A stretch of DNA of 64,000 bases from Hyphomicrobium sp. LHD-15 (GTDB lineage Bacteria; Pseudomonadota; Alphaproteobacteria; Rhizobiales; Hyphomicrobiaceae). Positions 1 through 64,000 of this stretch are shown piece after piece. The stretch is taken from NCBI RefSeq assembly GCF_031157355.1, contig NZ_JAVIFT010000009.1:1-64000 (forward strand). The letters are read 5' to 3'. Position 1 is the first letter of the stretch, and each line of letters opens with the position of its first letter. Made by a program: the position numbers and the translations under genes. The notes beneath the pieces are model-generated. The model worked only from the letters and a program-made list of their open reading frames with translations. It made no database searches and was not told the DNA's origin.

Positions 1-2347
1 GGCACCGGCTGCACCGGCGCCCGTTGCTGAGGCCGCTCCCGCACCAGCGCCCGCTCCGCGTGCGCCCACCGCTCCGGCTGCGCCGCGCGCCGCGTCAGCT
101 CCGTCCTCGCCTTCTTCTTCCGCGCGCCCGGCTTCGTCTTCTCCCGGGTCGCGCCCGCATGGGCATGACAGCTCGCGCCCTGCGCAGCGTCCGCGCCCGA
201 CCAGCTACGACACGCGTTTTGCGCCTCGCGAAGGCGGGCGCCCGAAGCAGATCGAGCTGCCGCGTCCAGCCGGTGGACCGCCTCCTGCCGATCGCGGCGG
301 AGCATCCGGGGAACCCACGAAGCTCGTCAGAAAAGACGATGCTCGCCCGCGGCCCGTTGCTGTCGAGACGCCCGACGACGAAGAGAGCCGCGCCATCAAG
401 CGCGGCGGCAAGCTCGTGCGCGTGCCCGTAAAGGCGCCCGTCGTCGACGAAAAGCGCGAACGCGGCAAGCTCACCATCAACAACGCACTCGACGAGCAGC
501 AGCGCGAACGGTCGCTGGCTTCGCTCAAGCGTAAGCGCGAGCGCGAAAAGCTGAAGGCCATGGGCATTCAGCAGCCCAGAGACAAGATCGTGCGCGAAGT
601 CGTCATTCCCGAAGCCATTACCATCCAAGAGCTCTCCAACCGCATGACGGAGCGCGCCGTCGACCTCATCAAGTTCCTGATGAAGCAAGGCGCGATGCAC
701 AAGATCACCGACGTGATCGACGCGGATACGGCCGAGCTCATCGTTTCGGAATTCGGCCATACGGCGAAGCGCGTTTCGGAAGCGGACGTCGAATCCGGCT
801 TCATCGGCGAGAAGGATGCCGAGGAGAGCCAACAGCCGCGTGCGCCCGTCGTCACCATCATGGGCCACGTCGACCACGGCAAGACCTCGCTGCTCGACGC
901 CATCCGCAAGACCAACGTGGTTGCGGGCGAAGCCGGCGGCATCACCCAGCATATCGGTGCCTATCAGGTGACGACGCCTTCGGGCGCGAAGGTGACGTTC
1001 ATCGATACGCCTGGCCACGCCGCCTTCACGGCGATGCGTGCGCGCGGCGCGAAGGTGACCGACATCGTGGTTCTGGTGGTTGCGGCCGACGATGGCGTCA
1101 TGCCGCAGACGGTGGAAGCCATCAATCACGCCAAGGCCGCGAACGTGCCGATCATCGTCGCGATCAACAAGATCGACAAGCCGGCGGCTGAGCCGAAGCG
1201 CGTGCAGACGGATCTGCTTTCGCACGAGATCGTGGTCGAGAGCATGGGCGGCGAGACGCTCGAAGTGCCGGTTTCGGCGCTGAAGGGCACCAACCTCGAC
1301 AAGCTGCTCGAGACGATCCACCTGCAGGCGGAAGTGCTCGATCTCAAGGCCAACTCCGATCGCTCCGCGGAAGGCGTCGTCATCGAAGCCAAGCTCGAAC
1401 GCGGGCGCGGACCTGTCGGTACGGTGCTCGTGCAGCGCGGAACGCTCAAGGTCGGCGATATCGTCGTTGCCGGCATGGCGTGGGGCCGCGTGCGTGCGCT
1501 GATCGACGATCAGGGCAAGAACGTCGATGGCGCCGGGCCTTCGGTTCCCGTCGAGATCCTGGGCTTCAGCTCGGCACCGGAAGCGGGCGATCAGATCGCC
1601 GTCGTCGAAAACGAAGCACGTGCGCGCGAGATCACGGATTACCGCATCAGAAAGCGCCGCGAGACGCTGGGTTCGGCCGGTACGCCGCGTACGCTCGAGC
1701 AGATGATGCAGACGCTGAAGGATGCGGCCGGCAAGAAGGACTTCACCCTCGTGATCAAGGGCGACGTCCAGGGCTCGGTGGAAGCCATCCAGGGCGCGCT
1801 CAAGAAGCTCGGTACCGACGAGGTCGAGGCGCGCATCGTGCACTCGGGCGTCGGTGGAATCACGGAATCGGATATCGCGCTCGCCGGGGCATCCAAGGCC
1901 GTCGTCGTCGGCTTCAACGTGCGTGCCAACGCGCAGGCGAAGCAGGTGGCGGATTCCCAGGGCATCGAGATCCGCTACTACAGCATCATCTACGATCTCG
2001 TGGACGACGTGAAAGGCGCCATGTCCGGTCTGCTCGCGCCGACGCTGCGCGAGAACTTCCTCGGCTACGCGACGATCAAGCAGGTGTTCAACATCTCCAA
2101 GGTCGGCAAGGTCGCGGGCTGTATCGTCACGGAAGGCAAGGTCGAGCGCGGCGCGAAGGTGCGTCTGCTCCGCGACAAGGTCGTCATTCACGAAGGCACG
2201 CTCTCGATCCTCAAGCGCTTCAAGGACGATGTCAAAGAAGTGCCGGTCGGCCAGGAGTGCGGTATGGCGTTCGCCAACTACCAGGACATCCGCGAGGGCG
2301 ACGAGATCGAGTGCTTCCAGGTGGAGACCATCAAGCGGTCTCTCTAG
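1..2347 (+). CDS. infB: Translation initiation factor IF-2 (5' end missing)
   Basis: IF-2 is the GTPase that brings initiator tRNA to the 30S subunit and promotes subunit joining. The reading frame is open from base 2, so the start lies outside the window and 781 residues are visible. The first ~135 residues are a low-complexity Ala/Pro/Arg-rich linker, normal for alphaproteobacterial IF-2. After it come the basic KRKREREK segment, the IF2-N domain and the G domain with G1 GHVDHGKT, G3 DTPGH, G4 NKID and G5 SALKG, and then the C-terminal domains ending in [10 protein letters not shown]. It heads an infB-rbfA-truB-rpsO-pnp order, the usual arrangement downstream of nusA. Identity is certain. 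Confidence 0.98.
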
Positions 2348-2365
2348 CGCTCACGGGCCTATTCA

Positions 2366-2456
2366 GCTAAGGCGGCCAGCCGCCTTAGCTTGGCCCTCCG
2401 CGGGGGCGGCGCACTAGCGCCGGGTCGCGTTGCTCCCCGGCCCCCTTTGGGGGCCG
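2366..2456. other. Two strong hairpins between infB and rbfA
   Basis: An 11-bp perfect stem (GCTAAGGCGGC, 2-nt spacer, GCCGCCTTAGC; 2366-2389) lies 18 bases after the infB stop. A second 8-bp stem (CGGCCCCC, TTT, GGGGGCCG; 2438-2456) follows. Neither has a U tract, so they look more like RNA-processing or stabilising hairpins, or a partial terminator, than classical intrinsic terminators. They sit inside what is normally a cotranscribed operon. Confidence 0.5.
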
Positions 2457-2516
2457 AAGTATTGTCAAAGAGGCGTTGGCCTCGTGCCGGTTCGATCCCG
2501 GTAGGATTGAGAAGAT

Positions 2517-2915
2517 ATGTCCAGACGAAAATCACACCAAGCCAAGGGGCCGACGCAGCGGCAGTTGCGCGTCGGCGAGCTGATCCGCCACAAGCTGGCG
2601 GAGATGCTGGCGCGCGGCGAGATCTATGACGACGTGCTCGCGTCGCATGTGACGACGATTACCGAGGTCCGGATGTCGCCGGATTTGCGGCTCGCGACGG
2701 CCTACGTCATGCCGCTCGGCGGCAAGGACACCAAGACCGTTATCGATGCGCTCAATCGCAACACAAAGTTCATTCGCGGCGAGATCTCGCACGCGGTGGA
2801 TTTGCGCGTTGCGCCGGACGTGCGCTTCCGCGAGGACGAGACCTTCGAGGAGGTCACGCGCATCGACCGGCTGCTGCACAGCGAGAAGGTTCGCCGCGAC
2901 GTCGAAAAGGACTGA
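2517..2915 (+). CDS. rbfA: 30S ribosome-binding factor RbfA
   Basis: RbfA is a small KH-fold protein that binds the 30S subunit near the 5' helix of 16S rRNA and is needed for late 30S maturation and cold adaptation. The 132-residue product starts [25 protein letters not shown] and has the family core around [22 protein letters not shown] and the end [15 protein letters not shown]. Length is normal for alphaproteobacteria. The ATG at 2517 begins exactly at the family N-terminus. It lies between infB and truB, the standard position. Confidence 0.97.
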
Positions 2916-2938
2916 CGCGGCGCGCGAAGTTCCTCGTT

Positions 2939-3042
2939 GTCATCCCGGACGCCGAGCGGTGATCCGGGATTTAGGGCGATAGCTGAAACGGATCATGCAG
3001 GCTCCGGCTCCCGGCCCCAAGAGCATCCTAGGCCGGGATGAC
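2939..3042. repeat. Dispersed palindromic repeat (REP-like)
   Basis: The outer arms GTCATCCCGG (2939-2948) and CCGGGATGAC (3033-3042) are exact reverse complements. The inside carries further half-sites such as GATCCGGGAT. This 'TCATCCCGG...CCGGGATGA' pattern is typical of dispersed intergenic elements in Rhizobiales chromosomes. A related shorter copy follows truB at 4006-4042. An ATG at 3038 lies inside the right arm, which argues against using it as the truB start. Confidence 0.65.
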
Positions 3043-3076
3043 AGAGAGCGATTGTTGCTTCCAGAAAGACCTCACG

Positions 3077-3994
3077 ATGGCACGACGTAAAAAAGGTAAT
3101 CCGGTTCACGGCTGGCTGGTGCTCGACAAGCCGTTCGAGATGACGTCGACGCGTGCCGTCGGCATTCTGAAGCGGCTGTTTTTCGCACAAAAAGTTGGCC
3201 ACGCAGGCACGCTCGATCCGCTCGCGACCGGTATTCTGCCGATTGCGTTCGGGGAGGCGACGAAGACGGTTTCGTTCGCCGTCGATGGCGAGAAGGTCTA
3301 TCGCTTCGCCGTGCGCTGGGGCGCCGAGACGGCGACCGACGACGCGGAAGGCGACATCACGGCGACCGGCGAGAGCCGGCCGACCGTTGCCGACATCGAG
3401 GCGCTGCTGCCGCAGTTCACCGGCGAGATCATGCAGGTTCCGCCACAGTTTTCGGCGATCAAGGTCGACGGCGAGCGAGCCTATGCGCTGGCGCGTGACG
3501 GCGAGGAAGTCGTGCTCGATGCGCGCCCCGTGGTGATCGACGAGCTCAGGCTGATCGACGTACCGAACGTCGATACGGCGATATTCGAGGCGCGGTGCGG
3601 CAAGGGCACCTACGTGCGCGCGATCGCACGCGACATGGGCCGCGCGCTTGGCTGCCGGGGGCATGTGATCGAGCTTCGGCGCACGCGGGTCGGGCCTTTT
3701 GCGGAAGAAGAATCCGTCTCGCTCGAAGAGATCGAGGAGGCGGCCGAGGCCGGGGAAGATCTGGCGTCGTTCTTGCGGCCTGTGGAAATGGCGCTCGGCG
3801 AAATTCTCGAGATCAATGTCAGCGCGTCGGATGCGGCGGATCTCGCGCAGGGGCGCAGCATCCTGATCCGAGGCCGTGATGCACCGGTGTTGGGCGGGGC
3901 GGCCTACGCCATCTCGAAAGGGCAGATCATCGCGCTCGGCGAGATCGAAAAGGGCGCGCTGCATCCCACACGGGTCTTCAATTTCGGCGGATAA
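3077..3994 (+). CDS. truB: tRNA pseudouridine(55) synthase TruB
   Basis: TruB converts U55 of the tRNA T-loop to pseudouridine. The 305-residue protein has the catalytic-Asp motif GHAGTLDPLATGILP near residue 45, the YRFAVRWG and PPQFSAIKVDGERAY segments and the KGTYVRAIARDMG motif, followed by a C-terminal PUA-like domain. I start it at ATG 3077 (MARRKKGNPVHGW), because the in-frame ATG at 3038 falls in a dispersed repeat and adds residues absent from the family. It sits between rbfA and the S41 peptidase gene. Confidence 0.96.
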   Translation: MARRKKGNPVHGWLVLDKPFEMTSTRAVGILKRLFFAQKVGHAGTLDPLATGILPIAFGEATKTVSFAVDGEKVYRFAVRWGAETATDDAEGDITATGESRPTVADIEALLPQFTGEIMQVPPQFSAIKVDGERAYALARDGEEVVLDARPVVIDELRLIDVPNVDTAIFEARCGKGTYVRAIARDMGRALGCRGHVIELRRTRVGPFAEEESVSLEEIEEAAEAGEDLASFLRPVEMALGEILEINVSASDAADLAQGRSILIRGRDAPVLGGAAYAISKGQIIALGEIEKGALHPTRVFNFGG

Positions 3995-4005
3995 CGCGTT
4001 TTTCA

Positions 4006-4042
4006 TTCATGCGTGTCTGGATCGCGGCCTTCGCCGGGATGA
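4006..4042. repeat. Short copy of the dispersed palindromic repeat
   Basis: The segment TCATGCGTGTCTGGATCGCG followed by a GCCTTCGCCGGGATGAC stretch resembles the 2939-3042 element and common Rhizobiales intergenic repeats. It lies 12 bases after the truB stop and could form an RNA hairpin at the transcript end. Confidence 0.45.
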
Positions 4043-4216
4043 CGTCGTTATAGCAAACATGAACGGCTAGAATTCAGACACGCCGCAAACCGTGTGCCGT
4101 TCCCAATAATTGGATGTCGCGGAGGGGGCCTGCGACGGCGCTCCGGAATAGTCCGCATCTGTATCATGCGCGAAGGCCTCCTATATGCCTGCTGGCCGGG
4201 TATTGCTGGAGGCCCC

Positions 4217-5488
4217 ATGCATTCTTCTCAAACACGTTTCAACGTGCTTGCAGCCGTTCGCGGGCCCGTCACCCTTGCCCTGATGGCAGGGCTGGTGGCG
4301 CTCACCTCCGCTGCCGCACCGGCCTTGGCGCGTGAGGGGGACAAGGCCGAGGTTTTCGACGAAGCCGCGCGTCTCGTTCAGAACAACTTCTATGATCGCT
4401 CGCTTGCCGGGAAGGACTGGGACGCGGTGATTGCGCGTTACCGGCCGCGCTACCTCGCGTCCGCCGGCGTTCAGGAGAAGTCGGAGGCCATCAATGCGAT
4501 GCTGGGCGAGCTCAAGGCGTCGCACATGATCCACGCGACGCCGGAAGACCCGCGCTATTACCAGCTGGTCGATATCTTCCGCTTCGGTCTGCGTGACAGT
4601 ATCCGCAAGCATCTGCCGTCGGGCGTCTCGTATCCCGGCATCGGCATCTTCACGCGCGAGATCGAAGGCAAGACGTTCGTGACCGGCGTCATCGCGGGGC
4701 TCGCGGCAGCGAAAGCCGATGTCGCCGTGGGGGATGAGATCGTCTCTGTGGACGATGCGCCGTTCCAGCCGGTGGCGTCGTTTCGCGACAAGGTCGGCTC
4801 GGCCGTGAAGCTTTCGCTTCGCCGCGTGCGGGGCGGGCCGGTCTCGGTGGTCGAAGTGAAGCCGGAACGCATCGAGCCCGGCAAGGCGTTCCGCAACGCC
4901 ATGAGCGAGGGCGCGCGGATCATCGAGGCGAACGGCAAGCGCATCGGCTACATTCGTGTGTGGTCCTACGCGGGGCAGGACTACCAGGACATCCTGATGG
5001 AGGAGCTTGCCTCGGGGAAGCTCAAGGACGCGGACGCCCTGATCTGGGATCTGCGCGACGGGTGGGGCGGCGCACAGCCGCGTTACCTCGATCTTTTCAA
5101 TGCGCGCGGTCCGGACATGACGTTCACCGAGCGCTCGGGGAATACCGACTTCGCGAGCTTCAAATGGCGCAAACCGGTGGCGATGCTGGTCAACGACGGC
5201 ACGCGCAGCGGCAAGGAAGTGCTCGCTTATGGCTTCAAGAAATACGGCTACGGCGAGGTGATCGGGACGCGTACGGCCGGAGCGCTGCTGGCGGGGCGCG
5301 GATACCTGCTCTCGGATGGCAGCTTCCTGATGGTTGCGGTCAACGACGTGGCGGTCGACGGTGAGCGGCTGGAAGCTAAGGGCGTGGCCCCGACGATCGA
5401 GGTTCCGTTCGAGGTTCCCTATGCCGGCGGGGCCGATCCGCAGCTCGCCAAGGCGGTCGAGGTCCTGAGCGAGGGTACGAAGGGGTGA
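4217..5488 (+). CDS. Secreted S41-family peptidase, atypical active site
   Basis: A 423-residue protein with a signal peptide (hydrophobic run about 17-38 ending APALA), a PDZ-like segment (about 150-215, with GIGIFTREIEGKTFVTGVIAG) and an S41/tail-specific protease core. ATG 4217 is preceded by GGAGG, five bases away; the upstream ATG at 4094 is rejected because the signal peptide begins at 4217. The nucleophile position is Ser331 (TRSGKE). The catalytic Lys of CtpA-type enzymes, 25 residues later, is Ala356 (GTRTAGALL). A His pair at SHMIH (103/106) fits a Ser-His dyad as in nisin-resistance/tricorn-type S41 proteins. It is probably a periplasmic peptidase; the substrate is unknown. Confidence 0.8.
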   Translation: MHSSQTRFNVLAAVRGPVTLALMAGLVALTSAAAPALAREGDKAEVFDEAARLVQNNFYDRSLAGKDWDAVIARYRPRYLASAGVQEKSEAINAMLGELKASHMIHATPEDPRYYQLVDIFRFGLRDSIRKHLPSGVSYPGIGIFTREIEGKTFVTGVIAGLAAAKADVAVGDEIVSVDDAPFQPVASFRDKVGSAVKLSLRRVRGGPVSVVEVKPERIEPGKAFRNAMSEGARIIEANGKRIGYIRVWSYAGQDYQDILMEELASGKLKDADALIWDLRDGWGGAQPRYLDLFNARGPDMTFTERSGNTDFASFKWRKPVAMLVNDGTRSGKEVLAYGFKKYGYGEVIGTRTAGALLAGRGYLLSDGSFLMVAVNDVAVDGERLEAKGVAPTIEVPFEVPYAGGADPQLAKAVEVLSEGTKG

Positions 5489-5494
5489 ATTCTT

Positions 5495-5511
5495 GTTGTG
5501 ATAATCACAAC
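5495..5511. promoter_or_regulatory. Perfect 17-bp palindrome upstream of rpsO
   Basis: GTTGTGATAATCACAAC is a perfect palindrome around a central A. It lies just after the S41 peptidase stop in an AT-rich stretch that contrasts with its GC-rich surroundings. A copy with one mismatch lies 119 bp downstream. The symmetry and spacing suggest a homodimeric transcription factor site. It does not match CRP (wrong spacer) or FNR/FixK consensus, and I cannot name the regulator. Confidence 0.5.
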
Positions 5512-5613
5512 TAACGATTGCGTATGTGCAACTTTTCGCCTCGTCATTTTGCGCTTTATGTAGCTAAATCAATGAATCCTGTCGGCTCACCGAGGGCGAC
5601 GCTCGCTACCCAT

Positions 5614-5630
5614 GTTGTGATAATCGCAAC
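5614..5630. promoter_or_regulatory. Second copy of the palindrome upstream of rpsO
   Basis: GTTGTGATAATCGCAAC differs from the 5495-5511 copy at one base (A to G in the right half). It lies 184 bp upstream of the rpsO start. Together with the first copy it brackets the probable promoter region between the peptidase gene and rpsO. Confidence 0.45.
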
Positions 5631-5661
5631 TTTCGCTCGCGAGATCCCGGTGAATGTGTAT

Positions 5662-5704
5662 AAAACGCCATCCCGTTCGTGCCCTTCGGCGCGGACGGCG
5701 TTTT
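5662..5704 (+). other. Structured rpsO leader element
   Basis: AAAACGCC (5662-5669) pairs perfectly with GGCGTTTT (5697-5704), and an inner GTGCC/GGCGC helix can form between them. The element lies 110 bases upstream of the rpsO start. rpsO leaders in other bacteria fold into structures that S15 binds to repress its own translation, so an autoregulatory role is possible. A weak terminator reading is also possible because the 3' arm ends in four T. No other gene is present in 5489-5813. Confidence 0.45.
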
Positions 5705-5813
5705 CGCTTGCGACCTGGCTGGACGACATCCCGGCCATGGCCGTTTCCCAAAGGACAGATCACCGTTTCGCACGGCGCGATCGTCCAGAACTCCATCCTG
5801 AAAGGAGCCTCCG

Positions 5814-6083
5814 ATGTCGCTGACTGTTGAGCATAAGTCGAAAGTTATCAAGGACAACGCCACCAAGGCGAACGATACCGGCTCGCCGGAAGTGCAGGTC
5901 GCGATCCTGACCGAGCGTATCAATGGCCTCACTGAGCATTTCAAGGCGCACAAGAAGGACAACCATTCGCGCCGTGGCCTGCTCAAGATGGTGAGCCAGC
6001 GCCGCCAGCTTCTCGACTACGTGAAGCGCAAGGACGAAGCGCGCTATCAGAAGATCATCGAGAAGCTCGGCATCCGCCGCTAA
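5814..6083 (+). CDS. rpsO: 30S ribosomal protein S15
   Basis: An 89-residue protein of normal S15 length, with the diagnostic [15 protein letters not shown] and [22 protein letters not shown] segments. S15 is a primary 16S rRNA binder that nucleates the 30S platform. The ATG at 5814 follows a clear AAAGGAG ribosome-binding site. It precedes pnp, the conserved rpsO-pnp pair. Confidence 0.98.
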
Positions 6084-6258
6084 GCGACAGCGTGCCGGTC
6101 GGTCTCCGATGGCGCAAAGTCTTAAGGCTCCGAGCATTTCGCGAATGCAGTGAAAGAGTGGCGTCGCCGGCCTTTTGGGTTCGCGGCGCCGCTGGCATTC
6201 GTGCTAAGAAGCCGCGCATCAAAGAGACATGAAACAGAGATAGAACGAAAGAACGAAC

Positions 6259-8454
<2,196 letters not shown>

Positions 8455-8486
8455 TTCGCTCTCGTTTGCGATGTTCGTAAAATTGG

Positions 8487-8519
8487 AAGGCCGCGGGGCT
8501 CACGCTCCGCGGCCTTTTT
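8487..8519 (+). terminator. Intrinsic terminator after pnp
   Basis: A 10-bp stem AAGGCCGCGG / CCGCGGCCTT with a 10-base loop is followed directly by a T run, 33 bases past the pnp stop. This is a textbook rho-independent terminator. It ends the infB-to-pnp transcript and faces the end of the convergent CbiX gene. Confidence 0.92.
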
Positions 8520-8572
8520 CTTGGTTTCGTCTGGCCTTCTCGTCGAGGGCGCGGGGCGCGTGCTTGCGAGGA

Positions 8573-9304
8573 TCAGGGTCGGGCAGCAGCCGAGAGTGCC
8601 GCGGCGATGAGGGGGGCTGCGGCGGGCGAATTGCCGATGGCGCCGGTATAGATCGCGTTGGCGCCGGTTTCGGCGATGGCTTCGGGAACGTCTTCTCCGG
8701 CGTGCATGCCGTTGCCGAAGAAGAACCCTGCGACGACGGTTGGCGCCGAAGTGACGCGCAGGGCGTCATCGAGAAAGGGGTCTTCCTCCAGGAAAGCGGT
8801 CGTGACGCTGGCGAAGCGGCGCGCGAGGGCGGCACGAGCCGCGGCTTTGCGGGTGGCGCTTGCGGAAGCGGGACCGAGCTTCGAGCCGTGGCCGACGACG
8901 AGAAGACGGGATTTCGAAGGGTCGAAGCCCTCCTGCTCCGCCGTTGCAATCGCTTCGTTCACGAGCACGTCGGAAAGGGTCGGATCGAGGCCGAGCGGGA
9001 TCAGCAGTTTCGGTTCGCTCGCGAGGCCGGCCGCAGCGATGCGCTCGCGCACTTTGTTGACGAAATAGCCGTCGGCCATGAACAGCGGATAGACGGCGAT
9101 CGACGCGGCGCCGGAGGTAGCGGCTTCGGCAAGCGCGTGCTCGATCGTGCGCTCGCCCTTGAGCACGCCGGTGAAAACGCGAAGTCCCGTGAGCTTGCGC
9201 ACGGCCTCAGCCTGAGATTCGAGCGCGGCGTTGGGGGAGGTGCCGCCGCGGTCGCCGTGGGCCACCAGCACGGCCGCCAAAGTTTGCTGCGCAGGCGCGG
9301 TCAT
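8573..9304 (-). CDS. CbiX/SirB-like chelatase-family protein
   Basis: A 243-residue protein starting MTAPAQQTLAAVLVAHGDRGG. It has the two-lobed layout of class II chelatases (sirohydrochlorin cobalt- or ferrochelatase), with the candidate metal-binding His in AHGDRGG and a second lobe beginning LLVVGHGSKLG. The family inserts a divalent metal into sirohydrochlorin in siroheme or B12 synthesis. No other tetrapyrrole gene is nearby, so the substrate is uncertain. The start ATGA overlaps the stop of the DUF4202 gene upstream, which implies translational coupling. Confidence 0.75.
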   Translation of the reverse strand: MTAPAQQTLAAVLVAHGDRGGTSPNAALESQAEAVRKLTGLRVFTGVLKGERTIEHALAEAATSGAASIAVYPLFMADGYFVNKVRERIAAAGLASEPKLLIPLGLDPTLSDVLVNEAIATAEQEGFDPSKSRLLVVGHGSKLGPASASATRKAAARAALARRFASVTTAFLEEDPFLDDALRVTSAPTVVAGFFFGNGMHAGEDVPEAIAETGANAIYTGAIGNSPAAAPLIAAALSAAARP

Positions 9305-9894
9305 GGGGTGGCGGCTTGTGCGGCAGCCGCTTCGAGCGCGCCGACAATTGCCGGCGGGAGATCGAGCGCAACGGCCGAGCGTTTGCCATGCTCCGACATC
9401 TTGGCCAGCGTCTTGGCGAGGATGGTCACGACCTTCTCGGGTTCGTGCTTGGCGGCAAAGTCTTCGGCGTAATAGGCCAGAAAGACGAGGGCGGCGGTAT
9501 CTTCGAGCGCTTGCGTTTCGGCGTCCTTGCGCAGGTTCTCCTTGCGCAGAAGCGATCCGACGCGGGCGATTTCCTCGGCGCTGTAGCCGCAGTTGGCGAG
9601 AATTTCGCCAGCCCATTCGGCGTGCTTGCGGCCGAGATCCTTGCGCCATCTGAGATAGCCGGGGCGGTCCATCGGGTAGGAGTTGCGCGGGACCTCCCAG
9701 CGGCGGATGTGTTGCGCGCGGACAGCGAGCCGGAGCGCTTCCGACGCATCAGGATAGAGGCGCGCCAACATCGTCGACATGCGCTGGCCGTAAATCAGCT
9801 CCGCCGGATGCTCGGCTCCGTCCACCCGCACGCGGTTCGGATCCTTGCTGTTGGCGGCGTCGATGCCGTCAGAGGCGGCGTTCAATCGGTCCAT
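9301..9894 (-). CDS. DUF4202 family protein
   Basis: A 197-residue soluble protein beginning MDRLNAASDGIDAANSKDPN. It carries the family segments AEHPAELIYGQRMSTMLARLYPDASE, QHIRRWEVPRNSYPMDRPGYLRWRK and AALVFLAYYAEDFA. The His- and Arg-rich helices resemble HD-domain-like folds, but no biochemical role is established for the family. It lies in a three-gene minus-strand operon: 11 bases after the DUF486 gene and overlapping the CbiX start by four bases. Confidence 0.75.
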   Translation of the reverse strand: MDRLNAASDGIDAANSKDPNRVRVDGAEHPAELIYGQRMSTMLARLYPDASEALRLAVRAQHIRRWEVPRNSYPMDRPGYLRWRKDLGRKHAEWAGEILANCGYSAEEIARVGSLLRKENLRKDAETQALEDTAALVFLAYYAEDFAAKHEPEKVVTILAKTLAKMSEHGKRSAVALDLPPAIVGALEAAAAQAATP

Positions 9895-9905
9895 TTCGGC
9901 GTTCC

Positions 9906-10265
9906 TTACAACGGGCCTCGAAAGATGAAATAGGCGCCCGCCACGATCAGTGCAAAGCCCACGAAGTGGTTTACCGTCAACGGCTCGTGCAGAACCAGGA
10001 CGGAAAACCCGGCGAACACGGTGAGGGTTATGACCTCCTGGATGGTCTTGAGCTCGGCCGTCGTGTAGGTGCCATGGCCGAACCGATTGGCGGGAACGGC
10101 CAGGCAATATTCGAAGAAGGCAATGCCCCAGCTCGCCAGGATGACGATCCACAGAGGAGCCGCCTTGTACTTCAGGTGGCCGTACCAGGCGAAGGTCATG
10201 AACACGTTCGAAGCGACGAGCAGGACGATGGGCACAAGATTGGTCGGCAGTCCGAAACTCTGCAA
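9906..10265 (-). CDS. DUF486 (DMT superfamily) small membrane protein
   Basis: The product has four hydrophobic segments, including VPIVLLVASNVFMTFAWYGH, IVILASWGIAFFEYCLAVPA, EVITLTVFAGFSVLVL and VGFALIVAGAYFIFRG, typical of the DUF486 branch of drug/metabolite transporters. I place the start at TTG 10265, preceded by GGAG at six bases, giving 119 residues, the usual family length. An ATG at 10367 would add 34 residues with no family match. First gene of the DUF486-DUF4202-CbiX operon; function unknown. Confidence 0.65.
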   Translation of the reverse strand: MQSFGLPTNLVPIVLLVASNVFMTFAWYGHLKYKAAPLWIVILASWGIAFFEYCLAVPANRFGHGTYTTAELKTIQEVITLTVFAGFSVLVLHEPLTVNHFVGFALIVAGAYFIFRGPL

Positions 10266-10441
10266 GGGGTTCTCCGTATAGACTAGTCGGGGCACTCGGC
10301 TTGGTGAGCGGCCGATGCAATCCTGATTAAGGCAACGGAACGCTGCTGTCTCGACAGTCAGTGGCAATCCGCTATTACTGAAGGCCGATTTCGGGTCCGG
10401 TGCTCCGCCGGATGCTGTTTGCGCCCACAGGTTGGGATTTT

Positions 10442-10990
10442 ATGAAGTCGTCGCGTCAGCAACTCGATGAACTCCTTGCCGGGGTGGCGCGCGGCGATGA
10501 AGCCGCGTTTGCGGAGCTTTATCAGGTGACGTCCGCGAAACTCTATTCGGTCGCGCTGCGTATCCTTCGGAGTAATGCGGTCGCCGAGGACGTGGTTCAG
10601 GATAGCTATTTCAAGATTTGGGAGCGCGCTCGGGATTTTGACGCTGGGATTGCGTCCCCCATCACTTGGATGGCTGCCATCGTCCGAAATCGGGCGCTGG
10701 ATGAAGTTCGCCGCCGGGCGGTGCGTCCTGCGGCAGATGTTTCCGAACTCGACCACATTGCCAGTGACGACGAGCATCCAGTCGAGGTGATCGGACGGCA
10801 GGAGGATGTTGCCCGGCTGATGCGCTGCCTCGAGGGGCTTGAACCCGAGAGACAGCAAATGGTCCGGCTCGCCTATCTCGACGGCCTCAGCCGGGAGGCG
10901 CTGGCAAAGAGGTTCGATCGGCCGGAAGGAACTATCAAGACGTGGCTGCACCGCAGCCTCGCACAGTTGAAGGGGTGCCTCGAGCGATGA
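10442..10990 (+). CDS. ECF-type RNA polymerase sigma factor
   Basis: A 182-residue sigma-70 family protein with region 2 (DEAAFAELYQVTSAKLYSVALRIL, VVQDSYFKIWERARDFD, WMAAIVRNRALDEVRRR) and region 4 (LEGLEPERQQMVRLAYLDGLSREALAKRFDRPEGTIKTWLHRSL). It lacks regions 1 and 3, as expected for the extracytoplasmic-function group. ATG 10442 fits the family N-terminus better than the upstream ATG 10400. Its TGA overlaps the ATG of the anti-sigma gene, so the two are coupled. The bufferin operon follows directly and is the likely target. Confidence 0.92.
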   Translation: MKSSRQQLDELLAGVARGDEAAFAELYQVTSAKLYSVALRILRSNAVAEDVVQDSYFKIWERARDFDAGIASPITWMAAIVRNRALDEVRRRAVRPAADVSELDHIASDDEHPVEVIGRQEDVARLMRCLEGLEPERQQMVRLAYLDGLSREALAKRFDRPEGTIKTWLHRSLAQLKGCLER

Positions 10991-11703
10991 CCGAGCTCGA
11001 CGACATCGATGGACTGGCCGCCGAGTATGTTCTCGGAACGCTTTCGCGCGAGGAACGCGAGGAGGCGGCGGCGCGTCTCGATCGCGATCCGGGATTTGTA
11101 GAAGCGGTTGCGGCGTGGGAGCGCCGCCTCGGCCCGTTGTCCGAAGTCGTGGCGCCCGTGCAGCCGCCGCCGGGGCTTTACAACAAGATCCGAGCCCAGA
11201 TCGGGCTTGCCTCCAACGTCGTGTCGCTCAAGGCGCGCGAGCAGACGATGCTGCGGCGCGCGAACCGGTGGCGCGCGGCGGCGGGTGCGATGACGGCGCT
11301 CGCGGCTTCGCTCGCCGGTGTCGTGGTGTGGCAGGATTACGATCGGCGCCAGATGCCGACGCAGTACGTGGCGGTTCTGCAGGCGACCGACGCTTTGCCG
11401 GCGTTCCTGCTGACCGTCGATACCAAGACCAACATGTTCGTGATCTCGGCGATGAAAAAGCCAGCCGAGCCGGAGAAATCCTATCAGCTCTGGCTCGTAC
11501 ACGACGAGATGGCGCAGCCGAAATCGCTCGGTGTCTTCGACGATAGCGAGATGGACGTCCGGCCTATGGCCGGCGGCAAGATGCACGACATGATGATGGA
11601 CGGAACCTATGCCGTTAGTGTCGAGCCCAAAGGGGGTTCGCCGACCGGGCTTCCGACAGGGCCGGTCGTGTTCAGCGGTAAGCTGGTCAAAGCGACGCCT
11701 TAA
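10987..11703 (+). CDS. RskA-type membrane anti-sigma factor, Met-rich
   Basis: A 238-residue protein with a short cytoplasmic sigma-binding domain (LAAEYVLGTLSREEREEAAARL at 10-31), one membrane helix (about 97-115) and a periplasmic RskA domain with SYQLWLVHDE and the SPTGLPTGPVVFSG end. It would hold the ECF sigma factor at the membrane until an envelope signal arrives. Unlike most relatives, the loop at 189-204 is rich in Met (SEMDVRPMAGGKMHDMMMDG: six Met and one His), a plausible Cu(I)-binding sensor given the copper-related genes next door. That sensing role is inference. Confidence 0.88.
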   Translation: MTELDDIDGLAAEYVLGTLSREEREEAAARLDRDPGFVEAVAAWERRLGPLSEVVAPVQPPPGLYNKIRAQIGLASNVVSLKAREQTMLRRANRWRAAAGAMTALAASLAGVVVWQDYDRRQMPTQYVAVLQATDALPAFLLTVDTKTNMFVISAMKKPAEPEKSYQLWLVHDEMAQPKSLGVFDDSEMDVRPMAGGKMHDMMMDGTYAVSVEPKGGSPTGLPTGPVVFSGKLVKATP

Positions 11704-11787
11704 CGCGTTTGCGTCCTTGGATGCATGGCGTGAAGCTGCTCTCGCCAACCGTCGATATCTTTTTCTCGATTTAAAATTCCTCGCGCT

Positions 11788-11813
11788 GAAACCCGTGCGC
11801 GCGCCGCCCCGTA
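11788..11813 (+). promoter_or_regulatory. Candidate ECF promoter of the bufferin operon
   Basis: GAAACC (11788-11793), a 16-base spacer and CGTA (11810-11813) fit the general ECF promoter form (AAC-type -35, CGT-type -10). It lies about 90 bases before bufA and just upstream of a hairpin with a T run. Transcription would start at about 11820. Confidence 0.35.
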
Positions 11814-11824
11814 GCTACCAGCAT

Positions 11825-11861
11825 GCTTCCCAAGTCGGCGCCCGGGTCGGGAAGCTTTTTT
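11825..11861 (+). terminator. Terminator between the anti-sigma gene and bufA
   Basis: GCTTCCC (11825-11831) pairs with GGGAAGC (11849-11855) and is followed by six T. It would end the sigma/anti-sigma transcript. If the bufA promoter is the 11788-11813 candidate, the hairpin would instead lie inside the bufA leader and act as an attenuator. Confidence 0.75.
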
Positions 11862-11904
11862 GAACTCAGTCCGGGACGTGTTCATCATAAAAAAGGATAC
11901 GCTC

Positions 11905-12171
11905 ATGAAATTCACGGTGACATCTGGATCCGCGCTCGCCGCTGCTGCGGCAACCCTGCTCCTCGCTGGCGCTGTCGCGACGCCGAGCTTCGCAGCCGAA
12001 GAGGCAAAGGGACACTGCATGGGCGCCAACGCGTGCAAGGGCACAAGCGCCTGCAAGACCGCGACCAACGCCTGCAAGGGCCAGAATGCGTGCAAGGGGC
12101 AGGGCTTCACGGAGTCGACAAAGGCCGATTGCGCGAAGGTCGAAGGCGCCAAGTTCGAGCCCGCGAAGTAA
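11905..12171 (+). CDS. bufA: Bufferin-type periplasmic metallophore precursor (BufA family)
   Basis: An 88-residue secreted peptide precursor. Residues 1-30 are a signal peptide ending ATPSFA. The mature part has six Cys (38, 44, 50, 57, 63, 76), the middle ones in repeated ACKG/ACKT units. Bufferins are ribosomal peptides whose Cys are converted by an MNIO enzyme (BufB with BufC) to copper-binding 5-thiooxazoles, buffering copper in the periplasm. The ACKG-repeat layout is that of the BufA2-like subgroup. ATG 11905 follows AAGGA. bufB, bufC and a DoxX gene follow in order. The chemistry of this exact peptide is inferred from the family. Confidence 0.82.
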   Translation: MKFTVTSGSALAAAAATLLLAGAVATPSFAAEEAKGHCMGANACKGTSACKTATNACKGQNACKGQGFTESTKADCAKVEGAKFEPAK

Positions 12172-12252
12172 GGCCGAGCGATCGGGATCATGTCCGGTGG
12201 CGGCACTGCGCTGCCGGGCATGTCTCTCATGCAAATGATCGAGGAGATGCCA

Positions 12253-13134
12253 ATGTCGTCAGTGGATCGAAGACCGCGCGCAACGGCAATTCAGGCATCC
12301 AAGCCGCCTTATCTCGGGTTTGGTCTCGGGCTGCGTCCTCAGCACTATCAGGATATTCTCGACGGCGATCCGAACGTCGACTGGTTCGAGGTGATCTCGG
12401 AGAATTACATGGTGCCGGGCGGGCAGCCGCTCAAAATGCTGGATCGCATTCGAGACCGGTATCCGATCGTCATGCACGGCGTTTCGCTTTCGATTGCGTC
12501 TACGGCGCCGATCAATGTGGATTATCTGCGCGACCTCAAGGCGCTGGCCGCGCGCAGCGAGCCGGTGTTCATCTCCGACCATCTGTGCTGGACCGGCGTG
12601 CACGGCGTCAATCTGCACGATCTCCTGCCTGTGCCCTACACGCGCGAGGCGCTCGATCACGTGGTAGCCCGCGTCCATCATGTTCAGGACTATCTGGGGC
12701 AAGCCATCGCGCTCGAAAACGTCTCGAGCTACGTGCAGTTTTCTCATTCCGAAATGAGCGAGTGGGAGTTCATCGCCGAGCTTACCAAGCGCACTGGCTG
12801 CTGGCTGGTGTTCGACGTCAACAACGTGTTCGTCTCCGCGTTCAACCACGAGTTCGACGCGCACGCGTTCATTGCCGGCATTCCGAAGGAACGGATCGTT
12901 CAGTTCCATCTCGCCGGGCACGAGCACAATATGAGCCACATCGTCGACACGCATGATGCGCTGATCTGCGACGAGGTGTGGGATCTCTACCGCTCGGCGC
13001 TTCGCCACTTCGGGCCGGTTTCTGCGATCATCGAGCGGGACGACCACATTCCGCCGCTTGATGAATTGGTGGCGGAACTCGATCAGGCGCGGTGCGTGGC
13101 GGCGGAAACGCTCGGGCAATCTTATGCCGCATGA
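12253..13134 (+). CDS. bufB: MNIO-family (DUF692) bufferin-modifying oxidase
   Basis: A 293-residue TIM-barrel protein of the multinuclear non-heme iron oxidase family. Family signatures are LGFGLGLRPQHYQDIL, VDWFEVISENYM, VMHGVSLSI, FISDHLCW, ALENVSSY, VFDVNNVFVSA, FHLAGHEH and IIERDDHIPPL; the His, Asp and Glu in these bind the irons. It would oxidise Cys residues of the BufA precursor. I use ATG 12253 because GAGGAG lies six bases upstream; an ATG at 12190 in frame is less likely. It overlaps bufC by 11 bases. Confidence 0.88.
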   Translation: MSSVDRRPRATAIQASKPPYLGFGLGLRPQHYQDILDGDPNVDWFEVISENYMVPGGQPLKMLDRIRDRYPIVMHGVSLSIASTAPINVDYLRDLKALAARSEPVFISDHLCWTGVHGVNLHDLLPVPYTREALDHVVARVHHVQDYLGQAIALENVSSYVQFSHSEMSEWEFIAELTKRTGCWLVFDVNNVFVSAFNHEFDAHAFIAGIPKERIVQFHLAGHEHNMSHIVDTHDALICDEVWDLYRSALRHFGPVSAIIERDDHIPPLDELVAELDQARCVAAETLGQSYAA

Positions 13135-13966
13135 GACGCCAACGCTTGCGGAGCTGCAGGCCCGCTTTCAGGCGGCGATCGTCGGTGGTTCGGACGACAT
13201 TCTTGGGTTCATTCCGCCTAACTCGCGGACGAGCAATGCGGTGCTGTTCGGCGTCTATCGGTTTGCCTATGTGAGCCGGCTGGTGGAGGTGGTGCGGAAC
13301 GCCTATCCGATGCTCGCGCGTCATATGAGAGATGATGCGTTCGTTCGCATGGCGGAACGCTATGTCGCGCGGTATCCGTCGCGGCACGCCAACGCGCGTT
13401 GGTATGCGACCGATGTTCCGGAGCTTCTGAGTGAGGGCGACTATGCCGATGCTCCGGTGCTCCGCGAGATCGCACTCATTGAGCGGCAGCTTGACCAGGC
13501 GTTCGATGCGGTGGACGCGCCGGTGCTCGATCTCGCTGCCTTGGCGCAGCATCCGCCCGAAACGTGGTCCGATCTGGTATTCGCAGCCCATCCTTCGGTC
13601 GCGCTGCTGACACTCGACACGAACGCGTTCGACATCTGGGTGGCACTCAAGAACGAGCTGCCGCCGCCGGATGTCACTGTGCACGATGCGCAGGAAAGTT
13701 TCCTGGTCTGGCGCTGGGACGGTGTGCCTAACGTGCGCCGCGTGAGCGACGAGGAGCGCATGCTGTGGAGCGAGGCCGTCAGGGGCAAGCCGTTCGGCGG
13801 GCTCATGGAAATGGCGGCGACTTACGGTGCGCCAAGCGAGGCGGCTTTGCGGGTCGCGCAGTATCTCAACGGCTGGCTCTCAGCGGGATTGCTCAGTGAG
13901 GCAATGCTCCGGCCGCGCGAGGCGGCTAAAGCGTTCGACGCTGTTCCGACGGATCGCACGATATAG
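13124..13966 (+). CDS. bufC: BufC/HvfC-type (DUF2063) partner protein
   Basis: A 280-residue protein starting MPHETPTLAELQARFQAAIVGG. The N-terminal DUF2063 domain is shown by NAVLFGVYRFAYVSRLVEVVRNAYPMLARHMRDDAF. Proteins of this type bind the MNIO enzyme and recruit the precursor peptide through its leader. The start overlaps the end of bufB by 11 bases, so the two are probably made together. Length and domain order are normal. Confidence 0.85.
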   Translation: MPHETPTLAELQARFQAAIVGGSDDILGFIPPNSRTSNAVLFGVYRFAYVSRLVEVVRNAYPMLARHMRDDAFVRMAERYVARYPSRHANARWYATDVPELLSEGDYADAPVLREIALIERQLDQAFDAVDAPVLDLAALAQHPPETWSDLVFAAHPSVALLTLDTNAFDIWVALKNELPPPDVTVHDAQESFLVWRWDGVPNVRRVSDEERMLWSEAVRGKPFGGLMEMAATYGAPSEAALRVAQYLNGWLSAGLLSEAMLRPREAAKAFDAVPTDRTI

Positions 13967-13977
13967 CTCTTGGTTTT

Positions 13978-14028
13978 GGAGCATTTTCTTACAACGGACC
14001 GGTGTCCAATTCGCCAGAAGCGCTTTAG
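13978..14028. repeat. Degenerate dispersed palindrome before the DoxX gene
   Basis: GAGCATTTTC at the left, ACCGGT in the middle and GAAGCGCTTTA at the right match the general form of a common Rhizobiales intergenic repeat (AGCATTTTC...ACCGGT...GAAAACGCT). It separates bufC from the DoxX gene and could form an RNA hairpin between them. Confidence 0.4.
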
Positions 14029-14072
14029 GGTGAGGGTGCAGTCGGGTCCACACTCATCCAACAGGGAAAACC

Positions 14073-14456
14073 ATGACTTCGACACACGATCTCACGAGCC
14101 TCGTTGCGCGCCTTCTTCTTGCGCCCATTTTCATCATTGCCGGCATCGGGAAAATCACTGGCTATGAGGGGTCCGTCGGCTACATGGAGGCTTACGGGCT
14201 TCCGGGAATTTTGCTGCCGCTCGCCATCGTCACGGAGCTTGGTGGCGGGCTCGCCATTCTGTTCGGCGTATTTTCGCGCTGGGCGGCGCTCGCGCTCGCC
14301 GGCTTCTCGATCGTTGCGGCGCTCGTCTTTCACACCGCGTGGTCGGGTGACGGCGGGCAGATGCAACAAATCAGCTTCCTCAAGAACCTGGGTCTCGCCG
14401 GCGGCCTGCTGCTGCTGTTCGCGAACGGCCCCGGCCGATATGCCGTGAAGGATTAG
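14073..14456 (+). CDS. DoxX family membrane protein (BufD-like)
   Basis: A 127-residue protein with four predicted membrane helices (LLLAPIFIIAGIGKI, LLPLAIVTELGGGLAILFGVF, WAALALAGFSIVAALVFH, LGLAGGLLLLFANG). DoxX proteins often close bufferin operons, where a role in membrane redox chemistry or export is suspected but not settled. It follows bufC by 106 bp that hold a dispersed repeat, so it may be cotranscribed or separately started. Confidence 0.8.
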   Translation: MTSTHDLTSLVARLLLAPIFIIAGIGKITGYEGSVGYMEAYGLPGILLPLAIVTELGGGLAILFGVFSRWAALALAGFSIVAALVFHTAWSGDGGQMQQISFLKNLGLAGGLLLLFANGPGRYAVKD

Positions 14457-14465
14457 GCTATCTTC

Positions 14466-14500
14466 CCTCTCCCCATTGTCTCGAATTCAATGGGGAGAGG
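14466..14500. terminator. Bidirectional hairpin between convergent DoxX and sod genes
   Basis: A perfect 13-bp inverted repeat, CCTCTCCCCATTG and CAATGGGGAGAGG, with a 9-base loop, lies 10 bases after the DoxX stop and between two convergent genes. There is no strong T run on either side, but its position and symmetry fit a shared terminator. Confidence 0.6.
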
Positions 14501-14613
14501 TCTCTTCGGTGAGACGGAATACGTACGCTTCGAATTTTTCCCGCTCTGCCGATTCACGCCGCGGCCGATAGGTGCCGCGACGATCCGAGCGCGTGGGTTC
14601 GAAGCGACCATAG

Positions 14614-15354
14614 TCAGATCTTGAGGGTTCCGGCCTTGGCGGCGGCGTAGCGTTCGCCGACGGCCTTCCAGTTCACGACGTTCCACCAGGCTTTCAGGTA
14701 GTCGGCACGCTTGTTCTGGTATTTCAGATAATAGGCGTGCTCCCAGACGTCGTTGCCGATCAGTGCGCGTCCGCCGTCCATCAGTGGCGTGTCCTGGTTC
14801 GGCTTCGAGACGAGCGCGAGCTTGCCGCCCTTGTCGACGGTTACGAACACCCAGCCTGAACCGAAGACCTTGGTGCCGGCGGTGTTGAAAGCTTCCTGGA
14901 GCTTTTCGAGGCCGCCGAGATCGCTGTCGATCGCGGCCTTCAGCTCGCCTTCGGGGCCGGGGCCGCCAGGCGCGCCCATGATCTGCCAGAACATCGAGTG
15001 GTTGGCGTGCCCACCGCCGTTGTTACGGATGGCGGTGCGGACGGCTTCCGGAACCTCGCTGAGCTTGGCGAGAATGTCCTCGAGCGGCAGCTTGGCGAGG
15101 TCGCCGTGATCCTTGAGGGCGGTATTCAGGTTTTTGACATAGGCGGCGTGGTGCTTTCCGTGGTGGATCCCCATCGTCGTCGCGTCGATATGGGGTTCGA
15201 GAGCTGCGGGGTCGTAGGGCAGCGCGGGCAAGGTAAACGGGCCTTCCGGGGCCGTATCTGCAAAGGCGCGGCCAATGCCGCCTGTCGAGACGGCCGTGAC
15301 GAGCGTGGCAGCACCGGCGGCGCAAAGAAAGTTTCGGCGATTGGGTTTCATCAT
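14614..15354 (-). CDS. Tat-exported Fe/Mn superoxide dismutase
   Basis: A 246-residue protein. A twin-arginine signal (MMKPNRRNFL, then a hydrophobic run to AFADTA at about 32) precedes a complete Fe/Mn SOD: GIHHGKHHAAYVKNLN and GGHANHSMFWQIMG in the first half, then FGSGWVFV and NDVWEHAYYLKYQNKRADYL with the second pair of metal ligands. It removes superoxide in the periplasm, and folding before export is usual for metalloenzymes. Two Met codons open the frame; GGAG lies seven bases before the first. Metal preference cannot be read safely from sequence. Confidence 0.92.
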   Translation of the reverse strand: MMKPNRRNFLCAAGAATLVTAVSTGGIGRAFADTAPEGPFTLPALPYDPAALEPHIDATTMGIHHGKHHAAYVKNLNTALKDHGDLAKLPLEDILAKLSEVPEAVRTAIRNNGGGHANHSMFWQIMGAPGGPGPEGELKAAIDSDLGGLEKLQEAFNTAGTKVFGSGWVFVTVDKGGKLALVSKPNQDTPLMDGGRALIGNDVWEHAYYLKYQNKRADYLKAWWNVVNWKAVGERYAAAKAGTLKI

Positions 15355-15469
15355 CAGCGGTCTCCGTCTACTTCTGGATGCCTGATTTCCATAGTTCATA
15401 TCGATATATAGCGTTCCTCTGTGGCACAACCAGCAGGGGCCGGCAAAGTTCAACACGGAATGCACGGCG

Positions 15470-16204
15470 ATGGGGCTGAGGCTCGACAAAGCGCTGCTTG
15501 AAAGGGGATTGGTGCCGACCCGGTCGCGGGCGCGGGACCTGATCGTCCGTGGGGCGGTGATCGTCGATGGGGCGGTGCAGCTGAAGCCCGGCGCCGTGGT
15601 GGCGGACAATGTGCCGATCGTACTTGCGGAGGCTGCGGACTATGTTTCGCGGGGTAGCCACAAGCTCGCGGCCGGGCTCGAAGCGTTCGGGTTCGATCCG
15701 GAAGGCCGGGTTGCGCTCGATATCGGAGCCTCCACCGGCGGGTTCACGGACCTGCTGCTGCAGCGTGGTGCAAAGCACGTGTATGCGGTTGACGTGGGGC
15801 ACGGACAGCTGCATCCGCGCTTGCGCGACGATCCGCGAGTGACGTCGCTCGAGGGCTTCGATGCGCGGGCGCTCACGGCACAGGAGATCGATCAGGAGGT
15901 GACGGCGGTCGTGGCCGACGTGAGCTTCATATCGCTTGAAAAGGCGCTTCCGGCCGGGCTTGCGCTGGCCCGGGCCGGGAGCTGGCTGGTGGCGCTGGTG
16001 AAGCCGCAATTCGAGGCGGGACCGCAGGCGATCGGGAAGGGCGGCATCGTGCGGGACGCCGACGTGCGCGACGCGCAGGCGGAAAAGATCGCTGCCTGGA
16101 TCGCGGCGCGCCCCGGCTGGCAGGTGGATGGCGTCATCGCTTCTCCGATCGAAGGCGGATCGGGCAATCAGGAGTTTCTGCTTGGAGCGCATTTCGATGG
16201 CTGA
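15470..16204 (+). CDS. tlyA: TlyA family rRNA 2'-O-methyltransferase
   Basis: A 244-residue protein with an N-terminal S4 RNA-binding domain (LRLDKALLERGLVPTRSRARDLIVRGAVIVDG, 1-60) and an FtsJ-like SAM fold (ALDIGASTGGFTDLLLQRGAKHVYAVDVGHGQL). TlyA homologues methylate ribose 2'-OH in rRNA. The C-terminus (IASPIEGGSGNQEFLLGA) is typical. It overlaps the next RNA methyltransferase gene by eight bases. Known TlyA proteins modify 16S and/or 23S rRNA; which applies here is not visible. Confidence 0.92.
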   Translation: MGLRLDKALLERGLVPTRSRARDLIVRGAVIVDGAVQLKPGAVVADNVPIVLAEAADYVSRGSHKLAAGLEAFGFDPEGRVALDIGASTGGFTDLLLQRGAKHVYAVDVGHGQLHPRLRDDPRVTSLEGFDARALTAQEIDQEVTAVVADVSFISLEKALPAGLALARAGSWLVALVKPQFEAGPQAIGKGGIVRDADVRDAQAEKIAAWIAARPGWQVDGVIASPIEGGSGNQEFLLGAHFDG

Positions 16205-17420
16205 GAGCACGGAGCTCACGATCGAGCGGCTCGGCGCCAAGGGCGACGGCATCGCCATGCGCGAAGGCGCTCCGGTTTATGTGCCGTTCGCGCTTCCGGG
16301 CGAGCAGTGGCGCATCGGATCCGAAGGTGCGCAGCGGCTCAAGGACAGCGCAGAGCGCGTCGAACCAGCCTGCCGCCACTTCCTGCAGTGCGGCGGCTGC
16401 CTCGCGCAGCATATGTCGCCCGCGCTCTATCGCGATTGGAAACACGGGCTCGTGGTCGAAGCGTTCCGCCATCGCGGTCTCGATGCCGAAGTGGCGCCGG
16501 TCGTCGTCGTCGATGGCAACTCGCGGCGGCGCGCATTTCTGGGTGTCGAGCGGCGTGGCGCAGAGGTCATCATCGGCTTTCGCGAGGAAGGCCAGCATAC
16601 GCTGGTCGATCTCGCCGAATGCCCGGTGCTCGATCCGCAGATCGTCGCGACGGTGCCGGGCTTGCGGGAGATGGCGCGCCGCGTGATGGTCGATCGCGCG
16701 GGCGGGCGTCTCGTTGTTACCAAGCTCGATCATGGCCTCGATGTCTCGTTCGACAACGGGCGAAAAGATCTCTCACCGCATGAACGGGCCGAGCTTGGCG
16801 CGCTCGCGCAGAAGATGAGGCTGGCGCGGCTCGTGGTCGGTGGCGAGGAGATCGTTTCCGGTGGGCGGCCGGTTTTGACCATCGGTGGCGTCGAGGTGGA
16901 GATTGCGCCGGGGCTGTTCCTGCAAGCGGTGCCGGAAGCGGAGCGGCTGCTAGCCGATCTCTGCGTCGCCGCGTTGCCGAAACGGGCGAAGAAGGTTGCC
17001 GATCTCTTTTCTGGGGTTGGGACGCTGACGTTTCCGCTCGCGCGGCGCGCGTCGGTCGTGGCCTACGACAGCGACCGGCGGGCGATCAACGCGTTGGCTG
17101 GCGCGATGCGGCATGCGCAGGGTTTGAAACCTGTCACGGCAACGGTGCGCGATCTCTATCGCGATCCGCTCTCGGCGCGGGAACTCGCCGAGTTCGACGC
17201 GGTGGTGCTCGATCCGCCGCGTGCGGGCGCGGCCGAGCAGGCGGAGCGTCTCGCGAAATCGAAGGTGCCGGTAGTGATCGCGGTGTCGTGCAATCCGGCG
17301 ACGCTTGCGCGCGATGCCCGGACGCTGATCGACGGCGGCTATCGGATGGGGCCGGTCACGCCGATCGACCAGTTCCTGTTCTCGCCGCACGTGGAAGCGG
17401 TGACCGTGTTCCAGCGCTAG
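16197..17420 (+). CDS. TrmA/RlmD-type RNA (uracil-5-)-methyltransferase
   Basis: A 407-residue class I SAM enzyme. The N-terminal TRAM-like part (ELTIERLGAKGDGIAMREG) is followed by an Fe-S cluster site CRHFLQCGGCLAQHM, with a fourth Cys in AECPVLD. The SAM fold has DLFSGVGTLTFPLA, VVLDPPRAGA and the catalytic VAVSCNPATLARD. The family methylates uracil C5 in 23S rRNA (RlmC/RlmD) or tRNA (TrmA). ATG 16197 has GGAG nine bases upstream and overlaps tlyA. The exact target is not decided by sequence. Confidence 0.88.
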   Translation: MAESTELTIERLGAKGDGIAMREGAPVYVPFALPGEQWRIGSEGAQRLKDSAERVEPACRHFLQCGGCLAQHMSPALYRDWKHGLVVEAFRHRGLDAEVAPVVVVDGNSRRRAFLGVERRGAEVIIGFREEGQHTLVDLAECPVLDPQIVATVPGLREMARRVMVDRAGGRLVVTKLDHGLDVSFDNGRKDLSPHERAELGALAQKMRLARLVVGGEEIVSGGRPVLTIGGVEVEIAPGLFLQAVPEAERLLADLCVAALPKRAKKVADLFSGVGTLTFPLARRASVVAYDSDRRAINALAGAMRHAQGLKPVTATVRDLYRDPLSARELAEFDAVVLDPPRAGAAEQAERLAKSKVPVVIAVSCNPATLARDARTLIDGGYRMGPVTPIDQFLFSPHVEAVTVFQR

Positions 17421-17441
17421 ATAAGCTCAGACACACTTTTA

Positions 17442-17458
17442 GCCCCGGCTGCCGGGGC
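17442..17458. other. GC-rich hairpin between convergent genes
   Basis: GCCCCGG, CTG and CCGGGGC form a 7-bp perfect stem 22 bases after the methyltransferase stop, between it and the convergent small basic gene. A T run precedes it on the plus strand but none follows, so it is at best a weak bidirectional terminator. Confidence 0.4.
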
Positions 17459-17497
17459 AACCAGGGCTTCAAGCAAATCGCCGTGTCGTTGAGAGGG

Positions 17498-17665
17498 TTA
17501 GGCCGAGGCCTTCGCCTTGGCGGCGCGCAGCTTGCCCGACTGCTTCTTCAGGCGCTTGCGAGCGGCGGCGGTGTTGCCCTGTATGCGGGTGACCTTGTCG
17601 CGGGGAATCGCGCGGCGAGCCTTCTTCTTCTGGGTCTCGACCTTGCGGGGATGACGGGCGGTCAT
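17498..17665 (-). CDS. Small highly basic protein of unknown function
   Basis: A 55-residue protein, MTARHPRKVETQKKKARRAI onward, with roughly a third Lys/Arg and an Ala/Lys-rich end (LRAAKAKASA). The ATG at 17665 has GAGGA upstream at a normal distance. Such short basic proteins in Hyphomicrobiales resemble nucleic-acid-binding or ribosome-associated proteins, but I recognise no named family. Confidence 0.6.
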   Translation of the reverse strand: MTARHPRKVETQKKKARRAIPRDKVTRIQGNTAAARKRLKKQSGKLRAAKAKASA

Positions 17666-17856
17666 GGTGAAAATCCTCGTAAATGCCGGGCGCTGCGCCC
17701 GTGTCCGATCTGTGACGCCTCGTCTAAGGGATCTTGCCGCCCGAGGCAAGCCGAACGGCGGAAAAGCCCGGCCCCGGGTCCAGGGTGTCGCATGGGGTCC
17801 ACAGCTTGCCGCAGAGTTGTCACAGGGCTGCAACATGAAATCGTTAGTCGGGCCGG

Positions 17857-19146
17857 ATGAATAAGGATACCCGGGGATTTGCGATGGGCGGAGCGGCTGA
17901 GGCGCACGTACAAGGTGAAGGCGAACTGAACCGGGGGCGCAACCATCGCCTCGCCGAGGCTGTGCATCGGTACGGAGCGGCGAGCCGAAAGGGCCTCGAG
18001 GAGCGGTTTTTTACCTGGGCGTTCTCGGGGCTTGTCTACCCGCAGATCTGGGAAGATCCGGTGGTCGATCTCGAAGCCATGGCGCTGAAGCCCGGCGAGC
18101 GGGTCGCCGCGATCGCGTCGGGCGGGTGCAACGTGTTCTCGTACGTGACGGCTGAGGAAGTGCAGGTCACTGCGCTCGACCTCAATCCGGCACACGTGGC
18201 GCTCAACAAGCTCAAGCTGGCGGCGGTCACGCACAGCCCCGACTACGAAACCTTCGCGCGCTTTTTCGTGTCTGCTGCCGATCCCGAGACAGCCGGAATC
18301 TACGATCGCATCCTGGCGCCACATCTCGACCGGACGACGCGGGCCTACTGGGAAGGGCGGGACGCGCTGGGGCGGCGTCGCATCAGCTATTTCGGCCGCA
18401 AGTTCTATCGGCAGGGTCTGCTCGGCTGGTTCATCACGGCTGGCCACGTGCTGACGCGGATGCACGGCCGCAACCCCGCGAAGCTGCTCGATGCAAAGAA
18501 CCGCGCCGATCAGGAACGCTTGTTCAACGAAGAGCTCGCACCGCTGTTTGCGATGCGCCACATGCGCTGGCTCATGGACAAGCCGGCTTCGCTGTTCGGG
18601 CTCGGCATTCCGCCGTCGCAGTTCGATGCGCTCAAGGGTGATGCGCCGCACATGGCGGACGTGCTCAAGGAGCGCTTGGCGCGGCTCGCGTACGGCTTCG
18701 ATCTCAAGGACAACTATTTCGCCTGGCAGGCGTTCGGACGCGGTTATGCGGCTGACGGCAAGGGGCCGCTTCCGCCCTATCTCGAGCGCGGAAACTGGGA
18801 GACGCTGAAGGCCCGTGCCGGGAACGTCAACGTGGTGCATGCGTCGTTCGGGGAGCATCTCGCGAGCTTCCAGGCGCCGGCTTACGACGCCTATGTGCTG
18901 CTCGATGCGCAGGACTGGATGACCGACGAGCAGCTCACGACGCTGTGGAGCGAGATCGTGCGGACGGGTAAGCCCGGTTGCCGCGTGATTTTCCGTACCG
19001 CGGGTGAGGAAACCATCCTGCCGGGACGCGTTCCGAATGCGATCCTGAGCCGCTTCCGCTACGATGCAGCGCGATCGCGGGCATTCACGGCTGCGGATCG
19101 CTCGTCGATCTATGGTGGGTTCCACCTCTATACGCTCGAGGCCTAG
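17857..19146 (+). CDS. btaA: BtaA: SAM-diacylglycerol 3-amino-3-carboxypropyltransferase
   Basis: A 429-residue DUF3419 protein. BtaA moves the aminocarboxypropyl group of S-adenosylmethionine to diacylglycerol, the first step of betaine lipid (DGTS) synthesis, used to spare phosphate. Marks are FFTWAFSGLVYPQIWEDPVVDLEAM, a SAM site IASGGCNVFSYVT and VTALDLNPAHVALNKLKLAA, the NYFAWQAFGRGY motif, and VLLDAQDWMTDEQLTTLWSEI near the C-terminus. btaB follows after 113 bp containing a long inverted repeat. The first residues (to about 25) are variable, so the start could be slightly later. Confidence 0.92.
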   Translation: MNKDTRGFAMGGAAEAHVQGEGELNRGRNHRLAEAVHRYGAASRKGLEERFFTWAFSGLVYPQIWEDPVVDLEAMALKPGERVAAIASGGCNVFSYVTAEEVQVTALDLNPAHVALNKLKLAAVTHSPDYETFARFFVSAADPETAGIYDRILAPHLDRTTRAYWEGRDALGRRRISYFGRKFYRQGLLGWFITAGHVLTRMHGRNPAKLLDAKNRADQERLFNEELAPLFAMRHMRWLMDKPASLFGLGIPPSQFDALKGDAPHMADVLKERLARLAYGFDLKDNYFAWQAFGRGYAADGKGPLPPYLERGNWETLKARAGNVNVVHASFGEHLASFQAPAYDAYVLLDAQDWMTDEQLTTLWSEIVRTGKPGCRVIFRTAGEETILPGRVPNAILSRFRYDAARSRAFTAADRSSIYGGFHLYTLEA

Positions 19147-19152
19147 CGTGAT

Positions 19153-19205
19153 GATCGAGAAATTCGCCAGATCATGCAGCCGTATTCCGAGCGAATTTCT
19201 CGATC
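19153..19205. repeat. Perfect 15-bp inverted repeat between btaA and btaB
   Basis: GATCGAGAAATTCGC (19153-19167) and GCGAATTTCTCGATC (19191-19205) are exact reverse complements separated by 23 bases. It begins six bases after the btaA stop and ends 54 bases before btaB. With no T run it is not a simple terminator. It may be an intercistronic RNA hairpin controlling the btaA:btaB ratio, or a DNA site for a regulator. Confidence 0.7.
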
Positions 19206-19259
19206 TGAATCACATTAGTCGAGAACTTTGGCGAACTTCGGAATCGGGACACTAGCGCC

Positions 19260-19949
19260 ATGGCTGATGCCGCTGCCGAGATGGACGCGATTTATCGCGT
19301 CCAGCGGCACATCTACGACGCGTCGCGCAAATATTATCTGCTCGGGCGCGATGGGCTTTTGGATTCACTTGCTCCCCCGCCCTCGGGAAGCATTCTCGAA
19401 ATCGGTTGCGGGACGGGGCGCAATCTCATACTCGCAGCGCAACGGTATCCTTCGGCGCGCTGCTTCGGGTTCGATGTCTCGCGGGCCATGCTGGAGACGG
19501 CGGAAGCTTCCGTCGCCAAGGCCGGGCTTCAGCACAGCATTCAGCTCGAACAGGCCGACGCAGCTTTGTTCGATGCGAAATCGGTTTTCGGGATGGACGG
19601 CTTCGACCGCGTGTTCATCTCGTATGCACTGTCGATGATCCCGCCGTGGCGGGCCGCGTTGGAGCGCGCGTTTCAAGCGGTGAAGCCGGGCGGCTCGCTG
19701 CATGTCGTGGACTTCGGCGAGCAGAGCCGGTTGCCTCAGACGTTTCGGGCCGGGTTGCGCGCGTGGCTCCGGAAGTTTTCCGTCGAGCCACGGGCCGAGC
19801 TCGAAGGCGAGCTGCGGCGGCTCGCGGCGGATACGGGCGCGGTGCTGGTCTTCGAGCGGCCGTTCCGGGACTATGCTTGTCGTGCCATCCTGACGAAGCC
19901 TGCTGTCGCTTCAGGCCACAATTTTTCCGACCACCAGCGCGGGCAATAG
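19260..19949 (+). CDS. btaB: BtaB: diacylglyceryl-homoserine N-methyltransferase
   Basis: A 229-residue SAM methyltransferase that adds three methyl groups to the BtaA product to give DGTS. Motifs are the family start AIYRVQRHIYDASRKYYLLGRDGLL, motif I ILEIGCGTGRNL, GFDVSRAMLETAEA, and DRVFISYALSMIPPWRAALERA with VKPGGSLHVVDFG. The last residues overlap the convergent DedA gene by 39 bases. Pairing with btaA makes the assignment firm. Confidence 0.92.
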   Translation: MADAAAEMDAIYRVQRHIYDASRKYYLLGRDGLLDSLAPPPSGSILEIGCGTGRNLILAAQRYPSARCFGFDVSRAMLETAEASVAKAGLQHSIQLEQADAALFDAKSVFGMDGFDRVFISYALSMIPPWRAALERAFQAVKPGGSLHVVDFGEQSRLPQTFRAGLRAWLRKFSVEPRAELEGELRRLAADTGAVLVFERPFRDYACRAILTKPAVASGHNFSDHQRGQ

Positions 19950-20930
19950 AACGGCGAGCGCCCACAGCAGGGCGGAGCTGGCACTCGCGACCAGGAACGA
20001 ACCCATCGGGCGTTCGAGATTGCCGGTTTCGAGCGGCACGAGTCCGCGGTTGAAACCCTGGAACTTGCTGATGAAGAGGCTCGGGAGGCCGCGGCTCTCG
20101 ACGAAGGCGCGCGCGTCGGCGTGCTGCTTCTTGGTGGCGGAAAAAGGCCAGGTCTCGATACGAGCTTGGCGGTGCAGAATGCCTTTGTAGTAGGCGTAGA
20201 AGTCGCCGATGAAGGCGCCGATGGCGGCGGCGATCCATACCATCGGGAAATTGCCGTTGCCGATCACCATCAACGTGCCGAGGCCTAGAACCAAAAGCAG
20301 CGTCGGTACGAACAGGATCGGACGCGGGATGCTGTTGGCGATCGCAAGCAACAGGATGACCGACAGCACCGCATACTGGTGCGCGTGAAGGAACGCGATC
20401 ACCTCATCCTTGAAGGTCACGAGGAAGAAGGAGGGTGCGATCACGCCCGCCGACCAGATGATCGCACTCAGGACGTTGGCGATCTGGAACGGCAACTCGC
20501 GCATGCGGAACATGCCGGCGACCACGGGGATGACGGCACGAACGGGGCCGAAGAAGTGGCCGAGGAAGACGCCGAAGGCGCCGTAGTGCTCGAAGAATTC
20601 CTGGGACTGCGTGATCAGATGTGGGCGCGTCGTGAACGGCCAAATGTTGTGGACGCTGTCCTTGAAGTAGCGACCGATCCAGAACGACACCGCATAGCCG
20701 AGCGAGCCGCCCAGGGCTGCGGCGATGATGGCGGAGGGCAGGATATGAGCCTCGACGCCGCTAGCAGCGAGCAGGGCGGCGATTCCGACCAGAATGGCGG
20801 TTCCCGGAATCAGGAGGGACAGAAAGCAAAAGCTCTCGCCAAACGCCACGATAAAGGCGACGGGGGCGGCCCAGCTTTCGTGCTCGCGCACGAAGGTTAC
20901 GACCGTCTCGACAACTGCTTCCAAGGCCAT
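19911..20930 (-). CDS. DedA/VTT-domain membrane protein with long C-terminus
   Basis: A 339-residue polytopic protein starting MALEAVVETVVTFVREHESW. The DedA signature is present: GESFCFLSLLIPGTAILVG, GGSLGYAVSFWIGRYFKD and HYGAFGVFLGHFFGPVRAVIPVVAGMFRM. A second membrane half (ILLLAIANSIPRPILFVPTLLLVLG, VWIAAAIGAFIGDFYAYYKG) carries the C-terminus beyond the ~200 residues of short DedA proteins. The family flips phospholipids or undecaprenyl phosphate and supports envelope homeostasis. It runs tail to tail with btaB. Confidence 0.85.
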   Translation of the reverse strand: MALEAVVETVVTFVREHESWAAPVAFIVAFGESFCFLSLLIPGTAILVGIAALLAASGVEAHILPSAIIAAALGGSLGYAVSFWIGRYFKDSVHNIWPFTTRPHLITQSQEFFEHYGAFGVFLGHFFGPVRAVIPVVAGMFRMRELPFQIANVLSAIIWSAGVIAPSFFLVTFKDEVIAFLHAHQYAVLSVILLLAIANSIPRPILFVPTLLLVLGLGTLMVIGNGNFPMVWIAAAIGAFIGDFYAYYKGILHRQARIETWPFSATKKQHADARAFVESRGLPSLFISKFQGFNRGLVPLETGNLERPMGSFLVASASSALLWALAVLLPALVVGKIVA

Positions 20931-21022
20931 TGAGGACCATACTCTCTTGTCAGGGGAGCGCGGCCAGTGCCACGCAGTGGAAGATCGAAGCCGATGCCCG
21001 GCCAGCCGTAATGTGGCGGCGG

Positions 21023-21475
21023 TCAGGCCTTCTTGCAACGACGATTGATTTCATTTTGTAATTCGCGTCCGACCTCTCCGGCCAGCATGGCGCTGCGGGA
21101 GACCTGGGCCGGCGTGAGGCGGGTCCCCATGCTGTTGAGGCTGGTGCGGGCGGTGTCGGCTTCGAGTTTGCCGCGCTTCAGCTCGTCGCAGGACAGCTCC
21201 TTTTTCTTGGTCTTGTAGGCAAACAACCGCACGCCCGAGGCATAGGCCTCCGGAGTGGGCGCTTCATGGACCCAGCTGCGGGATTTGTCGTCCACCATGT
21301 GACGCAGCGTGGCCTGGCGGCGGTTGATGCACTCGACGGAATCATCCACGCAGCCGAGACCGGCCCGCGCCTCGATCTCGGGACCGGCCCCGATGGCGCA
21401 GGCGCCGAGAGAAAGCGATACCGCGACGACATGCAGGTTCGCCGCGATCCGTGTGGCGGCGTAGCGCATGCTCAT
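21023..21475 (-). CDS. Putative lipoprotein of unknown function
   Basis: A 150-residue protein with a signal peptide and lipobox (VVAVSLSLGAC, Cys at about 23) followed by a soluble Cys-containing domain: GLGCVDDSVECINRRQATLRHMVDD, LFAYKTKKKELSCDELKRGKLEAD and LQNEINRRCKKA. The regular Cys spacing suggests disulfides in the periplasm. ATG 21475 has GAGG six bases upstream. Similar lipoproteins occur in Hyphomicrobiaceae, but I know of no function. Confidence 0.65.
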   Translation of the reverse strand: MSMRYAATRIAANLHVVAVSLSLGACAIGAGPEIEARAGLGCVDDSVECINRRQATLRHMVDDKSRSWVHEAPTPEAYASGVRLFAYKTKKKELSCDELKRGKLEADTARTSLNSMGTRLTPAQVSRSAMLAGEVGRELQNEINRRCKKA

Positions 21476-21617
21476 CCAAGGCCTCTTGTGATCACTTGAT
21501 TGTGCCAATAGAAGGCACGCGTGGCAGGGTCAAGGCGATCCAAAGAGCGCCGCGTGTCGTAAGCATGGCGAAGCGCAATCGTCATGGATTCCCAATCCGT
21601 TTCATGGAGTTGCTCAA

Positions 21618-22586
21618 ATGGTGCATGGAATACGCCTGCATGCCGTTGGCGGTCCGGATCGTCTGACGTGGGAGCAAATCGAAGTCGGCGCGCCAGGCCC
21701 GGGTGAAGTGCGAATCAGACAGCGCGCCGCCGGATTGAACTATATCGACGTTTATCATCGTACGGGGCTTTATCCGCTGGCCAACCTGCCGGCGGTGATC
21801 GGCATGGAAGGCGCGGGCGATGTGGTCGCGGTGGGCGAGGGCGTCACGTCGTTCACGGTCGGCGACCGGGTCGCTTACGGAACCGAGCTTGGTGGTTACG
21901 CCGAGGAGCGGTTGATCAAGGCGGACCGGCTCGTCAAGCTGCCGGACGGGATCTCCTACGAGACGGCGGCCGCGGCGATGCTCGCCGGCATGACCGCCCG
22001 CTACCTCCTGCGGGAGACCTACAAGGTGGGGCCAGGGACCGTGCTGCTGTTCCACGCGGCGGCGGGGGGCGTGGGGCTGATCGCTTGCCAGTGGGCGAAA
22101 GCGCTCGGGGCGACGCTGATCGGAACGGTCAGCACAGACGAAAAGGCCGAGATCGCGCGTGCGCACGGCGCACACCACGTGATCGTCACCTCGCGCGAAG
22201 ATTTTGTGCAGAGGGTCCGCGAGATCACGGACGGTGAAGGATGCCATGTCGTGTATGACGGCATCGGCAAGGACACCTTCCCGCGCTCGCTCGACTGTTT
22301 GCGCAGGAAGGGTCTGTGGGTCAGCTTCGGCAATGCCTCAGGTCCGGTGCCGCCGTTCGAGCTGACGCAGCTCAAGGGCTCGCTGTTCGCAGCCCGGCCC
22401 TCGCTGATGGCCTACACCGCGACGCACGCCGAACTCGACGAGAACGCACAGGATCTCTTCCAGATGGTGCTGTCGGGCGCGATCAAGATTTCCGTCAACC
22501 AGACCTTCGCACTCAAGGATACGGCGGAGGCGCATCGTGCGCTCGAAGCACGCAAGACGACGGGTTCGACGGTTCTCACGATCTAA
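21618..22586 (+). CDS. NADPH:quinone oxidoreductase (zeta-crystallin-like)
   Basis: A 322-residue zinc-independent MDR protein. Marks are LNYIDVYHRTGLYP, PAVIGMEGAGDVVAVGEGV, the catalytic-domain helix AAAAMLAGMTARYLL, the Rossmann motif VLLFHAAAGGVGLIACQWAKALGA, and the NADPH loop GTVSTDEKAEIARAHGA. No structural zinc Cys are present. It reduces quinones with NADPH. The glutathione transferase gene follows after 23 bases, so the pair probably forms a detoxification operon. Confidence 0.92.
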   Translation: MVHGIRLHAVGGPDRLTWEQIEVGAPGPGEVRIRQRAAGLNYIDVYHRTGLYPLANLPAVIGMEGAGDVVAVGEGVTSFTVGDRVAYGTELGGYAEERLIKADRLVKLPDGISYETAAAAMLAGMTARYLLRETYKVGPGTVLLFHAAAGGVGLIACQWAKALGATLIGTVSTDEKAEIARAHGAHHVIVTSREDFVQRVREITDGEGCHVVYDGIGKDTFPRSLDCLRRKGLWVSFGNASGPVPPFELTQLKGSLFAARPSLMAYTATHAELDENAQDLFQMVLSGAIKISVNQTFALKDTAEAHRALEARKTTGSTVLTI

Positions 22587-22609
22587 ACATTTCCAATCCG
22601 GAGACTTTC

Positions 22610-23242
22610 ATGGCCCAGAAGCCGATCGACTTCTATTTTTGGCCCACGCCGAACGGACACAAGATCCGCATCATGCTGGAAGAGTGCGGCTTGGCTTATC
22701 GGGTGAAGCCGGTCGACATCAACAAGGGCGACCAGTTCAAGCCGGCGTTCCTGCGCATTTCGCCCAACAACAAGATGCCCGCCATCGTCGATCCGAACGG
22801 GCCTGGCAAGGATCCGATCTCGATCTTCGAGAGCGGCGCCATCCTGCAGTATCTCGGCCGCAAGACCGGCGCGTTCTACCCCGACGACGAGCGCGGTCGC
22901 GTGCTGGTCGATCAATGGTTGTTCTGGCAGGTGGGCGGCTTCGGACCAATGGCTGGGCAGGCCCATCATTTCCGCCACTATGCGCCCAAGAAGATTGCTT
23001 ACGGCATCGAGCGCTACACCAACGAGGTGACGCGTCTTTACGGCGTGCTCGACAAGCGCCTCAAGGGGCGCAGCTACCTTGCCGACGACTATTCGATCGC
23101 CGACATCGCGACGTTTCCATGGGCGCTGCATTGGCAGAGGCAGGGCCAGGATATCGGAGACTTCCCGCGCGTGAAGGCGTGGCTCGACCGGATCTCGAAG
23201 CGCGAAGCCGTGCAGCGGGGGCTTTCGGCGACGCTCGCCTGA
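22610..23242 (+). CDS. Glutathione S-transferase (YfcG/YghU-like)
   Basis: A 210-residue GST. The thioredoxin-fold half has FYFWPTPNGHKIRIMLEECGL, RISPNNKMPAIVDPNG and the glutathione-binding SIFESGAILQYLGRKTG. The helical half has DQWLFWQVGGFGPMAGQAHHF, KRLKGRSYLADDYSIADIATFPWA and the end HWQRQGQDIGDFPRVKAWL. The Asn/Thr near the N-terminus fits the Nu class, which acts as a disulfide-bond reductase. GGAG lies six bases before ATG 22610. Confidence 0.92.
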   Translation: MAQKPIDFYFWPTPNGHKIRIMLEECGLAYRVKPVDINKGDQFKPAFLRISPNNKMPAIVDPNGPGKDPISIFESGAILQYLGRKTGAFYPDDERGRVLVDQWLFWQVGGFGPMAGQAHHFRHYAPKKIAYGIERYTNEVTRLYGVLDKRLKGRSYLADDYSIADIATFPWALHWQRQGQDIGDFPRVKAWLDRISKREAVQRGLSATLA

Positions 23243-23523
23243 CGTTGCTGGATAATCCCAAGCCAATCGGCATTCTGGCGGTATGGTTACCGCAAGGTTT
23301 CCAAAATCGTTAAACTTGAATTTCCCTTTGCCCGGAAGTCGTTCGTTTGGCTCGAAACGAGTCGCGAATAAACCGGCTCTTGGCGAACGGCCTGTTCCCT
23401 CGTTTACCGCTTTTCATTGCTGGCGCCCCTATCGTTCGATCTCAGAGCCCCGGTTTTGCTGGCATGACCGGCAATGGCGCCAGGGCTCGCATTCGATTGG
23501 GAAGCTGCCAGAGGTAAACGGAA

Positions 23524-23793
23524 ATGGCACGATTTGATTTTTCAGCCGAGGACATGGTCCACGGCGCTGCGCCGGTCGACGGTGCGGAAGCTTTTTTCCA
23601 GCTCGGTCTCATGTACTGCGCTGGGCGCGATGTGGAACTCGATCTGGTCGAGGCTCACAAGTGGTTCAATCTCGCGGCCTTGCGCGGCAACGACGCGGCG
23701 AAAAGCTACCGGCTCGAACTCTCGCGCGAGATGACCAAGAAGCAGATTTCAGCTGCGCAGAAGAGCGCGCGCGAGTGGCTTAGAATGCACTAG
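23524..23793 (+). CDS. Small Sel1-like repeat protein
   Basis: An 89-residue protein with one Sel1/TPR-like unit (AEAFFQLGLMYCAGRDVELDLVEAHKWFNLAALRGNDAAKSYRLEL) followed by a helix with MTKKQISAAQKSAREWL. Short proteins of this form are widespread in Rhizobiales; a protein-interaction role is likely but no partner is known. The stop overlaps the hairpin shared with the convergent rpoH. The 281 bases upstream (23243-23523) show no other gene. Confidence 0.75.
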   Translation: MARFDFSAEDMVHGAAPVDGAEAFFQLGLMYCAGRDVELDLVEAHKWFNLAALRGNDAAKSYRLELSREMTKKQISAAQKSAREWLRMH

Positions 23794-23825
23794 GGCCGTT
23801 CCGATTTTTTGCGGAACGACCCTAG
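23790..23825. terminator. Shared hairpin between the Sel1-like gene and rpoH
   Basis: CTAGGGCCGTTCCG (23790-23803) and CGGAACGACCCTAG (23812-23825) form a 14-position stem with one C-A mismatch and an 8-base loop containing six T. It overlaps the stop of the plus-strand gene and lies 33 bases past the rpoH stop, as expected for a bidirectional terminator, although no T run follows. Confidence 0.65.
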
Positions 23826-23857
23826 GTCGTTGTCTATGCTCTAGTGCTTTTCGTTGG

Positions 23858-24754
23858 TCAGGCGGCGTCGCCGGTCTCCACACGAGCTGCGTTCTGCACG
23901 GCCTTCTGGACCTTCTCGAAGGCGCGTACCTCGATCTGGCGAATACGCTCGCGCGAAACGCCAAACTCGGTCGACAGCTCCTCGAGCGTGATCGGATCAT
24001 CGACGAGACGTCGAGCTTCGAAGATGCGGCGCTCGCGATCGTTCAGGGTAGACAGCGCGTCGCTGAGATAAGATTTGCGACGACCCATCTCCTGGCTTTC
24101 GACAAGCTGCTCCTCCTGGTCAGGCTTATCGTCGACCAACCAATCCTGCCACTCGCCAGATTCGGAATCGGCGCGCACGGGTGCGTTGAGAGACGCGTCG
24201 CCACCGAGGCGGCGGTTCATCGACACGACGTCTTCTTCGGTCACGCCGAATTTCTTGGCGATCGTCTTGACGTGCTCAGGCTTCAGATCGCCTTCCTCGA
24301 GGGCCTGAAGCTGGCTCTTGGCACGGCGAAGGTTGAAGAACAGCTTCTTCTGCGCTGCCGTCGTGCCCATTTTAACAAGGCTCCACGAACGCAGGATGTA
24401 CTCCTGGATCGAGGCGCGGATCCACCACATGGCATAGGTTGCGAGGCGGAAGCCGCGATCGGGCTCGAAGCGCTTCACCGCTTGCATCAGGCCGACGTTG
24501 CCTTCTGAAATGACCTCACCGATCGGAAGGCCGTAGCCGCGATAGCCCATGGCGATGCGTGCCACGAGACGCAGATGCGACGTGATCAGCTCCTGCGCGG
24601 CATCGGGATCGTTGTGCTCACGCCAACGCTTGGCCAGCATGTACTCCTGGTTCGGCTCAAGCATCGGAAACTTGCGGATCTCCTCGAGATAACGAGAGAG
24701 ACCGCCGGAGCCGCCTGCAATTGTCGGTAGAGATTTCGCTGTTGCCATGTCCAT
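23858..24754 (-). CDS. rpoH: RNA polymerase sigma factor RpoH (sigma-32)
   Basis: A 298-residue heat-shock sigma factor. Region 2 has RLVARIAMGYRGYGLPIGEVISEGNVGLMQAVKRFEPDRGFRLATYAMWWIRASIQEYIL; the RpoH box follows (QKKLFFNLRRAKSQ). Region 4 ends with LSTEFGVSRERIRQIEVRAFEKVQKAV. It directs transcription of chaperones and proteases after heat or envelope stress. The frame also opens with TTG 24757; I use ATG 24754 as no ribosome-binding site decides. Alphaproteobacteria may have several rpoH copies. Confidence 0.96.
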   Translation of the reverse strand: MDMATAKSLPTIAGGSGGLSRYLEEIRKFPMLEPNQEYMLAKRWREHNDPDAAQELITSHLRLVARIAMGYRGYGLPIGEVISEGNVGLMQAVKRFEPDRGFRLATYAMWWIRASIQEYILRSWSLVKMGTTAAQKKLFFNLRRAKSQLQALEEGDLKPEHVKTIAKKFGVTEEDVVSMNRRLGGDASLNAPVRADSESGEWQDWLVDDKPDQEEQLVESQEMGRRKSYLSDALSTLNDRERRIFEARRLVDDPITLEELSTEFGVSRERIRQIEVRAFEKVQKAVQNAARVETGDAA

Positions 24755-25047
24755 CAACGCTATGGCCGGGTTGACCGGTCAGTGAACGCTCCCCATGTCT
24801 GAACCTGGAGATGATCCCGTCTTCAGGTCTGCTTCGTTATCGCAGGCCAACGACATTGAAGTTGCTCGCCTGCAGCACGTCAGCTGCCGCCGTCGGCACG
24901 TCCCACATACGTGGGTCCCGTGTCTCTGGCTGGTGTCGTCCGTGCCTTGCTTTCTACGCCAGTATTCAACGTTTGGATCGCTCGGCGGGTTTCGACATTC
25001 TCAATGCATTAACGAGATCCTAGTGCTGAATCCGTCGCTCGCGCTAA
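24755..25047. other. Intergenic region upstream of rpoH
   Basis: These 293 bases separate the rluD stop from the rpoH start and must hold the rpoH promoter. Short open frames on the plus strand (for example 24795-25163, which runs into rluD) have no recognisable protein features. I see no clear promoter motif or hairpin. Confidence 0.5.
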
Positions 25048-26160
25048 TTACCGTTTGGAAACGTTGGGTTTCGCACGGCCCTTCGACTTTCGTGGAATAT
25101 CCGCGGGAACGGGCTTCAAGGCCTCGTAGAGTGCTTCGATGTCGGGAGGTCGCGCACTTGTGAAGTGGAGGGCCTTTTGCGTGACCGGGTGTTGAAACCC
25201 CAACTCCTCCGCGTGGAGGGCCTGCCGGCCCAGGTTTTCCAAGGCAGTGGCGGCGTTTTCCGGCAACCGGCGGGCGCTCGACTTAAAGCCTGAGCCATAA
25301 ACCGGGTCACCAATAACGGGGTGCCCGATATGAGTGAGATGCACGCGGATTTGATGCGTGCGGCCGGTTTCCAGACCCACCTTGAGGCGCGCGGCAAGGG
25401 GTTTGCAGTCGGGCCCAATAAAGGTCTCCACCACTTCGAAGTGGGTCACGGCGCGCCGGCCATGCTCTCCGCGCACGACGGCCATGCGCTTGCGGTTGAT
25501 CGGGCTGCGGGCGAGGTTGGCTTCGATGGTTCCGGTCTGCCGCGCCGGAATGCCCCAGACGAACGCCTCGTAGGTGCGAACGAGCCGGCCGTCCTCGCCG
25601 TGGGAGGCAAACTGCTCGGCAAGCCCCTGGTGGGCGGCGTCCGACTTCGCAACGACCAACAACCCAGACGTATCTTTGTCGAGGCGATGCACGATGCCGG
25701 GCCGCTTCACGCCGCCGATGCCGGACAGCTCATCGCCGCAATGGGCGATGAGTGCGTTGACCAGCGTGCCCTGGGCGTGGCCAGCCGCGGGATGGACGAC
25801 GAGGCCTGCCGGCTTGTCGAGAACAAGCAGGTGCTTGTCCTCATAAACGATGTGCAGGGGTAGGGCCTCGGCCGCGGGCTCGGCCGGCGTCGGCGGCGGG
25901 ATCATGATTTCGTAGCGTTGGCCGTCCCGCACTTTCGCGCCAGGGTCGCGCGCCGGCCCCGCCGGGCCTGCGACGGTGCCCTGTCGAATGAGCGCCTGGA
26001 CGCGAGCCCTGCTGATGCCGGCGAGCCGCTCGGCGAGAAAGCGGTCGAGCCGCATGCCGGCGTCGGTGGTCGTTGCCGTCAGTGCGTGGGTGCCGCTAGC
26101 AGGCTCGACGGGCGCCGTTTCCTCGGCATCCTCTTCGATTTCGATCTCGTCGTCGATCAT
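25048..26160 (-). CDS. rluD: Pseudouridine synthase RluD family
   Basis: A 370-residue protein that makes pseudouridines in 23S rRNA helix 69 if it is RluD proper. An acidic N-terminus (MIDDEIEIEEDAEET) precedes an S4 domain (MRLDRFLAERLAGISRARVQALIRQG). The catalytic domain has IVYEDKHLLVLDKPAGLVVHPAAG, the catalytic Asp motif GIVHRLDKDTSGLLVVAK and LKVGLETGRTHQIRVHL. It ends in a basic tail. The start at ATG 26160 excludes a long spurious extension. A membrane-protein gene diverges from it 132 bases away. Confidence 0.93.
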   Translation of the reverse strand: MIDDEIEIEEDAEETAPVEPASGTHALTATTTDAGMRLDRFLAERLAGISRARVQALIRQGTVAGPAGPARDPGAKVRDGQRYEIMIPPPTPAEPAAEALPLHIVYEDKHLLVLDKPAGLVVHPAAGHAQGTLVNALIAHCGDELSGIGGVKRPGIVHRLDKDTSGLLVVAKSDAAHQGLAEQFASHGEDGRLVRTYEAFVWGIPARQTGTIEANLARSPINRKRMAVVRGEHGRRAVTHFEVVETFIGPDCKPLAARLKVGLETGRTHQIRVHLTHIGHPVIGDPVYGSGFKSSARRLPENAATALENLGRQALHAEELGFQHPVTQKALHFTSARPPDIEALYEALKPVPADIPRKSKGRAKPNVSKR

Positions 26161-26292
26161 GGTTGTGCGCCCGCGAATTTCTGTCGCCACGTGCGCCGGG
26201 AAGCTGTTAGAGCAGTGTCCGGCCTCGATCGACGTAGGCTCACACGAAGACTGGCGCACTCCGGCGCCGCGAAAGGCAAGGACTTCGACGGC

Positions 26293-26694
26293 ATGACGCA
26301 GCCTTCGCGCGACACGAAACCCGACGATGCGGACGAGGCGGCTGCGCGTAAGCGCACGGAGCGCCTTCTGGTGTTCATCGTCTCTTTTCTCGGGTTGCTC
26401 ATTGTCGCCGGCATTACCGCTGTCGTTCTCAGGATCATCTATCTCTCGGCGACGCCTTCGGCACAACAGGAGCCGTCACAGGTTGCAGGGGCTGCGGCGC
26501 CGGTTGCCGGGCTTCCGTCGCCAGATCGGCTCGATCTGCCGGCAGGCGCCGTCGTCAAATCCATCTCGGTGAGCGGGGACCGGCTGGCGGTTCACTACGA
26601 GGCCCCGAGTGGGGCCGGTATCGCGGTTTTGGACCTTGCAACGGGCGTCGTCACCCGGCGTGTGAGCATCGCTCCAGAAGCAGCCGGCCGGTAG
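26293..26694 (+). CDS. Small single-pass membrane protein
   Basis: A 133-residue protein. A charged N-terminus (MTQPSRDTKPDDADEAAARK) precedes one membrane helix (LLVFIVSFLGLLIVAGITAVVL, about 25-46) and a periplasmic domain with beta-strand character (VVKSISVSGDRLAVHYEAPSGAGIAVLDLATGVV). The form resembles the DUF6476-type proteins found next to rluD in Rhizobiales. Function unknown. ATG 26293 is chosen because the helix and family-like N-terminus start there. Confidence 0.65.
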   Translation: MTQPSRDTKPDDADEAAARKRTERLLVFIVSFLGLLIVAGITAVVLRIIYLSATPSAQQEPSQVAGAAAPVAGLPSPDRLDLPAGAVVKSISVSGDRLAVHYEAPSGAGIAVLDLATGVVTRRVSIAPEAAGR

Positions 26695-26790
26695 CGCGGC
26701 TCTTTAGCCCACTTTATTGGCTCCGGAGGGCGAAGTTCGTCCTTGATCGGCGGCGCGGCCTCTCCTATAGGTGGCGTCCTTCGGAGAGCA

Positions 26791-26866
26791 GCCCCGTTCG
26801 TCTAGTGGCCTAGGACACCAGCCTCTCACGTTGGTAACAGGGGTTCGAGTCCCCTACGGGGCGCCA
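26791..26866 (+). tRNA. tRNA-Glu (anticodon CTC)
   Basis: A complete cloverleaf. The acceptor GCCCCGT pairs with ACGGGGC. The D-arm is followed by the anticodon stem CCAGC/GTTGG holding loop CTCTCAC, which gives anticodon CTC, and the T-arm AGGGG/CCCCT encloses TTCGAGT. The 3' CCA is encoded. It reads GAG codons. It marks the left border of the accessory block to the right. Confidence 0.96.
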
Positions 26867-27053
26867 CCTTCGTTTTCGGCCTTTGATATCATTGGCCAAA
26901 ACGGCTGAATGTCTCCACCAGACTGCCATCCTCCAAAAAAGTGGAAAATGTGAAGCGAAGCCAGCCCTCGCTGGTGGCGCGTCGCTTTCCCGGCCGCACG
27001 ACGTCAGAGTGTCGTTGACCGGTGTATAGCGCGAGTGCTTAGGCGAGCCTCCG

Positions 27054-28148
27054 CTATGACTGCACTGCCTTCATAGAAAGTGCGCGCTCAACTCGTGGTC
27101 GAAGCTCCTGTCCCATAAGGGTGAGGGACTTCTCGAGTAGCTCAAGTGGTAAAAATCCGAAAAACGCGCTGAGAGCATTCAGGTAAGCGACGCCAAGTTC
27201 GTCGTGAAGCTGGGCGATTTGCCGGGTGCAGGTTTCAGGGCTGCCGGCAATCACCATCTCCCGGTAGAAAACCTCAGGATCGAGCTCTCTCTCGGTAACC
27301 ACGCCCTTGCGGTTGAACAGCCCAAAGCCTTTCAAGCGTTCTGTCAGCTTCAGAACGGTGGGCCAGAGTTCCTTGCGCGCGGTCTCGTCAGTCTCGCTCA
27401 CATACACGAAACGTCCGAAGGGAACCCGCGACGGATCTCCGCCAGCGTCGGTAAAGGCGCGCATCAGGCGGCGCTGGTTGTCCATATTGGTGATGCCGTG
27501 GCACATCAGCGTATGGCCCTCGCGGCCGGCCCATGCAGCTATTTCATCGGAATGGGTTCCGATGAAAAATGGCGGATGTGGCCGTTGGATGGGCTTCGGC
27601 TCGATCGAGTAGGAGCTTGTCCCGAGAACGACCTTTTCGTCCTGCCAGGCACGCTTGAGAAATTCCAACGTCGAATGAAAGCGTTCGCCAACACTGTCTT
27701 GGGATACGCCGTAAGCTTCCAAGTATCTCGCGTTGCCGCCGCGCGAGACGCCGAAATCGATCCGTCCGTCCGATATTACGTCGAGCGTTGCGATCTCTTC
27801 GGCGATGCGAACGGGGTGATGCAGCGCGAGAAGCAAAACGGAAAAGCCGACCCGCAACTTCTGGGTTCGCGCAAGTATGGCCGAGGCGAGAATCAAGGGC
27901 GAATGGCAGCGGCGGCCTTCGACCTCGACAATGCTTCCTTGAAAGTGCTCTTCGTTCAACCATAGGCCATCGAAGCCCAAGGCTTCGGCCTTCATGGCAA
28001 GATCGAGCAGCTGCGAGGAGGAAACGGATTCCAATCCGCCGCCGCAGCCGGATAGGCCAATACGAAAAACCGGACGGGCGTTAGTCAGGGTTGTGGATGG
28101 TTGCTGCGGGTGGCTGCCAGTGGTGGCAGAGCTAAGACTTCTATTCAT
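27054..28148 (-). CDS. LLM-class flavin-dependent oxidoreductase
   Basis: A 364-residue bacterial-luciferase-like TIM barrel. Marks are LAMKAEALGFDGLWLNEEHFQGS, SPLILASAILARTQKLRVGFSVLLLALHHPVRIAEEIATLDVISDGRIDFGVSRGG and RPHPPFFIGTHSDEIAAWAG. The family uses FMNH2 from a partner reductase to oxidise small molecules. It lies 52 bases after a FecB-type binding-protein gene and is probably the third gene of the TonB-receptor operon, where it might open or modify an imported chelate or organosulfur ligand. That job is inference. ATG 28148 is used; a GTG at 28163 is possible. Confidence 0.85.
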   Translation of the reverse strand: MNRSLSSATTGSHPQQPSTTLTNARPVFRIGLSGCGGGLESVSSSQLLDLAMKAEALGFDGLWLNEEHFQGSIVEVEGRRCHSPLILASAILARTQKLRVGFSVLLLALHHPVRIAEEIATLDVISDGRIDFGVSRGGNARYLEAYGVSQDSVGERFHSTLEFLKRAWQDEKVVLGTSSYSIEPKPIQRPHPPFFIGTHSDEIAAWAGREGHTLMCHGITNMDNQRRLMRAFTDAGGDPSRVPFGRFVYVSETDETARKELWPTVLKLTERLKGFGLFNRKGVVTERELDPEVFYREMVIAGSPETCTRQIAQLHDELGVAYLNALSAFFGFLPLELLEKSLTLMGQELRPRVERALSMKAVQS

Positions 28149-28200
28149 TTCGCGCTTTTCCACTCTCAGGCCTTACGAGGCAATCTGCTGCGACGTGTCT

Positions 28201-29247
28201 TCATCTGTGCTGGCCCGCCCTGCCTTCCAGGATCTCGCGGATGTCCTCGTCACTGAGGGAAGTCCCGAGAAAATTTTCGTAGAACGAACGAACTTCGCTT
28301 TCGAGCGCGGTATCGCCAAAGGTATCGGGATGAATCAGTTTCGCCGCCCACAGAACCGTGAGGGGCTGCTCCACGGTTCTGTTCCCCCACACGTGCACAC
28401 CCATTGGAACAGCATAGACACGCCGATTTTTTATTGCCGAGACACTCGCCAGAACCGGGTTGGCGTAGGCGGCGGCGATTTCGCGTTCCGCACTGACGAA
28501 GATGACCTCAGGGTTCCAATCCAACACTTGCTCGATTGAAAAGTTGAAAGCTTCCGCCGTTCGGCCGTTGTCGGTCACGCTCCGGCCGCCTGCTTTTTCG
28601 ATCCACCATTCGGCGATGCGATGTGGTTGCGTCAGGCGATCAAGGCTCGCGTAGAGGACACGAGGCCGCTGCTCGAGGCTGAGCGCTTCAGTTCGTGCGC
28701 TCACTTTGGCGAGCGTGTCGTCAAAGTAGCGGCAATAGGCTTCGGCTGCGTCTTGCCGCTGATAGAGTTCGCCAAGCAAACGCATGACGTCCTTGACGTC
28801 GTCCGGTTGCCGCCAGGACAGGAATATTGCCGGAATACCCACCCGTTCCATGAGATCGACGGTTTTGCGATCCATGGTCAGTACGACGTCAGGGGAGGCT
28901 TGGACGACCCCTTCTACGATTGGTCCTTCGCTGCTTTGAACAACGGGGCGCTTCGCCAAATCCGGTGCAACGACGTACTGAAAACGCCATCGTGCTCCGC
29001 CGAGGTTTGGCGGGAGATTGTTGGCGATCGTCGCGGATTGCCCGAGCGCGAAGACAAAGCTGTTCAGGACCGGAACAGCACCGATGGTTGCAACCCGCGA
29101 AATCCTATCCGGTACCCTGACAGTGCGTCCGGCCATGTCGGTGACCGAACGCTCGGCGAGCACCGGCGATGCTGTCGACAGGTAAGCAGCTAGAATGACG
29201 AGAAAGAGCACCAACAGGTGGCTGAGAGCGGCGCTGCGACCGGACAT
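28201..29247 (-). CDS. FecB/BtuF-type substrate-binding protein
   Basis: A 348-residue secreted protein with a signal peptide (ALSHLLVLFLVILAAYLSTASPVLA). It has the class III (helix-hinge) binding-protein fold: RSVTDMAGRTVRVPDRISRVATIG, VVQASPDVVLTMD, AEWWIEKAGGRSV, FSIEQVLDWNPEVIFVSA and AIKNRRVYAVPMGVHVWGNRT. Such proteins deliver iron-siderophores, cobalamin or, in the MolA group, molybdate or tungstate to FecCD permeases. It follows the TonB-receptor gene by 88 bases with a hairpin between, and has no permease of its own nearby except the one at 33,882-34,943. Confidence 0.88.
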   Translation of the reverse strand: MSGRSAALSHLLVLFLVILAAYLSTASPVLAERSVTDMAGRTVRVPDRISRVATIGAVPVLNSFVFALGQSATIANNLPPNLGGARWRFQYVVAPDLAKRPVVQSSEGPIVEGVVQASPDVVLTMDRKTVDLMERVGIPAIFLSWRQPDDVKDVMRLLGELYQRQDAAEAYCRYFDDTLAKVSARTEALSLEQRPRVLYASLDRLTQPHRIAEWWIEKAGGRSVTDNGRTAEAFNFSIEQVLDWNPEVIFVSAEREIAAAYANPVLASVSAIKNRRVYAVPMGVHVWGNRTVEQPLTVLWAAKLIHPDTFGDTALESEVRSFYENFLGTSLSDEDIREILEGRAGQHR

Positions 29248-29299
29248 GAATTCGTTCTTCCGTGCTCTGGCCAGACGGGTTTCTCGACGGGAACTGAAG

Positions 29300-29325
29300 A
29301 GGGGCGCAACAATCGTCGCGCCCCT
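29300..29325 (-). other. Intercistronic hairpin after the TonB-receptor gene
   Basis: AGGGGCGC and GCGCCCCT form a perfect 8-bp stem with a 10-base loop, 10 bases past the receptor stop on the minus strand. No T run follows. It may protect the receptor mRNA end or lower expression of the downstream binding protein. Confidence 0.5.
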
Positions 29326-29335
29326 ACAACCCATT

Positions 29336-31747
29336 TCAGAATTTCACCGCGACGGTGCCCATGAGCGTGCGCGGTGCGCCGACATAGTAGTTGGCGCTCG
29401 AGCTCAAGTCGGTCTCGTTCGGAGAGATCTGGGAGACGTATTTGCGATCGAACAGGTTGATCACGCCAAACTTGAAGGTAGCCTCGTCAAGTCCGAACTT
29501 GTCCTTGATGTCGTATCCCAGCGTGAGGTCGACAACCGTGTATCCGGATACCTTCTGCACGTTAGCGGCATCCCCGTAACGCTCGCCGATGTAGCGGACA
29601 ACCGGCGTGACGGAGAAATCATTCCACGTATAGGTCATTCCGGCCTTGAGCATCGTTTGGGGTGTATTGGGGATCTGGTTTCCCTTGGTGGCCAGAAGAG
29701 AGCCGCCGGTCAGGGTTGGCGTGTCGGCGTCGAAGGTTTCTGATGCCAACGTGCCTGATCCGAAAGCGAACAGTGTCGAGTTGAACTGATAGGCGACCTG
29801 GAGCTCGACTCCGTATTCGGTGCTCGACCCCGTTCCTTCATAGTAGGCGATATTCGGACCGATGCTCGGGTCGATCACTTTCACCTGCTTGTTGGTGTGC
29901 TCGGCATAGAAGACCGACGGAATGACGGTCAGTCCATATCCTCTAAAGCTCACCTGGGCGGCAAATTGATCCGCTACTTCTGGCTTCACTCTATCGACGA
30001 CATCTTGCAGCGTGATGCCTTTGGCCTGGAACGCGGCCCGGTTCTGAATGTAGTTGCTGGCCTGCGGTCCCCAATCGGGGCGACCGAAGTTGCGACCATA
30101 GGAAACGTTGGCGCTCCAGCCGCCGCCGAAGTCGTTGGTGATGCCGATGTTCGGCAGATACTCGGTGTAATCCTGGGCGGCGACGGTCGTCCCCGGGAAC
30201 GGAGCTGGATTTGCGGCCAGGGCATCGTCCAGGCTTCCGTTCGGAATGCCGGCGCCGTTGAAATAGTGCATGTCGGGCGCACCGAGGTTCATATAGCGCA
30301 ATCCACCGGTAACAGTGATGGACCCGAGCTCTTGCGTCAGCTGGACATACGGGCTGTTGACGACGAAGTCGTCGATATCCGCGATGGTGTTCCATGATGC
30401 GAACGCGAGGTCGCCGGAGGCGGTGACGCTGAAGCGACGCTGGTCGGTCGGAGGCGGAGGAGGCGCCATGGACTGCCACCAGTATCCTACCACGACGTCG
30501 GTGCCGGTCCTGAAGTGCCCGTTGTATTCCAGAACACCGCCGACGTTGTCGCTCTGCTGACGCCAAATCTGAACGGTGCTACCGGCGGCATTGTATTGGG
30601 CGCCGTCGTTCTTCCAGTAGTAGGGCTTGAAGACGAGGTGTTGGCCTTCGGAAAACTGATAATCGATGTCGGCTTGAACGGCGAACGTCTCAGAATTCAC
30701 GCGATTGAATTTGTAGTAGTTGACATCGGCGGCCGGAATTCCCGTCAGCGTCTTGTTATAGTCGAAATCGTAGTTAGCTTTCAGATTCTGCGTTTGCGCA
30801 TAAGTAAGTGCGCGATAGGAATTTCCGTCGAACTTGTTGTAGACGGCATTCACGTCGACCTTGAGGGCGTTGCCGAACGACTGGCTCAAGCCCAATGCGG
30901 CGTTCTCGCGCGACGCGTCACCGACCCCGGTCCATTTGTCGGCGCTCGTGGTCGATCCCGAAATGAAGAGCTTGGTCCCGGTGCTGAGCAGACCGGTGTC
31001 GATGCGTGCGAAGGTCTTGTTGAAGTCCCAGGATCCAAAGCTCTGCTCGATGAAGTTGGACTGCTTGTTTTGCGGTCCAAGGATGCGCTGATCGATCACG
31101 CCGGAGGCATTTGAAATGCCCAAGCTCTTGTCGGCCGGAATTGGCCCCCGGTAGACATCGAGGCGGTAGATATTCTCCAGGTCATAGAGATCGCCTCCGC
31201 CAACGATGCCCGCTATGGGGAGACCGTTGATCGTGCGGGCGAGATGGAAGTCGGATTTGCCGGCGATGTTGATATTGCGCGTTCCGCTCAAGCCGTAAGG
31301 ATCGGGGCTTTCGACGAGGATTGATGGCAAGATGTCGGCGGCTTTGTAAAAGCTGGTTTGGGCGCCTCCGCCGAGCAACGACAGCCCCTCATGCGTGACG
31401 CTGCTGACGCGTCCCAAATCCGGATCTGCCACGATAATTCCGCCAACCGTTTGTCTGTTGACTGAAGGTGGATTCGCGTTGTCGCCGCCTTGCGCCGCGG
31501 CGTTGGCGCCTCCAATTGCCCCATCAGAGCTGGACGTGCCGGCACCGGTGCCTCCCGCCACATTCGCGTTTGGCTTCTTCTTCGCTGCCTTCTGCTTCGC
31601 GGGCGATTTTGGCTGTTTGGTCGTAACGACGTTGATTGGCGGCAGTGAATTGGTGGCTTCTGCCGATTTCTCTTCTTGCGCCAGCGCACCCATCGGCGCC
31701 AGCAGACAGATGCCCGTCAGGGCCGACACAACTTTTCTCATACGCAT
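29336..31747 (-). CDS. TonB-dependent outer-membrane receptor
   Basis: An 803-residue receptor that takes up scarce large ligands through the outer membrane with TonB energy. A signal peptide (to ALAQ, about 24) is followed by a low-complexity Ala/Gly/Lys linker (about 45-95), a plug domain (SFYKAADILPSILVESPDPYGLSGTRNINIAG, LENIYRLDVYRGPIPADKSLG), and a barrel ending NLFDRKYVSQISP with terminal aromatic VKF. The ligand is not known. FecA-like receptors carry iron chelates, but the linked binding protein, FecCD system, Mop protein and ModE-like sites suggest a molybdenum- or tungsten-containing ligand. GGGAG lies upstream of the two possible ATG codons. Confidence 0.93.
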   Translation of the reverse strand: MRMRKVVSALTGICLLAPMGALAQEEKSAEATNSLPPINVVTTKQPKSPAKQKAAKKKPNANVAGGTGAGTSSSDGAIGGANAAAQGGDNANPPSVNRQTVGGIIVADPDLGRVSSVTHEGLSLLGGGAQTSFYKAADILPSILVESPDPYGLSGTRNINIAGKSDFHLARTINGLPIAGIVGGGDLYDLENIYRLDVYRGPIPADKSLGISNASGVIDQRILGPQNKQSNFIEQSFGSWDFNKTFARIDTGLLSTGTKLFISGSTTSADKWTGVGDASRENAALGLSQSFGNALKVDVNAVYNKFDGNSYRALTYAQTQNLKANYDFDYNKTLTGIPAADVNYYKFNRVNSETFAVQADIDYQFSEGQHLVFKPYYWKNDGAQYNAAGSTVQIWRQQSDNVGGVLEYNGHFRTGTDVVVGYWWQSMAPPPPPTDQRRFSVTASGDLAFASWNTIADIDDFVVNSPYVQLTQELGSITVTGGLRYMNLGAPDMHYFNGAGIPNGSLDDALAANPAPFPGTTVAAQDYTEYLPNIGITNDFGGGWSANVSYGRNFGRPDWGPQASNYIQNRAAFQAKGITLQDVVDRVKPEVADQFAAQVSFRGYGLTVIPSVFYAEHTNKQVKVIDPSIGPNIAYYEGTGSSTEYGVELQVAYQFNSTLFAFGSGTLASETFDADTPTLTGGSLLATKGNQIPNTPQTMLKAGMTYTWNDFSVTPVVRYIGERYGDAANVQKVSGYTVVDLTLGYDIKDKFGLDEATFKFGVINLFDRKYVSQISPNETDLSSSANYYVGAPRTLMGTVAVKF

Positions 31748-32076
31748 GACTCCCTAGAAACGTGAAAGGCGGCCTTGGCGGTACGCGCCGCGTTTTCGGC
31801 CTTGCTGGTGGATGGTGAAAATTCTGATGAAACGTCGGCCGTTCATCCGCCCTATTGGCAGACGCGGTCGGACGGATGATTGCCGGTGGGAAATCGCGGC
31901 GCGATCTCGGGTGAAGATGGTGCGTTGGCTGCAACCGCGTTCGAAATACTCCGGGTCGCGGCGGCCGTCTTTGGCGGCGCCAACTTGAGCCTCAGAGACC
32001 GGTTCGAATGGAAGAACCCGGAGAACAGCGGTTGTCGTGCCGGCGCCTTTGCGAAGACGGTACAACCACATCGCAT

Positions 32077-32105
32077 TTTGCGATCAGTCGCTTTGCGATC
32101 AGTCG
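32077..32105. repeat. Tandem repeat TTTGCGATCAGTCG x2
   Basis: Two identical 14-base copies (32077-32090 and 32092-32105) separated by one base, period 15. It lies in the leader/promoter region of the TonB-receptor gene. It could be a pair of binding sites on the same face of the helix, or a simple duplication. Confidence 0.6.
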
Positions 32106-32221
32106 TTCGAATTTTAAACGCAGCTGGAAATATGCAAACAGCACCTTCTGCTGCGGTTGATGCAGACCGCAACATTACTCCCCCCGAACGCACTTGCCAT
32201 ACGACCCCCGTATGGTTTGCA

Positions 32222-32245
32222 CGCTATATCTGCATGACTATAGCG
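32222..32245. promoter_or_regulatory. ModE/Mo-box-like inverted repeat A
   Basis: CGCTATAT-N8-CTATAGCG, with the inner seven bases CGCTATA/TATAGCG perfectly symmetric; total 24 bp in an 8-8-8 layout. This matches the form of ModE operators (CGnTATAT, spacer, complementary half). It lies 475 bases upstream of the TonB-receptor start and 153 bases beyond the trmO stop, in an otherwise gene-free stretch. Confidence 0.6.
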
Positions 32246-32397
32246 CGTGTTCAATAGAATAATTCGAATGAAACCATTGGCGGTGCCAATCGCAAAGCGG
32301 TGCTAAAGCATTTGTCGGCAGACGATCCGGCAACAGATAGTTTCGCCGCGGCTAGCGGATCGAGTATTCGACTCGCGTCGTGTGAAGCGTTTCGTCG

Positions 32398-32889
32398 TCA
32401 GCCCGTCTCGAAGTCGCCAGGCTGCGGTGGTGCCAACGGCGTGAAGGCACAACGATCGGGTTTTATGTCTACGAGTGGCGTTCCGTCCAAGCAATCCAAG
32501 CCACGGACAAGCAGCGTTGCCTCCTCGATGCCGACGAGGGCGACGATTGAGGTTCCGATTGGATTGGGCCGAACCGGCGAGCGCAGAGAAAATGTGCCAC
32601 GTGCGACGCCGTCGTGAGCGGGGCATTGGAGGACCAAGTCACGCCGCGACTGGTGCAGCCAATAGAGGACTTCCAACCTCTCGTACTGATCAATTCCGTC
32701 CAGGGCTCGCTGCCATGGCTCGAAGATTTTTATTTTACAGATTGGGCCATCAATCCGTCCCTGCCGCGGCGTGTCGAGACGGGACGTCCATGGCGTGTGG
32801 ATCGAGCCTATGAAAACAAGGCTCGCATCCGTTGCGGGCGGGGGCGCGATTGCCAACTCACCCGCCCTGATTTCATTCTTACGCACCAT
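32398..32889 (-). CDS. trmO: TrmO (TsaA family) tRNA t6A37 N6-methyltransferase
   Basis: A 163-residue protein of the YaeB/TsaA family. TrmO adds an N6-methyl group to t6A37 of tRNA-Thr using SAM. Marks are [61 protein letters not shown] and [15 protein letters not shown]. Last gene of the binding-protein/permease/ATPase/Mop operon, starting right after the Mop stop; TsaA-like genes do recur beside metal and Mo transport genes, so it may have a second role here. A TTG start at 32904 is possible. Confidence 0.85.
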
Positions 32890-32890
32890 G

Positions 32891-33097
32891 TCAATCGACG
32901 GCAATCATGACGTCCGAGGCTTTGATAACCGCATACGCAGTCTTTCCCACCTCAAGCTTGAGTTCGTCGGTCGCGGCGTTGGTAATGGACGCCGTGACAA
33001 CCGATCCGCCGATGTCGATTTTGACGTGAGCTGTCGTGGCCCCCTTCGTCACCTCGACGACTTTTCCCTTTATGATGTTGCGGGCGCTGAGCTTCAT
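32891..33097 (-). CDS. Molbindin (single Mop/TOBE domain)
   Basis: A 68-residue protein, [20 protein letters not shown] onward, that is one full Mop domain: [28 protein letters not shown] and [22 protein letters not shown]. Molbindins form hexamers that bind molybdate or tungstate in the cytoplasm as a store or buffer. The start overlaps the ATPase stop by four bases (ATGA). Its place in the same operon as the FecCD transporter is the main sequence evidence that the cargo is molybdenum or tungsten. Confidence 0.92.
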
Positions 33098-33891
33098 TTT
33101 GATTTCTCCTTCACCTTCAGCGAGGGGATGCAGATGTGTCGCTTTTCCTGTTCCATATAGGTGACACTTACGTCGACACCATAGAGATCGTGCAGCGATC
33201 TCGAAGTCACAATTTCTTCCGGCGTGCCGAATGCGATGATACTCCCCGCCTTCATCAGCGCAACCCGGTCAGCGCAGGCGAGAGCGTGGCTGGGATTGTG
33301 GGTTGAGAGCACGATTGCCAAGCCCGAAGCGGACAGGGATTGGATGGTTTCCAGAACGCGCACTTCGTTGCCGAAATCGAGCGCGGAGGTGGGTTCGTCC
33401 ATGACCAAGAGCTGTGGCCCCTGGGCGAGAGCGCGTGCAATCAACGCCATCTGACGTTCGCCTCCGGAAATCTCCGAGAAATGGCGGCGAGCAAGATGGG
33501 ATATTCCGAGTGCATCGAGCGCCGCATTGGCCGCGGCAAGATCGTTGGTTGATGGTGTCCTGAATAGGTCGATCTGGCTCGCACGCCCCATTAACACGAT
33601 ATCGATAACCCGGAACGCGAACGTCGGCGCCTGAGCCTGAGGCACATAGCCGACGCGACGGGCGAACGCCGCGCGGGAATACGATGCGTAGGTGCTCCCG
33701 CCGAGCTCGAGACGCCCTCTCAGCGGAGGAAGAAGACCGAGCAGGGTTTTGAACAGGGTGGTCTTTCCGCAGCCGTTCGGACCGAGCAAGCACACGACTT
33801 CTCCGGCCGACACCGAAAGGCCGATGTCGGTCGCAATGGACGTGTTGCCGTAGCCGACGTCAAGGCCGACCGCTTCGAGTATCACCGCCAT
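33094..33891 (-). CDS. FecE/BtuD-type ABC transporter ATPase
   Basis: A 265-residue ATPase with Walker A GPNGCGKTT, the Q-loop YVPQAQAP, signature SGGERQM, Walker B LLVMDEPTSALD and switch LSTHNP. It is of the iron-siderophore/B12/MolC type that works with FecCD permeases. I start at ATG 33891 (MAVILEAVGLDVGYG), which overlaps the permease end by 10 bases. Confidence 0.93.
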   Translation of the reverse strand: MAVILEAVGLDVGYGNTSIATDIGLSVSAGEVVCLLGPNGCGKTTLFKTLLGLLPPLRGRLELGGSTYASYSRAAFARRVGYVPQAQAPTFAFRVIDIVLMGRASQIDLFRTPSTNDLAAANAALDALGISHLARRHFSEISGGERQMALIARALAQGPQLLVMDEPTSALDFGNEVRVLETIQSLSASGLAIVLSTHNPSHALACADRVALMKAGSIIAFGTPEEIVTSRSLHDLYGVDVSVTYMEQEKRHICIPSLKVKEKSK

Positions 33892-34943
33892 GAGAAACGC
33901 GCCGTCATGAGCAGCCACAGAAAGAAGGGGGCTCCAAGGGCCGCCGTGAGGATGCCAAGCGGGACCTCAATGTCGGCAATGGATCGTGCGAGAGTGTCCA
34001 CTGCCACCAAATACCCCCCGCCGAGAAGCAACGCAGTCGGCAGCAGTCGCGAAAAATCCGGGCCGACGAGCATGCGAGCGACGTGAGGCACGAGCAACCC
34101 GATCCAGCCAATAATTCCTGAGATCGAGACGGCCGCGGCCGTCATCAAGGTGGCGGCGGCAATAAAGACAAGCCGCAATTTTGCGGTTTCGACGCCGAGC
34201 GCGCGTGCTTCCTCATCGCCGAGGGTCATCAGGTTCATTCTCCAGCGCAGCAGCACCAAGGGGATCAGCCCAATTGCGGTCGCCGGGACGATCGAGAGCA
34301 TGTCGCTGCGGGTCACGCTGGCCAACGAGCCGAGCAGCCAGAAGGTGATCGCAGGCAGTTGATTGTAGGGGTCGGCGAGCACCTTGAGCAGCGAAATGCA
34401 GGCGCCAAGCAATGCTGCAATCGCGACGCCGGCGAGCACGAGAACAAGGGTGGGATCGCGGTCGCGTGCCGCGGAACCAATCCCATAGACGACCGAGACC
34501 GCGATCACGCCGCCGGCAAAGGCAAGGCCCTGGATGATCAAAATCGAGCTCGAGAGAAAGATGCCGAGCACCGCGCCGAGGCTGGCGCCGGCAGACACAC
34601 CGAGAATGTCGGGCGATACGAGCGGATTGCGGAACAACCCTTGATAAACCGCACCGGCAGCAGCAAGCGCGGCACCCACGAGAAAGCCAGTGATGACGCG
34701 CGGAAGGCGAATGTTCCAGATCACCGTCTCGGCGGTCGAGCCGGCGCCGCTATCGCTCCCGCTTATGCCCGCAGCCAAGATCCGAATGATGTCTTCGGGA
34801 GAGACCCTGTACTTGCCGGTGCCCAAAGCCCAAAGCAGAACGGCAGCCAGCAGAACAGCAGCGAGGATAGGCCAATAGCGGAGAAGCGCGTTTCCCGATC
34901 GAGGCAGATCCCCATGTTGCGTGGCAGGTGGCCCAGCTTTCAT
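33882..34943 (-). CDS. FecCD/BtuC-type ABC transporter permease
   Basis: A 353-residue inner-membrane permease with about ten helices. Family marks are WNIRLPRVITGFLVGAALAAAGAVYQGLFRNPLVSPDILGVSAGASLGAV, SISGIIGWIGLLVPHVARMLVGPD and LPTALLLGGGYLVAVDTLARSIADIEVPLGILTAALGAPFFLWLL. It forms the pore for the FecB-type binding protein; MolB of Haemophilus influenzae, a molybdate/tungstate permease, belongs to this family. The start ATGA overlaps the stop of the binding-protein gene. Confidence 0.93.
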   Translation of the reverse strand: MKAGPPATQHGDLPRSGNALLRYWPILAAVLLAAVLLWALGTGKYRVSPEDIIRILAAGISGSDSGAGSTAETVIWNIRLPRVITGFLVGAALAAAGAVYQGLFRNPLVSPDILGVSAGASLGAVLGIFLSSSILIIQGLAFAGGVIAVSVVYGIGSAARDRDPTLVLVLAGVAIAALLGACISLLKVLADPYNQLPAITFWLLGSLASVTRSDMLSIVPATAIGLIPLVLLRWRMNLMTLGDEEARALGVETAKLRLVFIAAATLMTAAAVSISGIIGWIGLLVPHVARMLVGPDFSRLLPTALLLGGGYLVAVDTLARSIADIEVPLGILTAALGAPFFLWLLMTARFSWR

Positions 34944-35989
34944 TTGTCGTCTCGCAGGTCAGAAAGAAGGGTGGCCACCTGATCGTCGGTTAAATTGACC
35001 TGGTAGAAGAGACGATAAAAATCACGGGTCTCCTGCTTGAGATCGATATCTGTCCTGCCGGGGTAGAGAACGGTTGCGAGCCACGACACGCCGATGACGC
35101 GATTTATGCCCGGTGGAGCATCGAACCATCCGAACGGCAGAACAGGCGCGCGGAAAATGCGACCGGCCTTGACCGCGGAAATCCCGCTCCAAAGCGGGTC
35201 GGTTTTCACATTGCTGAAAAAGGCCGTATCGAGTGTGAGGATGACATCGGGATTCCACGACAGCACTTGCTCCACCGAGACGTTGGCAAGCCCGCCTGCG
35301 CCAGCCGATTGCGCCACGTTCTTTGCACCGACGGCCTCCAAGACTTCCATGTTGATTGAGCCCGCGAGGCCAGTCTCCAATCCATTGGGTCCGCGACCGT
35401 AGTAGACCTTTGGTTTCTGCTCGTCTGGAATGGTCGCCATGAAGGAGGCTGTTCGAGCGAGGGTGCCATCTGCGTAGCGCGCCAATTTCTCGGCCCGTTC
35501 GCCCACGTCCAATAACTCGCCGGCCCGTCTCAGCGTTTCTGAGTTCTGCTTGAAACGCCCGTTGAGCAGGACGTAGGGGATACCCGTCTGTTGCTGAACG
35601 CGATCGGCAAGGGAGGCGTAGCTCTCGCTAACGGTGCCGACATCGACAATGACGTCGGGCTTTGCGGAAAGAATGGCCTCGACATTGGCAGTCCCGCCGC
35701 GGCCCGTCACTCGGCCATGTGCCGGCAGGTCACGGTACGGCTCGGCAATGAATGCTTTCTGATCCTCGCTCGGGGCGCTTACCCATCCCACCATTTTGTC
35801 GGGAGCAAGAGCATAGAGAAGGACAGACGCGGGCGGGCCTGCTGCCATTACCCGGTTTATCGTGTGAGGAAGGACGACCGTCCGCCCGGCGTCATCGACG
35901 AAGGATCTCTGCGCGGCTGCCGGGGTTGCGAACAGCGCAACAAGCAACAACGAAATTGCGGCATAGGCGACGCGCTGGCAGGCTGCCAT
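34940..35989 (-). CDS. FecB/MolA-type substrate-binding protein
   Basis: A 349-residue secreted protein: signal peptide to TPAAAQ (about 27), then the helix-hinge binding fold (RSFVDDAGRTVVLPHTINRVMAAGPPASVLLYALAPDKMVGW, AILSAKPDVIVDVG, YYGRGPNGLETG, VSVEQVLSWNPDVILTLD, GRIFRAPVLPFGWFDAPPGINRV). First gene of the overlapping operon with permease, ATPase, Mop and TrmO. MolA proteins of this fold bind molybdate or tungstate. The final FYRLFYQVNLTDDQV segment is shared with the second binding protein (YENFLGTSLSDED), suggesting the two are related and may share the permease. Confidence 0.9.
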   Translation of the reverse strand: MAACQRVAYAAISLLLVALFATPAAAQRSFVDDAGRTVVLPHTINRVMAAGPPASVLLYALAPDKMVGWVSAPSEDQKAFIAEPYRDLPAHGRVTGRGGTANVEAILSAKPDVIVDVGTVSESYASLADRVQQQTGIPYVLLNGRFKQNSETLRRAGELLDVGERAEKLARYADGTLARTASFMATIPDEQKPKVYYGRGPNGLETGLAGSINMEVLEAVGAKNVAQSAGAGGLANVSVEQVLSWNPDVILTLDTAFFSNVKTDPLWSGISAVKAGRIFRAPVLPFGWFDAPPGINRVIGVSWLATVLYPGRTDIDLKQETRDFYRLFYQVNLTDDQVATLLSDLRDDK

Positions 35990-36021
35990 GGGAAAGTCCT
36001 TCTCGACTGCGGCTCGGCGAT

Positions 36022-36045
36022 TGTTATATTGAAATGAATACGGCG
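36022..36045. promoter_or_regulatory. Degenerate ModE/Mo-box-like site C
   Basis: TGTTATAT-N8-ATACGGCG keeps the 8-8-8 layout of sites A and B. The left half is one base from CGTTATAT; the right half is two bases from ATATAGCG. It lies 32 bases before the binding-protein start on the minus strand and about 100 bases before the divergent alcohol dehydrogenase. It is weaker than the other two sites. Confidence 0.35.
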
Positions 36046-36147
36046 GCCAAGAGAGACGTCAAAGGCGACCGCCTGCCGCGCTTATTTGTGGTGCGCCAAG
36101 CTTGCTTTTGGTGCGCGTCTTTCGCACAGGAACGGGAGCTGATTTGA

Positions 36148-37152
36148 ATGATCAAGGCCTGGGCTACAAGTGCCGCCGACAAGCCGCTAGAGCCGTTCGA
36201 GTATGATCCGGGTCCGCTTGAGCCAGATGATGTCGAGATCGCCGTAGAAACGTGCGGGATCTGTCATTCCGATGTCTCCATGATGCACAACGAATGGGGA
36301 ATGACGGCGTACCCGCTGGTTCCAGGGCACGAGGTCATCGGGCGGGTTACTGCGCTCGGTTCGAATGCGAAAGGGCTCAAGATCGGGCAGCGCGTCGGAG
36401 TGGGCTGGGCGGCTTCGAGCTGCATGCACTGTCAACCGTGCCTCAACGGCGATCAAAACCTCTGTGCAACCCATACCGGCACGATTGTGGGGCGACATGG
36501 CGGGTTTGCGGAAACGGTGCGGGCTCAGTGGCCTTGGGCGATTCCAATTCCCGATGGATTTGATGCGCAGGAGGCTGGGCCACTCCTATGCGGAGGCGTC
36601 ACCGTCTTCACGCCATTTCGTGCTTTCGGCGTCAAGCCTACCGACCGTGTCGGCGTGGTCGGAATCGGCGGGCTCGGCCATATGGCGCTTAAGTTTGCAC
36701 ATGCCTGGGGATGCGAGGTTACCGCCTTTACATCAACGGATGCCAAGGCGGACGAAGCCCGGTCGTTCGGCGCCGACAACGTCGTCAACACCCGCAACGA
36801 TTCTGATCTGAAACGCATTGCCGGCACGCTCGATCTGCTGTTGGTGACGGTCAATGTTCCGCTCAATTGGCCGGCGATGCTTGCGACGTTGAGGCCGAAG
36901 GGGCGTTTGCATGTTGTCGGCGCTGTTCTCGAGCCAATTCCGGTCGCTGCATTTCCGATCATCACCGGGCAGAACAGCATTTCTGGATCGCCGAACGGCG
37001 CGCCGGTCACGTCACAGCTGATGCTGGAGTTCTGCGCGCGTCACAATATCGTTCCGCAAACCGAGCATTTTCCCATCGCGAACGTCAATGATGCGATCCA
37101 GCATCTGCTCGACGGCAAGGCGCGCTATCGGATTGTTCTCGACGTGACCTAG
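36148..37152 (+). CDS. Zinc-dependent alcohol dehydrogenase (YahK/CAD type)
   Basis: A 334-residue MDR enzyme that reduces aldehydes or oxidises primary alcohols with NADP(H). Catalytic-zinc motifs are CGICHSDVSMMHNEWG and PGHEVIGRV; the structural zinc site is CMHCQPCLNGDQNLC. The cofactor fold is RVGVVGIGGLGHMALKFAHAWG. Length is normal. It diverges from the molybdate-type transport operon, 158 bases away, and may be a metabolic passenger or share its regulation. Confidence 0.92.
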   Translation: MIKAWATSAADKPLEPFEYDPGPLEPDDVEIAVETCGICHSDVSMMHNEWGMTAYPLVPGHEVIGRVTALGSNAKGLKIGQRVGVGWAASSCMHCQPCLNGDQNLCATHTGTIVGRHGGFAETVRAQWPWAIPIPDGFDAQEAGPLLCGGVTVFTPFRAFGVKPTDRVGVVGIGGLGHMALKFAHAWGCEVTAFTSTDAKADEARSFGADNVVNTRNDSDLKRIAGTLDLLLVTVNVPLNWPAMLATLRPKGRLHVVGAVLEPIPVAAFPIITGQNSISGSPNGAPVTSQLMLEFCARHNIVPQTEHFPIANVNDAIQHLLDGKARYRIVLDVT

Positions 37153-37395
37153 GTGCGCACACTCGCTCTTGCTTTTTGCGGGCGCCTTGGCAGGCGAGCC
37201 CCGGTTAAGCTGCGGGGCGCATGTGCTGTTCCCATATCGCCGACGACGGGTCGTGTGCTGCCCAGATGCACTGCTCAGGTTGTCGCAAAGACCAGTAGTT
37301 GCGCGGCTGAAACCGGCTTAACTGAGACTTGCCGCATCGGACATCGCGGCGTGTCGAGCCCCCATCACAGCTCGACACCAAGCTTGGAGATGGGC

Positions 37396-37926
37396 CTAGT
37401 CTGCGGGAATGATGGCGCCCAAGGGGCCGACAAATTCGAGATAACTTTTGGTGAAGGGCGGCGCGACCGACGTTAGTACGGGTTTATCGTGCTCGGCAGC
37501 ACACACGAACGCGGCGATGAGACCTCCGCCCTCGGCCTCGAGTTTTCCGAATTTACTGAGGATGACCAGATCGGCGCCGGAGATGTGATCGAGAATTGCG
37601 GCGCACGATTCAGCCACCCCCGCAGGGTCGAGACAGCAGGCCGTCGAATACGGGCCAAGATCCTGATAGAGGCGGTGGTGAGTGCCTGACACGAGATTCC
37701 GTAGAACAGAACCCCCGCAGGCCTTCGGCAATCCCTCGGTATGTTCTTCGACGAGGCCGACGACGCGGGCGCCGTTCAGGCGCCAGGAATTAGCAAGAAA
37801 CGTTAGATGGTCCTGAATTTTCTCGCTGGAATCTCCTTGGATGCCCGCGATACGCGTTTCGGACGTCCACTTCACGCTTGCGTCCCCTCCGGTCACCCCG
37901 ACATCCCTCCGTCTCATGCTACTCAT
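37396..37926 (-). CDS. DUF2478 family protein (nucleotide-binding, Mo-linked)
   Basis: A product of up to 176 residues with a P-loop-like fold layout: RIAGIQGDSSEKIQDHLTFLANSWRLNGARVVGLVEE, then LSKFGKLEAEGGGLIAAFVCAAEHDKPVLTSVAPPFTKSYLEFVGPLG. The DLVILSKFGK and E-GGGL parts are characteristic of DUF2478. Genes of this family commonly sit near molybdate transport and Mo-cofactor genes, supporting the Mo reading of the locus. Start is uncertain: several ATG and GTG codons lie in the first 18 codons. It diverges from the 38,029 gene across Mo-box-like site B. The 243 bases downstream (37153-37395) show nothing. Confidence 0.75.
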   Translation of the reverse strand: MSSMRRRDVGVTGGDASVKWTSETRIAGIQGDSSEKIQDHLTFLANSWRLNGARVVGLVEEHTEGLPKACGGSVLRNLVSGTHHRLYQDLGPYSTACCLDPAGVAESCAAILDHISGADLVILSKFGKLEAEGGGLIAAFVCAAEHDKPVLTSVAPPFTKSYLEFVGPLGAIIPAD

Positions 37927-37989
37927 GTCAATTTATCACCTCCGAGCTCTCGGCGCACCCCGTGAGACCTTTCGCATTTGCATCGGCTA

Positions 37990-38013
37990 CGTTATATTTT
38001 TATAGATATAGCG
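37990..38013. promoter_or_regulatory. ModE/Mo-box-like inverted repeat B
   Basis: CGTTATAT-N8-ATATAGCG: 24 bp in the same 8-8-8 layout as site A, with one mismatch between halves. It lies in the divergent gap between the DUF2478 gene (64 bases away) and the 38,029 gene (16 bases away), in a short AT-rich patch. It is the best match in the window to the ModE operator form. Confidence 0.65.
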
Positions 38014-38028
38014 CGGCGAGGATACGAG

Positions 38029-38409
38029 ATGGACATCGAAGTGCAAGCCTTAACGACATACAGCGTCGCCGATGATGGGCAAAGCGTGGCGCTCGGCTTG
38101 AAGGATACGGCGGGAAACAACGCCACGCTCCGAATGAAAATCTGTGAACTCGGCAATCTGGTCATGACGCTTCCAAGCGTCATCGAAACGGCGCTGCGAC
38201 GCCGCTATCGCGACGTTTCTCTGCGATACACCTATCCGCTTGGCGCATGGCGGGTCGAAGCGTCGTCGGATCCTGGACATGTCATCGTTACGCTGGGTAC
38301 CGAAGATGGCTTTGGAGTGAGTTTCTCAGTTCCACGGGCGCGTGCCGGTGAGCTCGGGGCAGCGATTTCGTCGTCCGTTCGCCAGAAGACGCACGTTCTC
38401 GCTCATTGA
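38029..38409 (+). CDS. Hypothetical protein next to Mo-box-like site B
   Basis: A 126-residue protein, MDIEVQALTTYSVADDGQSV onward, with alternating beta-strand character and no signal peptide or membrane helix: VALGLKDTAGNNATLRMKICELGNLVMTLPSVIETALRRRY, VIVTLGTEDGFGVSFSVPRARAGELGAAISSS. GAGGA lies upstream of ATG 38029. I do not recognise a family. Its start follows site B so closely that a bound dimer would block transcription or early elongation. Confidence 0.6.
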   Translation: MDIEVQALTTYSVADDGQSVALGLKDTAGNNATLRMKICELGNLVMTLPSVIETALRRRYRDVSLRYTYPLGAWRVEASSDPGHVIVTLGTEDGFGVSFSVPRARAGELGAAISSSVRQKTHVLAH

Positions 38410-38423
38410 TCCGGGGATGGTTT

Positions 38424-38690
38424 GTGCAGACCGGGGATGAGGATTGTCGTGCTCTCTGGGAGTACGTCGTGACAGCCAATGAAGATGATTGGACGATCTC
38501 GCTCATGGGCAATGTCGTCGACGCGTATTACTCGGAACGCGAGGCGTTGCGTTTTGCGATCGAAGCCGCGCGCGATGCTGGTGTTCGTGGTCATCGCGCC
38601 GAGGTTCTGGTTCGTGACCGGGGAAATTGTCTACGCAATGTCTGGATCTTCGGTATCGACCCATTCCCGCCACCCGAATTCACAGATTGA
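38424..38690 (+). CDS. Small hypothetical protein (DUF2188-like)
   Basis: An 88-residue protein if started at GTG 38424 (GGGGATGG just upstream); a TTG at 38406 overlapping the previous stop would give 94. Content such as DDWTISLMGNVVDAYYSEREALRFAIEAARDAGVRGHRAEVLVRD resembles short DUF2188-type proteins with a strand-helix-strand unit. Probably cotranscribed with the 38,029 gene. Its 3' end abuts the decayed TonB-receptor relic. Confidence 0.5.
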   Translation: MQTGDEDCRALWEYVVTANEDDWTISLMGNVVDAYYSEREALRFAIEAARDAGVRGHRAEVLVRDRGNCLRNVWIFGIDPFPPPEFTD

Positions 38691-38723
38691 GATCTGTCCG
38701 AGTATCCGTTGCCTGCCTTCTCT

Positions 38724-38940
38724 GAACGCACGGACGCCAACGCCGAGTGAGATTCCGTCGAACAGATTGCCGTCATCGAACGAATAGTTAGACCAGAGTT
38801 TGAAGCTGTGCTTGGGGAAGAAGGAATTGAACTATGGGCCGATCTCGGCGGGCTGTCCGGCTGTGAACGCCGCCGGTCAGTGGGGCAATCTCAGAAGCGT
38901 GTTCGACGTGTCACGCCGGCGGTAGACGGCAAGATCTCGG
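38724..38940 (-). pseudogene. Relic of a TonB-dependent siderophore receptor
   Basis: Read on the minus strand, 38831-38724 encodes FNSFFPKHSFKLWSNYSFDD and then NLFDGISLGVGVRAF, the late-barrel segment typical of FpvA/FhuE-type receptors. Directly upstream in frame, AAFTAGQPAEIGP ends in TAG (38834-38832) and is preceded by TGA (38879-38877), so the frame is broken. Further up, LAVYRRRD is receptor-like. Nothing of the last barrel strands follows 38724. It is a truncated, decayed gene distinct from the intact receptor at 29,336-31,747. Confidence 0.65.
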
Positions 38941-39755
38941 CTTGCGTGGTGGGCACCGTGCGAGCCCAAATCAACAACGGCTCCCTGTCGAGCGACGCGG
39001 ACACCGTACGGTGCTGCCAACAGCTCCTCTAGAGGGCAACGAGAATTCTAGCGGATCTCAACACCGCCGTCCCCGGAATGAACAGTGCCGTTCTGCTCGA
39101 TCTCGATCGTCAGCCGATATCGGTGGCAATGGGCGGCAAAGAGGACGTGCCGTGCAGTCCCTAAGATGGCTCCGCCGATACTCCTTGCATCGGCTAATAG
39201 CACGTGCGAAAAAACGCCATCATCTCCGTACCGATACTGAACATTTCATAGTTATTGAACTTCCGAACATCGACGTTTCGCGCATTAACTCTGGATTAAA
39301 AGTAGCTGTAAGCTCCAGGCGCGCTCACTCGTAGGTTCTCCTCTGCGCGCTTGATGACGGCTAGGAGTTTCCCATGGAAGCTCGAACCATACATGGCTGT
39401 GCTGCTCTTACCGGAGGCTTGCCGCTGTGCGCGGCGGGCATTGAGCCGAGTTGGGTACCACGCAATGTGCGTCTGCCGAGTCCGACGCTTGTAGGTCTGC
39501 GCAGTCCGCTCAGCGGCCACGCCAGGACGCGCCGGTTCGATCTCTCAAAGTGCTGCGCCGCTATGAGGCGAGGCGCAGGTCGGCCTTCTGGTGCCTCACC
39601 GAGAATAAAGACACGCTGACTTTTGAGTTCCGGGCCACGCTCAATGGAGCGCGATCCGGAGTAGAGAAGCTTGGCATCGCGAAGTAGGTGCCGGCATTTT
39701 CGTCTGAGTGCAGGGCCGGGAGACCGCTCGGCTCTGGAGCCACACGAGGCTGCAC
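38941..39755. other. Decayed region without a convincing gene
   Basis: About 815 bases carry only short, overlapping open frames on both strands without motifs, ribosome-binding sites or consistent codon use. One plus-strand stretch near 39050-39165 (AVPGMNSAVLLDLDRQPIS) looks protein-like but stops after some 35 codons. With the adjacent receptor relic it appears to be gene debris. Confidence 0.5.
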
Positions 39756-42035
39756 ATGAGTACGCAAGCCGATTCAAAACCCGTAAAGTCTCCTCGGGCC
39801 TCCTCGCCATTCTGGTTCGGGCAAGATGCGATCGAATACTGGGTCGATGCCTGGCAGCGCAGCATTCTCACCCTGGACGTGATGCGGGAGCGAACGGCTC
39901 GCTACGAAGAGCATGCCGCAAAAATTGCGCCTCATGTTCTTAAGTTCGAGTGCGAGCTCATAATGGATGGGCGTGAGCTGAAGCGGCCGGTGAATTACGT
40001 TCTCGCCCGCATAAAGCCGCCGAAAGACATCGTCCTCGATGAGAAGAAGCGCCCGTTCGTCGTCGTAGATCCTCGGGCTGGTCACGGCCCTGGGATCGGA
40101 GGATTCAAGCCCGAGAGCGAGATTGGGGTCGCCTTCAAAACCGGACATCCCTGCTACTTCATCGGCTTTCTGCCTACGCCGATGCCGGGTCAGACGATCG
40201 AGGATGTCGCGCACGCTGAAGCTGCGTTTCTCGAGCGAGTTATTGCGTTGCATCCCGCCGCCGAAGGAAAGCCCGCCGTCATTGGAAATTGCCAGGCAGG
40301 CTGGGCGGTCATGCTGCTCGCGGCCCTTCGGCCGGAGCTTTTCGGCCCGATCATCGTTGCGGGATCGCCACTGTCCTATTGGTCCGGCGTACGGGGCGCA
40401 AATCCCATGCGGTACACGGGCGGTCTGCTGGGAGGCAGTTGGCTGACTGCGTTTGCCGGTGATCTCGGCAAAGGCAAGTTCGACGGTGCCTGGCTCGTCT
40501 CGAACTTCGAGAACCTCAACCCCGCCAACACGCTTTGGGCGAAGCAATACAATCTGTACGGAAACGTAGACAAAGAAGGGCCGCGCTATCTCGAATTCGA
40601 GCAATGGTGGGGCGGGCACGTGCTGCTTAACGCCGAAGAAATGCAATTTATCGCCGATGAGCTGTTCATCGGAAACAAGCTCGCCGGTGGACGCTTGATG
40701 ACGAGCGACGGCACGCAGATCGACCTCAAGAATATTACGTCGCCGATCCTCGTGTTCTGCTCAAAGGCCGACAACATCACGCCGCCGCAGCAGGCCCTCG
40801 ATTGGATTCTCGACCTGTATGGGTCCGTGGAGGATATCCGAGCCTACGGGCAAACGATCGTCTACGCCATTCACGAGTCCATCGGTCATCTCGGGATTTT
40901 CGTCTCCGGTTCCGTGGCGAAAAAGGAGCATGAGGAATTCGCGACGAACATCGACCTCATCGACGTTCTGCCGCCCGGTCTGTACGAGGCTGTGATGACG
41001 CGGCGGGGTTCCGAGGAGGCGTCCGACACTCTGATCGGTGGCGACTACCTCGTGCGCTTCGAAGCTCGAACGCTGGACGACATCCGTGCGCTTGGTGGAA
41101 ACGATGACGACGACGACCGAAAGTTTGCGACGGTCGCACGCATATCGGACATCAACATCGGACTCTATCGGACGTTTGTTGAACCTTGGGTCCAATCTTT
41201 CACGAGCGACGGGATGGCCCAGGCGATCCGGAGGCTCCATCCTCTGCGTCTCCAATATGACATGTACTCCGCTGCAAATCCGCTCATGAAAACACTGGAG
41301 TGGACCGCGAAGTCTGTGCGGGATGCGCGCCAGCCGGTCTCCAACTCGAATATATTCTGGGAAGCGCAAGGATGGATTGCCGACTATGTGGAGAAATCGC
41401 TCGATACCTATCGCGAAACGCGCGACCTCATGCTCGAGGCGACGTTCCACGCGGTTTATGGGGCGCCGCTGCTGCAAGCCCTGACAGGTGTCACGGCCAA
41501 TGATCTCCGTCGCCGGCCGCCTCTCATGGCCGCCGCGCACTCCGCACTGGTGCAGCAACGGATTTCAGAGATCAAGCGCCGCGCCTCCGAAGGCGGCCCT
41601 CGGGAAGCAGCCTTACGCTCTCTGATCTACATTCGCATGCCGGACGGTGTCGTCGACGAGCGCGGATTTAACTTTCTTCGCACGTTGCGGCGGGAGGCAG
41701 GGCGAAGCTACTCACTGGTCGATTTCAAAAGCCTCCTCCGCGAACAATTCCTACTCCTGCTTCTCGATCAGCGCCGCGCCGTTGAAGCCATGCCTGGAAT
41801 GCTCGCGAAGGATCCTGATCTCGCCCGAAAAATGCTGGCCACGTTGCGCCGCCTGATCGAAGTCGTGGGGTTGCGCAGCGATGAGGCGAAGGCGCGAATG
41901 GCCGAGATCGAACGCCTTTTCGAAGACGGAGCAGCGGATCGTGAACGAGCGGACGATAGCGGACCTAAGCGTCCGCCGCCACCTCCTGTAGCCCGAGCAA
42001 ACTTACAATCAGCGAGGCGGAGCAAGCATCACTAG
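39756..42035 (+). CDS. DUF3141 protein with PhaC-like catalytic triad
   Basis: A 759-residue protein. The central alpha/beta-hydrolase part (about 95-400) has the Cys elbow GNCQAGW (Cys179), SKADNITPP (Asp339) and SIGHLGIFVSG (His378), the same Cys-Asp-His order as polyhydroxyalkanoate synthases. Helical C-terminal parts follow, ending in a Pro/Arg/Lys-rich tail. No function is established for DUF3141; a polyester-synthase, acyltransferase or depolymerase role is possible. ATG 39756 has GAGG seven bases upstream. It leads a run with phosphate acyltransferase, acetate kinase and FabI, which suggests it acts on acyl-CoA. Confidence 0.82.
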   Translation: MSTQADSKPVKSPRASSPFWFGQDAIEYWVDAWQRSILTLDVMRERTARYEEHAAKIAPHVLKFECELIMDGRELKRPVNYVLARIKPPKDIVLDEKKRPFVVVDPRAGHGPGIGGFKPESEIGVAFKTGHPCYFIGFLPTPMPGQTIEDVAHAEAAFLERVIALHPAAEGKPAVIGNCQAGWAVMLLAALRPELFGPIIVAGSPLSYWSGVRGANPMRYTGGLLGGSWLTAFAGDLGKGKFDGAWLVSNFENLNPANTLWAKQYNLYGNVDKEGPRYLEFEQWWGGHVLLNAEEMQFIADELFIGNKLAGGRLMTSDGTQIDLKNITSPILVFCSKADNITPPQQALDWILDLYGSVEDIRAYGQTIVYAIHESIGHLGIFVSGSVAKKEHEEFATNIDLIDVLPPGLYEAVMTRRGSEEASDTLIGGDYLVRFEARTLDDIRALGGNDDDDDRKFATVARISDINIGLYRTFVEPWVQSFTSDGMAQAIRRLHPLRLQYDMYSAANPLMKTLEWTAKSVRDARQPVSNSNIFWEAQGWIADYVEKSLDTYRETRDLMLEATFHAVYGAPLLQALTGVTANDLRRRPPLMAAAHSALVQQRISEIKRRASEGGPREAALRSLIYIRMPDGVVDERGFNFLRTLRREAGRSYSLVDFKSLLREQFLLLLLDQRRAVEAMPGMLAKDPDLARKMLATLRRLIEVVGLRSDEAKARMAEIERLFEDGAADRERADDSGPKRPPPPPVARANLQSARRSKHH

Positions 42036-42074
42036 ATGACGGCCCGCGTGGCCCAAGCAATGGGAGAGCGATCG

Positions 42075-42503
42075 ATGGCGACACTTCTACGTCCGACAGA
42101 TCTGAACGAAATCTCCTCGGATGCCGAGGTCCAGAAGATGGATGAGGAGCGGAAGCTCAAGAAGAAGAAAGAGCAAAAGCAACTTGAGCTACGGGATGCG
42201 TTCATGGAGCGCGACATTCATCCCGAGGTGTTCGATCGCATCAATCACGCGGTGAGCGTCGCCGCAAAGCAGGGGCAGCACCAGATTCAAGTGATCACGT
42301 TTCCCTGCAGTTATTGCAGCGACGGAGGCCGACGGATCAACATCGCAGATCCCGAGTGGCCGCAAACCTTGGAAGGATTCGCGAAGAGGGCGTTCGAATT
42401 CTTCGACAAGGAGCTGCGGCCGCTCGGGTACAAACTTCACGCCGAGATCATCAGCTTCCCTGGCGGCATGCCCGGCGAAGTCGGACTGTTCCTGAAGTGG
42501 TAA
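42075..42503 (+). CDS. Hypothetical protein in the acyl-phosphate cluster
   Basis: A 142-residue soluble protein. A highly charged coiled region (EVQKMDEERKLKKKKEQKQLELRDAFMERD, about 15-45) precedes a compact domain with VITFPCSYCSDGGRRINIADPEWPQTLEGFAKRAFEFFDKELRPLGYKLHAEIISFPGGMPGEVGLFL. It is conserved in form next to DUF3141 genes, as far as I recall, but has no named function. The ATG at 42075 has GGGAG upstream; an ATG at 42036 is possible. Confidence 0.7.
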   Translation: MATLLRPTDLNEISSDAEVQKMDEERKLKKKKEQKQLELRDAFMERDIHPEVFDRINHAVSVAAKQGQHQIQVITFPCSYCSDGGRRINIADPEWPQTLEGFAKRAFEFFDKELRPLGYKLHAEIISFPGGMPGEVGLFLKW

Positions 42504-42548
42504 GCATGCGCGACTGGCCGCGCTCACGAGTTCGGGAGGACAAGCGCC

Positions 42549-43511
42549 ATGACGAGAAAGGCCACTGTCTCTCAACTCCACCGGCACGAGAAATATGAAC
42601 GGCTCATTGCGGCGACGGCAGGGCTGGCTCCGCTTCCAGCCGCCGTCGCTCATCCATGCGATGAAAACTCGCTACGGGGGGCCGTGGATGCGGGGCGGCA
42701 GAATATGATCGCCCCGATCCTCGTTGGGCCTCGGCAACGTATCATCGAGTTGGCAAAAGACTGCGCTATCGACCTCGGCGGCGTCGAGATCGTCGACTCA
42801 CCTCACAGCATCGCAGCCGCGGAGATGGCGGTCGACCTCGTACGGACAGGCCGGGCGGAGTTGTTGATGAAGGGCAGCCTACATTCGGACGAGCTGTTAG
42901 CCGCCGTTACGAGGCGAGAAGGTGGCCTCCGCACCGGACGGCGCATCAGCCACGTTTTTGTGATGGACGTTCCCACGCATCCGCAGACGCTCTTCATAAC
43001 CGATGCCGCCGTGAATATTGCGCCGGACCTGATGGCGAAGCGCGACATCATCCAGAACGCCATAGACCTCTACACCGCGCTCGGCCTCGGCGTGCCGAAA
43101 GTTGCCGTCCTTTCGGCCGTGGAGACGGTCACGCCGAGCATTCCGTCCACCATCGAGGCGGCTGCGCTTTGTAAAATGGCGGATCGCGGCCAAATCACGG
43201 GAGGGCTCCTGGATGGGCCTCTTGCCTTCGATAATGCGATCAGCATCGAGGCGGCGCGCATAAAGGGTATCAAGTCGCCCGTCGCCGGACAGGCGCAGAT
43301 CCTCGTGGTGCCCGACCTCGAAGCCGGAAACATGCTGGCCAAGAATCTGACGTTTCTGTCGGGAGCAGACGCGGCCGGGATTGTTCTTGGCGCCCGCGTT
43401 CCCGTAGTCCTCACATCGCGCGCCGACAACGTTCGCACGCGCATGGCGTCCTGCGCCGTCGCCATGCTTCTCGCCCATAGCCGCAGAGCGCGGGAACCGA
43501 TACGGGCATGA
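42549..43511 (+). CDS. Phosphate acetyl/butyryltransferase (Pta/Ptb family)
   Basis: A 320-residue enzyme that exchanges acyl-CoA plus phosphate with acyl-phosphate plus CoA. Family marks are MIAPILVGPRQRIIELA, LVRTGRAELLMKGSLHSDELLAAV, RRISHVFVMDVPTHPQTLFITDAAVNIAPDLMAKRDIIQNAIDL, VAVLSAVETVTPSIPSTIEAA and ILVVPDLEAGNMLAKNLTFLSGADAAGIVLGARVPVVLTSRAD. It lacks the N-terminal MaoC domain of the bifunctional hydratase forms. Chain-length preference (acetyl, propionyl, butyryl) cannot be read. GGAGG precedes ATG 42549. The kinase gene follows after three bases. Confidence 0.9.
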   Translation: MTRKATVSQLHRHEKYERLIAATAGLAPLPAAVAHPCDENSLRGAVDAGRQNMIAPILVGPRQRIIELAKDCAIDLGGVEIVDSPHSIAAAEMAVDLVRTGRAELLMKGSLHSDELLAAVTRREGGLRTGRRISHVFVMDVPTHPQTLFITDAAVNIAPDLMAKRDIIQNAIDLYTALGLGVPKVAVLSAVETVTPSIPSTIEAAALCKMADRGQITGGLLDGPLAFDNAISIEAARIKGIKSPVAGQAQILVVPDLEAGNMLAKNLTFLSGADAAGIVLGARVPVVLTSRADNVRTRMASCAVAMLLAHSRRAREPIRA

Positions 43512-43514
43512 GCC

Positions 43515-44732
43515 ATGACCGAGGCAATTCTTGTCATCAACGCGGGCAGCTCGAGCATCAAGTTCCAGCTCTTCGCGGTCGCGCCCGACGATCGTCTGGT
43601 GCGGCGGTTCAAAGGCCAGATCGAGGGGATCGGTACGCGTCCCCGGTTGGTCGCGGTAACATCTAATCGCGAGATCCTCGTCGATGAAACGTGGCCATCG
43701 GTCGATGTTGCCGATCTGCCGGCCGCCCTTGACAAGGTCATTGCATTTTTGCGGCCGCAGATAGGTGGCGAATTGCCGGCCGCAGTCGGACACCGCGTCG
43801 TGCATGGCGGCCCGCACTATGCGTCACCCGTAGCCGTCACATCGCGTGTTCTCGCAGAACTCGAAAAGTTCGTCGCGCTTGCGCCGCTGCATCAACCCAA
43901 CAACCTCGCTCCGATCCGCGCCGTGCTGCAGCGGCGTCCGCATCTGCTGCAGGTGGCCTGCTTCGACACCGCTTTTCACCGGGGCCATCCGGAGGTCGCC
44001 GATTGCTATGCCATTCCGCAAAGCCTTTATGCGGAAGGCGTCCGAAGGTACGGGTTCCACGGGCTTTCTTATGAGTACATCGCTCAGCGTCTCTCCGCCG
44101 TCGCGCCTGACGTTGCAAGCGGCCGTATCGTCGTTGCGCATCTTGGAAGTGGCGCTTCCATGTGCGCCATTTCCAACGGGCAAAGCGTCGAAAGCACAAT
44201 GGGCTTTACGGCAATGGACGGCCTGCCGATGGGGACGCGCCCGGGTCAGCTCGATCCGGGTGTGGTGCTCTATCTTTTGAACGAAAAGGGAATGAGTGCG
44301 GAAGCGATCGAGACGTTTCTCTACAAGGATTGCGGTCTCAAAGGTTTGTCCGGTATCAGCAACGACGTCAGAGAGTTGCTCGCAAGCCCGGATCCGCGAG
44401 CCCAGATGGCTCTGGATTACTTCACCTATCGCATTGCCCTGTTCACGGGAATGCTGGCTGCTGCAATGGGCGGTATCGACGGCTTCGTCTTCACTGCCGG
44501 GATCGGCGAGAACGCTCCCCTCATTCGTGAAGCCGTGATCCGGCGCCTCTCATGGCTCGGCCTAGATGTCTCTACGCAAGCCAACAAGAAGAACGCGCCG
44601 TGCATCTCCCGCAAGGGCGCCCGCGTGCCGTGCTTTGTCATTCCGACCGACGAGGAGTTTATGATCGCGACCCATACGTTGCGCGTGTTGCGTGAACGTA
44701 CGGCGTCCGCCCTTGAGGAGAAACGCGCATGA
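43515..44732 (+). CDS. ackA: Acetate/propionate kinase
   Basis: A 405-residue ASKHA-fold kinase that makes ATP from acyl-phosphate. Marks are ILVINAGSSSIKFQLF, VGHRVVHGGPHY, CFDTAFHRGHPEVADCYAIPQSLYAEGVRRYGFHGLSYEYI, VVAHLGSGASMCAISNGQSVESTMGFTAMDGLPMGTRPGQLDPGV and FVFTAGIGENAPLIREAV. It follows the acyltransferase by three bases and overlaps fabI by four (ATGA), so the three are tightly coupled. Confidence 0.95.
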   Translation: MTEAILVINAGSSSIKFQLFAVAPDDRLVRRFKGQIEGIGTRPRLVAVTSNREILVDETWPSVDVADLPAALDKVIAFLRPQIGGELPAAVGHRVVHGGPHYASPVAVTSRVLAELEKFVALAPLHQPNNLAPIRAVLQRRPHLLQVACFDTAFHRGHPEVADCYAIPQSLYAEGVRRYGFHGLSYEYIAQRLSAVAPDVASGRIVVAHLGSGASMCAISNGQSVESTMGFTAMDGLPMGTRPGQLDPGVVLYLLNEKGMSAEAIETFLYKDCGLKGLSGISNDVRELLASPDPRAQMALDYFTYRIALFTGMLAAAMGGIDGFVFTAGIGENAPLIREAVIRRLSWLGLDVSTQANKKNAPCISRKGARVPCFVIPTDEEFMIATHTLRVLRERTASALEEKRA

Positions 44733-45511
44733 TCGATCTCTCAACGTTGGCGCTTTTGAAAGGCAAAAAAGCGCTGGTAACCGGAATCGCGAACGATCAA
44801 TCAATCGCGTGGGGCTGTGCCAAGGCGTTTCACGCCTTCGGCGCTGATGTCGCAGTCACTTACCTCAACGATAAATCCAGGCGCTTCGTCGAGCCCTTGG
44901 CGAAAGAGGTCCGTGCCTCGATGATGATGCCGCTCGATCTCCAAAAGCCAGGAGAGCTGGAAGCCGTTTTCGACGCCGTGAAGGAGAAGTGGGGCAAACT
45001 GGACATCGTCTTGCATTCCATCGCCTTCGCTCCCAAGGACGATCTTCACGGCCGTGTCGTTGATTGCTCCCGAGATGGTTTTCTGCTCGCTATGGAGCTT
45101 TCCTGCTGGTCCTTCATCCGCATGGCAAAGCTGGCGGAGCCGCTTATGAAAAGCGGCGGTACGCTCTTCACGATGACCTACTATGGATCGCAGATGGTGG
45201 TCGAAAACTACAACATCATGGGACCTGTGAAGGCGGCGTTGGAATCCGCCACCCGCTACCTCGCGGCGGAGCTAGGCCCGCAGAGCATTCGGGTGCACGC
45301 GATTTCTCCCGGCCCGCTCAAGACAAGAGCTGCTTCGGGGATCAGTGAGTTCGACAAGCTGCTGCAAAAGGCCCAAGCGAAAGCGCCGAGCCGTAGCTTG
45401 GTCTCCATCGACGATGTCGGTGTCGCCGTGGCCGTGCTCGCCATGAACGGCGCCAAGCTGATCACCGGAGAGACCCTCTACATCGATGGCGGCTATCACA
45501 TCATCGACTAG
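44729..45511 (+). CDS. fabI: Enoyl-ACP reductase FabI-like SDR
   Basis: A 260-residue SDR with the FabI nucleotide signature GKKALVTGIANDQSIAWGCAKAFHAFGADVAVTY and the catalytic YYGSQMVVENYNIMGPVKAAL (Tyr-x6-Lys). The C-terminus has SLVSIDDVGVAVAVLAMNGAKLITGETLYIDGGYHI. FabI reduces enoyl-ACP with NADH in the last step of the fatty acid cycle. The linkage to acetate kinase suggests a second, specialised copy, perhaps acting on short enoyl-thioesters; the housekeeping fabI would be elsewhere. Confidence 0.9.
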   Translation: MIDLSTLALLKGKKALVTGIANDQSIAWGCAKAFHAFGADVAVTYLNDKSRRFVEPLAKEVRASMMMPLDLQKPGELEAVFDAVKEKWGKLDIVLHSIAFAPKDDLHGRVVDCSRDGFLLAMELSCWSFIRMAKLAEPLMKSGGTLFTMTYYGSQMVVENYNIMGPVKAALESATRYLAAELGPQSIRVHAISPGPLKTRAASGISEFDKLLQKAQAKAPSRSLVSIDDVGVAVAVLAMNGAKLITGETLYIDGGYHIID

Positions 45512-45564
45512 ACAGCCGCCGGGTTTGTCCTCCGATAGTTAGCCAGTAACCGGTGGGACCGCAG

Positions 45565-46212
45565 ATGAAGCCTATACCCGTTGCGGAAGCCGTTGCAATG
45601 ATACCGGACGGTGCCGTCCTTTTGGTCGGCGGCTTCATGGGCGTCGGCACGCCGGAACGGATCGTCGACGAAATCGTGCGTCAGGGAAAGCACGAGCTCA
45701 CTGTCATCGCCAATGACACCGCGAAGCCTGGAACCGGCATAGCAAAGCTGATCAGCGCAAAGCTCGTGCGCACCGCAATCGTGAGCCACATCGGGCTCAA
45801 CCCCGAAACGCAGCAGCAGATGCATGCTGGTGTGCTCACGGTAGAGTTGGTTCCGCAGGGAACGCTCATCGAGCGCATTCGTGCAGGCGGCTTTGGCCTC
45901 GGCGGCGTGCTTACGCCAACCGGCGTCGGTACGGTCGTAGAGGAGGGCAAGCGGAAGATCGACGTGGACGGGCAGGACTTCCTGCTTGAAACCCCGCTCA
46001 AGGGAGACTTCGCCCTCGTTCACGCCTTCCTCGCCGACTATATCGGTAATCTTTCTTATGCGTTGACGGCGCGGAACTTCAATCCGCTGGTCGCGATGGC
46101 GGCTGCGACGGTGATCGCCGGCGCCGAACACATCGTTCCGGTCGGATTGATAGCCCCGGATCACGTCGTGACGCCGGCTCCCTTGGTCGACTACCTCGTC
46201 GCAAACGAGTGA
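45565..46212 (+). CDS. CoA transferase subunit A (AtoD/ScoA type)
   Basis: A 215-residue subunit starting MKPIPVAEAVAMIPDGAVLLVGGFMGVGTPERIV. It has the CoA-binding G-x-G region and RIRAGGFGLGGVLTPTGVGTVVEEGK. With subunit B it moves CoA between carboxylic acids (acetate/acetoacetate or similar). ATG 45565 is favoured; GTG 45553 is in frame. The stop overlaps the subunit B region. Confidence 0.92.
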   Translation: MKPIPVAEAVAMIPDGAVLLVGGFMGVGTPERIVDEIVRQGKHELTVIANDTAKPGTGIAKLISAKLVRTAIVSHIGLNPETQQQMHAGVLTVELVPQGTLIERIRAGGFGLGGVLTPTGVGTVVEEGKRKIDVDGQDFLLETPLKGDFALVHAFLADYIGNLSYALTARNFNPLVAMAAATVIAGAEHIVPVGLIAPDHVVTPAPLVDYLVANE

Positions 46213-46217
46213 CCGCA

Positions 46218-46868
46218 ATGGACGCACAGACGCTCATCGCACGACGCATTGCCCGCGAGCTGCGGACTGGAATGCTCGTTAACCTCGGCATCGGCATTCC
46301 GACGCTCGTTGCCAACTATGTGCCGGCCAACATCGACGTCTTCTTCCAGTCAGAGAACGGCTTGATCGGAACCGGTCCCATACCGGAGGCTGGCATGGCG
46401 CATCCGACCCTGACGGATGCCGGTGGCCGGCCGGTCACTGCGCTGCCCGGGGCATGCACGTTCGATAGCGCTATCTCGTTCGGCCTCATCCGCGGCGGCC
46501 ATGTCGACATGACCGTGCTCGGAGGTTTACAGGTCGACCAGCGCGGCTTGCTCGCCAACTGGATGATCCCAGGTAAGATGGTCCCGGGGATGGGTGGCGC
46601 AATGGATCTCGCGACCGGTGCGAAACGCGTTGTGGTCGCCATGCAGCACGTTGCCAAGGGCAAATCCAAGATCGTCAAGCAGTGCTCATTGCCGCTGACG
46701 TCTGTGCGCCCCGTGGATCTCGTCGTCACGGAACTTGCTGTCATCGCGTTTTCGGAAGGCCGCGCAACTCTCAGCGAGCGCGCGCCCGGAATATCTATCG
46801 AAGAGATCTCCGAGGCGACTGAGGCAGAATTGATCATCCCGCAGAGGGTGCCTGAAATGATTCTTTAG
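46218..46868 (+). CDS. CoA transferase subunit B (AtoA/ScoB type)
   Basis: A 216-residue subunit with the catalytic-Glu motif SENGLIGTGP, preceded by LVNLGIGIPTLVANYVP and followed by HVDMTVLGGLQVDQRGLLANWMIPGKMVPGMGGAMDLATGAKRVVVAMQH. The Glu forms the glutamyl-CoA intermediate. A GTG at 46209 overlaps the subunit A stop and may be the true start; ATG 46218 is given here. Converges on ppk2. Confidence 0.92.
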   Translation: MDAQTLIARRIARELRTGMLVNLGIGIPTLVANYVPANIDVFFQSENGLIGTGPIPEAGMAHPTLTDAGGRPVTALPGACTFDSAISFGLIRGGHVDMTVLGGLQVDQRGLLANWMIPGKMVPGMGGAMDLATGAKRVVVAMQHVAKGKSKIVKQCSLPLTSVRPVDLVVTELAVIAFSEGRATLSERAPGISIEEISEATEAELIIPQRVPEMIL

Positions 46869-46945
46869 GCACTGAATCCGGCGCTCGGATCACCGGTGCC
46901 GCCATCCCCATCGAGGGAGGCCGGACGGCACAATGATCCGGCCCG

Positions 46946-47800
46946 TCAATGGACTTCGGGAACCTGTTTGACAGGATGGACGAGGTCGCCTGCGCCTGCC
47001 GTTACGCGACGCTTCGGGAGCTTCACCTTTTCCCGTGGAACGCTCTTGTAGGGAATCTTGCCCAGGAGATGCTCGATGATATTGAGGCGAGCCCGCCTTT
47101 TGTCGTCGGAGCGCGCCACATACCAGGGAGCCCAGGCGGTATCCGTCGCCAGGAACATGTCGTCGCGCGCTTTCGAATAGTCGTTCCACCGCGTGTAGGA
47201 CTTGATGTCCATGCCAGAAAGTTTCCAGATTTTCCGATCGTCGTCGATGCGGTCTTCGAGCCGTTTGGTCTGTTCGTCCGGACTAACCTCAAGCCAGTAC
47301 TTGAGCAGGATAACCCCAGATTCCGTGATCGCTTTTTCAACGTCGGGAACGATGTTGAGAAAACGCTTGGCCTGCTCATCGGTGCAGAAGCCCATGACGC
47401 GTTCGACGCCGGCGCGATTGTACCAGCTCCGGTCGAATATCACGACCTCTCCGCCCGCGGGCAGGTGAGGCAGATAGCGCTGGATATACATTTGTGACTT
47501 CTCGCGCTCGGTCGGCGCGGGCAATGCCACCACACGGAACACACGAGGGCTGACCCGCGCTGTGATGGCCTTGATGGTGCCGCCCTTGCCGGCGCCGTCG
47601 CGTCCCTCGAAAACGATGCAGATCTTCTTCTCCTCGTGCCGTACCCACTCCTGAAGCTTCACGAGCTCTCCGTGCAGCCGCTTGAGCTCCTTTTCAAAGG
47701 CTTTGCGCTTGAGTTTGCCCTCGTCGTTCAGTGTGGATTCGTCGGTGTTTTCCGACGCCCTCTCACTTGCGCGGCTGCGTGTGCTTCTGCGGTGTTCCAT
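46946..47800 (-). CDS. ppk2: Polyphosphate kinase 2
   Basis: A 284-residue PPK2 enzyme: Walker A FEGRDGAGKGGTIKAI, Walker B VVIFDRSWYNRAGVERVMGFC, lid region with RWNDYSKARDDMF. It moves phosphate between polyphosphate and nucleotides (GDP/ADP or AMP, depending on class). The first 30 residues are charged and variable. AAGGAG lies six bases before ATG 47800. Its place beside an acyl-phosphate kinase module suggests a shared role in ATP supply under energy limitation. Confidence 0.95.
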   Translation of the reverse strand: MEHRRSTRSRASERASENTDESTLNDEGKLKRKAFEKELKRLHGELVKLQEWVRHEEKKICIVFEGRDGAGKGGTIKAITARVSPRVFRVVALPAPTEREKSQMYIQRYLPHLPAGGEVVIFDRSWYNRAGVERVMGFCTDEQAKRFLNIVPDVEKAITESGVILLKYWLEVSPDEQTKRLEDRIDDDRKIWKLSGMDIKSYTRWNDYSKARDDMFLATDTAWAPWYVARSDDKRRARLNIIEHLLGKIPYKSVPREKVKLPKRRVTAGAGDLVHPVKQVPEVH

Positions 47801-47848
47801 TTCTCGCTCCTTCCTTGGTCGCCCAAGGCGGTGATCTTTGGTTCCCCA

Positions 47849-48628
47849 TCAATGACCGGAGAATTTCGGGACGCGCTTCTCGCGAAACGCCCGAATGCCT
47901 TCGGCATAGTCCTCGCTGTCGTAAACGATGCGTCTAAGTCCCTGCACACGCTCGAACCGGCGGGGGCTCATGGGATGGGCACCCGCGAGCATCCGCATTT
48001 GCTCCTTCATGACTGAGATCGACAGCGGCGCGTTCTGGCAGATATCCCAGGCGAGACCTTGTGTGAAGGCCTCTAGCTCCTCGGCCGGGACCACACGGTT
48101 GACAACACCGAGGCGTTCGGCGCGCTCGGCGGAGATTGGCTTCGCCGTGAATACCATCTCCTTCACGACACGTAGCGGACACGCGTTGAGGAAGGTCAGC
48201 ATCCCGGTGACATTGTAGGGAACTCCGAGCTTCGCCGGCGTCACGGCGAACGTTGCGCTCGGCGCGGCAACGATGAGATCGCACGCGAACGCGAGTTCGC
48301 ACGCGCCGCCCCACACACCCCCTTCGATCATCGCGATTACTGGCGCCGGAAACTCCTCTATTGCTCTCACGAGCGCACGGAGCGGGTCGTCCCAGCCAAG
48401 CGGATCGCGACGGCCTTCAGGAAGTTCGTTCACGTCGTGGCCGGCGGACCATACCGTGGTGCCGGGCTGGGCGCGCAGGATGACAACTCGGGCGTGCTTG
48501 TCTGCAAAGCCCATGAGTGCGCCGATCACGTCCTCGACAACCTCGGCCGAAAGCGCATTGCGCCTTTCAGGATTGTCGAGGATGATGGTGCCGACCGCAC
48601 CGTCCAGCTTGGTCTCTATAAGAGGCAT
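47849..48628 (-). CDS. Methylmalonyl-CoA decarboxylase-like crotonase
   Basis: A 259-residue crotonase-fold protein closely resembling E. coli ScpB (YgfG) in layout: NPERRNALSAEVVEDVIGAL, VWSAGHDVNELPEGRRDPLGWDDPLRALVRAIEEFPAPVIAMIEGGVWGGACELAFACDL, TPAKLGVPYNVTGMLTF and the end RIVYDSEDYAEGIRAFREKRVPKFSGH. ScpB decarboxylates methylmalonyl-CoA to propionyl-CoA. GGGAGG lies seven bases before ATG 48628; upstream in-frame extension is rejected. It follows ppk2's direction and precedes it in the likely transcript. Confidence 0.85.
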   Translation of the reverse strand: MPLIETKLDGAVGTIILDNPERRNALSAEVVEDVIGALMGFADKHARVVILRAQPGTTVWSAGHDVNELPEGRRDPLGWDDPLRALVRAIEEFPAPVIAMIEGGVWGGACELAFACDLIVAAPSATFAVTPAKLGVPYNVTGMLTFLNACPLRVVKEMVFTAKPISAERAERLGVVNRVVPAEELEAFTQGLAWDICQNAPLSISVMKEQMRMLAGAHPMSPRRFERVQGLRRIVYDSEDYAEGIRAFREKRVPKFSGH

Positions 48629-48772
48629 TTGGTGGCCTCCCGCGACATTGCTTCGATCTTTGGGTCGTACAAGATCGCAATGTAGCAAATATTCGAACCG
48701 ATGCGCCATCGGATGATATAGTGAATCGTAGAATTTTGGTTTTCCAGCGGGGCTGACGCGTGAGGCGGTGTC

Positions 48773-49315
48773 GTGATCGATGCGCGAACCTATCAGGCAG
48801 CCACGACTTTGAGCGACGGCACTTCCGTGACCGTTCGCGCCATACGCCCGGATGATTGGCGCGCAGTTCTTACTGCGTTTGAGGGGCTTGATTCCGAGTC
48901 GGTCTATAAGCGCTTCTTCACCTACAAGAAAACGTTGGCCGACGACGAGCTGCGGCAGATCACCGAGGTCGACTTCGATCGCGTCGTTGCGCTCGTGGTG
49001 GTCACAGCGGAGAACGGCGGTGATCCCCAATTGATCGGAGGCGGCCGCTACGCGTTCAATGAGGTAGCGAGCGTGCAGGACAGCGCCGAGATCGCTTTCA
49101 TTACCAGTGAGGGTTACCGCGGGCGGGGCGTCGCCCCTCTGCTTCTCAAACACCTCGCTGGGATCGCGAGGGAGCGGGGTGTTTCGCGGTTCGAGGCACA
49201 GGTTCTATCCCAGAACCAAGCGATGCTCTCAGTCTTCCGGAGGAGCGGCCTGCCTATCACAACGCAGTTCAACGGCGATGTTTTTACCGTCTGTCTCTCA
49301 CTGATCGCAGGTTAG
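48773..49315 (+). CDS. GNAT family N-acetyltransferase
   Basis: A 180-residue GNAT protein: TVRAIRPDDWRAVLTAFEGLDSESVYKRFF at the N-terminus, acetyl-CoA motif A VQDSAEIAFITSEGYRGRGVAPLLLKHLAGIARERGVSRFEAQVLSQNQAMLSVFRRSGLP. This form resembles the acetyltransferase domain of Pat-type protein lysine acetyltransferases, which acetylate acyl-CoA synthetases; a role in controlling the nearby acyl-CoA enzymes is conceivable. Start is GTG 48773 with GAGG seven bases upstream. Confidence 0.85.
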   Translation: MIDARTYQAATTLSDGTSVTVRAIRPDDWRAVLTAFEGLDSESVYKRFFTYKKTLADDELRQITEVDFDRVVALVVVTAENGGDPQLIGGGRYAFNEVASVQDSAEIAFITSEGYRGRGVAPLLLKHLAGIARERGVSRFEAQVLSQNQAMLSVFRRSGLPITTQFNGDVFTVCLSLIAG

Positions 49316-49428
49316 GGTTCGAGGCGCCCGGTCACGAAATGGTAGGCGCGTGAGGAAGTGTGGCGTCATTTGTGAGCCGCGCAGGATCAGCTGCCGGAAA
49401 CAGCGAAGGGTTGGCATCGGGACAACGT

Positions 49429-50655
49429 TCATCCAGGAAGCACAGTGGGAAGCTCGACGACCTGAGCCAAGCCCCCGTCGGGACGATTTGAGATTCTGAT
49501 GTCCCCTCCGTCCCTGCGGATGATCTCGCGAGAGATCGTGAGGCCCAAGCCGGCACCGGGGATTTTCTGGCCACGCGCCCTATCGGCTCGGAAAAACGGC
49601 TCGAATACCTGGTCCAGAACATCGGCTGAAATACCGGGCCCCTGATCAGAGATGGTAATTCGCGCCATCGCACCTCCGGTGACGGCTACAGCGCCGCGTA
49701 CGCCATGGGTCGCGGCGTTGATCAGGAGGTTCCGCAATGCGCGGCTCAAAGCCAGTCGGTTGGCCCTGACGTACGCTTCGCTCGTGTCGATCACCTCGAT
49801 TTCAAAATTCTGTTCCTGCAAATCTTCCACGACGCTCCTGACAAGGTCATCCACCCGAATGACTTCCAGCGACGCCTTCGTCGTTTCCTCTCGGACAAGC
49901 TGAATCGCGCTGTCGGCAATCCGTTCGAGTTCGTCGATATCCCTGAGCCACAAAGTCCGCTCCTCATCGTCCGTGACAAATTCCGCTCGCAATCTCATGC
50001 GCGTCAGTGGGGTGCGAAGGTCGTGGCCGGCCGCCGCAACGAGCCTCATCCGGCTTTCGGTGGCGCGTTTCAGGCGAGCGGAAAGCGAGTTGATCGCGGC
50101 TGCCGTCGCGCGAACCTCCGCGGGGCCTCGTTCGGCGAGCATCGGAAGGCTGCCGTCCGGGCTGACCGACTCGGCCGCGCTTTCAAGGAGCGCCAGGGGC
50201 TTGCTCATACGATGGGCTGCGAACACCGCAATCGATCCGACACCAATCGTGATGAGTACGAACCAAATCCATAATTCTGGCTCTGATGGAGGATCAATGT
50301 CGACAACGGCCCAGCTTTGAGGTCCGACGCGTATCGACGCGATGCGGAATCGGCTGTCGTCTCGATTGTACGTCACGATAACGTCGACGGGTGTTCCATG
50401 CTGCGCAGTGCTTGCGCGCATCAGTTCGGTTTGTTTTTTGTCGAGCACGCCCGCATCGGGGTGCCGAGATAGACCCTCCACTTCAGGATTATGTTTTCCA
50501 AGCCGTTCTATGGTTATGAGCTGCTTGGCGAGGAATTCGATCTCCATGTCATTCGGCGTCGCAAAAACATACATCACGGCAAGCGTGATCAATGCCACGA
50601 CCGAAACGATGGAGGTCACGAGAAGCAGGGCGATCTTGGCCCGCAGCGTATTCAT
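49429..50655 (-). CDS. Two-component sensor histidine kinase
   Basis: A 408-residue kinase with membrane helices at about 7-31 and 128-148 around a ~95-residue periplasmic sensor domain. HAMP follows, then the H-box AAAGHDLRTPLTRMRLRAEF (His211), N-box NLLINAATHG, and ATP lid DQGPGISADVLDQVFEPFFRADRARGQKIPGAGLGLTIS. The signal is unknown. Its start overlaps the response-regulator stop by four bases (ATGA), so the pair is one operon. Confidence 0.93.
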   Translation of the reverse strand: MNTLRAKIALLLVTSIVSVVALITLAVMYVFATPNDMEIEFLAKQLITIERLGKHNPEVEGLSRHPDAGVLDKKQTELMRASTAQHGTPVDVIVTYNRDDSRFRIASIRVGPQSWAVVDIDPPSEPELWIWFVLITIGVGSIAVFAAHRMSKPLALLESAAESVSPDGSLPMLAERGPAEVRATAAAINSLSARLKRATESRMRLVAAAGHDLRTPLTRMRLRAEFVTDDEERTLWLRDIDELERIADSAIQLVREETTKASLEVIRVDDLVRSVVEDLQEQNFEIEVIDTSEAYVRANRLALSRALRNLLINAATHGVRGAVAVTGGAMARITISDQGPGISADVLDQVFEPFFRADRARGQKIPGAGLGLTISREIIRRDGGDIRISNRPDGGLAQVVELPTVLPG

Positions 50656-51377
50656 CTGTGCCTATCCAGAATACGGACCTTGGCGGCGAGCTGATATCCG
50701 CCGTTGCGGACAGTCTTGAAGAATTGAGGCGCGCCGCCGTCCGAAAGCTTACGCCGCAGCCGGCTGATCAGAACGTCGATCGAGCGATCCAGAACCTCGC
50801 CGTCGCCTCCACGCGTCAGGTCGAGGAGTTGATCGCGCGTGAGTACGCGCCCCGGCCGGTCCAAAAAGGTCATCAGCAGATCGAACTCGGCGCCGGTGAG
50901 GGGCACATCGCCGCCATTGGGGTCGGTCACCGAACGGGTGGACGGATCGGCTACGAAGTTCTCGAAGTGATAGACACCGGCCGTGCGAGGCTCCAGGTCG
51001 GAATTTGCGACCCGTCGGAGGACCGCACGTGCCCTGGCTAGCAGCTCTCTTGGATTGAATGGCTTTCCGAGGTAGTCGTCGGCGCCGATTTCAAGACCGA
51101 TGATCCGGTCGACATCCTCCCTCAAGGCCGTGAGCAGGATGATCGGAATTGTCGATCGCGCTGCTCTCAAATCCCGGCAAAGATCGAGTCCCGAACCGTC
51201 GGGCAGCATCACGTCGAGGATGATGAGATCGATCTGATTGGTCACGATCCTCTCGTGCACCTCCGAACACTTCGATGCGAGCAGAACGCGAAAGCCTTGC
51301 TCCTGCATGTAGCGAGCGATCATTTTCCGGATTTCCGTGTCGTCATCGACAACGAGAATTTGCGCGTGCGGGCTCAT
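50652..51377 (-). CDS. OmpR-family response regulator
   Basis: A 241-residue regulator with a receiver domain (QILVVDDDTEIRKMIARYM, phosphoacceptor Asp55 in LIILDVMLPDGSG, Lys in GADDYLGKPFNPRELLARARAVLRR) and a winged-helix DNA-binding domain (LTGAEFDLLMTFLDRPGRVLTRDQLLDLTRGGDGEVLDRSIDVLISRLRRKL). It pairs with the kinase downstream. Targets are not evident; the DUF3313 gene upstream, on the other strand, is a candidate. Confidence 0.95.
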   Translation of the reverse strand: MSPHAQILVVDDDTEIRKMIARYMQEQGFRVLLASKCSEVHERIVTNQIDLIILDVMLPDGSGLDLCRDLRAARSTIPIILLTALREDVDRIIGLEIGADDYLGKPFNPRELLARARAVLRRVANSDLEPRTAGVYHFENFVADPSTRSVTDPNGGDVPLTGAEFDLLMTFLDRPGRVLTRDQLLDLTRGGDGEVLDRSIDVLISRLRRKLSDGGAPQFFKTVRNGGYQLAAKVRILDRHR

Positions 51378-51742
51378 ATCCGACCGTCAATGCCTCTGCT
51401 CTATCGTGTTGATCTATCTCTGCCGTAGAGCGCTGGAGCAACTTTTTTGTGTCAAAGGCTGTCTACGGACCGCCAAGACATGTTTCGACATAAAAAACGC
51501 ACGGAGGGAAACGTTCGGACATTCAAGTCCGGATATTAAGCCACGAGAACTCCTTATCGATTGCCGCGAGCGTTAACGATCGGGGGTTCTGAATGCGCTT
51601 TCCAACTGGGTCGAGGGCCTCAAGAGCGGCCAGAAATGGTATCGCGGCCGGCAAGGCATTTTCTGCAGGGGGCACTCACTTCGCGCCATTGGTCACCAGG
51701 CCCAGCGTCTCGTCGGTGGAGCAGGTGAGCAGGAGGCGATCA
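51378..51742. other. Intergenic region before the DUF3313 gene
   Basis: These 365 bases lie between a two-component operon and the divergent lipoprotein gene and must hold both promoters. One plus-strand open frame from 51593 runs into the lipoprotein gene in frame but shows no ribosome-binding site or motif. No terminator or palindrome stands out. Confidence 0.45.
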
Positions 51743-52597
51743 ATGCGCGTGCCGCCTGGTTCTACGAACCTCGTCATGTTGGCCATGGTCGGTCTTCTTC
51801 CCGCATGCGCCAGTGCACCTCTAGTGCAAGGTGTCGGATTGACGTCCTACGACGCAATGACGCCTTCCGACGGCCTGCTGACAAAGGCGCGTCTTCAAGT
51901 GAAGAAGGAGCAGGTGCTGGCGGCCAAGACGATCAAAATCCAACCGACCGCGTTTCCTTCCACTATTGCGCCGAAGCTCTCGTACGAACAGCGTGAGCTT
52001 GTCGCCAATGCCATAAATCGTGCGCTGTGCATCAACCTCAGCGACCGCTTCAAAGTCGTAACACCCTACGAACCGGCGGATTTGACCGTTCGCGCAACCG
52101 TCACTCAGGCGACGGAAACCGATGAGGTCGCGGCGGGCGTATCGGCTGCCGCATCGCTAGGCATGAACTTCGTAAAGGTGAATGTGCCGGTTCCGGTGCC
52201 GCGCGTTCCGATCGGACTGGGCAGCCTTTCGCTCGAGTCGGAGGCTATCGACTCTCAGGGCTATCAACAGGCATCCATGCTTTGGGCAAGAGGCGCGACG
52301 GCGTTTTTCAGCTCGCCAAAGGCGTCGAAAGCAAGTGACGCCTACGATCTGGCGGACAAGTTCGCTGACGACTTCGCCCACCTGCTCATAAAAGGCGAGA
52401 GCCCCTTCGATAACGGGGGCATCAGCCTGCCATCGCTGCCTTCTTGGCAAAAAATCAACTCCACCATGGGGCTCGCTCCGAAGTACGCCGCTTGTGAAAA
52501 CTACGGCCGCGCTCCGGGAATCGCCGGCGCTGTCGGCGAGCAACTTGGGTTGCCGCCTGAATGGACCGACAACGGCGCCAAACAAGCATCACGATAG
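51743..52597 (+). CDS. DUF3313 lipoprotein
   Basis: A 284-residue lipoprotein: signal and lipobox MLAMVGLLPACAS (Cys at about 22), then the DUF3313 domain (LTSYDAMTPSDGLLTKARLQVKKEQVLAAKTIKIQPTAFP, YEQRELVANAINRALCINLSDRFKVV, DLTVRATVTQATETD). AGGAGG stands seven bases before ATG 51743. The family is found in the outer-membrane periplasmic face; function is unknown. Confidence 0.82.
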   Translation: MRVPPGSTNLVMLAMVGLLPACASAPLVQGVGLTSYDAMTPSDGLLTKARLQVKKEQVLAAKTIKIQPTAFPSTIAPKLSYEQRELVANAINRALCINLSDRFKVVTPYEPADLTVRATVTQATETDEVAAGVSAAASLGMNFVKVNVPVPVPRVPIGLGSLSLESEAIDSQGYQQASMLWARGATAFFSSPKASKASDAYDLADKFADDFAHLLIKGESPFDNGGISLPSLPSWQKINSTMGLAPKYAACENYGRAPGIAGAVGEQLGLPPEWTDNGAKQASR

Positions 52598-52652
52598 AAC
52601 CCCGCGCGATTTCGCTAGATACAACGCCACATCAAGGGAACGCGTTTAGCCG

Positions 52653-55600
52653 ATGCAATCGCCAGAGATGACAAACTCCATCCAGCATTCTCTGGATGGA
52701 ACGGCCCCGTGTTGCCTGCGGAGTGCCGTGCGGGTGTCGGTTGTCGTGCCGACGCTCAACGAGGTCGAGAACGTCGATGCGTTGCTTGCCGCAATCCTCG
52801 CCGAAGGTGGGAACGGTCTCGATTTCGAGATTCTAATCGCTGACGGCGGTTCGACGGACGGCACTGTCGAGCAGGTGAGGAAGTGGGAAGGTGTAACGAA
52901 TGTACGCCTTGTTGTGGGCGACGGAACACGGGGGCTGGCCGGCGATGTGCTGAAAGCTGCGGCGCTTGCCGTAGCCGATATCGTGGTTGTCATGGATGCC
53001 GACCTCAGCCATCCGCCCGGTCGCATCCGCGCGCTCGTCAATCCGGTCATGGATGGTTCGAGCGACATGGTGGTGGGCAGCCGCTTCGTGCCAGGCGGGG
53101 CAACCCCGGATTGGCCGTTTCGGAGACTTTTGCTGTCGCGCCTCGGCAGCCTGCTGGCATGGCCGCTGACGGAGGTGAAGGATCCGATGTCCGGATTTTT
53201 CGCGGTACGTCGGGATCGACTGCTCGCAGTCGATCCCGAGGCTGCGGGTTTCAAGATCGGGCTCGAGGTCATCGCCCACGGCGGTGGCGCACTGAGGGTT
53301 AGCGAGGTTCCGATCGTCTTTCCCGATCGCATACATGGCGAATCCAAGATCGGCAAGGCGCAGTTGGTGGCTTATCTGCGCCGTCTTTTTGCGTTGGCCG
53401 GTGGAGCGGTGTCGGCCGGCGGCGTAGCCCGCTTCGCAGCGGTTGGCCTCATCGGCATGTTCGTAGACATGTTTGTGTTTCTGGCCCTCTCGGGCCTCGG
53501 CGCGACGCTGATCACCGCTCACATCACCAGCTTTCTCGTCGCCACTCTGTCGAATTACGTCCTGAACTCGCGTTGGTCTTTCGCCGAAAGCTCGGGGGCG
53601 AGCCGGCAGCGACCGGGGGAGCTTTACCTGCGCTTCTTCACCGTGTGCCTCCTGGCTCTTGCAATTCGCGGCGGCATCCTGGCTGGGTCAACCGATATCC
53701 TCGGTGCATCCACGCAGGTCGCAATACTGTACGCAATCGGTGCCGCGGCCCTTGTTACGTATCTCGGCTCCGCTTTTTTTGTGTTTCCGTTCGTCAATCC
53801 ACGAGTTCCCGCCGACATACGCTGGCGCGTTGCCGCCATCGGCGTGGCGAGCTACGTCATCGTTCTGCGTCTGCTCTTCGTCGGCCTTGTCGATCTGTTG
53901 CCGCAAGAGGCTTATTATTGGAATTACTCACAGCATCTCGACATCAGCTATCTCGACCATCCGCCCATGGTGGCGTGGCTGATCTGGGCTGGCACCAACG
54001 TGTTCGGCGACAACGAGTTCGGCGTGCGCGTTCCTGCCTGGCTCAGCTGGTTCGTAACAGCTTTCTTCAGTTTTAAACTCACGCATAGGCTGTTCGGCAA
54101 GTCTGCGGCGTTCGTTAACTTGCTGCTTATTGCGGCATTGCCGTTCTATTTCGCGACCGGCTTCTTCATGACTCCTGATGCGCCGTTGCTCGCGGCGTGG
54201 GCCGGTGCACTCTATTTTCTGGAGCGCGCGCTGGTAGGTGGCCGGTCGAATGCCTGGTGGGGCGTCGGTGTCTGCATTGGCCTTGGGATGCTTTCGAAGT
54301 ACACGATCGCACTTCTTATGCCGGCCGCGTTGTTTTTCCTGCTTGTCGATGTGCGGTCGCGGATTTGGCTGAAGCGGCCCGAGCCTTATCTTGCCGCCGC
54401 GCTGGCGATGCTCATCTTCTCACCAGTCCTCTACTGGAATCTGGAAAACGGTTTTGCATCCTTCTTCTTCCAAGGCACGCGTCGCCTGAATGCTGCGTTA
54501 AATTTTTCGCTGCCGATGCTCGTCTTTAACGCCGCGATCCTGATTACTCCGGCGGTTCTGATTTCGGCGGTGGGGGTGATCTGGACGCTTCGCCGGTTCG
54601 AGAGGACGGCTCACGTGGATGAGGAAGTGCGGCGCCACTCGCGCTTCATCCTCATTTCAACGCTCGTTCCGCTGTGCGTGTTTCTCGTTTTCAGTTTGAC
54701 GCGCGACGCGAAACTCAACTGGACGGGGCCGGTGTGGCTTTCTGCTCTTCCCGCAATCGCGGCGTCAATTCTCTCTGCTGGGGAGCGTGCCCTGGCTTTC
54801 GAACGCGCGATGCGTCGCGTGTGGGTGCCAACGATCGGGACCAGCCTCGTGGCCTACGGGCTTCTCCTGAATTATCTCACGCTAGGTGTGCCGGGCCTCG
54901 GGTATGCCCTGCGTCTCCCGGATGTTCCGGTGGCCTGGAGCGAGTTCGGACGCGAAGCCGCTGACCTTGAACTCGAGGTGATGCAGGCCACGGGCACCGA
55001 GCCCTTCATGATCGGCCTAGATACCTACAACGTCGCGAGCGAACTCGCCTTCTACAACAATGGCAATGGCGAAGGCGCCACCAACTCGGTCGGACGCGGC
55101 GTTCTGGGGAAGATGAGCCTGATGTACGAGTACTGGCACGACGCAGGATCGTTGCGCGGCCGGCCGGCCGTGATGTTCGCCTTCAAGCGTTCCCATGTCG
55201 TCGATCCTGCGCTCGCCCATTACTTCGGAACGCTCGGAGATCCGATGGAGCGTGTCCTTTACAAGGATGGTTTGCCGGCGGGCAGCTTCTACTATCGAGT
55301 TGGCTACGATTTCCAGGGCGGACGATCCGGCTCCCGGTCTTCGGCTGCCGGTCCAGTGTTGCTTACTGAAGCCGTGATGAGCCAAAGCATTCGTTCCCCA
55401 GTTGGTGGGATTGGTTGCGAGGTCCTCTGCTATCGATCTCGATCGGTTCGCCGTCGGGCAGGACGGAGACAGGCGCGCGACGCTGCTCGCAGACCCCGTG
55501 CCCCGCACAGGAACCGTTCGATCCAGTGCGGAAGGGGCCGGCCATGCGCTCGGCGACGGCTACAAACACCAAGGCGTTCGGAGCTCGTCCGCACCGACTG

Positions 55601-56096
55601 TGGAGCGCGTTGGCTTCGGTCCGGGCGTGTCGCCAATGGCCCGCTTGGAGAAAGGGCTTACCTCGACGTTCAAGCCTCACGTGCCGGTGCGCCTACGGCC
55701 GCGATGGTGAGTTTGGTCCTGCTGCTTGTCGTTGGCTGCGCCACTGAACAGATCGAGTCCGGGCGTGTGGCGCGTGATTTTGAGAACGAAGGATCGAACC
55801 GCGGGGGCGATGCCGTGGCTGGTTCCGAAGAGACAGGTACTTGCGCAAGCATTGCCAGCACATTTGCCTCTCACTTCCGAAAAATGGAGGACCTGCGGCG
55901 GCAGGAAGAAGCGGAGCGGCGAGCGCCTCCGGCGACCATCATGCTGGCGTATGGGCGCCTGTTCGGGCCCGATGGATCCGGATACGAGGCCACGGAGAAG
56001 CTCCGGCAAGAGCGCATCAAGGTCAATCAGCTCGAAGCAATGCTCGCCGCCAAGGGATGCTCGGGCATCAAATCTGATGCGTCCCTTCTGCGTTGA
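52653..56096 (+). CDS. GT2-GtrA-GT83 fusion glycosyltransferase with odd C-terminal tail
   Basis: A 1147-codon frame. Residues about 27-255 are a dolichol-phosphate mannosyltransferase-like GT2 domain (VSVVVPTLNEVENVD, ADGGSTDGT, VVMDADLSHPPGRI, GSRFVPGG). About 262-385 is a GtrA membrane domain. About 400-890 is an ArnT/PMT-like membrane glycosyltransferase (EAYYWNYSQHLDISYLDHPPMVAWL, FFMTPDAPLLAAWAG). It would load a sugar onto a polyprenyl phosphate, flip it and transfer it, perhaps to LPS or lipids. After FYYRVGYDFQGG (about 889) the frame runs through ~125 Arg-rich residues of unlikely coding sequence into a lipoprotein-like tail. Confidence 0.8.
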   Translation: MQSPEMTNSIQHSLDGTAPCCLRSAVRVSVVVPTLNEVENVDALLAAILAEGGNGLDFEILIADGGSTDGTVEQVRKWEGVTNVRLVVGDGTRGLAGDVLKAAALAVADIVVVMDADLSHPPGRIRALVNPVMDGSSDMVVGSRFVPGGATPDWPFRRLLLSRLGSLLAWPLTEVKDPMSGFFAVRRDRLLAVDPEAAGFKIGLEVIAHGGGALRVSEVPIVFPDRIHGESKIGKAQLVAYLRRLFALAGGAVSAGGVARFAAVGLIGMFVDMFVFLALSGLGATLITAHITSFLVATLSNYVLNSRWSFAESSGASRQRPGELYLRFFTVCLLALAIRGGILAGSTDILGASTQVAILYAIGAAALVTYLGSAFFVFPFVNPRVPADIRWRVAAIGVASYVIVLRLLFVGLVDLLPQEAYYWNYSQHLDISYLDHPPMVAWLIWAGTNVFGDNEFGVRVPAWLSWFVTAFFSFKLTHRLFGKSAAFVNLLLIAALPFYFATGFFMTPDAPLLAAWAGALYFLERALVGGRSNAWWGVGVCIGLGMLSKYTIALLMPAALFFLLVDVRSRIWLKRPEPYLAAALAMLIFSPVLYWNLENGFASFFFQGTRRLNAALNFSLPMLVFNAAILITPAVLISAVGVIWTLRRFERTAHVDEEVRRHSRFILISTLVPLCVFLVFSLTRDAKLNWTGPVWLSALPAIAASILSAGERALAFERAMRRVWVPTIGTSLVAYGLLLNYLTLGVPGLGYALRLPDVPVAWSEFGREAADLELEVMQATGTEPFMIGLDTYNVASELAFYNNGNGEGATNSVGRGVLGKMSLMYEYWHDAGSLRGRPAVMFAFKRSHVVDPALAHYFGTLGDPMERVLYKDGLPAGSFYYRVGYDFQGGRSGSRSSAAGPVLLTEAVMSQSIRSPVGGIGCEVLCYRSRSVRRRAGRRQARDAARRPRAPHRNRSIQCGRGRPCARRRLQTPRRSELVRTDCGARWLRSGRVANGPLGERAYLDVQASRAGAPTAAMVSLVLLLVVGCATEQIESGRVARDFENEGSNRGGDAVAGSEETGTCASIASTFASHFRKMEDLRRQEEAERRAPPATIMLAYGRLFGPDGSGYEATEKLRQERIKVNQLEAMLAAKGCSGIKSDASLLR
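55704..56096 (+). CDS. Possible separate lipoprotein in frame with the GT fusion
   Basis: ATG 55704 or GTG 55707 opens a 130-residue product with a short signal and lipobox (SLVLLLVVGCA), then a charged helical part (FASHFRKMEDLRRQEEAERR) and a conserved-looking end (YEATEKLRQERIKVNQLEAMLAAKGC). It shares the frame of the 52,653 gene, but the stretch between (55320-55700) looks non-coding in that frame. I think this is an independent small lipoprotein joined to the upstream frame by loss of a stop. No clear ribosome-binding site is seen. Confidence 0.45.
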   Translation: MVSLVLLLVVGCATEQIESGRVARDFENEGSNRGGDAVAGSEETGTCASIASTFASHFRKMEDLRRQEEAERRAPPATIMLAYGRLFGPDGSGYEATEKLRQERIKVNQLEAMLAAKGCSGIKSDASLLR

Positions 56097-56228
56097 GGGC
56101 TGCTGATGGCTCACCGGTACGCTCACGCATCATCGTTGGCCGGGCTGCGTGCTCAACTAAACCGCAGCCTGGCCTTGCTTGGACCCTGCTCTGCTTACGG
56201 GGTTCAGCGAACGCATGGACAGTAGAGA

Positions 56229-57395
56229 ATGGTGTCCCTGTATCGAACACTGACTGTCATGACTGCGCTCGCACTAGGGGGATGTGCTGCGACGCTCGCG
56301 TATACGCCGGTTCCGGAAGCAGCAATAGGTCGAGCGCAGGTGTCGGGTTACACAAATATTCGCGCATGGGGAGATGCGGACGAAGCCGATGCGGCTATCA
56401 ACTTCACAGGCGTTTTACCGGCGCCGTTGTCGCGAACAGAGGTGGAGAGAAAACGGCCGCGGGCGCGGAGCTATTTGGCGCTATCGGGCGGTGGAGGAGA
56501 CGGGGCTTACGGTGCAGGACTTCTTGTCGGCTGGACGGCAAGCGGCGAACGGCCGATCTTCGATGTCGTAACGGGTGTCAGCACGGGCGCACTCGCGGCG
56601 CCATTTGCATTCCTCGGTCCTGCCTATGACAAAAAGCTCGAGGAAATCTACACTCAATACAAAACAGATGATCTCGGAACGCCGCAGATATTCTCGGCGG
56701 TCTTCGGAGGGCCATCGCTCATTGATGCCAGCGGGCTTGAAGCGCTATTGCGGCACTACGTCAACATCGAGCTCGTGGATGAGATAGCGCGTGAGCACGC
56801 GCGCGGCCGGCGGCTTCTCGTCGCCACGACGAATGTCGAGGCCGAACGCCAGGTGATCTGGAACCTCGGGGCGATCGCGGCAAGCAAAAATGCAGATCGT
56901 CTTGATCTGTTCCGGCGCATTCTGCTCGCGTCGGCAGCCATTCCGGGTGTTTTGCCGCCGGTACTTCTCAAGGTGACCGTCGATGGTCGCGAGTTTCAGG
57001 AAATGCACGCCGATGGCGGGACTGTCGGACAGGTGTTCTTTATCCCCCATGTCGCAAATGGCTTGTCTCAAAAGATGACGCAAGCTCAGGCGCGTCTCTA
57101 TGTGATCCGCAATGGCAAGATGGGACCGGTGTGGCAATCCGTTGATCCGACGATCTTGAAAATTGCCAACCGGTCACTCGAGACACTCATAAAGAGCCAG
57201 GCGCGCGGTGATGTTGAACGTGTCTACGCGCAGGCAAAATCGGAGGGCATGGCCTTTCGGCTTGCCGTCATTCCTGAAAGCTTTGACGGCATATCCGACG
57301 AGCCCTTTGATAAGGGGTATATGCGGCAGCTCTTCGACCTCGGCTATGCTCAAGCAAGCCGCGGGTACCCTTGGGCCACAGCCCCACGCCGGTAG
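56229..57395 (+). CDS. Patatin-like phospholipase lipoprotein
   Basis: A 388-residue protein with lipobox LALGGC (Cys at about 19). Patatin motifs are all present: oxyanion loop ALSGGGGDGAYGAG, nucleophile GVSTG (Ser in FDVVTGVSTGALAAP), and the catalytic Asp in HADGG. It probably hydrolyses acyl chains of phospholipids at the envelope. The start is ATG 56229. It lies between two glycosyltransferase genes, so it may belong to a lipid-modification locus. Confidence 0.88.
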   Translation: MVSLYRTLTVMTALALGGCAATLAYTPVPEAAIGRAQVSGYTNIRAWGDADEADAAINFTGVLPAPLSRTEVERKRPRARSYLALSGGGGDGAYGAGLLVGWTASGERPIFDVVTGVSTGALAAPFAFLGPAYDKKLEEIYTQYKTDDLGTPQIFSAVFGGPSLIDASGLEALLRHYVNIELVDEIAREHARGRRLLVATTNVEAERQVIWNLGAIAASKNADRLDLFRRILLASAAIPGVLPPVLLKVTVDGREFQEMHADGGTVGQVFFIPHVANGLSQKMTQAQARLYVIRNGKMGPVWQSVDPTILKIANRSLETLIKSQARGDVERVYAQAKSEGMAFRLAVIPESFDGISDEPFDKGYMRQLFDLGYAQASRGYPWATAPRR

Positions 57396-57411
57396 CGCTT
57401 TCTCGCGTCCA

Positions 57412-58998
57412 TCAGCGGCGTGGGTATGGCAGCGGATAGGGTGATATCAAGTTACGGCCGATCGCCACCTCGACCTCGAATAAATCAATGTCTCCAACCT
57501 TCACCCCGATGGGGGATTGGATATCGATGCTTGAAAAATGTGGCCGGACCGTTTCGAGGCGGCGGGCGAAGGTCTTAGGCTGCCCAATCAAAAGCACGTC
57601 ACGGCCAATCCACGCAGCGGGGTCGGCGAGAAAGGCAAAGCCGCGTGGATCGCTTCCGAACACTGCAACAGTCGCGTGTGCCCCGAGGGCCTCTGCAATG
57701 CGAGCGGCTTCGATCCATCGGAACGCGACGACGAGAGGGCGGGGCTGCTTCGGGTCCGCAGGCAATGGCGCCGCTAGCAGACCACGGTCCACGAGCCCAG
57801 CGGCGAGACCGCGCCAAGTCACCGATTCCTGCAGGAAGCTGCCGATCCCCAGGAAGGTGACGGTCGATGGAGAGGGTGGGAAGACGCGGACCAGCGTAGC
57901 TGCGACGATCGCCAGAGCAAGCACTGCAGTGGCAGCGACAGCGGAGCCGCGGGCAAGCCGCAAGGCTTCATCGCGCCGCTTCTCGATGTCGGCGATAGCG
58001 CGACCGAGGATCGGCAGCAGGAACAACCATCCCGGCATCTGCCAATGGGGCAGGGCATGGCCACCCCAAAGCGGTACAGCAGTGAAGACGACGATGGACG
58101 GCAGCGCGAGCGCCACCAGGAAGGCGCTTGGGCCAGAGAGCGTGCGGTCGGTCCGCAGTAGCGATACCGCGGCGGCGACTGTAGCGACGACAGTCCATGG
58201 GCCGAGATAACCCATCTGTCCGAGTATCGCGCGGGCAAGCCCTGACCAGTTGATGCCATTCGGGCCGACGCCGCGCGACGACTGGAAAAGGAGTGATACC
58301 CAGCCGTTCTCGGCGTTCCAGATTAGTACGGGCGACGCAACGATACTTGCGATCAGGACGGCGAGCCACGGGCCCGGTGCGGCGAGGCGGCGGCGATGCG
58401 GGGTGATGAGAACAAAGGTGACAGCGCCGAGGGCGAAAAGTGCGGCGTGGTACTTCGAGAGGGCGGCGAGGCCGAGGGTGAGCCCGGCGGCGAGCCACAA
58501 TCGACGTTCGCGTTCTGCTTCGGGAACGGGGGCGAAGAACAGGATTTCGGCGAGCAACCGCGCAGTCAATGCGAGGAAGAGTGCCAGTGGTCCATCTGGG
58601 ACCATCCACGATCCGGCGGATACCATGAAGAACGGCGCCAGGGTCAGCGCCACCAGCGTCCACAATCCGGCTCTCGCTCCCCAGAGACGGCGGGTGAGGT
58701 CGAACATCACCGCGCTGGTGGCCGTGAAGGCCAGTACGAAGGGCAGCCGCAGCACCAAGGCTGGCACTGGGTCACCGAAGAAAGGCGCAGCCAGGTCGTG
58801 CATCGCTTTGACCCACCAGAAAGCCATCGGCGGGTGATCGAACCAGGAGAGCTGCCACTGCGTCGCGACCGCCATGGCGTAGGCTTCGTCGACGCCGGGA
58901 TCGAGCAGCGCGGCGAGGGCGAGGCGGACGAGAGTGCCGACCGCGAGGAGTGCCGTGGCGGTGTGGATGGTCGCGGTGTCGCTCGTGTGGCGGATCAT
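57412..58998 (-). CDS. ArnT/PMT-like membrane glycosyltransferase (GT39/GT83)
   Basis: A 528-residue polytopic protein with about ten helices. The N-terminal catalytic acid motif is PGVDEAYAMAVATQWQLSWFDHPPMAFWW, like the DE/DHPP pattern of ArnT-type enzymes. TM segments such as LVALTLAPFFMVSAGSWMVPDGPLALF and LTLGLAALSKYHAALFALG match the C-terminal half of the 52,653 fusion. It transfers a sugar from a polyprenyl-phosphate donor to a lipid or protein. It converges on the patatin gene. Confidence 0.85.
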   Translation of the reverse strand: MIRHTSDTATIHTATALLAVGTLVRLALAALLDPGVDEAYAMAVATQWQLSWFDHPPMAFWWVKAMHDLAAPFFGDPVPALVLRLPFVLAFTATSAVMFDLTRRLWGARAGLWTLVALTLAPFFMVSAGSWMVPDGPLALFLALTARLLAEILFFAPVPEAERERRLWLAAGLTLGLAALSKYHAALFALGAVTFVLITPHRRRLAAPGPWLAVLIASIVASPVLIWNAENGWVSLLFQSSRGVGPNGINWSGLARAILGQMGYLGPWTVVATVAAAVSLLRTDRTLSGPSAFLVALALPSIVVFTAVPLWGGHALPHWQMPGWLFLLPILGRAIADIEKRRDEALRLARGSAVAATAVLALAIVAATLVRVFPPSPSTVTFLGIGSFLQESVTWRGLAAGLVDRGLLAAPLPADPKQPRPLVVAFRWIEAARIAEALGAHATVAVFGSDPRGFAFLADPAAWIGRDVLLIGQPKTFARRLETVRPHFSSIDIQSPIGVKVGDIDLFEVEVAIGRNLISPYPLPYPRR

Positions 58999-59084
58999 CG
59001 TTAATGGATCTTTGTCGGTCCGGGGCGTTGATGTGGGAGGTCTGAAAATCGAGGCGGCATTGACGATCCGACGTCGCGCATTGG

Positions 59085-62000
59085 CTAATGTCTCTTCGTC
59101 GCGAGGGGAGGTGGAGTTTGAATGAGTGCTTCAAACATCCTGCGTGCCCAGAGGTCGAGATCATCCATGACGGTGAAAACCGCAGGAACGTAGATCAGGC
59201 TCAATGCGGTCGAGCTCAGAAGGCCACCGATCACGGCAATGGCCATCGGGGCGCGAAATTCCGCGTCAGCGCCGATACCAAACGCGAGTGGCAGCATCCC
59301 AGCCCCCATCGCAACCGTGGTCATGATAATGGGGCGGGCGCGCTTCCGCGCTGCTTCGATGAGCGCCTCATTCCGTTCGAGGTTCTGAGTGAACCGGGCC
59401 ATGATTGCGTACTCGACGAGCAGGATCGAGTTTTTGGCGGCAATCCCCATCAGCATGAGAATCCCGATCAGGGCTGGTAGGGACAGAGACGTACCGGTCG
59501 CCACCATCAATCCGAATGCACCGCCGAGCGATAGGGGAAGTGCGGTCAGGATCGTAACTGGCTGAATGAAATTGTTGAACAACAGGGCGATTACGAACAG
59601 CAGCAAGACAATGCCCGAGACCATGGCAAGGACAAAGCCACCGAACAGCTCTTCCATGTGTTCCGCGTCGCCCGCGGATTGGCGGGTCACTCCAGGTGGA
59701 AGCGCTTTGACCGAACGCAGATTGGAAACGATCTCCTCGGCTTGTCCCGTCGTCAAGCCCACGATCTCAGCCTCGATGGTCGCACTTCGGATGCGGTCGA
59801 CGCGGTCGATCTGGTTAGGGCCTGCGCCAAGTTCGATGTCTGCCACGGAGGAAAGTGGAACGGTGCCGGTTGATGTCGGCACTTGCAAGCTCAAGATCCG
59901 CGAGAAATCCGACCTCGCGCCTTCGTCTAGCATGACGCGAATGGGGATCTGCCGATCTTCGAGGTTGAACTTCGGCAGGTTGTGATCGGATTCGCCCAGC
60001 GTCGCGATGTTGACTGTTTGAGCTATCGCCTCGGAAGAAACACCGAGCGTGGCCGCCTTGTCGAGCTTGGGCGTGATCTGCAATTCGGGGCGGGCGAGGC
60101 TGGCCGTCGAGCCGGCATTCTGGAAACCCGGCGTTGTCTGCATCTCGCGTGTGATCAAAGAGACCGCTTTAGATAGCTTCTCCGAGTCATCGCTTCTCAG
60201 CGTGACCTGGACCTTGGCACCCGACTGTCCATCGGCGCCGAACCGCAGTCGCGCGCCTGGCAGCTCCGCAAGTTGAGATGCTACCGATGCTTCAAACTCC
60301 TGCTGCGTGATCGTCCGTTCATCGCGCGGCTTCAGGTTTACCGTCACCGTCGCCTTGCGAACCTCTCCTGACGTACTCTCATCGCCGATACCTCCCGAGG
60401 ACGTTTGCGTTCCCAGGGCCGCATAGACGGATTTGACCTCCGGCCGTGCTTGCAGAATAGCGATTGCCCTCCTTACGGTTGCGTCCGTATCCGTGAGGCT
60501 GGCGCCGGGGGCGTGCTCAATTGCAAGAACCGACCTGCCTCGGTCTGTTGCGGGAATGAAATCAGTCGGCAACAGAGGAATCAGGCTCAGGGAGGCCGCG
60601 AAGATCGCGATGCCCGCGAAGACCGTTATCCATCGCCATCTCAACGTCCAGCCGAGAAATCGAAGATAGGCCGGCACCCAGAACGCTTCGTCCTTTTGTG
60701 CGCCGTGGGGCTTCATCAAATACGCCCCCATCATCGGCGTCAGCATGCGTGCGACGACGAGCGAGAAGAATACCGACGTGCAGACGGCAATAGCGAACGA
60801 CTTGAAGATCTGGCCGGGAATTCCGCCCATGAAGCCCACAGGCATGAACACGGCGATGATGGAGAATGTCGTTGCGACAACGGCAAGTCCGATTTCGTCG
60901 GCCGCTTCAATCGCGGCCTCGTAAGCGTTCTTTCCCGTTGCTCGCATATGGCGCACGATGTTTTCGATCTCGACGATCGCATCATCGACCAGGATGCCGA
61001 CCACCAGGGCGATGGCAAGCAACGTGATGTTGTTCAACGACTCGTTGAGAACGTACATGACGCCGAATGTGGGCAGCAGCGACAGCGGCAAGGCCACGCT
61101 GGAAATGAGGGTCGCGCGTACATCGCGGAGGAAGTACCAGACCACGAGGACGGCAAGCGCCGCGCCTAGGAGCAGAGCCTCGATCGCGGCCGCATATCCC
61201 TCCAGCACGTCATCGGTCGAACTGGTCACTTCGCGTATCGCAACGTCAGGATTTTCGGTAGCAAATGACGCCACTTTCGCTCTTACTGCATCGGTCACTG
61301 CAACTTCGCCGGTGCCCACCGAGCGGTAGACGCTGAACCCGATGACCTCGCGATCGTCGAGACGCGCGCGTTGGCGGGGTTCAGCCCAAGATCTTTCTAT
61401 GACGCCCAGCTCGGATAGCGTCACTGTGCGTCCGTCCGTCAGGATCAGTCGCGTTTCGGCTAGCGCCTGAACGTTCTTGGCGCTGCCAAGCGTTCTGATC
61501 GCTTGTTCGCGCTGTCCGAGCGTCGTGCGTCCGCCGGGCTCGTTGACGTTCTGCCGCTTCAGTTGATCGGAGATTTCGGAAGCCGTGATGCCGAGAGCCA
61601 TCATCCGATCGGGAGCCAGGCGCACGCGAATTTCCTGGTTCACGCCGCCGGCCCGCTCGAGCCGGGAGACACCGTTGACCGACAGCGCAGCTTTGGCCAC
61701 GTCATTGTCAATGAACCAACTCAGGTCGTCGGGAGCCATCCGGGGCGCGTCGACGATGAACGTCAGGATCGCCTGGCCTGTGGCGTCAACCCGCTGCACG
61801 GTTGGTTCCAGGACGTCCGCCGGCAAATTAGCGCGGATCGAAGCTACAGCATTGCGGACGTCATCGGTCGCACGGTCGATGTCGGTTCCCAACGCGAATT
61901 CGACGCTGGTCGTAGAGAGGCCTTCGTTGACGGTGGATCGGATGTGCTCGACGTTGCCGAGGCCGGAGACGCTGTCTTCTATAAGACGTGCGACTTGCGT

Positions 62001-62183
62001 TTCCATCTCAGTTGGCGCGGCACCGCTTCTGGCGACGCTGACCGTGACCGCGGGAATGTCGATATCCGGCATGTCGTTGATGCGCAGCTTCGAGAAGCTG
62101 ACAACACCCGAGAGAGACAGAAGCAGAAACAAGACGGTGGTGGGCACCGGATTGCGGATGGACCAAGCCGAAATCTGGTTCAT
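59085..62183 (-). CDS. RND efflux permease (HAE1-like)
   Basis: A 1032-residue RND transporter with the two-fold repeat of one helix, a large periplasmic loop and six helices. Helix 4 carries GILVDDAIVEIENI (proton-relay Asp pair); the second half has LILMGIAAKNSILLVEYA and RARPIIMTTVAMGAGMLPLA. It exports hydrophobic compounds using proton force. Its start overlaps the adaptor stop by four bases. No outer-membrane channel gene is seen in the window. Confidence 0.95.
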   Translation of the reverse strand: MNQISAWSIRNPVPTTVLFLLLSLSGVVSFSKLRINDMPDIDIPAVTVSVARSGAAPTEMETQVARLIEDSVSGLGNVEHIRSTVNEGLSTTSVEFALGTDIDRATDDVRNAVASIRANLPADVLEPTVQRVDATGQAILTFIVDAPRMAPDDLSWFIDNDVAKAALSVNGVSRLERAGGVNQEIRVRLAPDRMMALGITASEISDQLKRQNVNEPGGRTTLGQREQAIRTLGSAKNVQALAETRLILTDGRTVTLSELGVIERSWAEPRQRARLDDREVIGFSVYRSVGTGEVAVTDAVRAKVASFATENPDVAIREVTSSTDDVLEGYAAAIEALLLGAALAVLVVWYFLRDVRATLISSVALPLSLLPTFGVMYVLNESLNNITLLAIALVVGILVDDAIVEIENIVRHMRATGKNAYEAAIEAADEIGLAVVATTFSIIAVFMPVGFMGGIPGQIFKSFAIAVCTSVFFSLVVARMLTPMMGAYLMKPHGAQKDEAFWVPAYLRFLGWTLRWRWITVFAGIAIFAASLSLIPLLPTDFIPATDRGRSVLAIEHAPGASLTDTDATVRRAIAILQARPEVKSVYAALGTQTSSGGIGDESTSGEVRKATVTVNLKPRDERTITQQEFEASVASQLAELPGARLRFGADGQSGAKVQVTLRSDDSEKLSKAVSLITREMQTTPGFQNAGSTASLARPELQITPKLDKAATLGVSSEAIAQTVNIATLGESDHNLPKFNLEDRQIPIRVMLDEGARSDFSRILSLQVPTSTGTVPLSSVADIELGAGPNQIDRVDRIRSATIEAEIVGLTTGQAEEIVSNLRSVKALPPGVTRQSAGDAEHMEELFGGFVLAMVSGIVLLLFVIALLFNNFIQPVTILTALPLSLGGAFGLMVATGTSLSLPALIGILMLMGIAAKNSILLVEYAIMARFTQNLERNEALIEAARKRARPIIMTTVAMGAGMLPLAFGIGADAEFRAPMAIAVIGGLLSSTALSLIYVPAVFTVMDDLDLWARRMFEALIQTPPPLATKRH

Positions 62184-63286
62184 GGCGTTGCCGTGAACGG
62201 TTGAGCGGATGCAACTTCGGCGCGGACTTTCTCGCCGTCGTTCAGCAGTCCGGCGCCTTCGACGACGATGCGCTCGCCGGCATCCAAGCCGTCCACGACC
62301 TCTACAGCCGAACTGGTCTTGCGCCCGGCGGTTATTGTCTTGAGGTTTGCGGTGCCGTCTTCGCTCACAGTGAAGACCGCCGCACGCCCGTCGCGCCAGA
62401 CGATCGCTTTGAGCGGAACTGTCAGGGCTTCCGTGCTGCCGGCGTCGATCTCGACGCGGACAAACATGCCGGGCTTCAACTCCGTGCCCGCGGACAGCGC
62501 AATACGCGCCGTGCCCAGGCGGGTCTTGGCGTCGACCATCGGCGCTACAATCCGTACAGAGGCTCGCGATATTCGCCCCATGGGATCAATGATGCGTGCG
62601 GTCTGTTTGGGGAGGATCCTGAAGATATCAGCTTCGGGCACCAGGGCATTCACCTCGATGCGTCCATCCTGGATGAGACGGAACAGGTCCGTACCGCTTT
62701 GCACAACCTGACCGAGGGTTGCGGTGCGCACCGCTACGATCGCGTTCGCCGGTGCGACGATGACCGTCTGCGCCAATCTGGCTTTTGTTTCCTCGAGTGC
62801 TGCCTGTGTTGAGGCGAGCTTTGCCGCGGCTGTCTTCACGACCAATTCGCGTTGGTCGATGGTCTGTTGGCTCATTACGCCGCTGGTAACGGTATGAGCG
62901 CGTTTCTGGTCGGCCAAAGCGTTGGATAGGCTGGCTTCTGCCTCCGCCACCGCGGCGTTGTTTTGTTCGATCTGCGCAAGAAGAAGAGTTTGATTGAGGC
63001 GCGCCAGGAGCTGGCCTTTTTTCACCTCGTCTCCTTCATCAGCAAGGAGTTCGACAATTGCCAGTGCGTTGGCTTCGGAGCTGATCGGCATTTCTCGCCA
63101 TGCGGCTACCGTACCGGTCCCAACAACTATGTCTTCGATTCGGCTCGTTCGTACCGAGTCGACGGTAACTGTAAGCTGAGGCCTCCGCTCATATTCCCGT
63201 TCTTCCGAAAGGGCCGCAGTTGTTGATGTGAGGATCAGCGCGAGGGCGATCGACAGAGGGGATCCGACGCGCATGAATACAAGCAT
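62180..63286 (-). CDS. RND efflux periplasmic adaptor subunit
   Basis: A 368-residue membrane-fusion protein with a signal peptide (LSIALALILTSTTAALS), split lipoyl domain (SSEANALAIVELLADEGDEVKKGQLLARLNQ and VIVAPANAIVAVRTATLGQVV), an alpha-hairpin (AQIEQNNAAVAEAEASLSNALADQKRA) and beta-barrel. It links the RND pump to an outer-membrane channel. GGAG lies nine bases before ATG 63286. It and the pump form a two-gene operon. Confidence 0.93.
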   Translation of the reverse strand: MLVFMRVGSPLSIALALILTSTTAALSEEREYERRPQLTVTVDSVRTSRIEDIVVGTGTVAAWREMPISSEANALAIVELLADEGDEVKKGQLLARLNQTLLLAQIEQNNAAVAEAEASLSNALADQKRAHTVTSGVMSQQTIDQRELVVKTAAAKLASTQAALEETKARLAQTVIVAPANAIVAVRTATLGQVVQSGTDLFRLIQDGRIEVNALVPEADIFRILPKQTARIIDPMGRISRASVRIVAPMVDAKTRLGTARIALSAGTELKPGMFVRVEIDAGSTEALTVPLKAIVWRDGRAAVFTVSEDGTANLKTITAGRKTSSAVEVVDGLDAGERIVVEGAGLLNDGEKVRAEVASAQPFTATP

Positions 63287-63593
63287 AGTGCGGTTCTCCA
63301 GCAGTGGAGAGCCGATCGTGCGGGTCGATCATTGCGCCTTCACGTTCAAATGTGTCTGTATATATCTGCGAAATGGAATTTCGTGTCGGAACGATGCTGT
63401 GTGCGCCGGCTGAAGCTACCTCCAACACTCCCGTTTCACGCGGTGATGGATGTTTCGAAGCTTCGATTGACGCCGTGATCCGCTGGCCCCTCGTTGCTCT
63501 GAGTTTACCGGAAACTATCGCGTTCGGCCTCTATAGAGACGTCCGCATTCTTGGTTTCGCGAATGCGGACGTCCTATTCTCTAGCCAGCGCGA
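63287..63593. other. Intergenic region with a perfect 13-bp hairpin
   Basis: These 307 bases lie between the RND adaptor start and the SDR stop. GACGTCCGCATTC (63538-63550) pairs perfectly with GAATGCGGACGTC (63561-63573) around a 10-base loop, placed 21 bases past the SDR stop on the minus strand. It is a likely terminator without a T run. The rest should hold the RND operon promoter; a short plus-strand frame across it shows no protein features. Confidence 0.6.
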
Positions 63594-64000
63594 TTATCCG
63601 CTCATCTGGCTTAAAATCAGTCGGTCGAACGCGCGATCTCCGAACCATTTGCGTACGAAGATCATCGGCCTCGCATACTTGCCCGCGACATAACGCGTCT
63701 TGGGATTCTTGGCGTTGGCGGCCTGCGACACGACATGGGCAATGACGCTCGGGTCGGTGCCGAGGCCGCGGCCGTAGCTCGCCTTCGTGGTCTTGGCGAC
63801 GGCCTGCGTGATTTTCGCATAGGCGCCGTTGCCCGATCGCTTGAGAAGACCGTCGGCAGCCACGTCGCCGAACCCGGTCTCGATCAAGCCCGGCTCGACT
63901 ACGACGACCTTAATGCCGAACGGCATAAGCTCAAGCCTCAGGGAATCGGACCAGCCTTCAAGAGCGTGCTTGGTTGCGTGATACCAAGCCCCGAGGAGGG
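63594..64000 (-). CDS. Short-chain dehydrogenase/reductase (5' end missing)
   Basis: 134 residues of the C-terminal part are visible; the frame is open to the window edge. The catalytic YHATK motif is in AWYHATKHALEGWSDSLRLEL, followed by GIKVVVVEPGLIETGFGDVAADGL and ARPMIFVRKWFGDRAFDRLIL at the C-terminus. This is the end of a classical SDR, of the type that often has no assigned substrate. Confidence 0.85.
   Translation of the reverse strand, partial: LLGAWYHATKHALEGWSDSLRLELMPFGIKVVVVEPGLIETGFGDVAADGLLKRSGNGAYAKITQAVAKTTKASYGRGLGTDPSVIAHVVSQAANAKNPKTRYVAGKYARPMIFVRKWFGDRAFDRLILSQMSG

Follow-up and report, generated by a model that had tools for sequence, protein, structure and literature searches.

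In the general view molybdate, an oxyanion, passes the outer membrane by diffusing through porins, and the solutes otherwise handled by TonB receptors are large or scarce ones. Several described systems share features with the locus presented here. ModABC under the control of ModE (E. coli, and Rhodobacter with MopA/MopB) has the same ModE box and, as we propose for the locus, Mo-dependent control, but the transporter of the locus belongs to another family and the ModE-type protein of its genome carries no Mop domain. In metallophore uptake (siderophores, or LutH and methylolanthanin in methylotrophs) a TonB receptor, a binding protein and an ABC transporter likewise serve a scarce metal, whereas metal and regulator differ, and no metallophore genes were found here in a search by one family. 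Azotobacter molybdophores, named azotochelin and protochelin, provide a precedent for chelated Mo as a nutrient, as far as the accessible part of the literature describes them. Finally, MolBC-A of Haemophilus influenzae (HI1470-1472) serves molybdate/tungstate and combines, as the locus does, a class III binding protein with a FecCD-type permease and an ATPase. The solved permease closest to that of the locus is MolB, and MolA, which binds molybdate and tungstate according to the accessible part of the source (PMC4031551), is among the nearest binding proteins. Unlike in the locus, a TonB receptor is not mentioned for MolBC-A in that part, and our binding protein FecB2 is closer to 4pag than to MolA.

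The window, by which we mean the whole 64,000-nucleotide stretch of Hyphomicrobium DNA analysed, carries the locus at positions 27054-38409. Given the computed gene identities, the predicted boxes and the repeated association with genes for ModE, Mop, ModA or ModD across independent lineages, we consider it to be, probably, a ModE-controlled, TonB-dependent importer of molybdenum (or tungsten) joined to a MolBC-like ABC transporter. One group of minus-strand genes comprises an LLM-class flavin-dependent oxidoreductase (27054-28163; PF00296, E 2.6e-48; start codon uncertain), whose closest solved structures are luciferase-like monooxygenases, the periplasmic class III binding protein FecB1 (28201-29334; PF01497), which comes after the receptor in the loci of relatives, and the predicted TonB-dependent outer-membrane receptor TBDR1 (29336-31747). 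The Pfam search of TBDR1 found the barrel (PF00593, over cut-off) and no match for the plug; its AlphaFold model (pLDDT 76.8) resembles the solved TonB receptors PqqU, FecA and FhuA, with PqqU/YncD as the closest solved fold. The other group, also on the minus strand, consists of the periplasmic class III binding protein FecB2 (34940-35989; PF01497; 28% identical to FecB1), the FecCD-type permease (33882-34943; PF01032), an ABC ATPase of the FecE/MolC type (33094-33918; PF00005), a molbindin (Mop) of 68 aa (32891-33097; TIGR00638, 80 bits over a cut-off of 55), a single Mop domain of about 70 aa, and TrmO (32398-32904; TIGR00104 over cut-off; probable start codon, the ATG at 32889). The overlapping arrangement described in an earlier, sequence-only reading of this DNA was borne out, as each of the four junctions in this group overlaps or abuts. 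TrmO relatives are present in loci L038, L039, L099, L104, L114 and L126, and a role as a specialised extra paralogue is not supported, the window's copy being the only TrmO match in the genome.

Beyond FecB2 lies a gene for a DUF2478 protein (37396-37926, minus strand; PF10649), which is also found close to FecB2 or to a second kind of receptor, TBDR2, in L039, L056, L124 and L128. All genes named in the sequence-only reading were recovered by Pfam/TIGRFAM profile matches. Absent from it were the NADPH-dependent aldehyde reductase Ahr (36148-37152, plus strand; NF047908 over cut-off) between FecB2 and DUF2478, which is probably not part of the importer system, and two small ORFs without a name in 38029-38690. 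One of the latter (38029-38409, plus strand; no Pfam match) has a homologue in L104, located between ModA and a ModE-type gene (profile match, 65 bits).

The whole genome was scanned with the pattern CGYTATA-N10-TATARCG, the 24-nt core of the published ModE consensus, scored over 14 positions. Only two exact matches were found, both inside the locus: CGCTATATCTGCATGACTATAGCG at 32222-32245, 474 bp before the TBDR1 start, and CGTTATATTTTTATAGATATAGCG at 37990-38013, between DUF2478 and the plus-strand ORF. With at most one mismatch the pattern occurs in five places, vs. one for the reversed control pattern, and a weaker site (36022-36045, 11/14 positions) lies 32 bp before FecB2. When 1-kb upstream stretches were dinucleotide-shuffled (n=1000 each), the observed score was reached by 0/1000 shuffles for TBDR1, 0/1000 for DUF2478 and 10/1000 for FecB2, so that the Mo-box-like sites noted earlier are indeed above chance. 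Sites matching the operator ATCGCTATATA-N6-TATATAACGAT thus stand ahead of genes at the locus. As a positive control, the same motif gave 13/14 at a site just before modA of K-12, a level comparable to the sites in the window. One of the three one-mismatch boxes sits directly before a TBDR2 gene elsewhere in this genome, which encodes 32 TonB barrels, and that gene is followed by a molbindin gene, mop2. The putative regulator is a ModE-type HTH protein matched by TIGR00637 at C8:37300 (83.7 bits, E 2.8e-23, below the cut-off of 98.5 bits); the next match in the genome reached only 19 bits, and the gene is convergent with modA. Riboswitch control was rejected, since Rfam at gathering scores found one tRNA only in the window. 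In a further search of L017, L052 and L053, a single tRNA was found in L017 and another in L053, and because all matches in these four stretches were tRNAs, no cobalamin or Moco element is over threshold there.

Family-level annotation (FecB, FecCD, TonB-siderophor), like the labels given automatically to entries in public databases, would suit an ordinary iron-siderophore importer with a molbindin gene nearby by chance. We regard this as highly improbable, since boxes together with ModE, Mop, ModA-type or ModD partners recur in independent lineages and, in a small control, the 1000 bp before one other FecCD gene and the 569 bp before one other FecB gene of this genome held no site above 8/14. 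The boxes, the molbindin, the ModE-type HTH protein and the reappearance of these links across independent lineages argue for the Mo/W assignment and the ModE-type control suggested by the sequence-only reading.

The transporter itself points in the same direction. Against solved chains only, FecCD matched 2nq2 best (218.8 bits, E 1.2e-63; next 181.6 bits, 2.6e-52), which is HI1471, the MolB of the molybdate transporter MolBC. The FecB2 profile scored 232 bits with 4pag, 127 with 4ovk and 112 with MolA, and MolA is among the closest folds of the FecB2 model (pLDDT 89.5). Fold comparison was discarded as a means of telling oxyanion from chelate binding, because MolA and the chelate binder YiuA both lie near FecB2. 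Within the class, FecB2 was detected in 20/385 genomes. Of the 18 further loci with a high FecB2 score, 11 carry a gene for Mop or for a protein of ModA type, ModE type or TupB-like type (the last scoring under the cut-off set for TupB), and seven have no Mo/W protein marker; a clear TBDR2 is nearby only in L114, L107 having a receptor fragment of 64 bits.

Predicted boxes also occur upstream of TBDR1 in Hyphomicrobium, Burkholderiales and Aquificaceae. Sites of 11-14/14 lie within 1 kb upstream of the receptor in 7/12 loci (the window, L017, L052, L053, L055, L057 and L119) and were matched by at most 13/1000 shuffles; in L054 the perfect box stands farther off, 1.2 kb before the matched segment. 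In L057 (Aquificaceae) the receptor is preceded by ModE, two Mop genes and ModABC, and in L056 a single cluster contains the two kinds of receptor together with the two transporters, with TBDR1 copies that have no box of their own. Three plasmid-borne loci of Methylosinus/Methylocystis have no site above 9/14 within 1 kb; two of them carry the full FecB-FecCD-ATPase-LLM set, one of which (Methylocystis) adjoins a PQQ-dependent dehydrogenase gene. This neighbour, and PqqU/YncD as the nearest solved relative of TBDR1 by both sequence profile and fold, would be consistent with a receptor for PQQ, or a lanthanide ligand, needed by methylotrophs for alcohol dehydrogenases. The match is distant, however, with 16% identity in the structural alignment, and such a receptor, which we think very unlikely, would leave the boxes and the L057 neighbourhood unexplained.

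It is somewhat less improbable, though still unlikely, that the locus consists of two neighbouring systems, in which FecB2-FecCD-ATPase-Mop-TrmO would serve porin-entered molybdate/tungstate and TBDR1-FecB1-LLM another compound. The TBDR1-FecB1-LLM set comes with its own FecCD-ATPase in G177, L052, L053 and L119, the Methylocystaceae sets lack boxes, and a receptor adjoins only a minority of the FecB2 loci in the class. On the other hand, TBDR1 has its own site in the window and in Hyphomicrobium-type relatives, and the L056 cluster unites both systems. Nor did the seven matches to FecCD in the genome include an orthologue of the second FecCD that would serve FecB1, the best being the window's own (42%).

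The idea that TBDR1 is a close copy of TBDR2 found no support: blastp gave no significant match between them, even though both are TonB barrels. In other Alphaproteobacteria TBDR2 occurs together with ModE, molbindin, DUF2478 or FecB2-FecCD-ATPase. L039 has DUF2478-FecB2-FecCD-ATPase-Mop-TrmO-box-TBDR2-ModE on one strand, and FecB2-FecCD-ATPase is joined with TBDR2 also in L114, L128 and L126, a repetition of the pattern among relatives. In the shuffle test of 16 TBDR2 loci, seven had only weak sites (7-46/1000 shuffles) and two had none; three of nine plasmid TBDR2 loci viewed lack a nearby box, and in L132 the closest site of at least 11 is about 2.8 kb off. A box-led TBDR2 is present in Methylorubrum extorquens CM4. 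Moreover, E. coli possesses a homologous operon, FecB-FecCD-ATPase-methyltransferase-ModD-receptor, with a 14/14 box in both copies scanned and 40% (FecB) and 51% (FecCD) identity to the window proteins, which was matched in 2,102/5,426 complete E. coli genomes (about two in five). The organisation, of which the sequence-only reading knew no description, therefore does not stand alone.

In 7/12 TBDR1 loci the LLM gene is a direct neighbour of the receptor gene or of the associated transporter genes, in two orientations (the 12 include L054, whose sequence ends just past the receptor), and copies of 70-79% identity accompany the TBDR1 systems of Methylosinus, Methylocystis and genomes of the Hyphomicrobium type. 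A candidate LLM orthologue next to TBDR2 in Bartonella was dismissed, with 33% identity over 96 residues only. A chelated substrate, with LLM helping to unload it, is plausible and fits this anatomy. A ligand made by the organism itself through an NRPS is not supported: the whole-genome search for NRPS condensation domains yielded a single one, whose cluster has no box, looks unrelated and resembles, by eye, one for exopolysaccharide, metallophore genes having been sought by this one family. The substrate could also be bare trace molybdate or tungstate, with unrelated roles for LLM and TrmO, a serious possibility but not the one we favour. That solitary condensation domain, the binding of both oxyanions by MolA of the related MolBC-A, described in the accessible part of PMC4031551, and the failure to find LLM in the examined stretches of L055, L056, L057 and E. 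coli L129 are in line with it. The recurrent placement of LLM, the presence of YiuA, solved with ferric chelates, among the fold neighbours of FecB2, and the use of TonB receptors for large or scarce solutes speak against it.

We hypothesize that at low cytoplasmic Mo the ModE-type repressor would leave the boxes, allowing expression of the TBDR1-FecB1-LLM and FecB2-FecCD-ATPase-Mop-TrmO units. TBDR1 would then bring in Mo, probably in chelated form, through the outer membrane. One or both of FecB1 and FecB2 would deliver this species to the FecCD/ATPase of MolBC-like type, oxidation of the ligand by LLM may release the metal, and the molbindin would bind the freed oxyanion in the cytoplasm. 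Counting against the importer are the box-less TBDR1 copies of L056 and of the three Methylosinus/Methylocystis plasmids, the distances of the boxes in L054 and, at 474 bp, in the window, the kinship of TBDR1 with PqqU, the FecB2 loci lacking a Mo/W marker or a receptor, the weak or missing boxes at many TBDR2 loci, and the below-cut-off score of the ModE-type protein. More tentatively, the loci may represent an undescribed, widespread route by which organically chelated Mo passes through at least two unrelated-looking types of TonB receptor and intact into the cytoplasm, where a varying 'ligand slot' would modify the freed ligand: the LLM oxidase in Hyphomicrobiales, the methyltransferase and phosphoribosyltransferase-like ModD in E. 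coli, and perhaps TrmO. Among the matches listed, we found no TonB receptor under ModE control in the open literature (titles and abstract openings) and no ModE-box receptor for the Azotobacter molybdophores; since the search covered open papers only, an earlier computational prediction is possible.

Because of the E. coli operon and the box-led TBDR2 of M. extorquens CM4, the importer idea is testable in tractable strains. If true, the list of metals that are pumped through the outer membrane would grow by Mo, a common context would emerge for ModD, DUF2478 and the Mop-linked TrmO, and the competition for scarce Mo among soil bacteria and methylotrophs could in part be explained.

The gene names assigned in the sequence-only reading agree with both Pfam and NCBIfam. 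On the minus strand, a run of FecB2-FecCD-ATPase-Mop-TrmO (35989 to 32398; binding protein, permease, ATPase, molbindin and TrmO), in which junctions overlap or abut, is separated by a gap of 650 bp from TBDR1-FecB1-LLM (31747 to 27054), which encodes a TonB receptor, a second periplasmic binding protein and a flavin-dependent oxidoreductase. A DUF2478 gene (37396-37926, minus strand, assigned by Pfam) is also present, with a plus-strand aldehyde reductase gene between it and FecB2. The host genome comprises 4.29 Mb in 10 contigs, the window being part of contig C9. Its only TrmO match (32398-32904) adjoins Mop, as TrmO does in four stretches from elsewhere (L038, L039, L104, L114). An unnamed family of small proteins, represented at 38029-38409 and at L104:12485-12871, adjoins predicted ModE boxes, and the L104 member is close to a ModE-type gene.

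The ModE consensus, given as ATCGCTATATA-N6-TATATAACGAT in the methods of PMC2700814, has a 24-nt core, CGYTATA-N10-TATARCG, with which the whole genome was scanned. Exact matches occur only twice in the entire genome, at C9:32222 and C9:37990, both inside the studied locus; with up to one mismatch, five places were found vs. one for a reversed control pattern. One-mismatch sites lie at C3:137864, directly 5' of the gene for another TonB receptor type (TBDR2), which is followed by a second molbindin gene, at C3:112012, 5' of a LysR-type gene, and at C1:22228 (L019:8229), 5' of a haem-containing dehydratase gene, the last fitting a looser motif in full. The second Mo-linked locus of this genome (L009:5865-9015, on C3) combines a box with genes for TBDR2, a molbindin and a protein of 175 aa that has no Pfam family and whose homologues come after TBDR2 in many relatives. 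The genome encodes 32 TonB barrels.

Sites were also scored over 14 fixed positions (CGNTATAT-N8-ATATANCG) against upstream stretches of 1 kb that had been dinucleotide-shuffled 1000 times. In 5 kb around K-12 modA, taken as positive control, a single site reached at least 11, scoring 13 of 14 immediately 5' of modA. Upstream of TBDR1, DUF2478 and the genome's own TBDR2, the scores were 13, 14 and 13 of 14, respectively, each equalled in 0/1000 shuffles, while FecB2 and the genome's own modA both gave 11 of 14 (10/1000 and 12/1000). One clear ModE-type helix-turn-helix protein, which has no Mop domain, is encoded convergently with modA and scores 83.7 bits, below the cut-off of 98.5; modBC are located elsewhere in the genome, apart from modA.

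A leader of 330-475 bp separates the box from TBDR1 (31748-32221 in the window; also L052, L053, L017 and L119). Directly after the box a hairpin is possible, in which the stem letters vary by species and the loop remains G-rich; it is present in the minimum-energy fold in three of the five (window, L053, L017). On its 3' side lie another run of G and then a short reading frame, which has 53-58 codons in four leaders and 107 in the window and begins similarly in several of them.

TBDR1 is rare, being found in 2/297 genomes of the order, 5/103 of the family, six loci of a wider contig scan (two peptide patterns, 127 stretches tested) and four plasmid records, two of them from the same strain. 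We examined 12 loci (the window, L017, L052-L057, L119 and L121-L123), leaving out L117 and L118, which repeat L052 and L053, and a second OB3b record. In seven of the 12, a site of 11-14 of 14 lies within 1 kb 5' of the receptor (at most 13/1000 shuffles; the gene start behind the L119 score is an estimate). In L054, whose sequence ends just past the receptor so that neighbours are out of view, a site of 14 of 14 lies 1.2 kb 5' of the matched segment, and L056 has 12-of-14 sites 5' of a TBDR2 at the head of its cluster. The three Methylocystaceae plasmid loci have no site above 9 of 14 within 1 kb 5' of the receptor. In L055, receptor and FecB1 genes form a tandem run with three sites of 13, and the receptor of L057, which comes from a MAG of the Aquificaceae, is preceded by genes for ModE and ModABC and by two Mop genes. 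LLM adjoins receptor or transporter genes in 7/12 loci; in Methylosinus and Methylocystis it is on the opposite strand and 70-73% identical. L055 (Burkholderiales bacterium 70-64) carries, interspersed with FecB1 genes, four complete or partial copies of TBDR1, then a single FecCD-ATPase pair. Upstream of the TBDR1 operon in the Hyphomicrobium MAG stretch L052 is an apparent molybdopterin nitrate reductase gene (4455-7115), named by eye from its start. The solved structure closest to TBDR1 is PqqU, in keeping with a receptor for PQQ, a function that we regard as very improbable for TBDR1.

TBDR2 was found in 16/297 genomes of the order, and 14 of the 15 others were fetched. Among 16 loci subjected to the shuffle test (own, 14 fetched and L056), seven had sites at no more than 2/1000, seven had weak sites (7-46/1000) and two had none. 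L039 reads DUF2478-FecB2-FecCD-ATPase-Mop-TrmO-box-TBDR2-ModE on one strand. ModE-type genes flank TBDR2 in L038, L039 and L043, only that of L039 passing the cut-off. FecB2 occurs in 20/385 genomes of the class, own included, two scoring far lower (214 bits vs. 362 and up). Of 18 other high-scoring FecB2 loci, 11 (L098-L100, L102-L105, L107, L110, L112, L114) contain a Mop, ModA-type, TupB-like or ModE-type gene in the fetched stretch, the TupB-like permeases scoring under TupB's own cut-off; the other seven, two of them short contigs and three from one genus, have none of these markers there. TBDR2 is present in one of the 18 (L114), where two sites score 13.

Plasmid records gave 23 TBDR2 matches, of which nine were viewed. 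In M. extorquens CM4, TBDR2 has a 13-of-14 site (0/1000), and DUF2478 and DUF2325 genes are preceded by sites of 12 and 13, respectively, alongside a molybdotransferase gene and a ModE-type gene (94 bits vs. the cut-off of 98.5). Shinella PSBB067 shows box-FecB2-FecCD-ATPase-box-TBDR2-DUF2478 with 14 of 14 in both boxes, and in Paracoccus aminovorans TBDR2 is divergent from FecB2-FecCD-ATPase and TrmO, with 11-of-14 sites (3/1000). On a P. aeruginosa plasmid, the gene for a receptor resembling TBDR2 (32%) has a 12-of-14 site (1/1000) and adjoins molybdopterin oxidoreductase, moaA and nar genes. The TBDR2 copies of Azospirillum TSH58, Sphingomonas and Bartonella were scanned and have no near site; both Azospirillum records have a 12-of-14 site about 2.8 kb off.

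The ninth plasmid (L129), from E. coli, carries FecB-FecCD-ATPase-methyltransferase-ModD-receptor, in which ModD matches TIGR01334 at 504 bits, FecB, FecCD and ATPase are 40%, 51% and 42% identical to those of the window, and the receptor is 31% identical to TBDR2. A 14-of-14 box (0/1000) lies 24 bp 5' of FecB, and a chromosomal copy (L133), the only other copy scanned, has a 14-of-14 box in the same place. Matches to the operon occur in 2,102/5,426 complete E. coli genomes, in 2,094 of which at least 80% of its length is covered, and 2,097 of 2,105 places are chromosomal. The copy in L133 is flanked by treA and ymgE, an interval in which K-12 MG1655 has ycgY alone. Public records label its binding protein as iron transport.

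The solved relative closest to the window's FecCD is MolB of H. influenzae, whose transporter is reported to import molybdate with low affinity through MolA (PMC4031551). Because this genome yielded no additional FecCD of the FecB1 type, FecB1 and FecB2 may share one. Judged from gene content, the substrate would plausibly be a chelate, because a TonB receptor is part of the system in the first place and the LLM gene has stayed next to it. However, a search of the host genome with one family, its cluster judged by eye, found no metallophore genes, which counts against a chelate, and free molybdate would also fit, being compatible with the MolA kinship.

Published work covers the control that MopA/MopB exert on ModABC and MorABC through Mo-boxes (PMC6925177), molybdophores in Azotobacter (PMC3627308), passage across the outer membrane of P. 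aeruginosa via ModA/IcmP (PMC11734730) and TonB-dependent uptake of lanthanides (PMC11317620). Among the papers listed for our searches of the open literature, we found no description of a TonB receptor under ModE control. On the sequence evidence, the locus quite likely encodes a TonB-dependent importer that is controlled by ModE and delivers its substrate to an ABC transporter of the MolBC kind.
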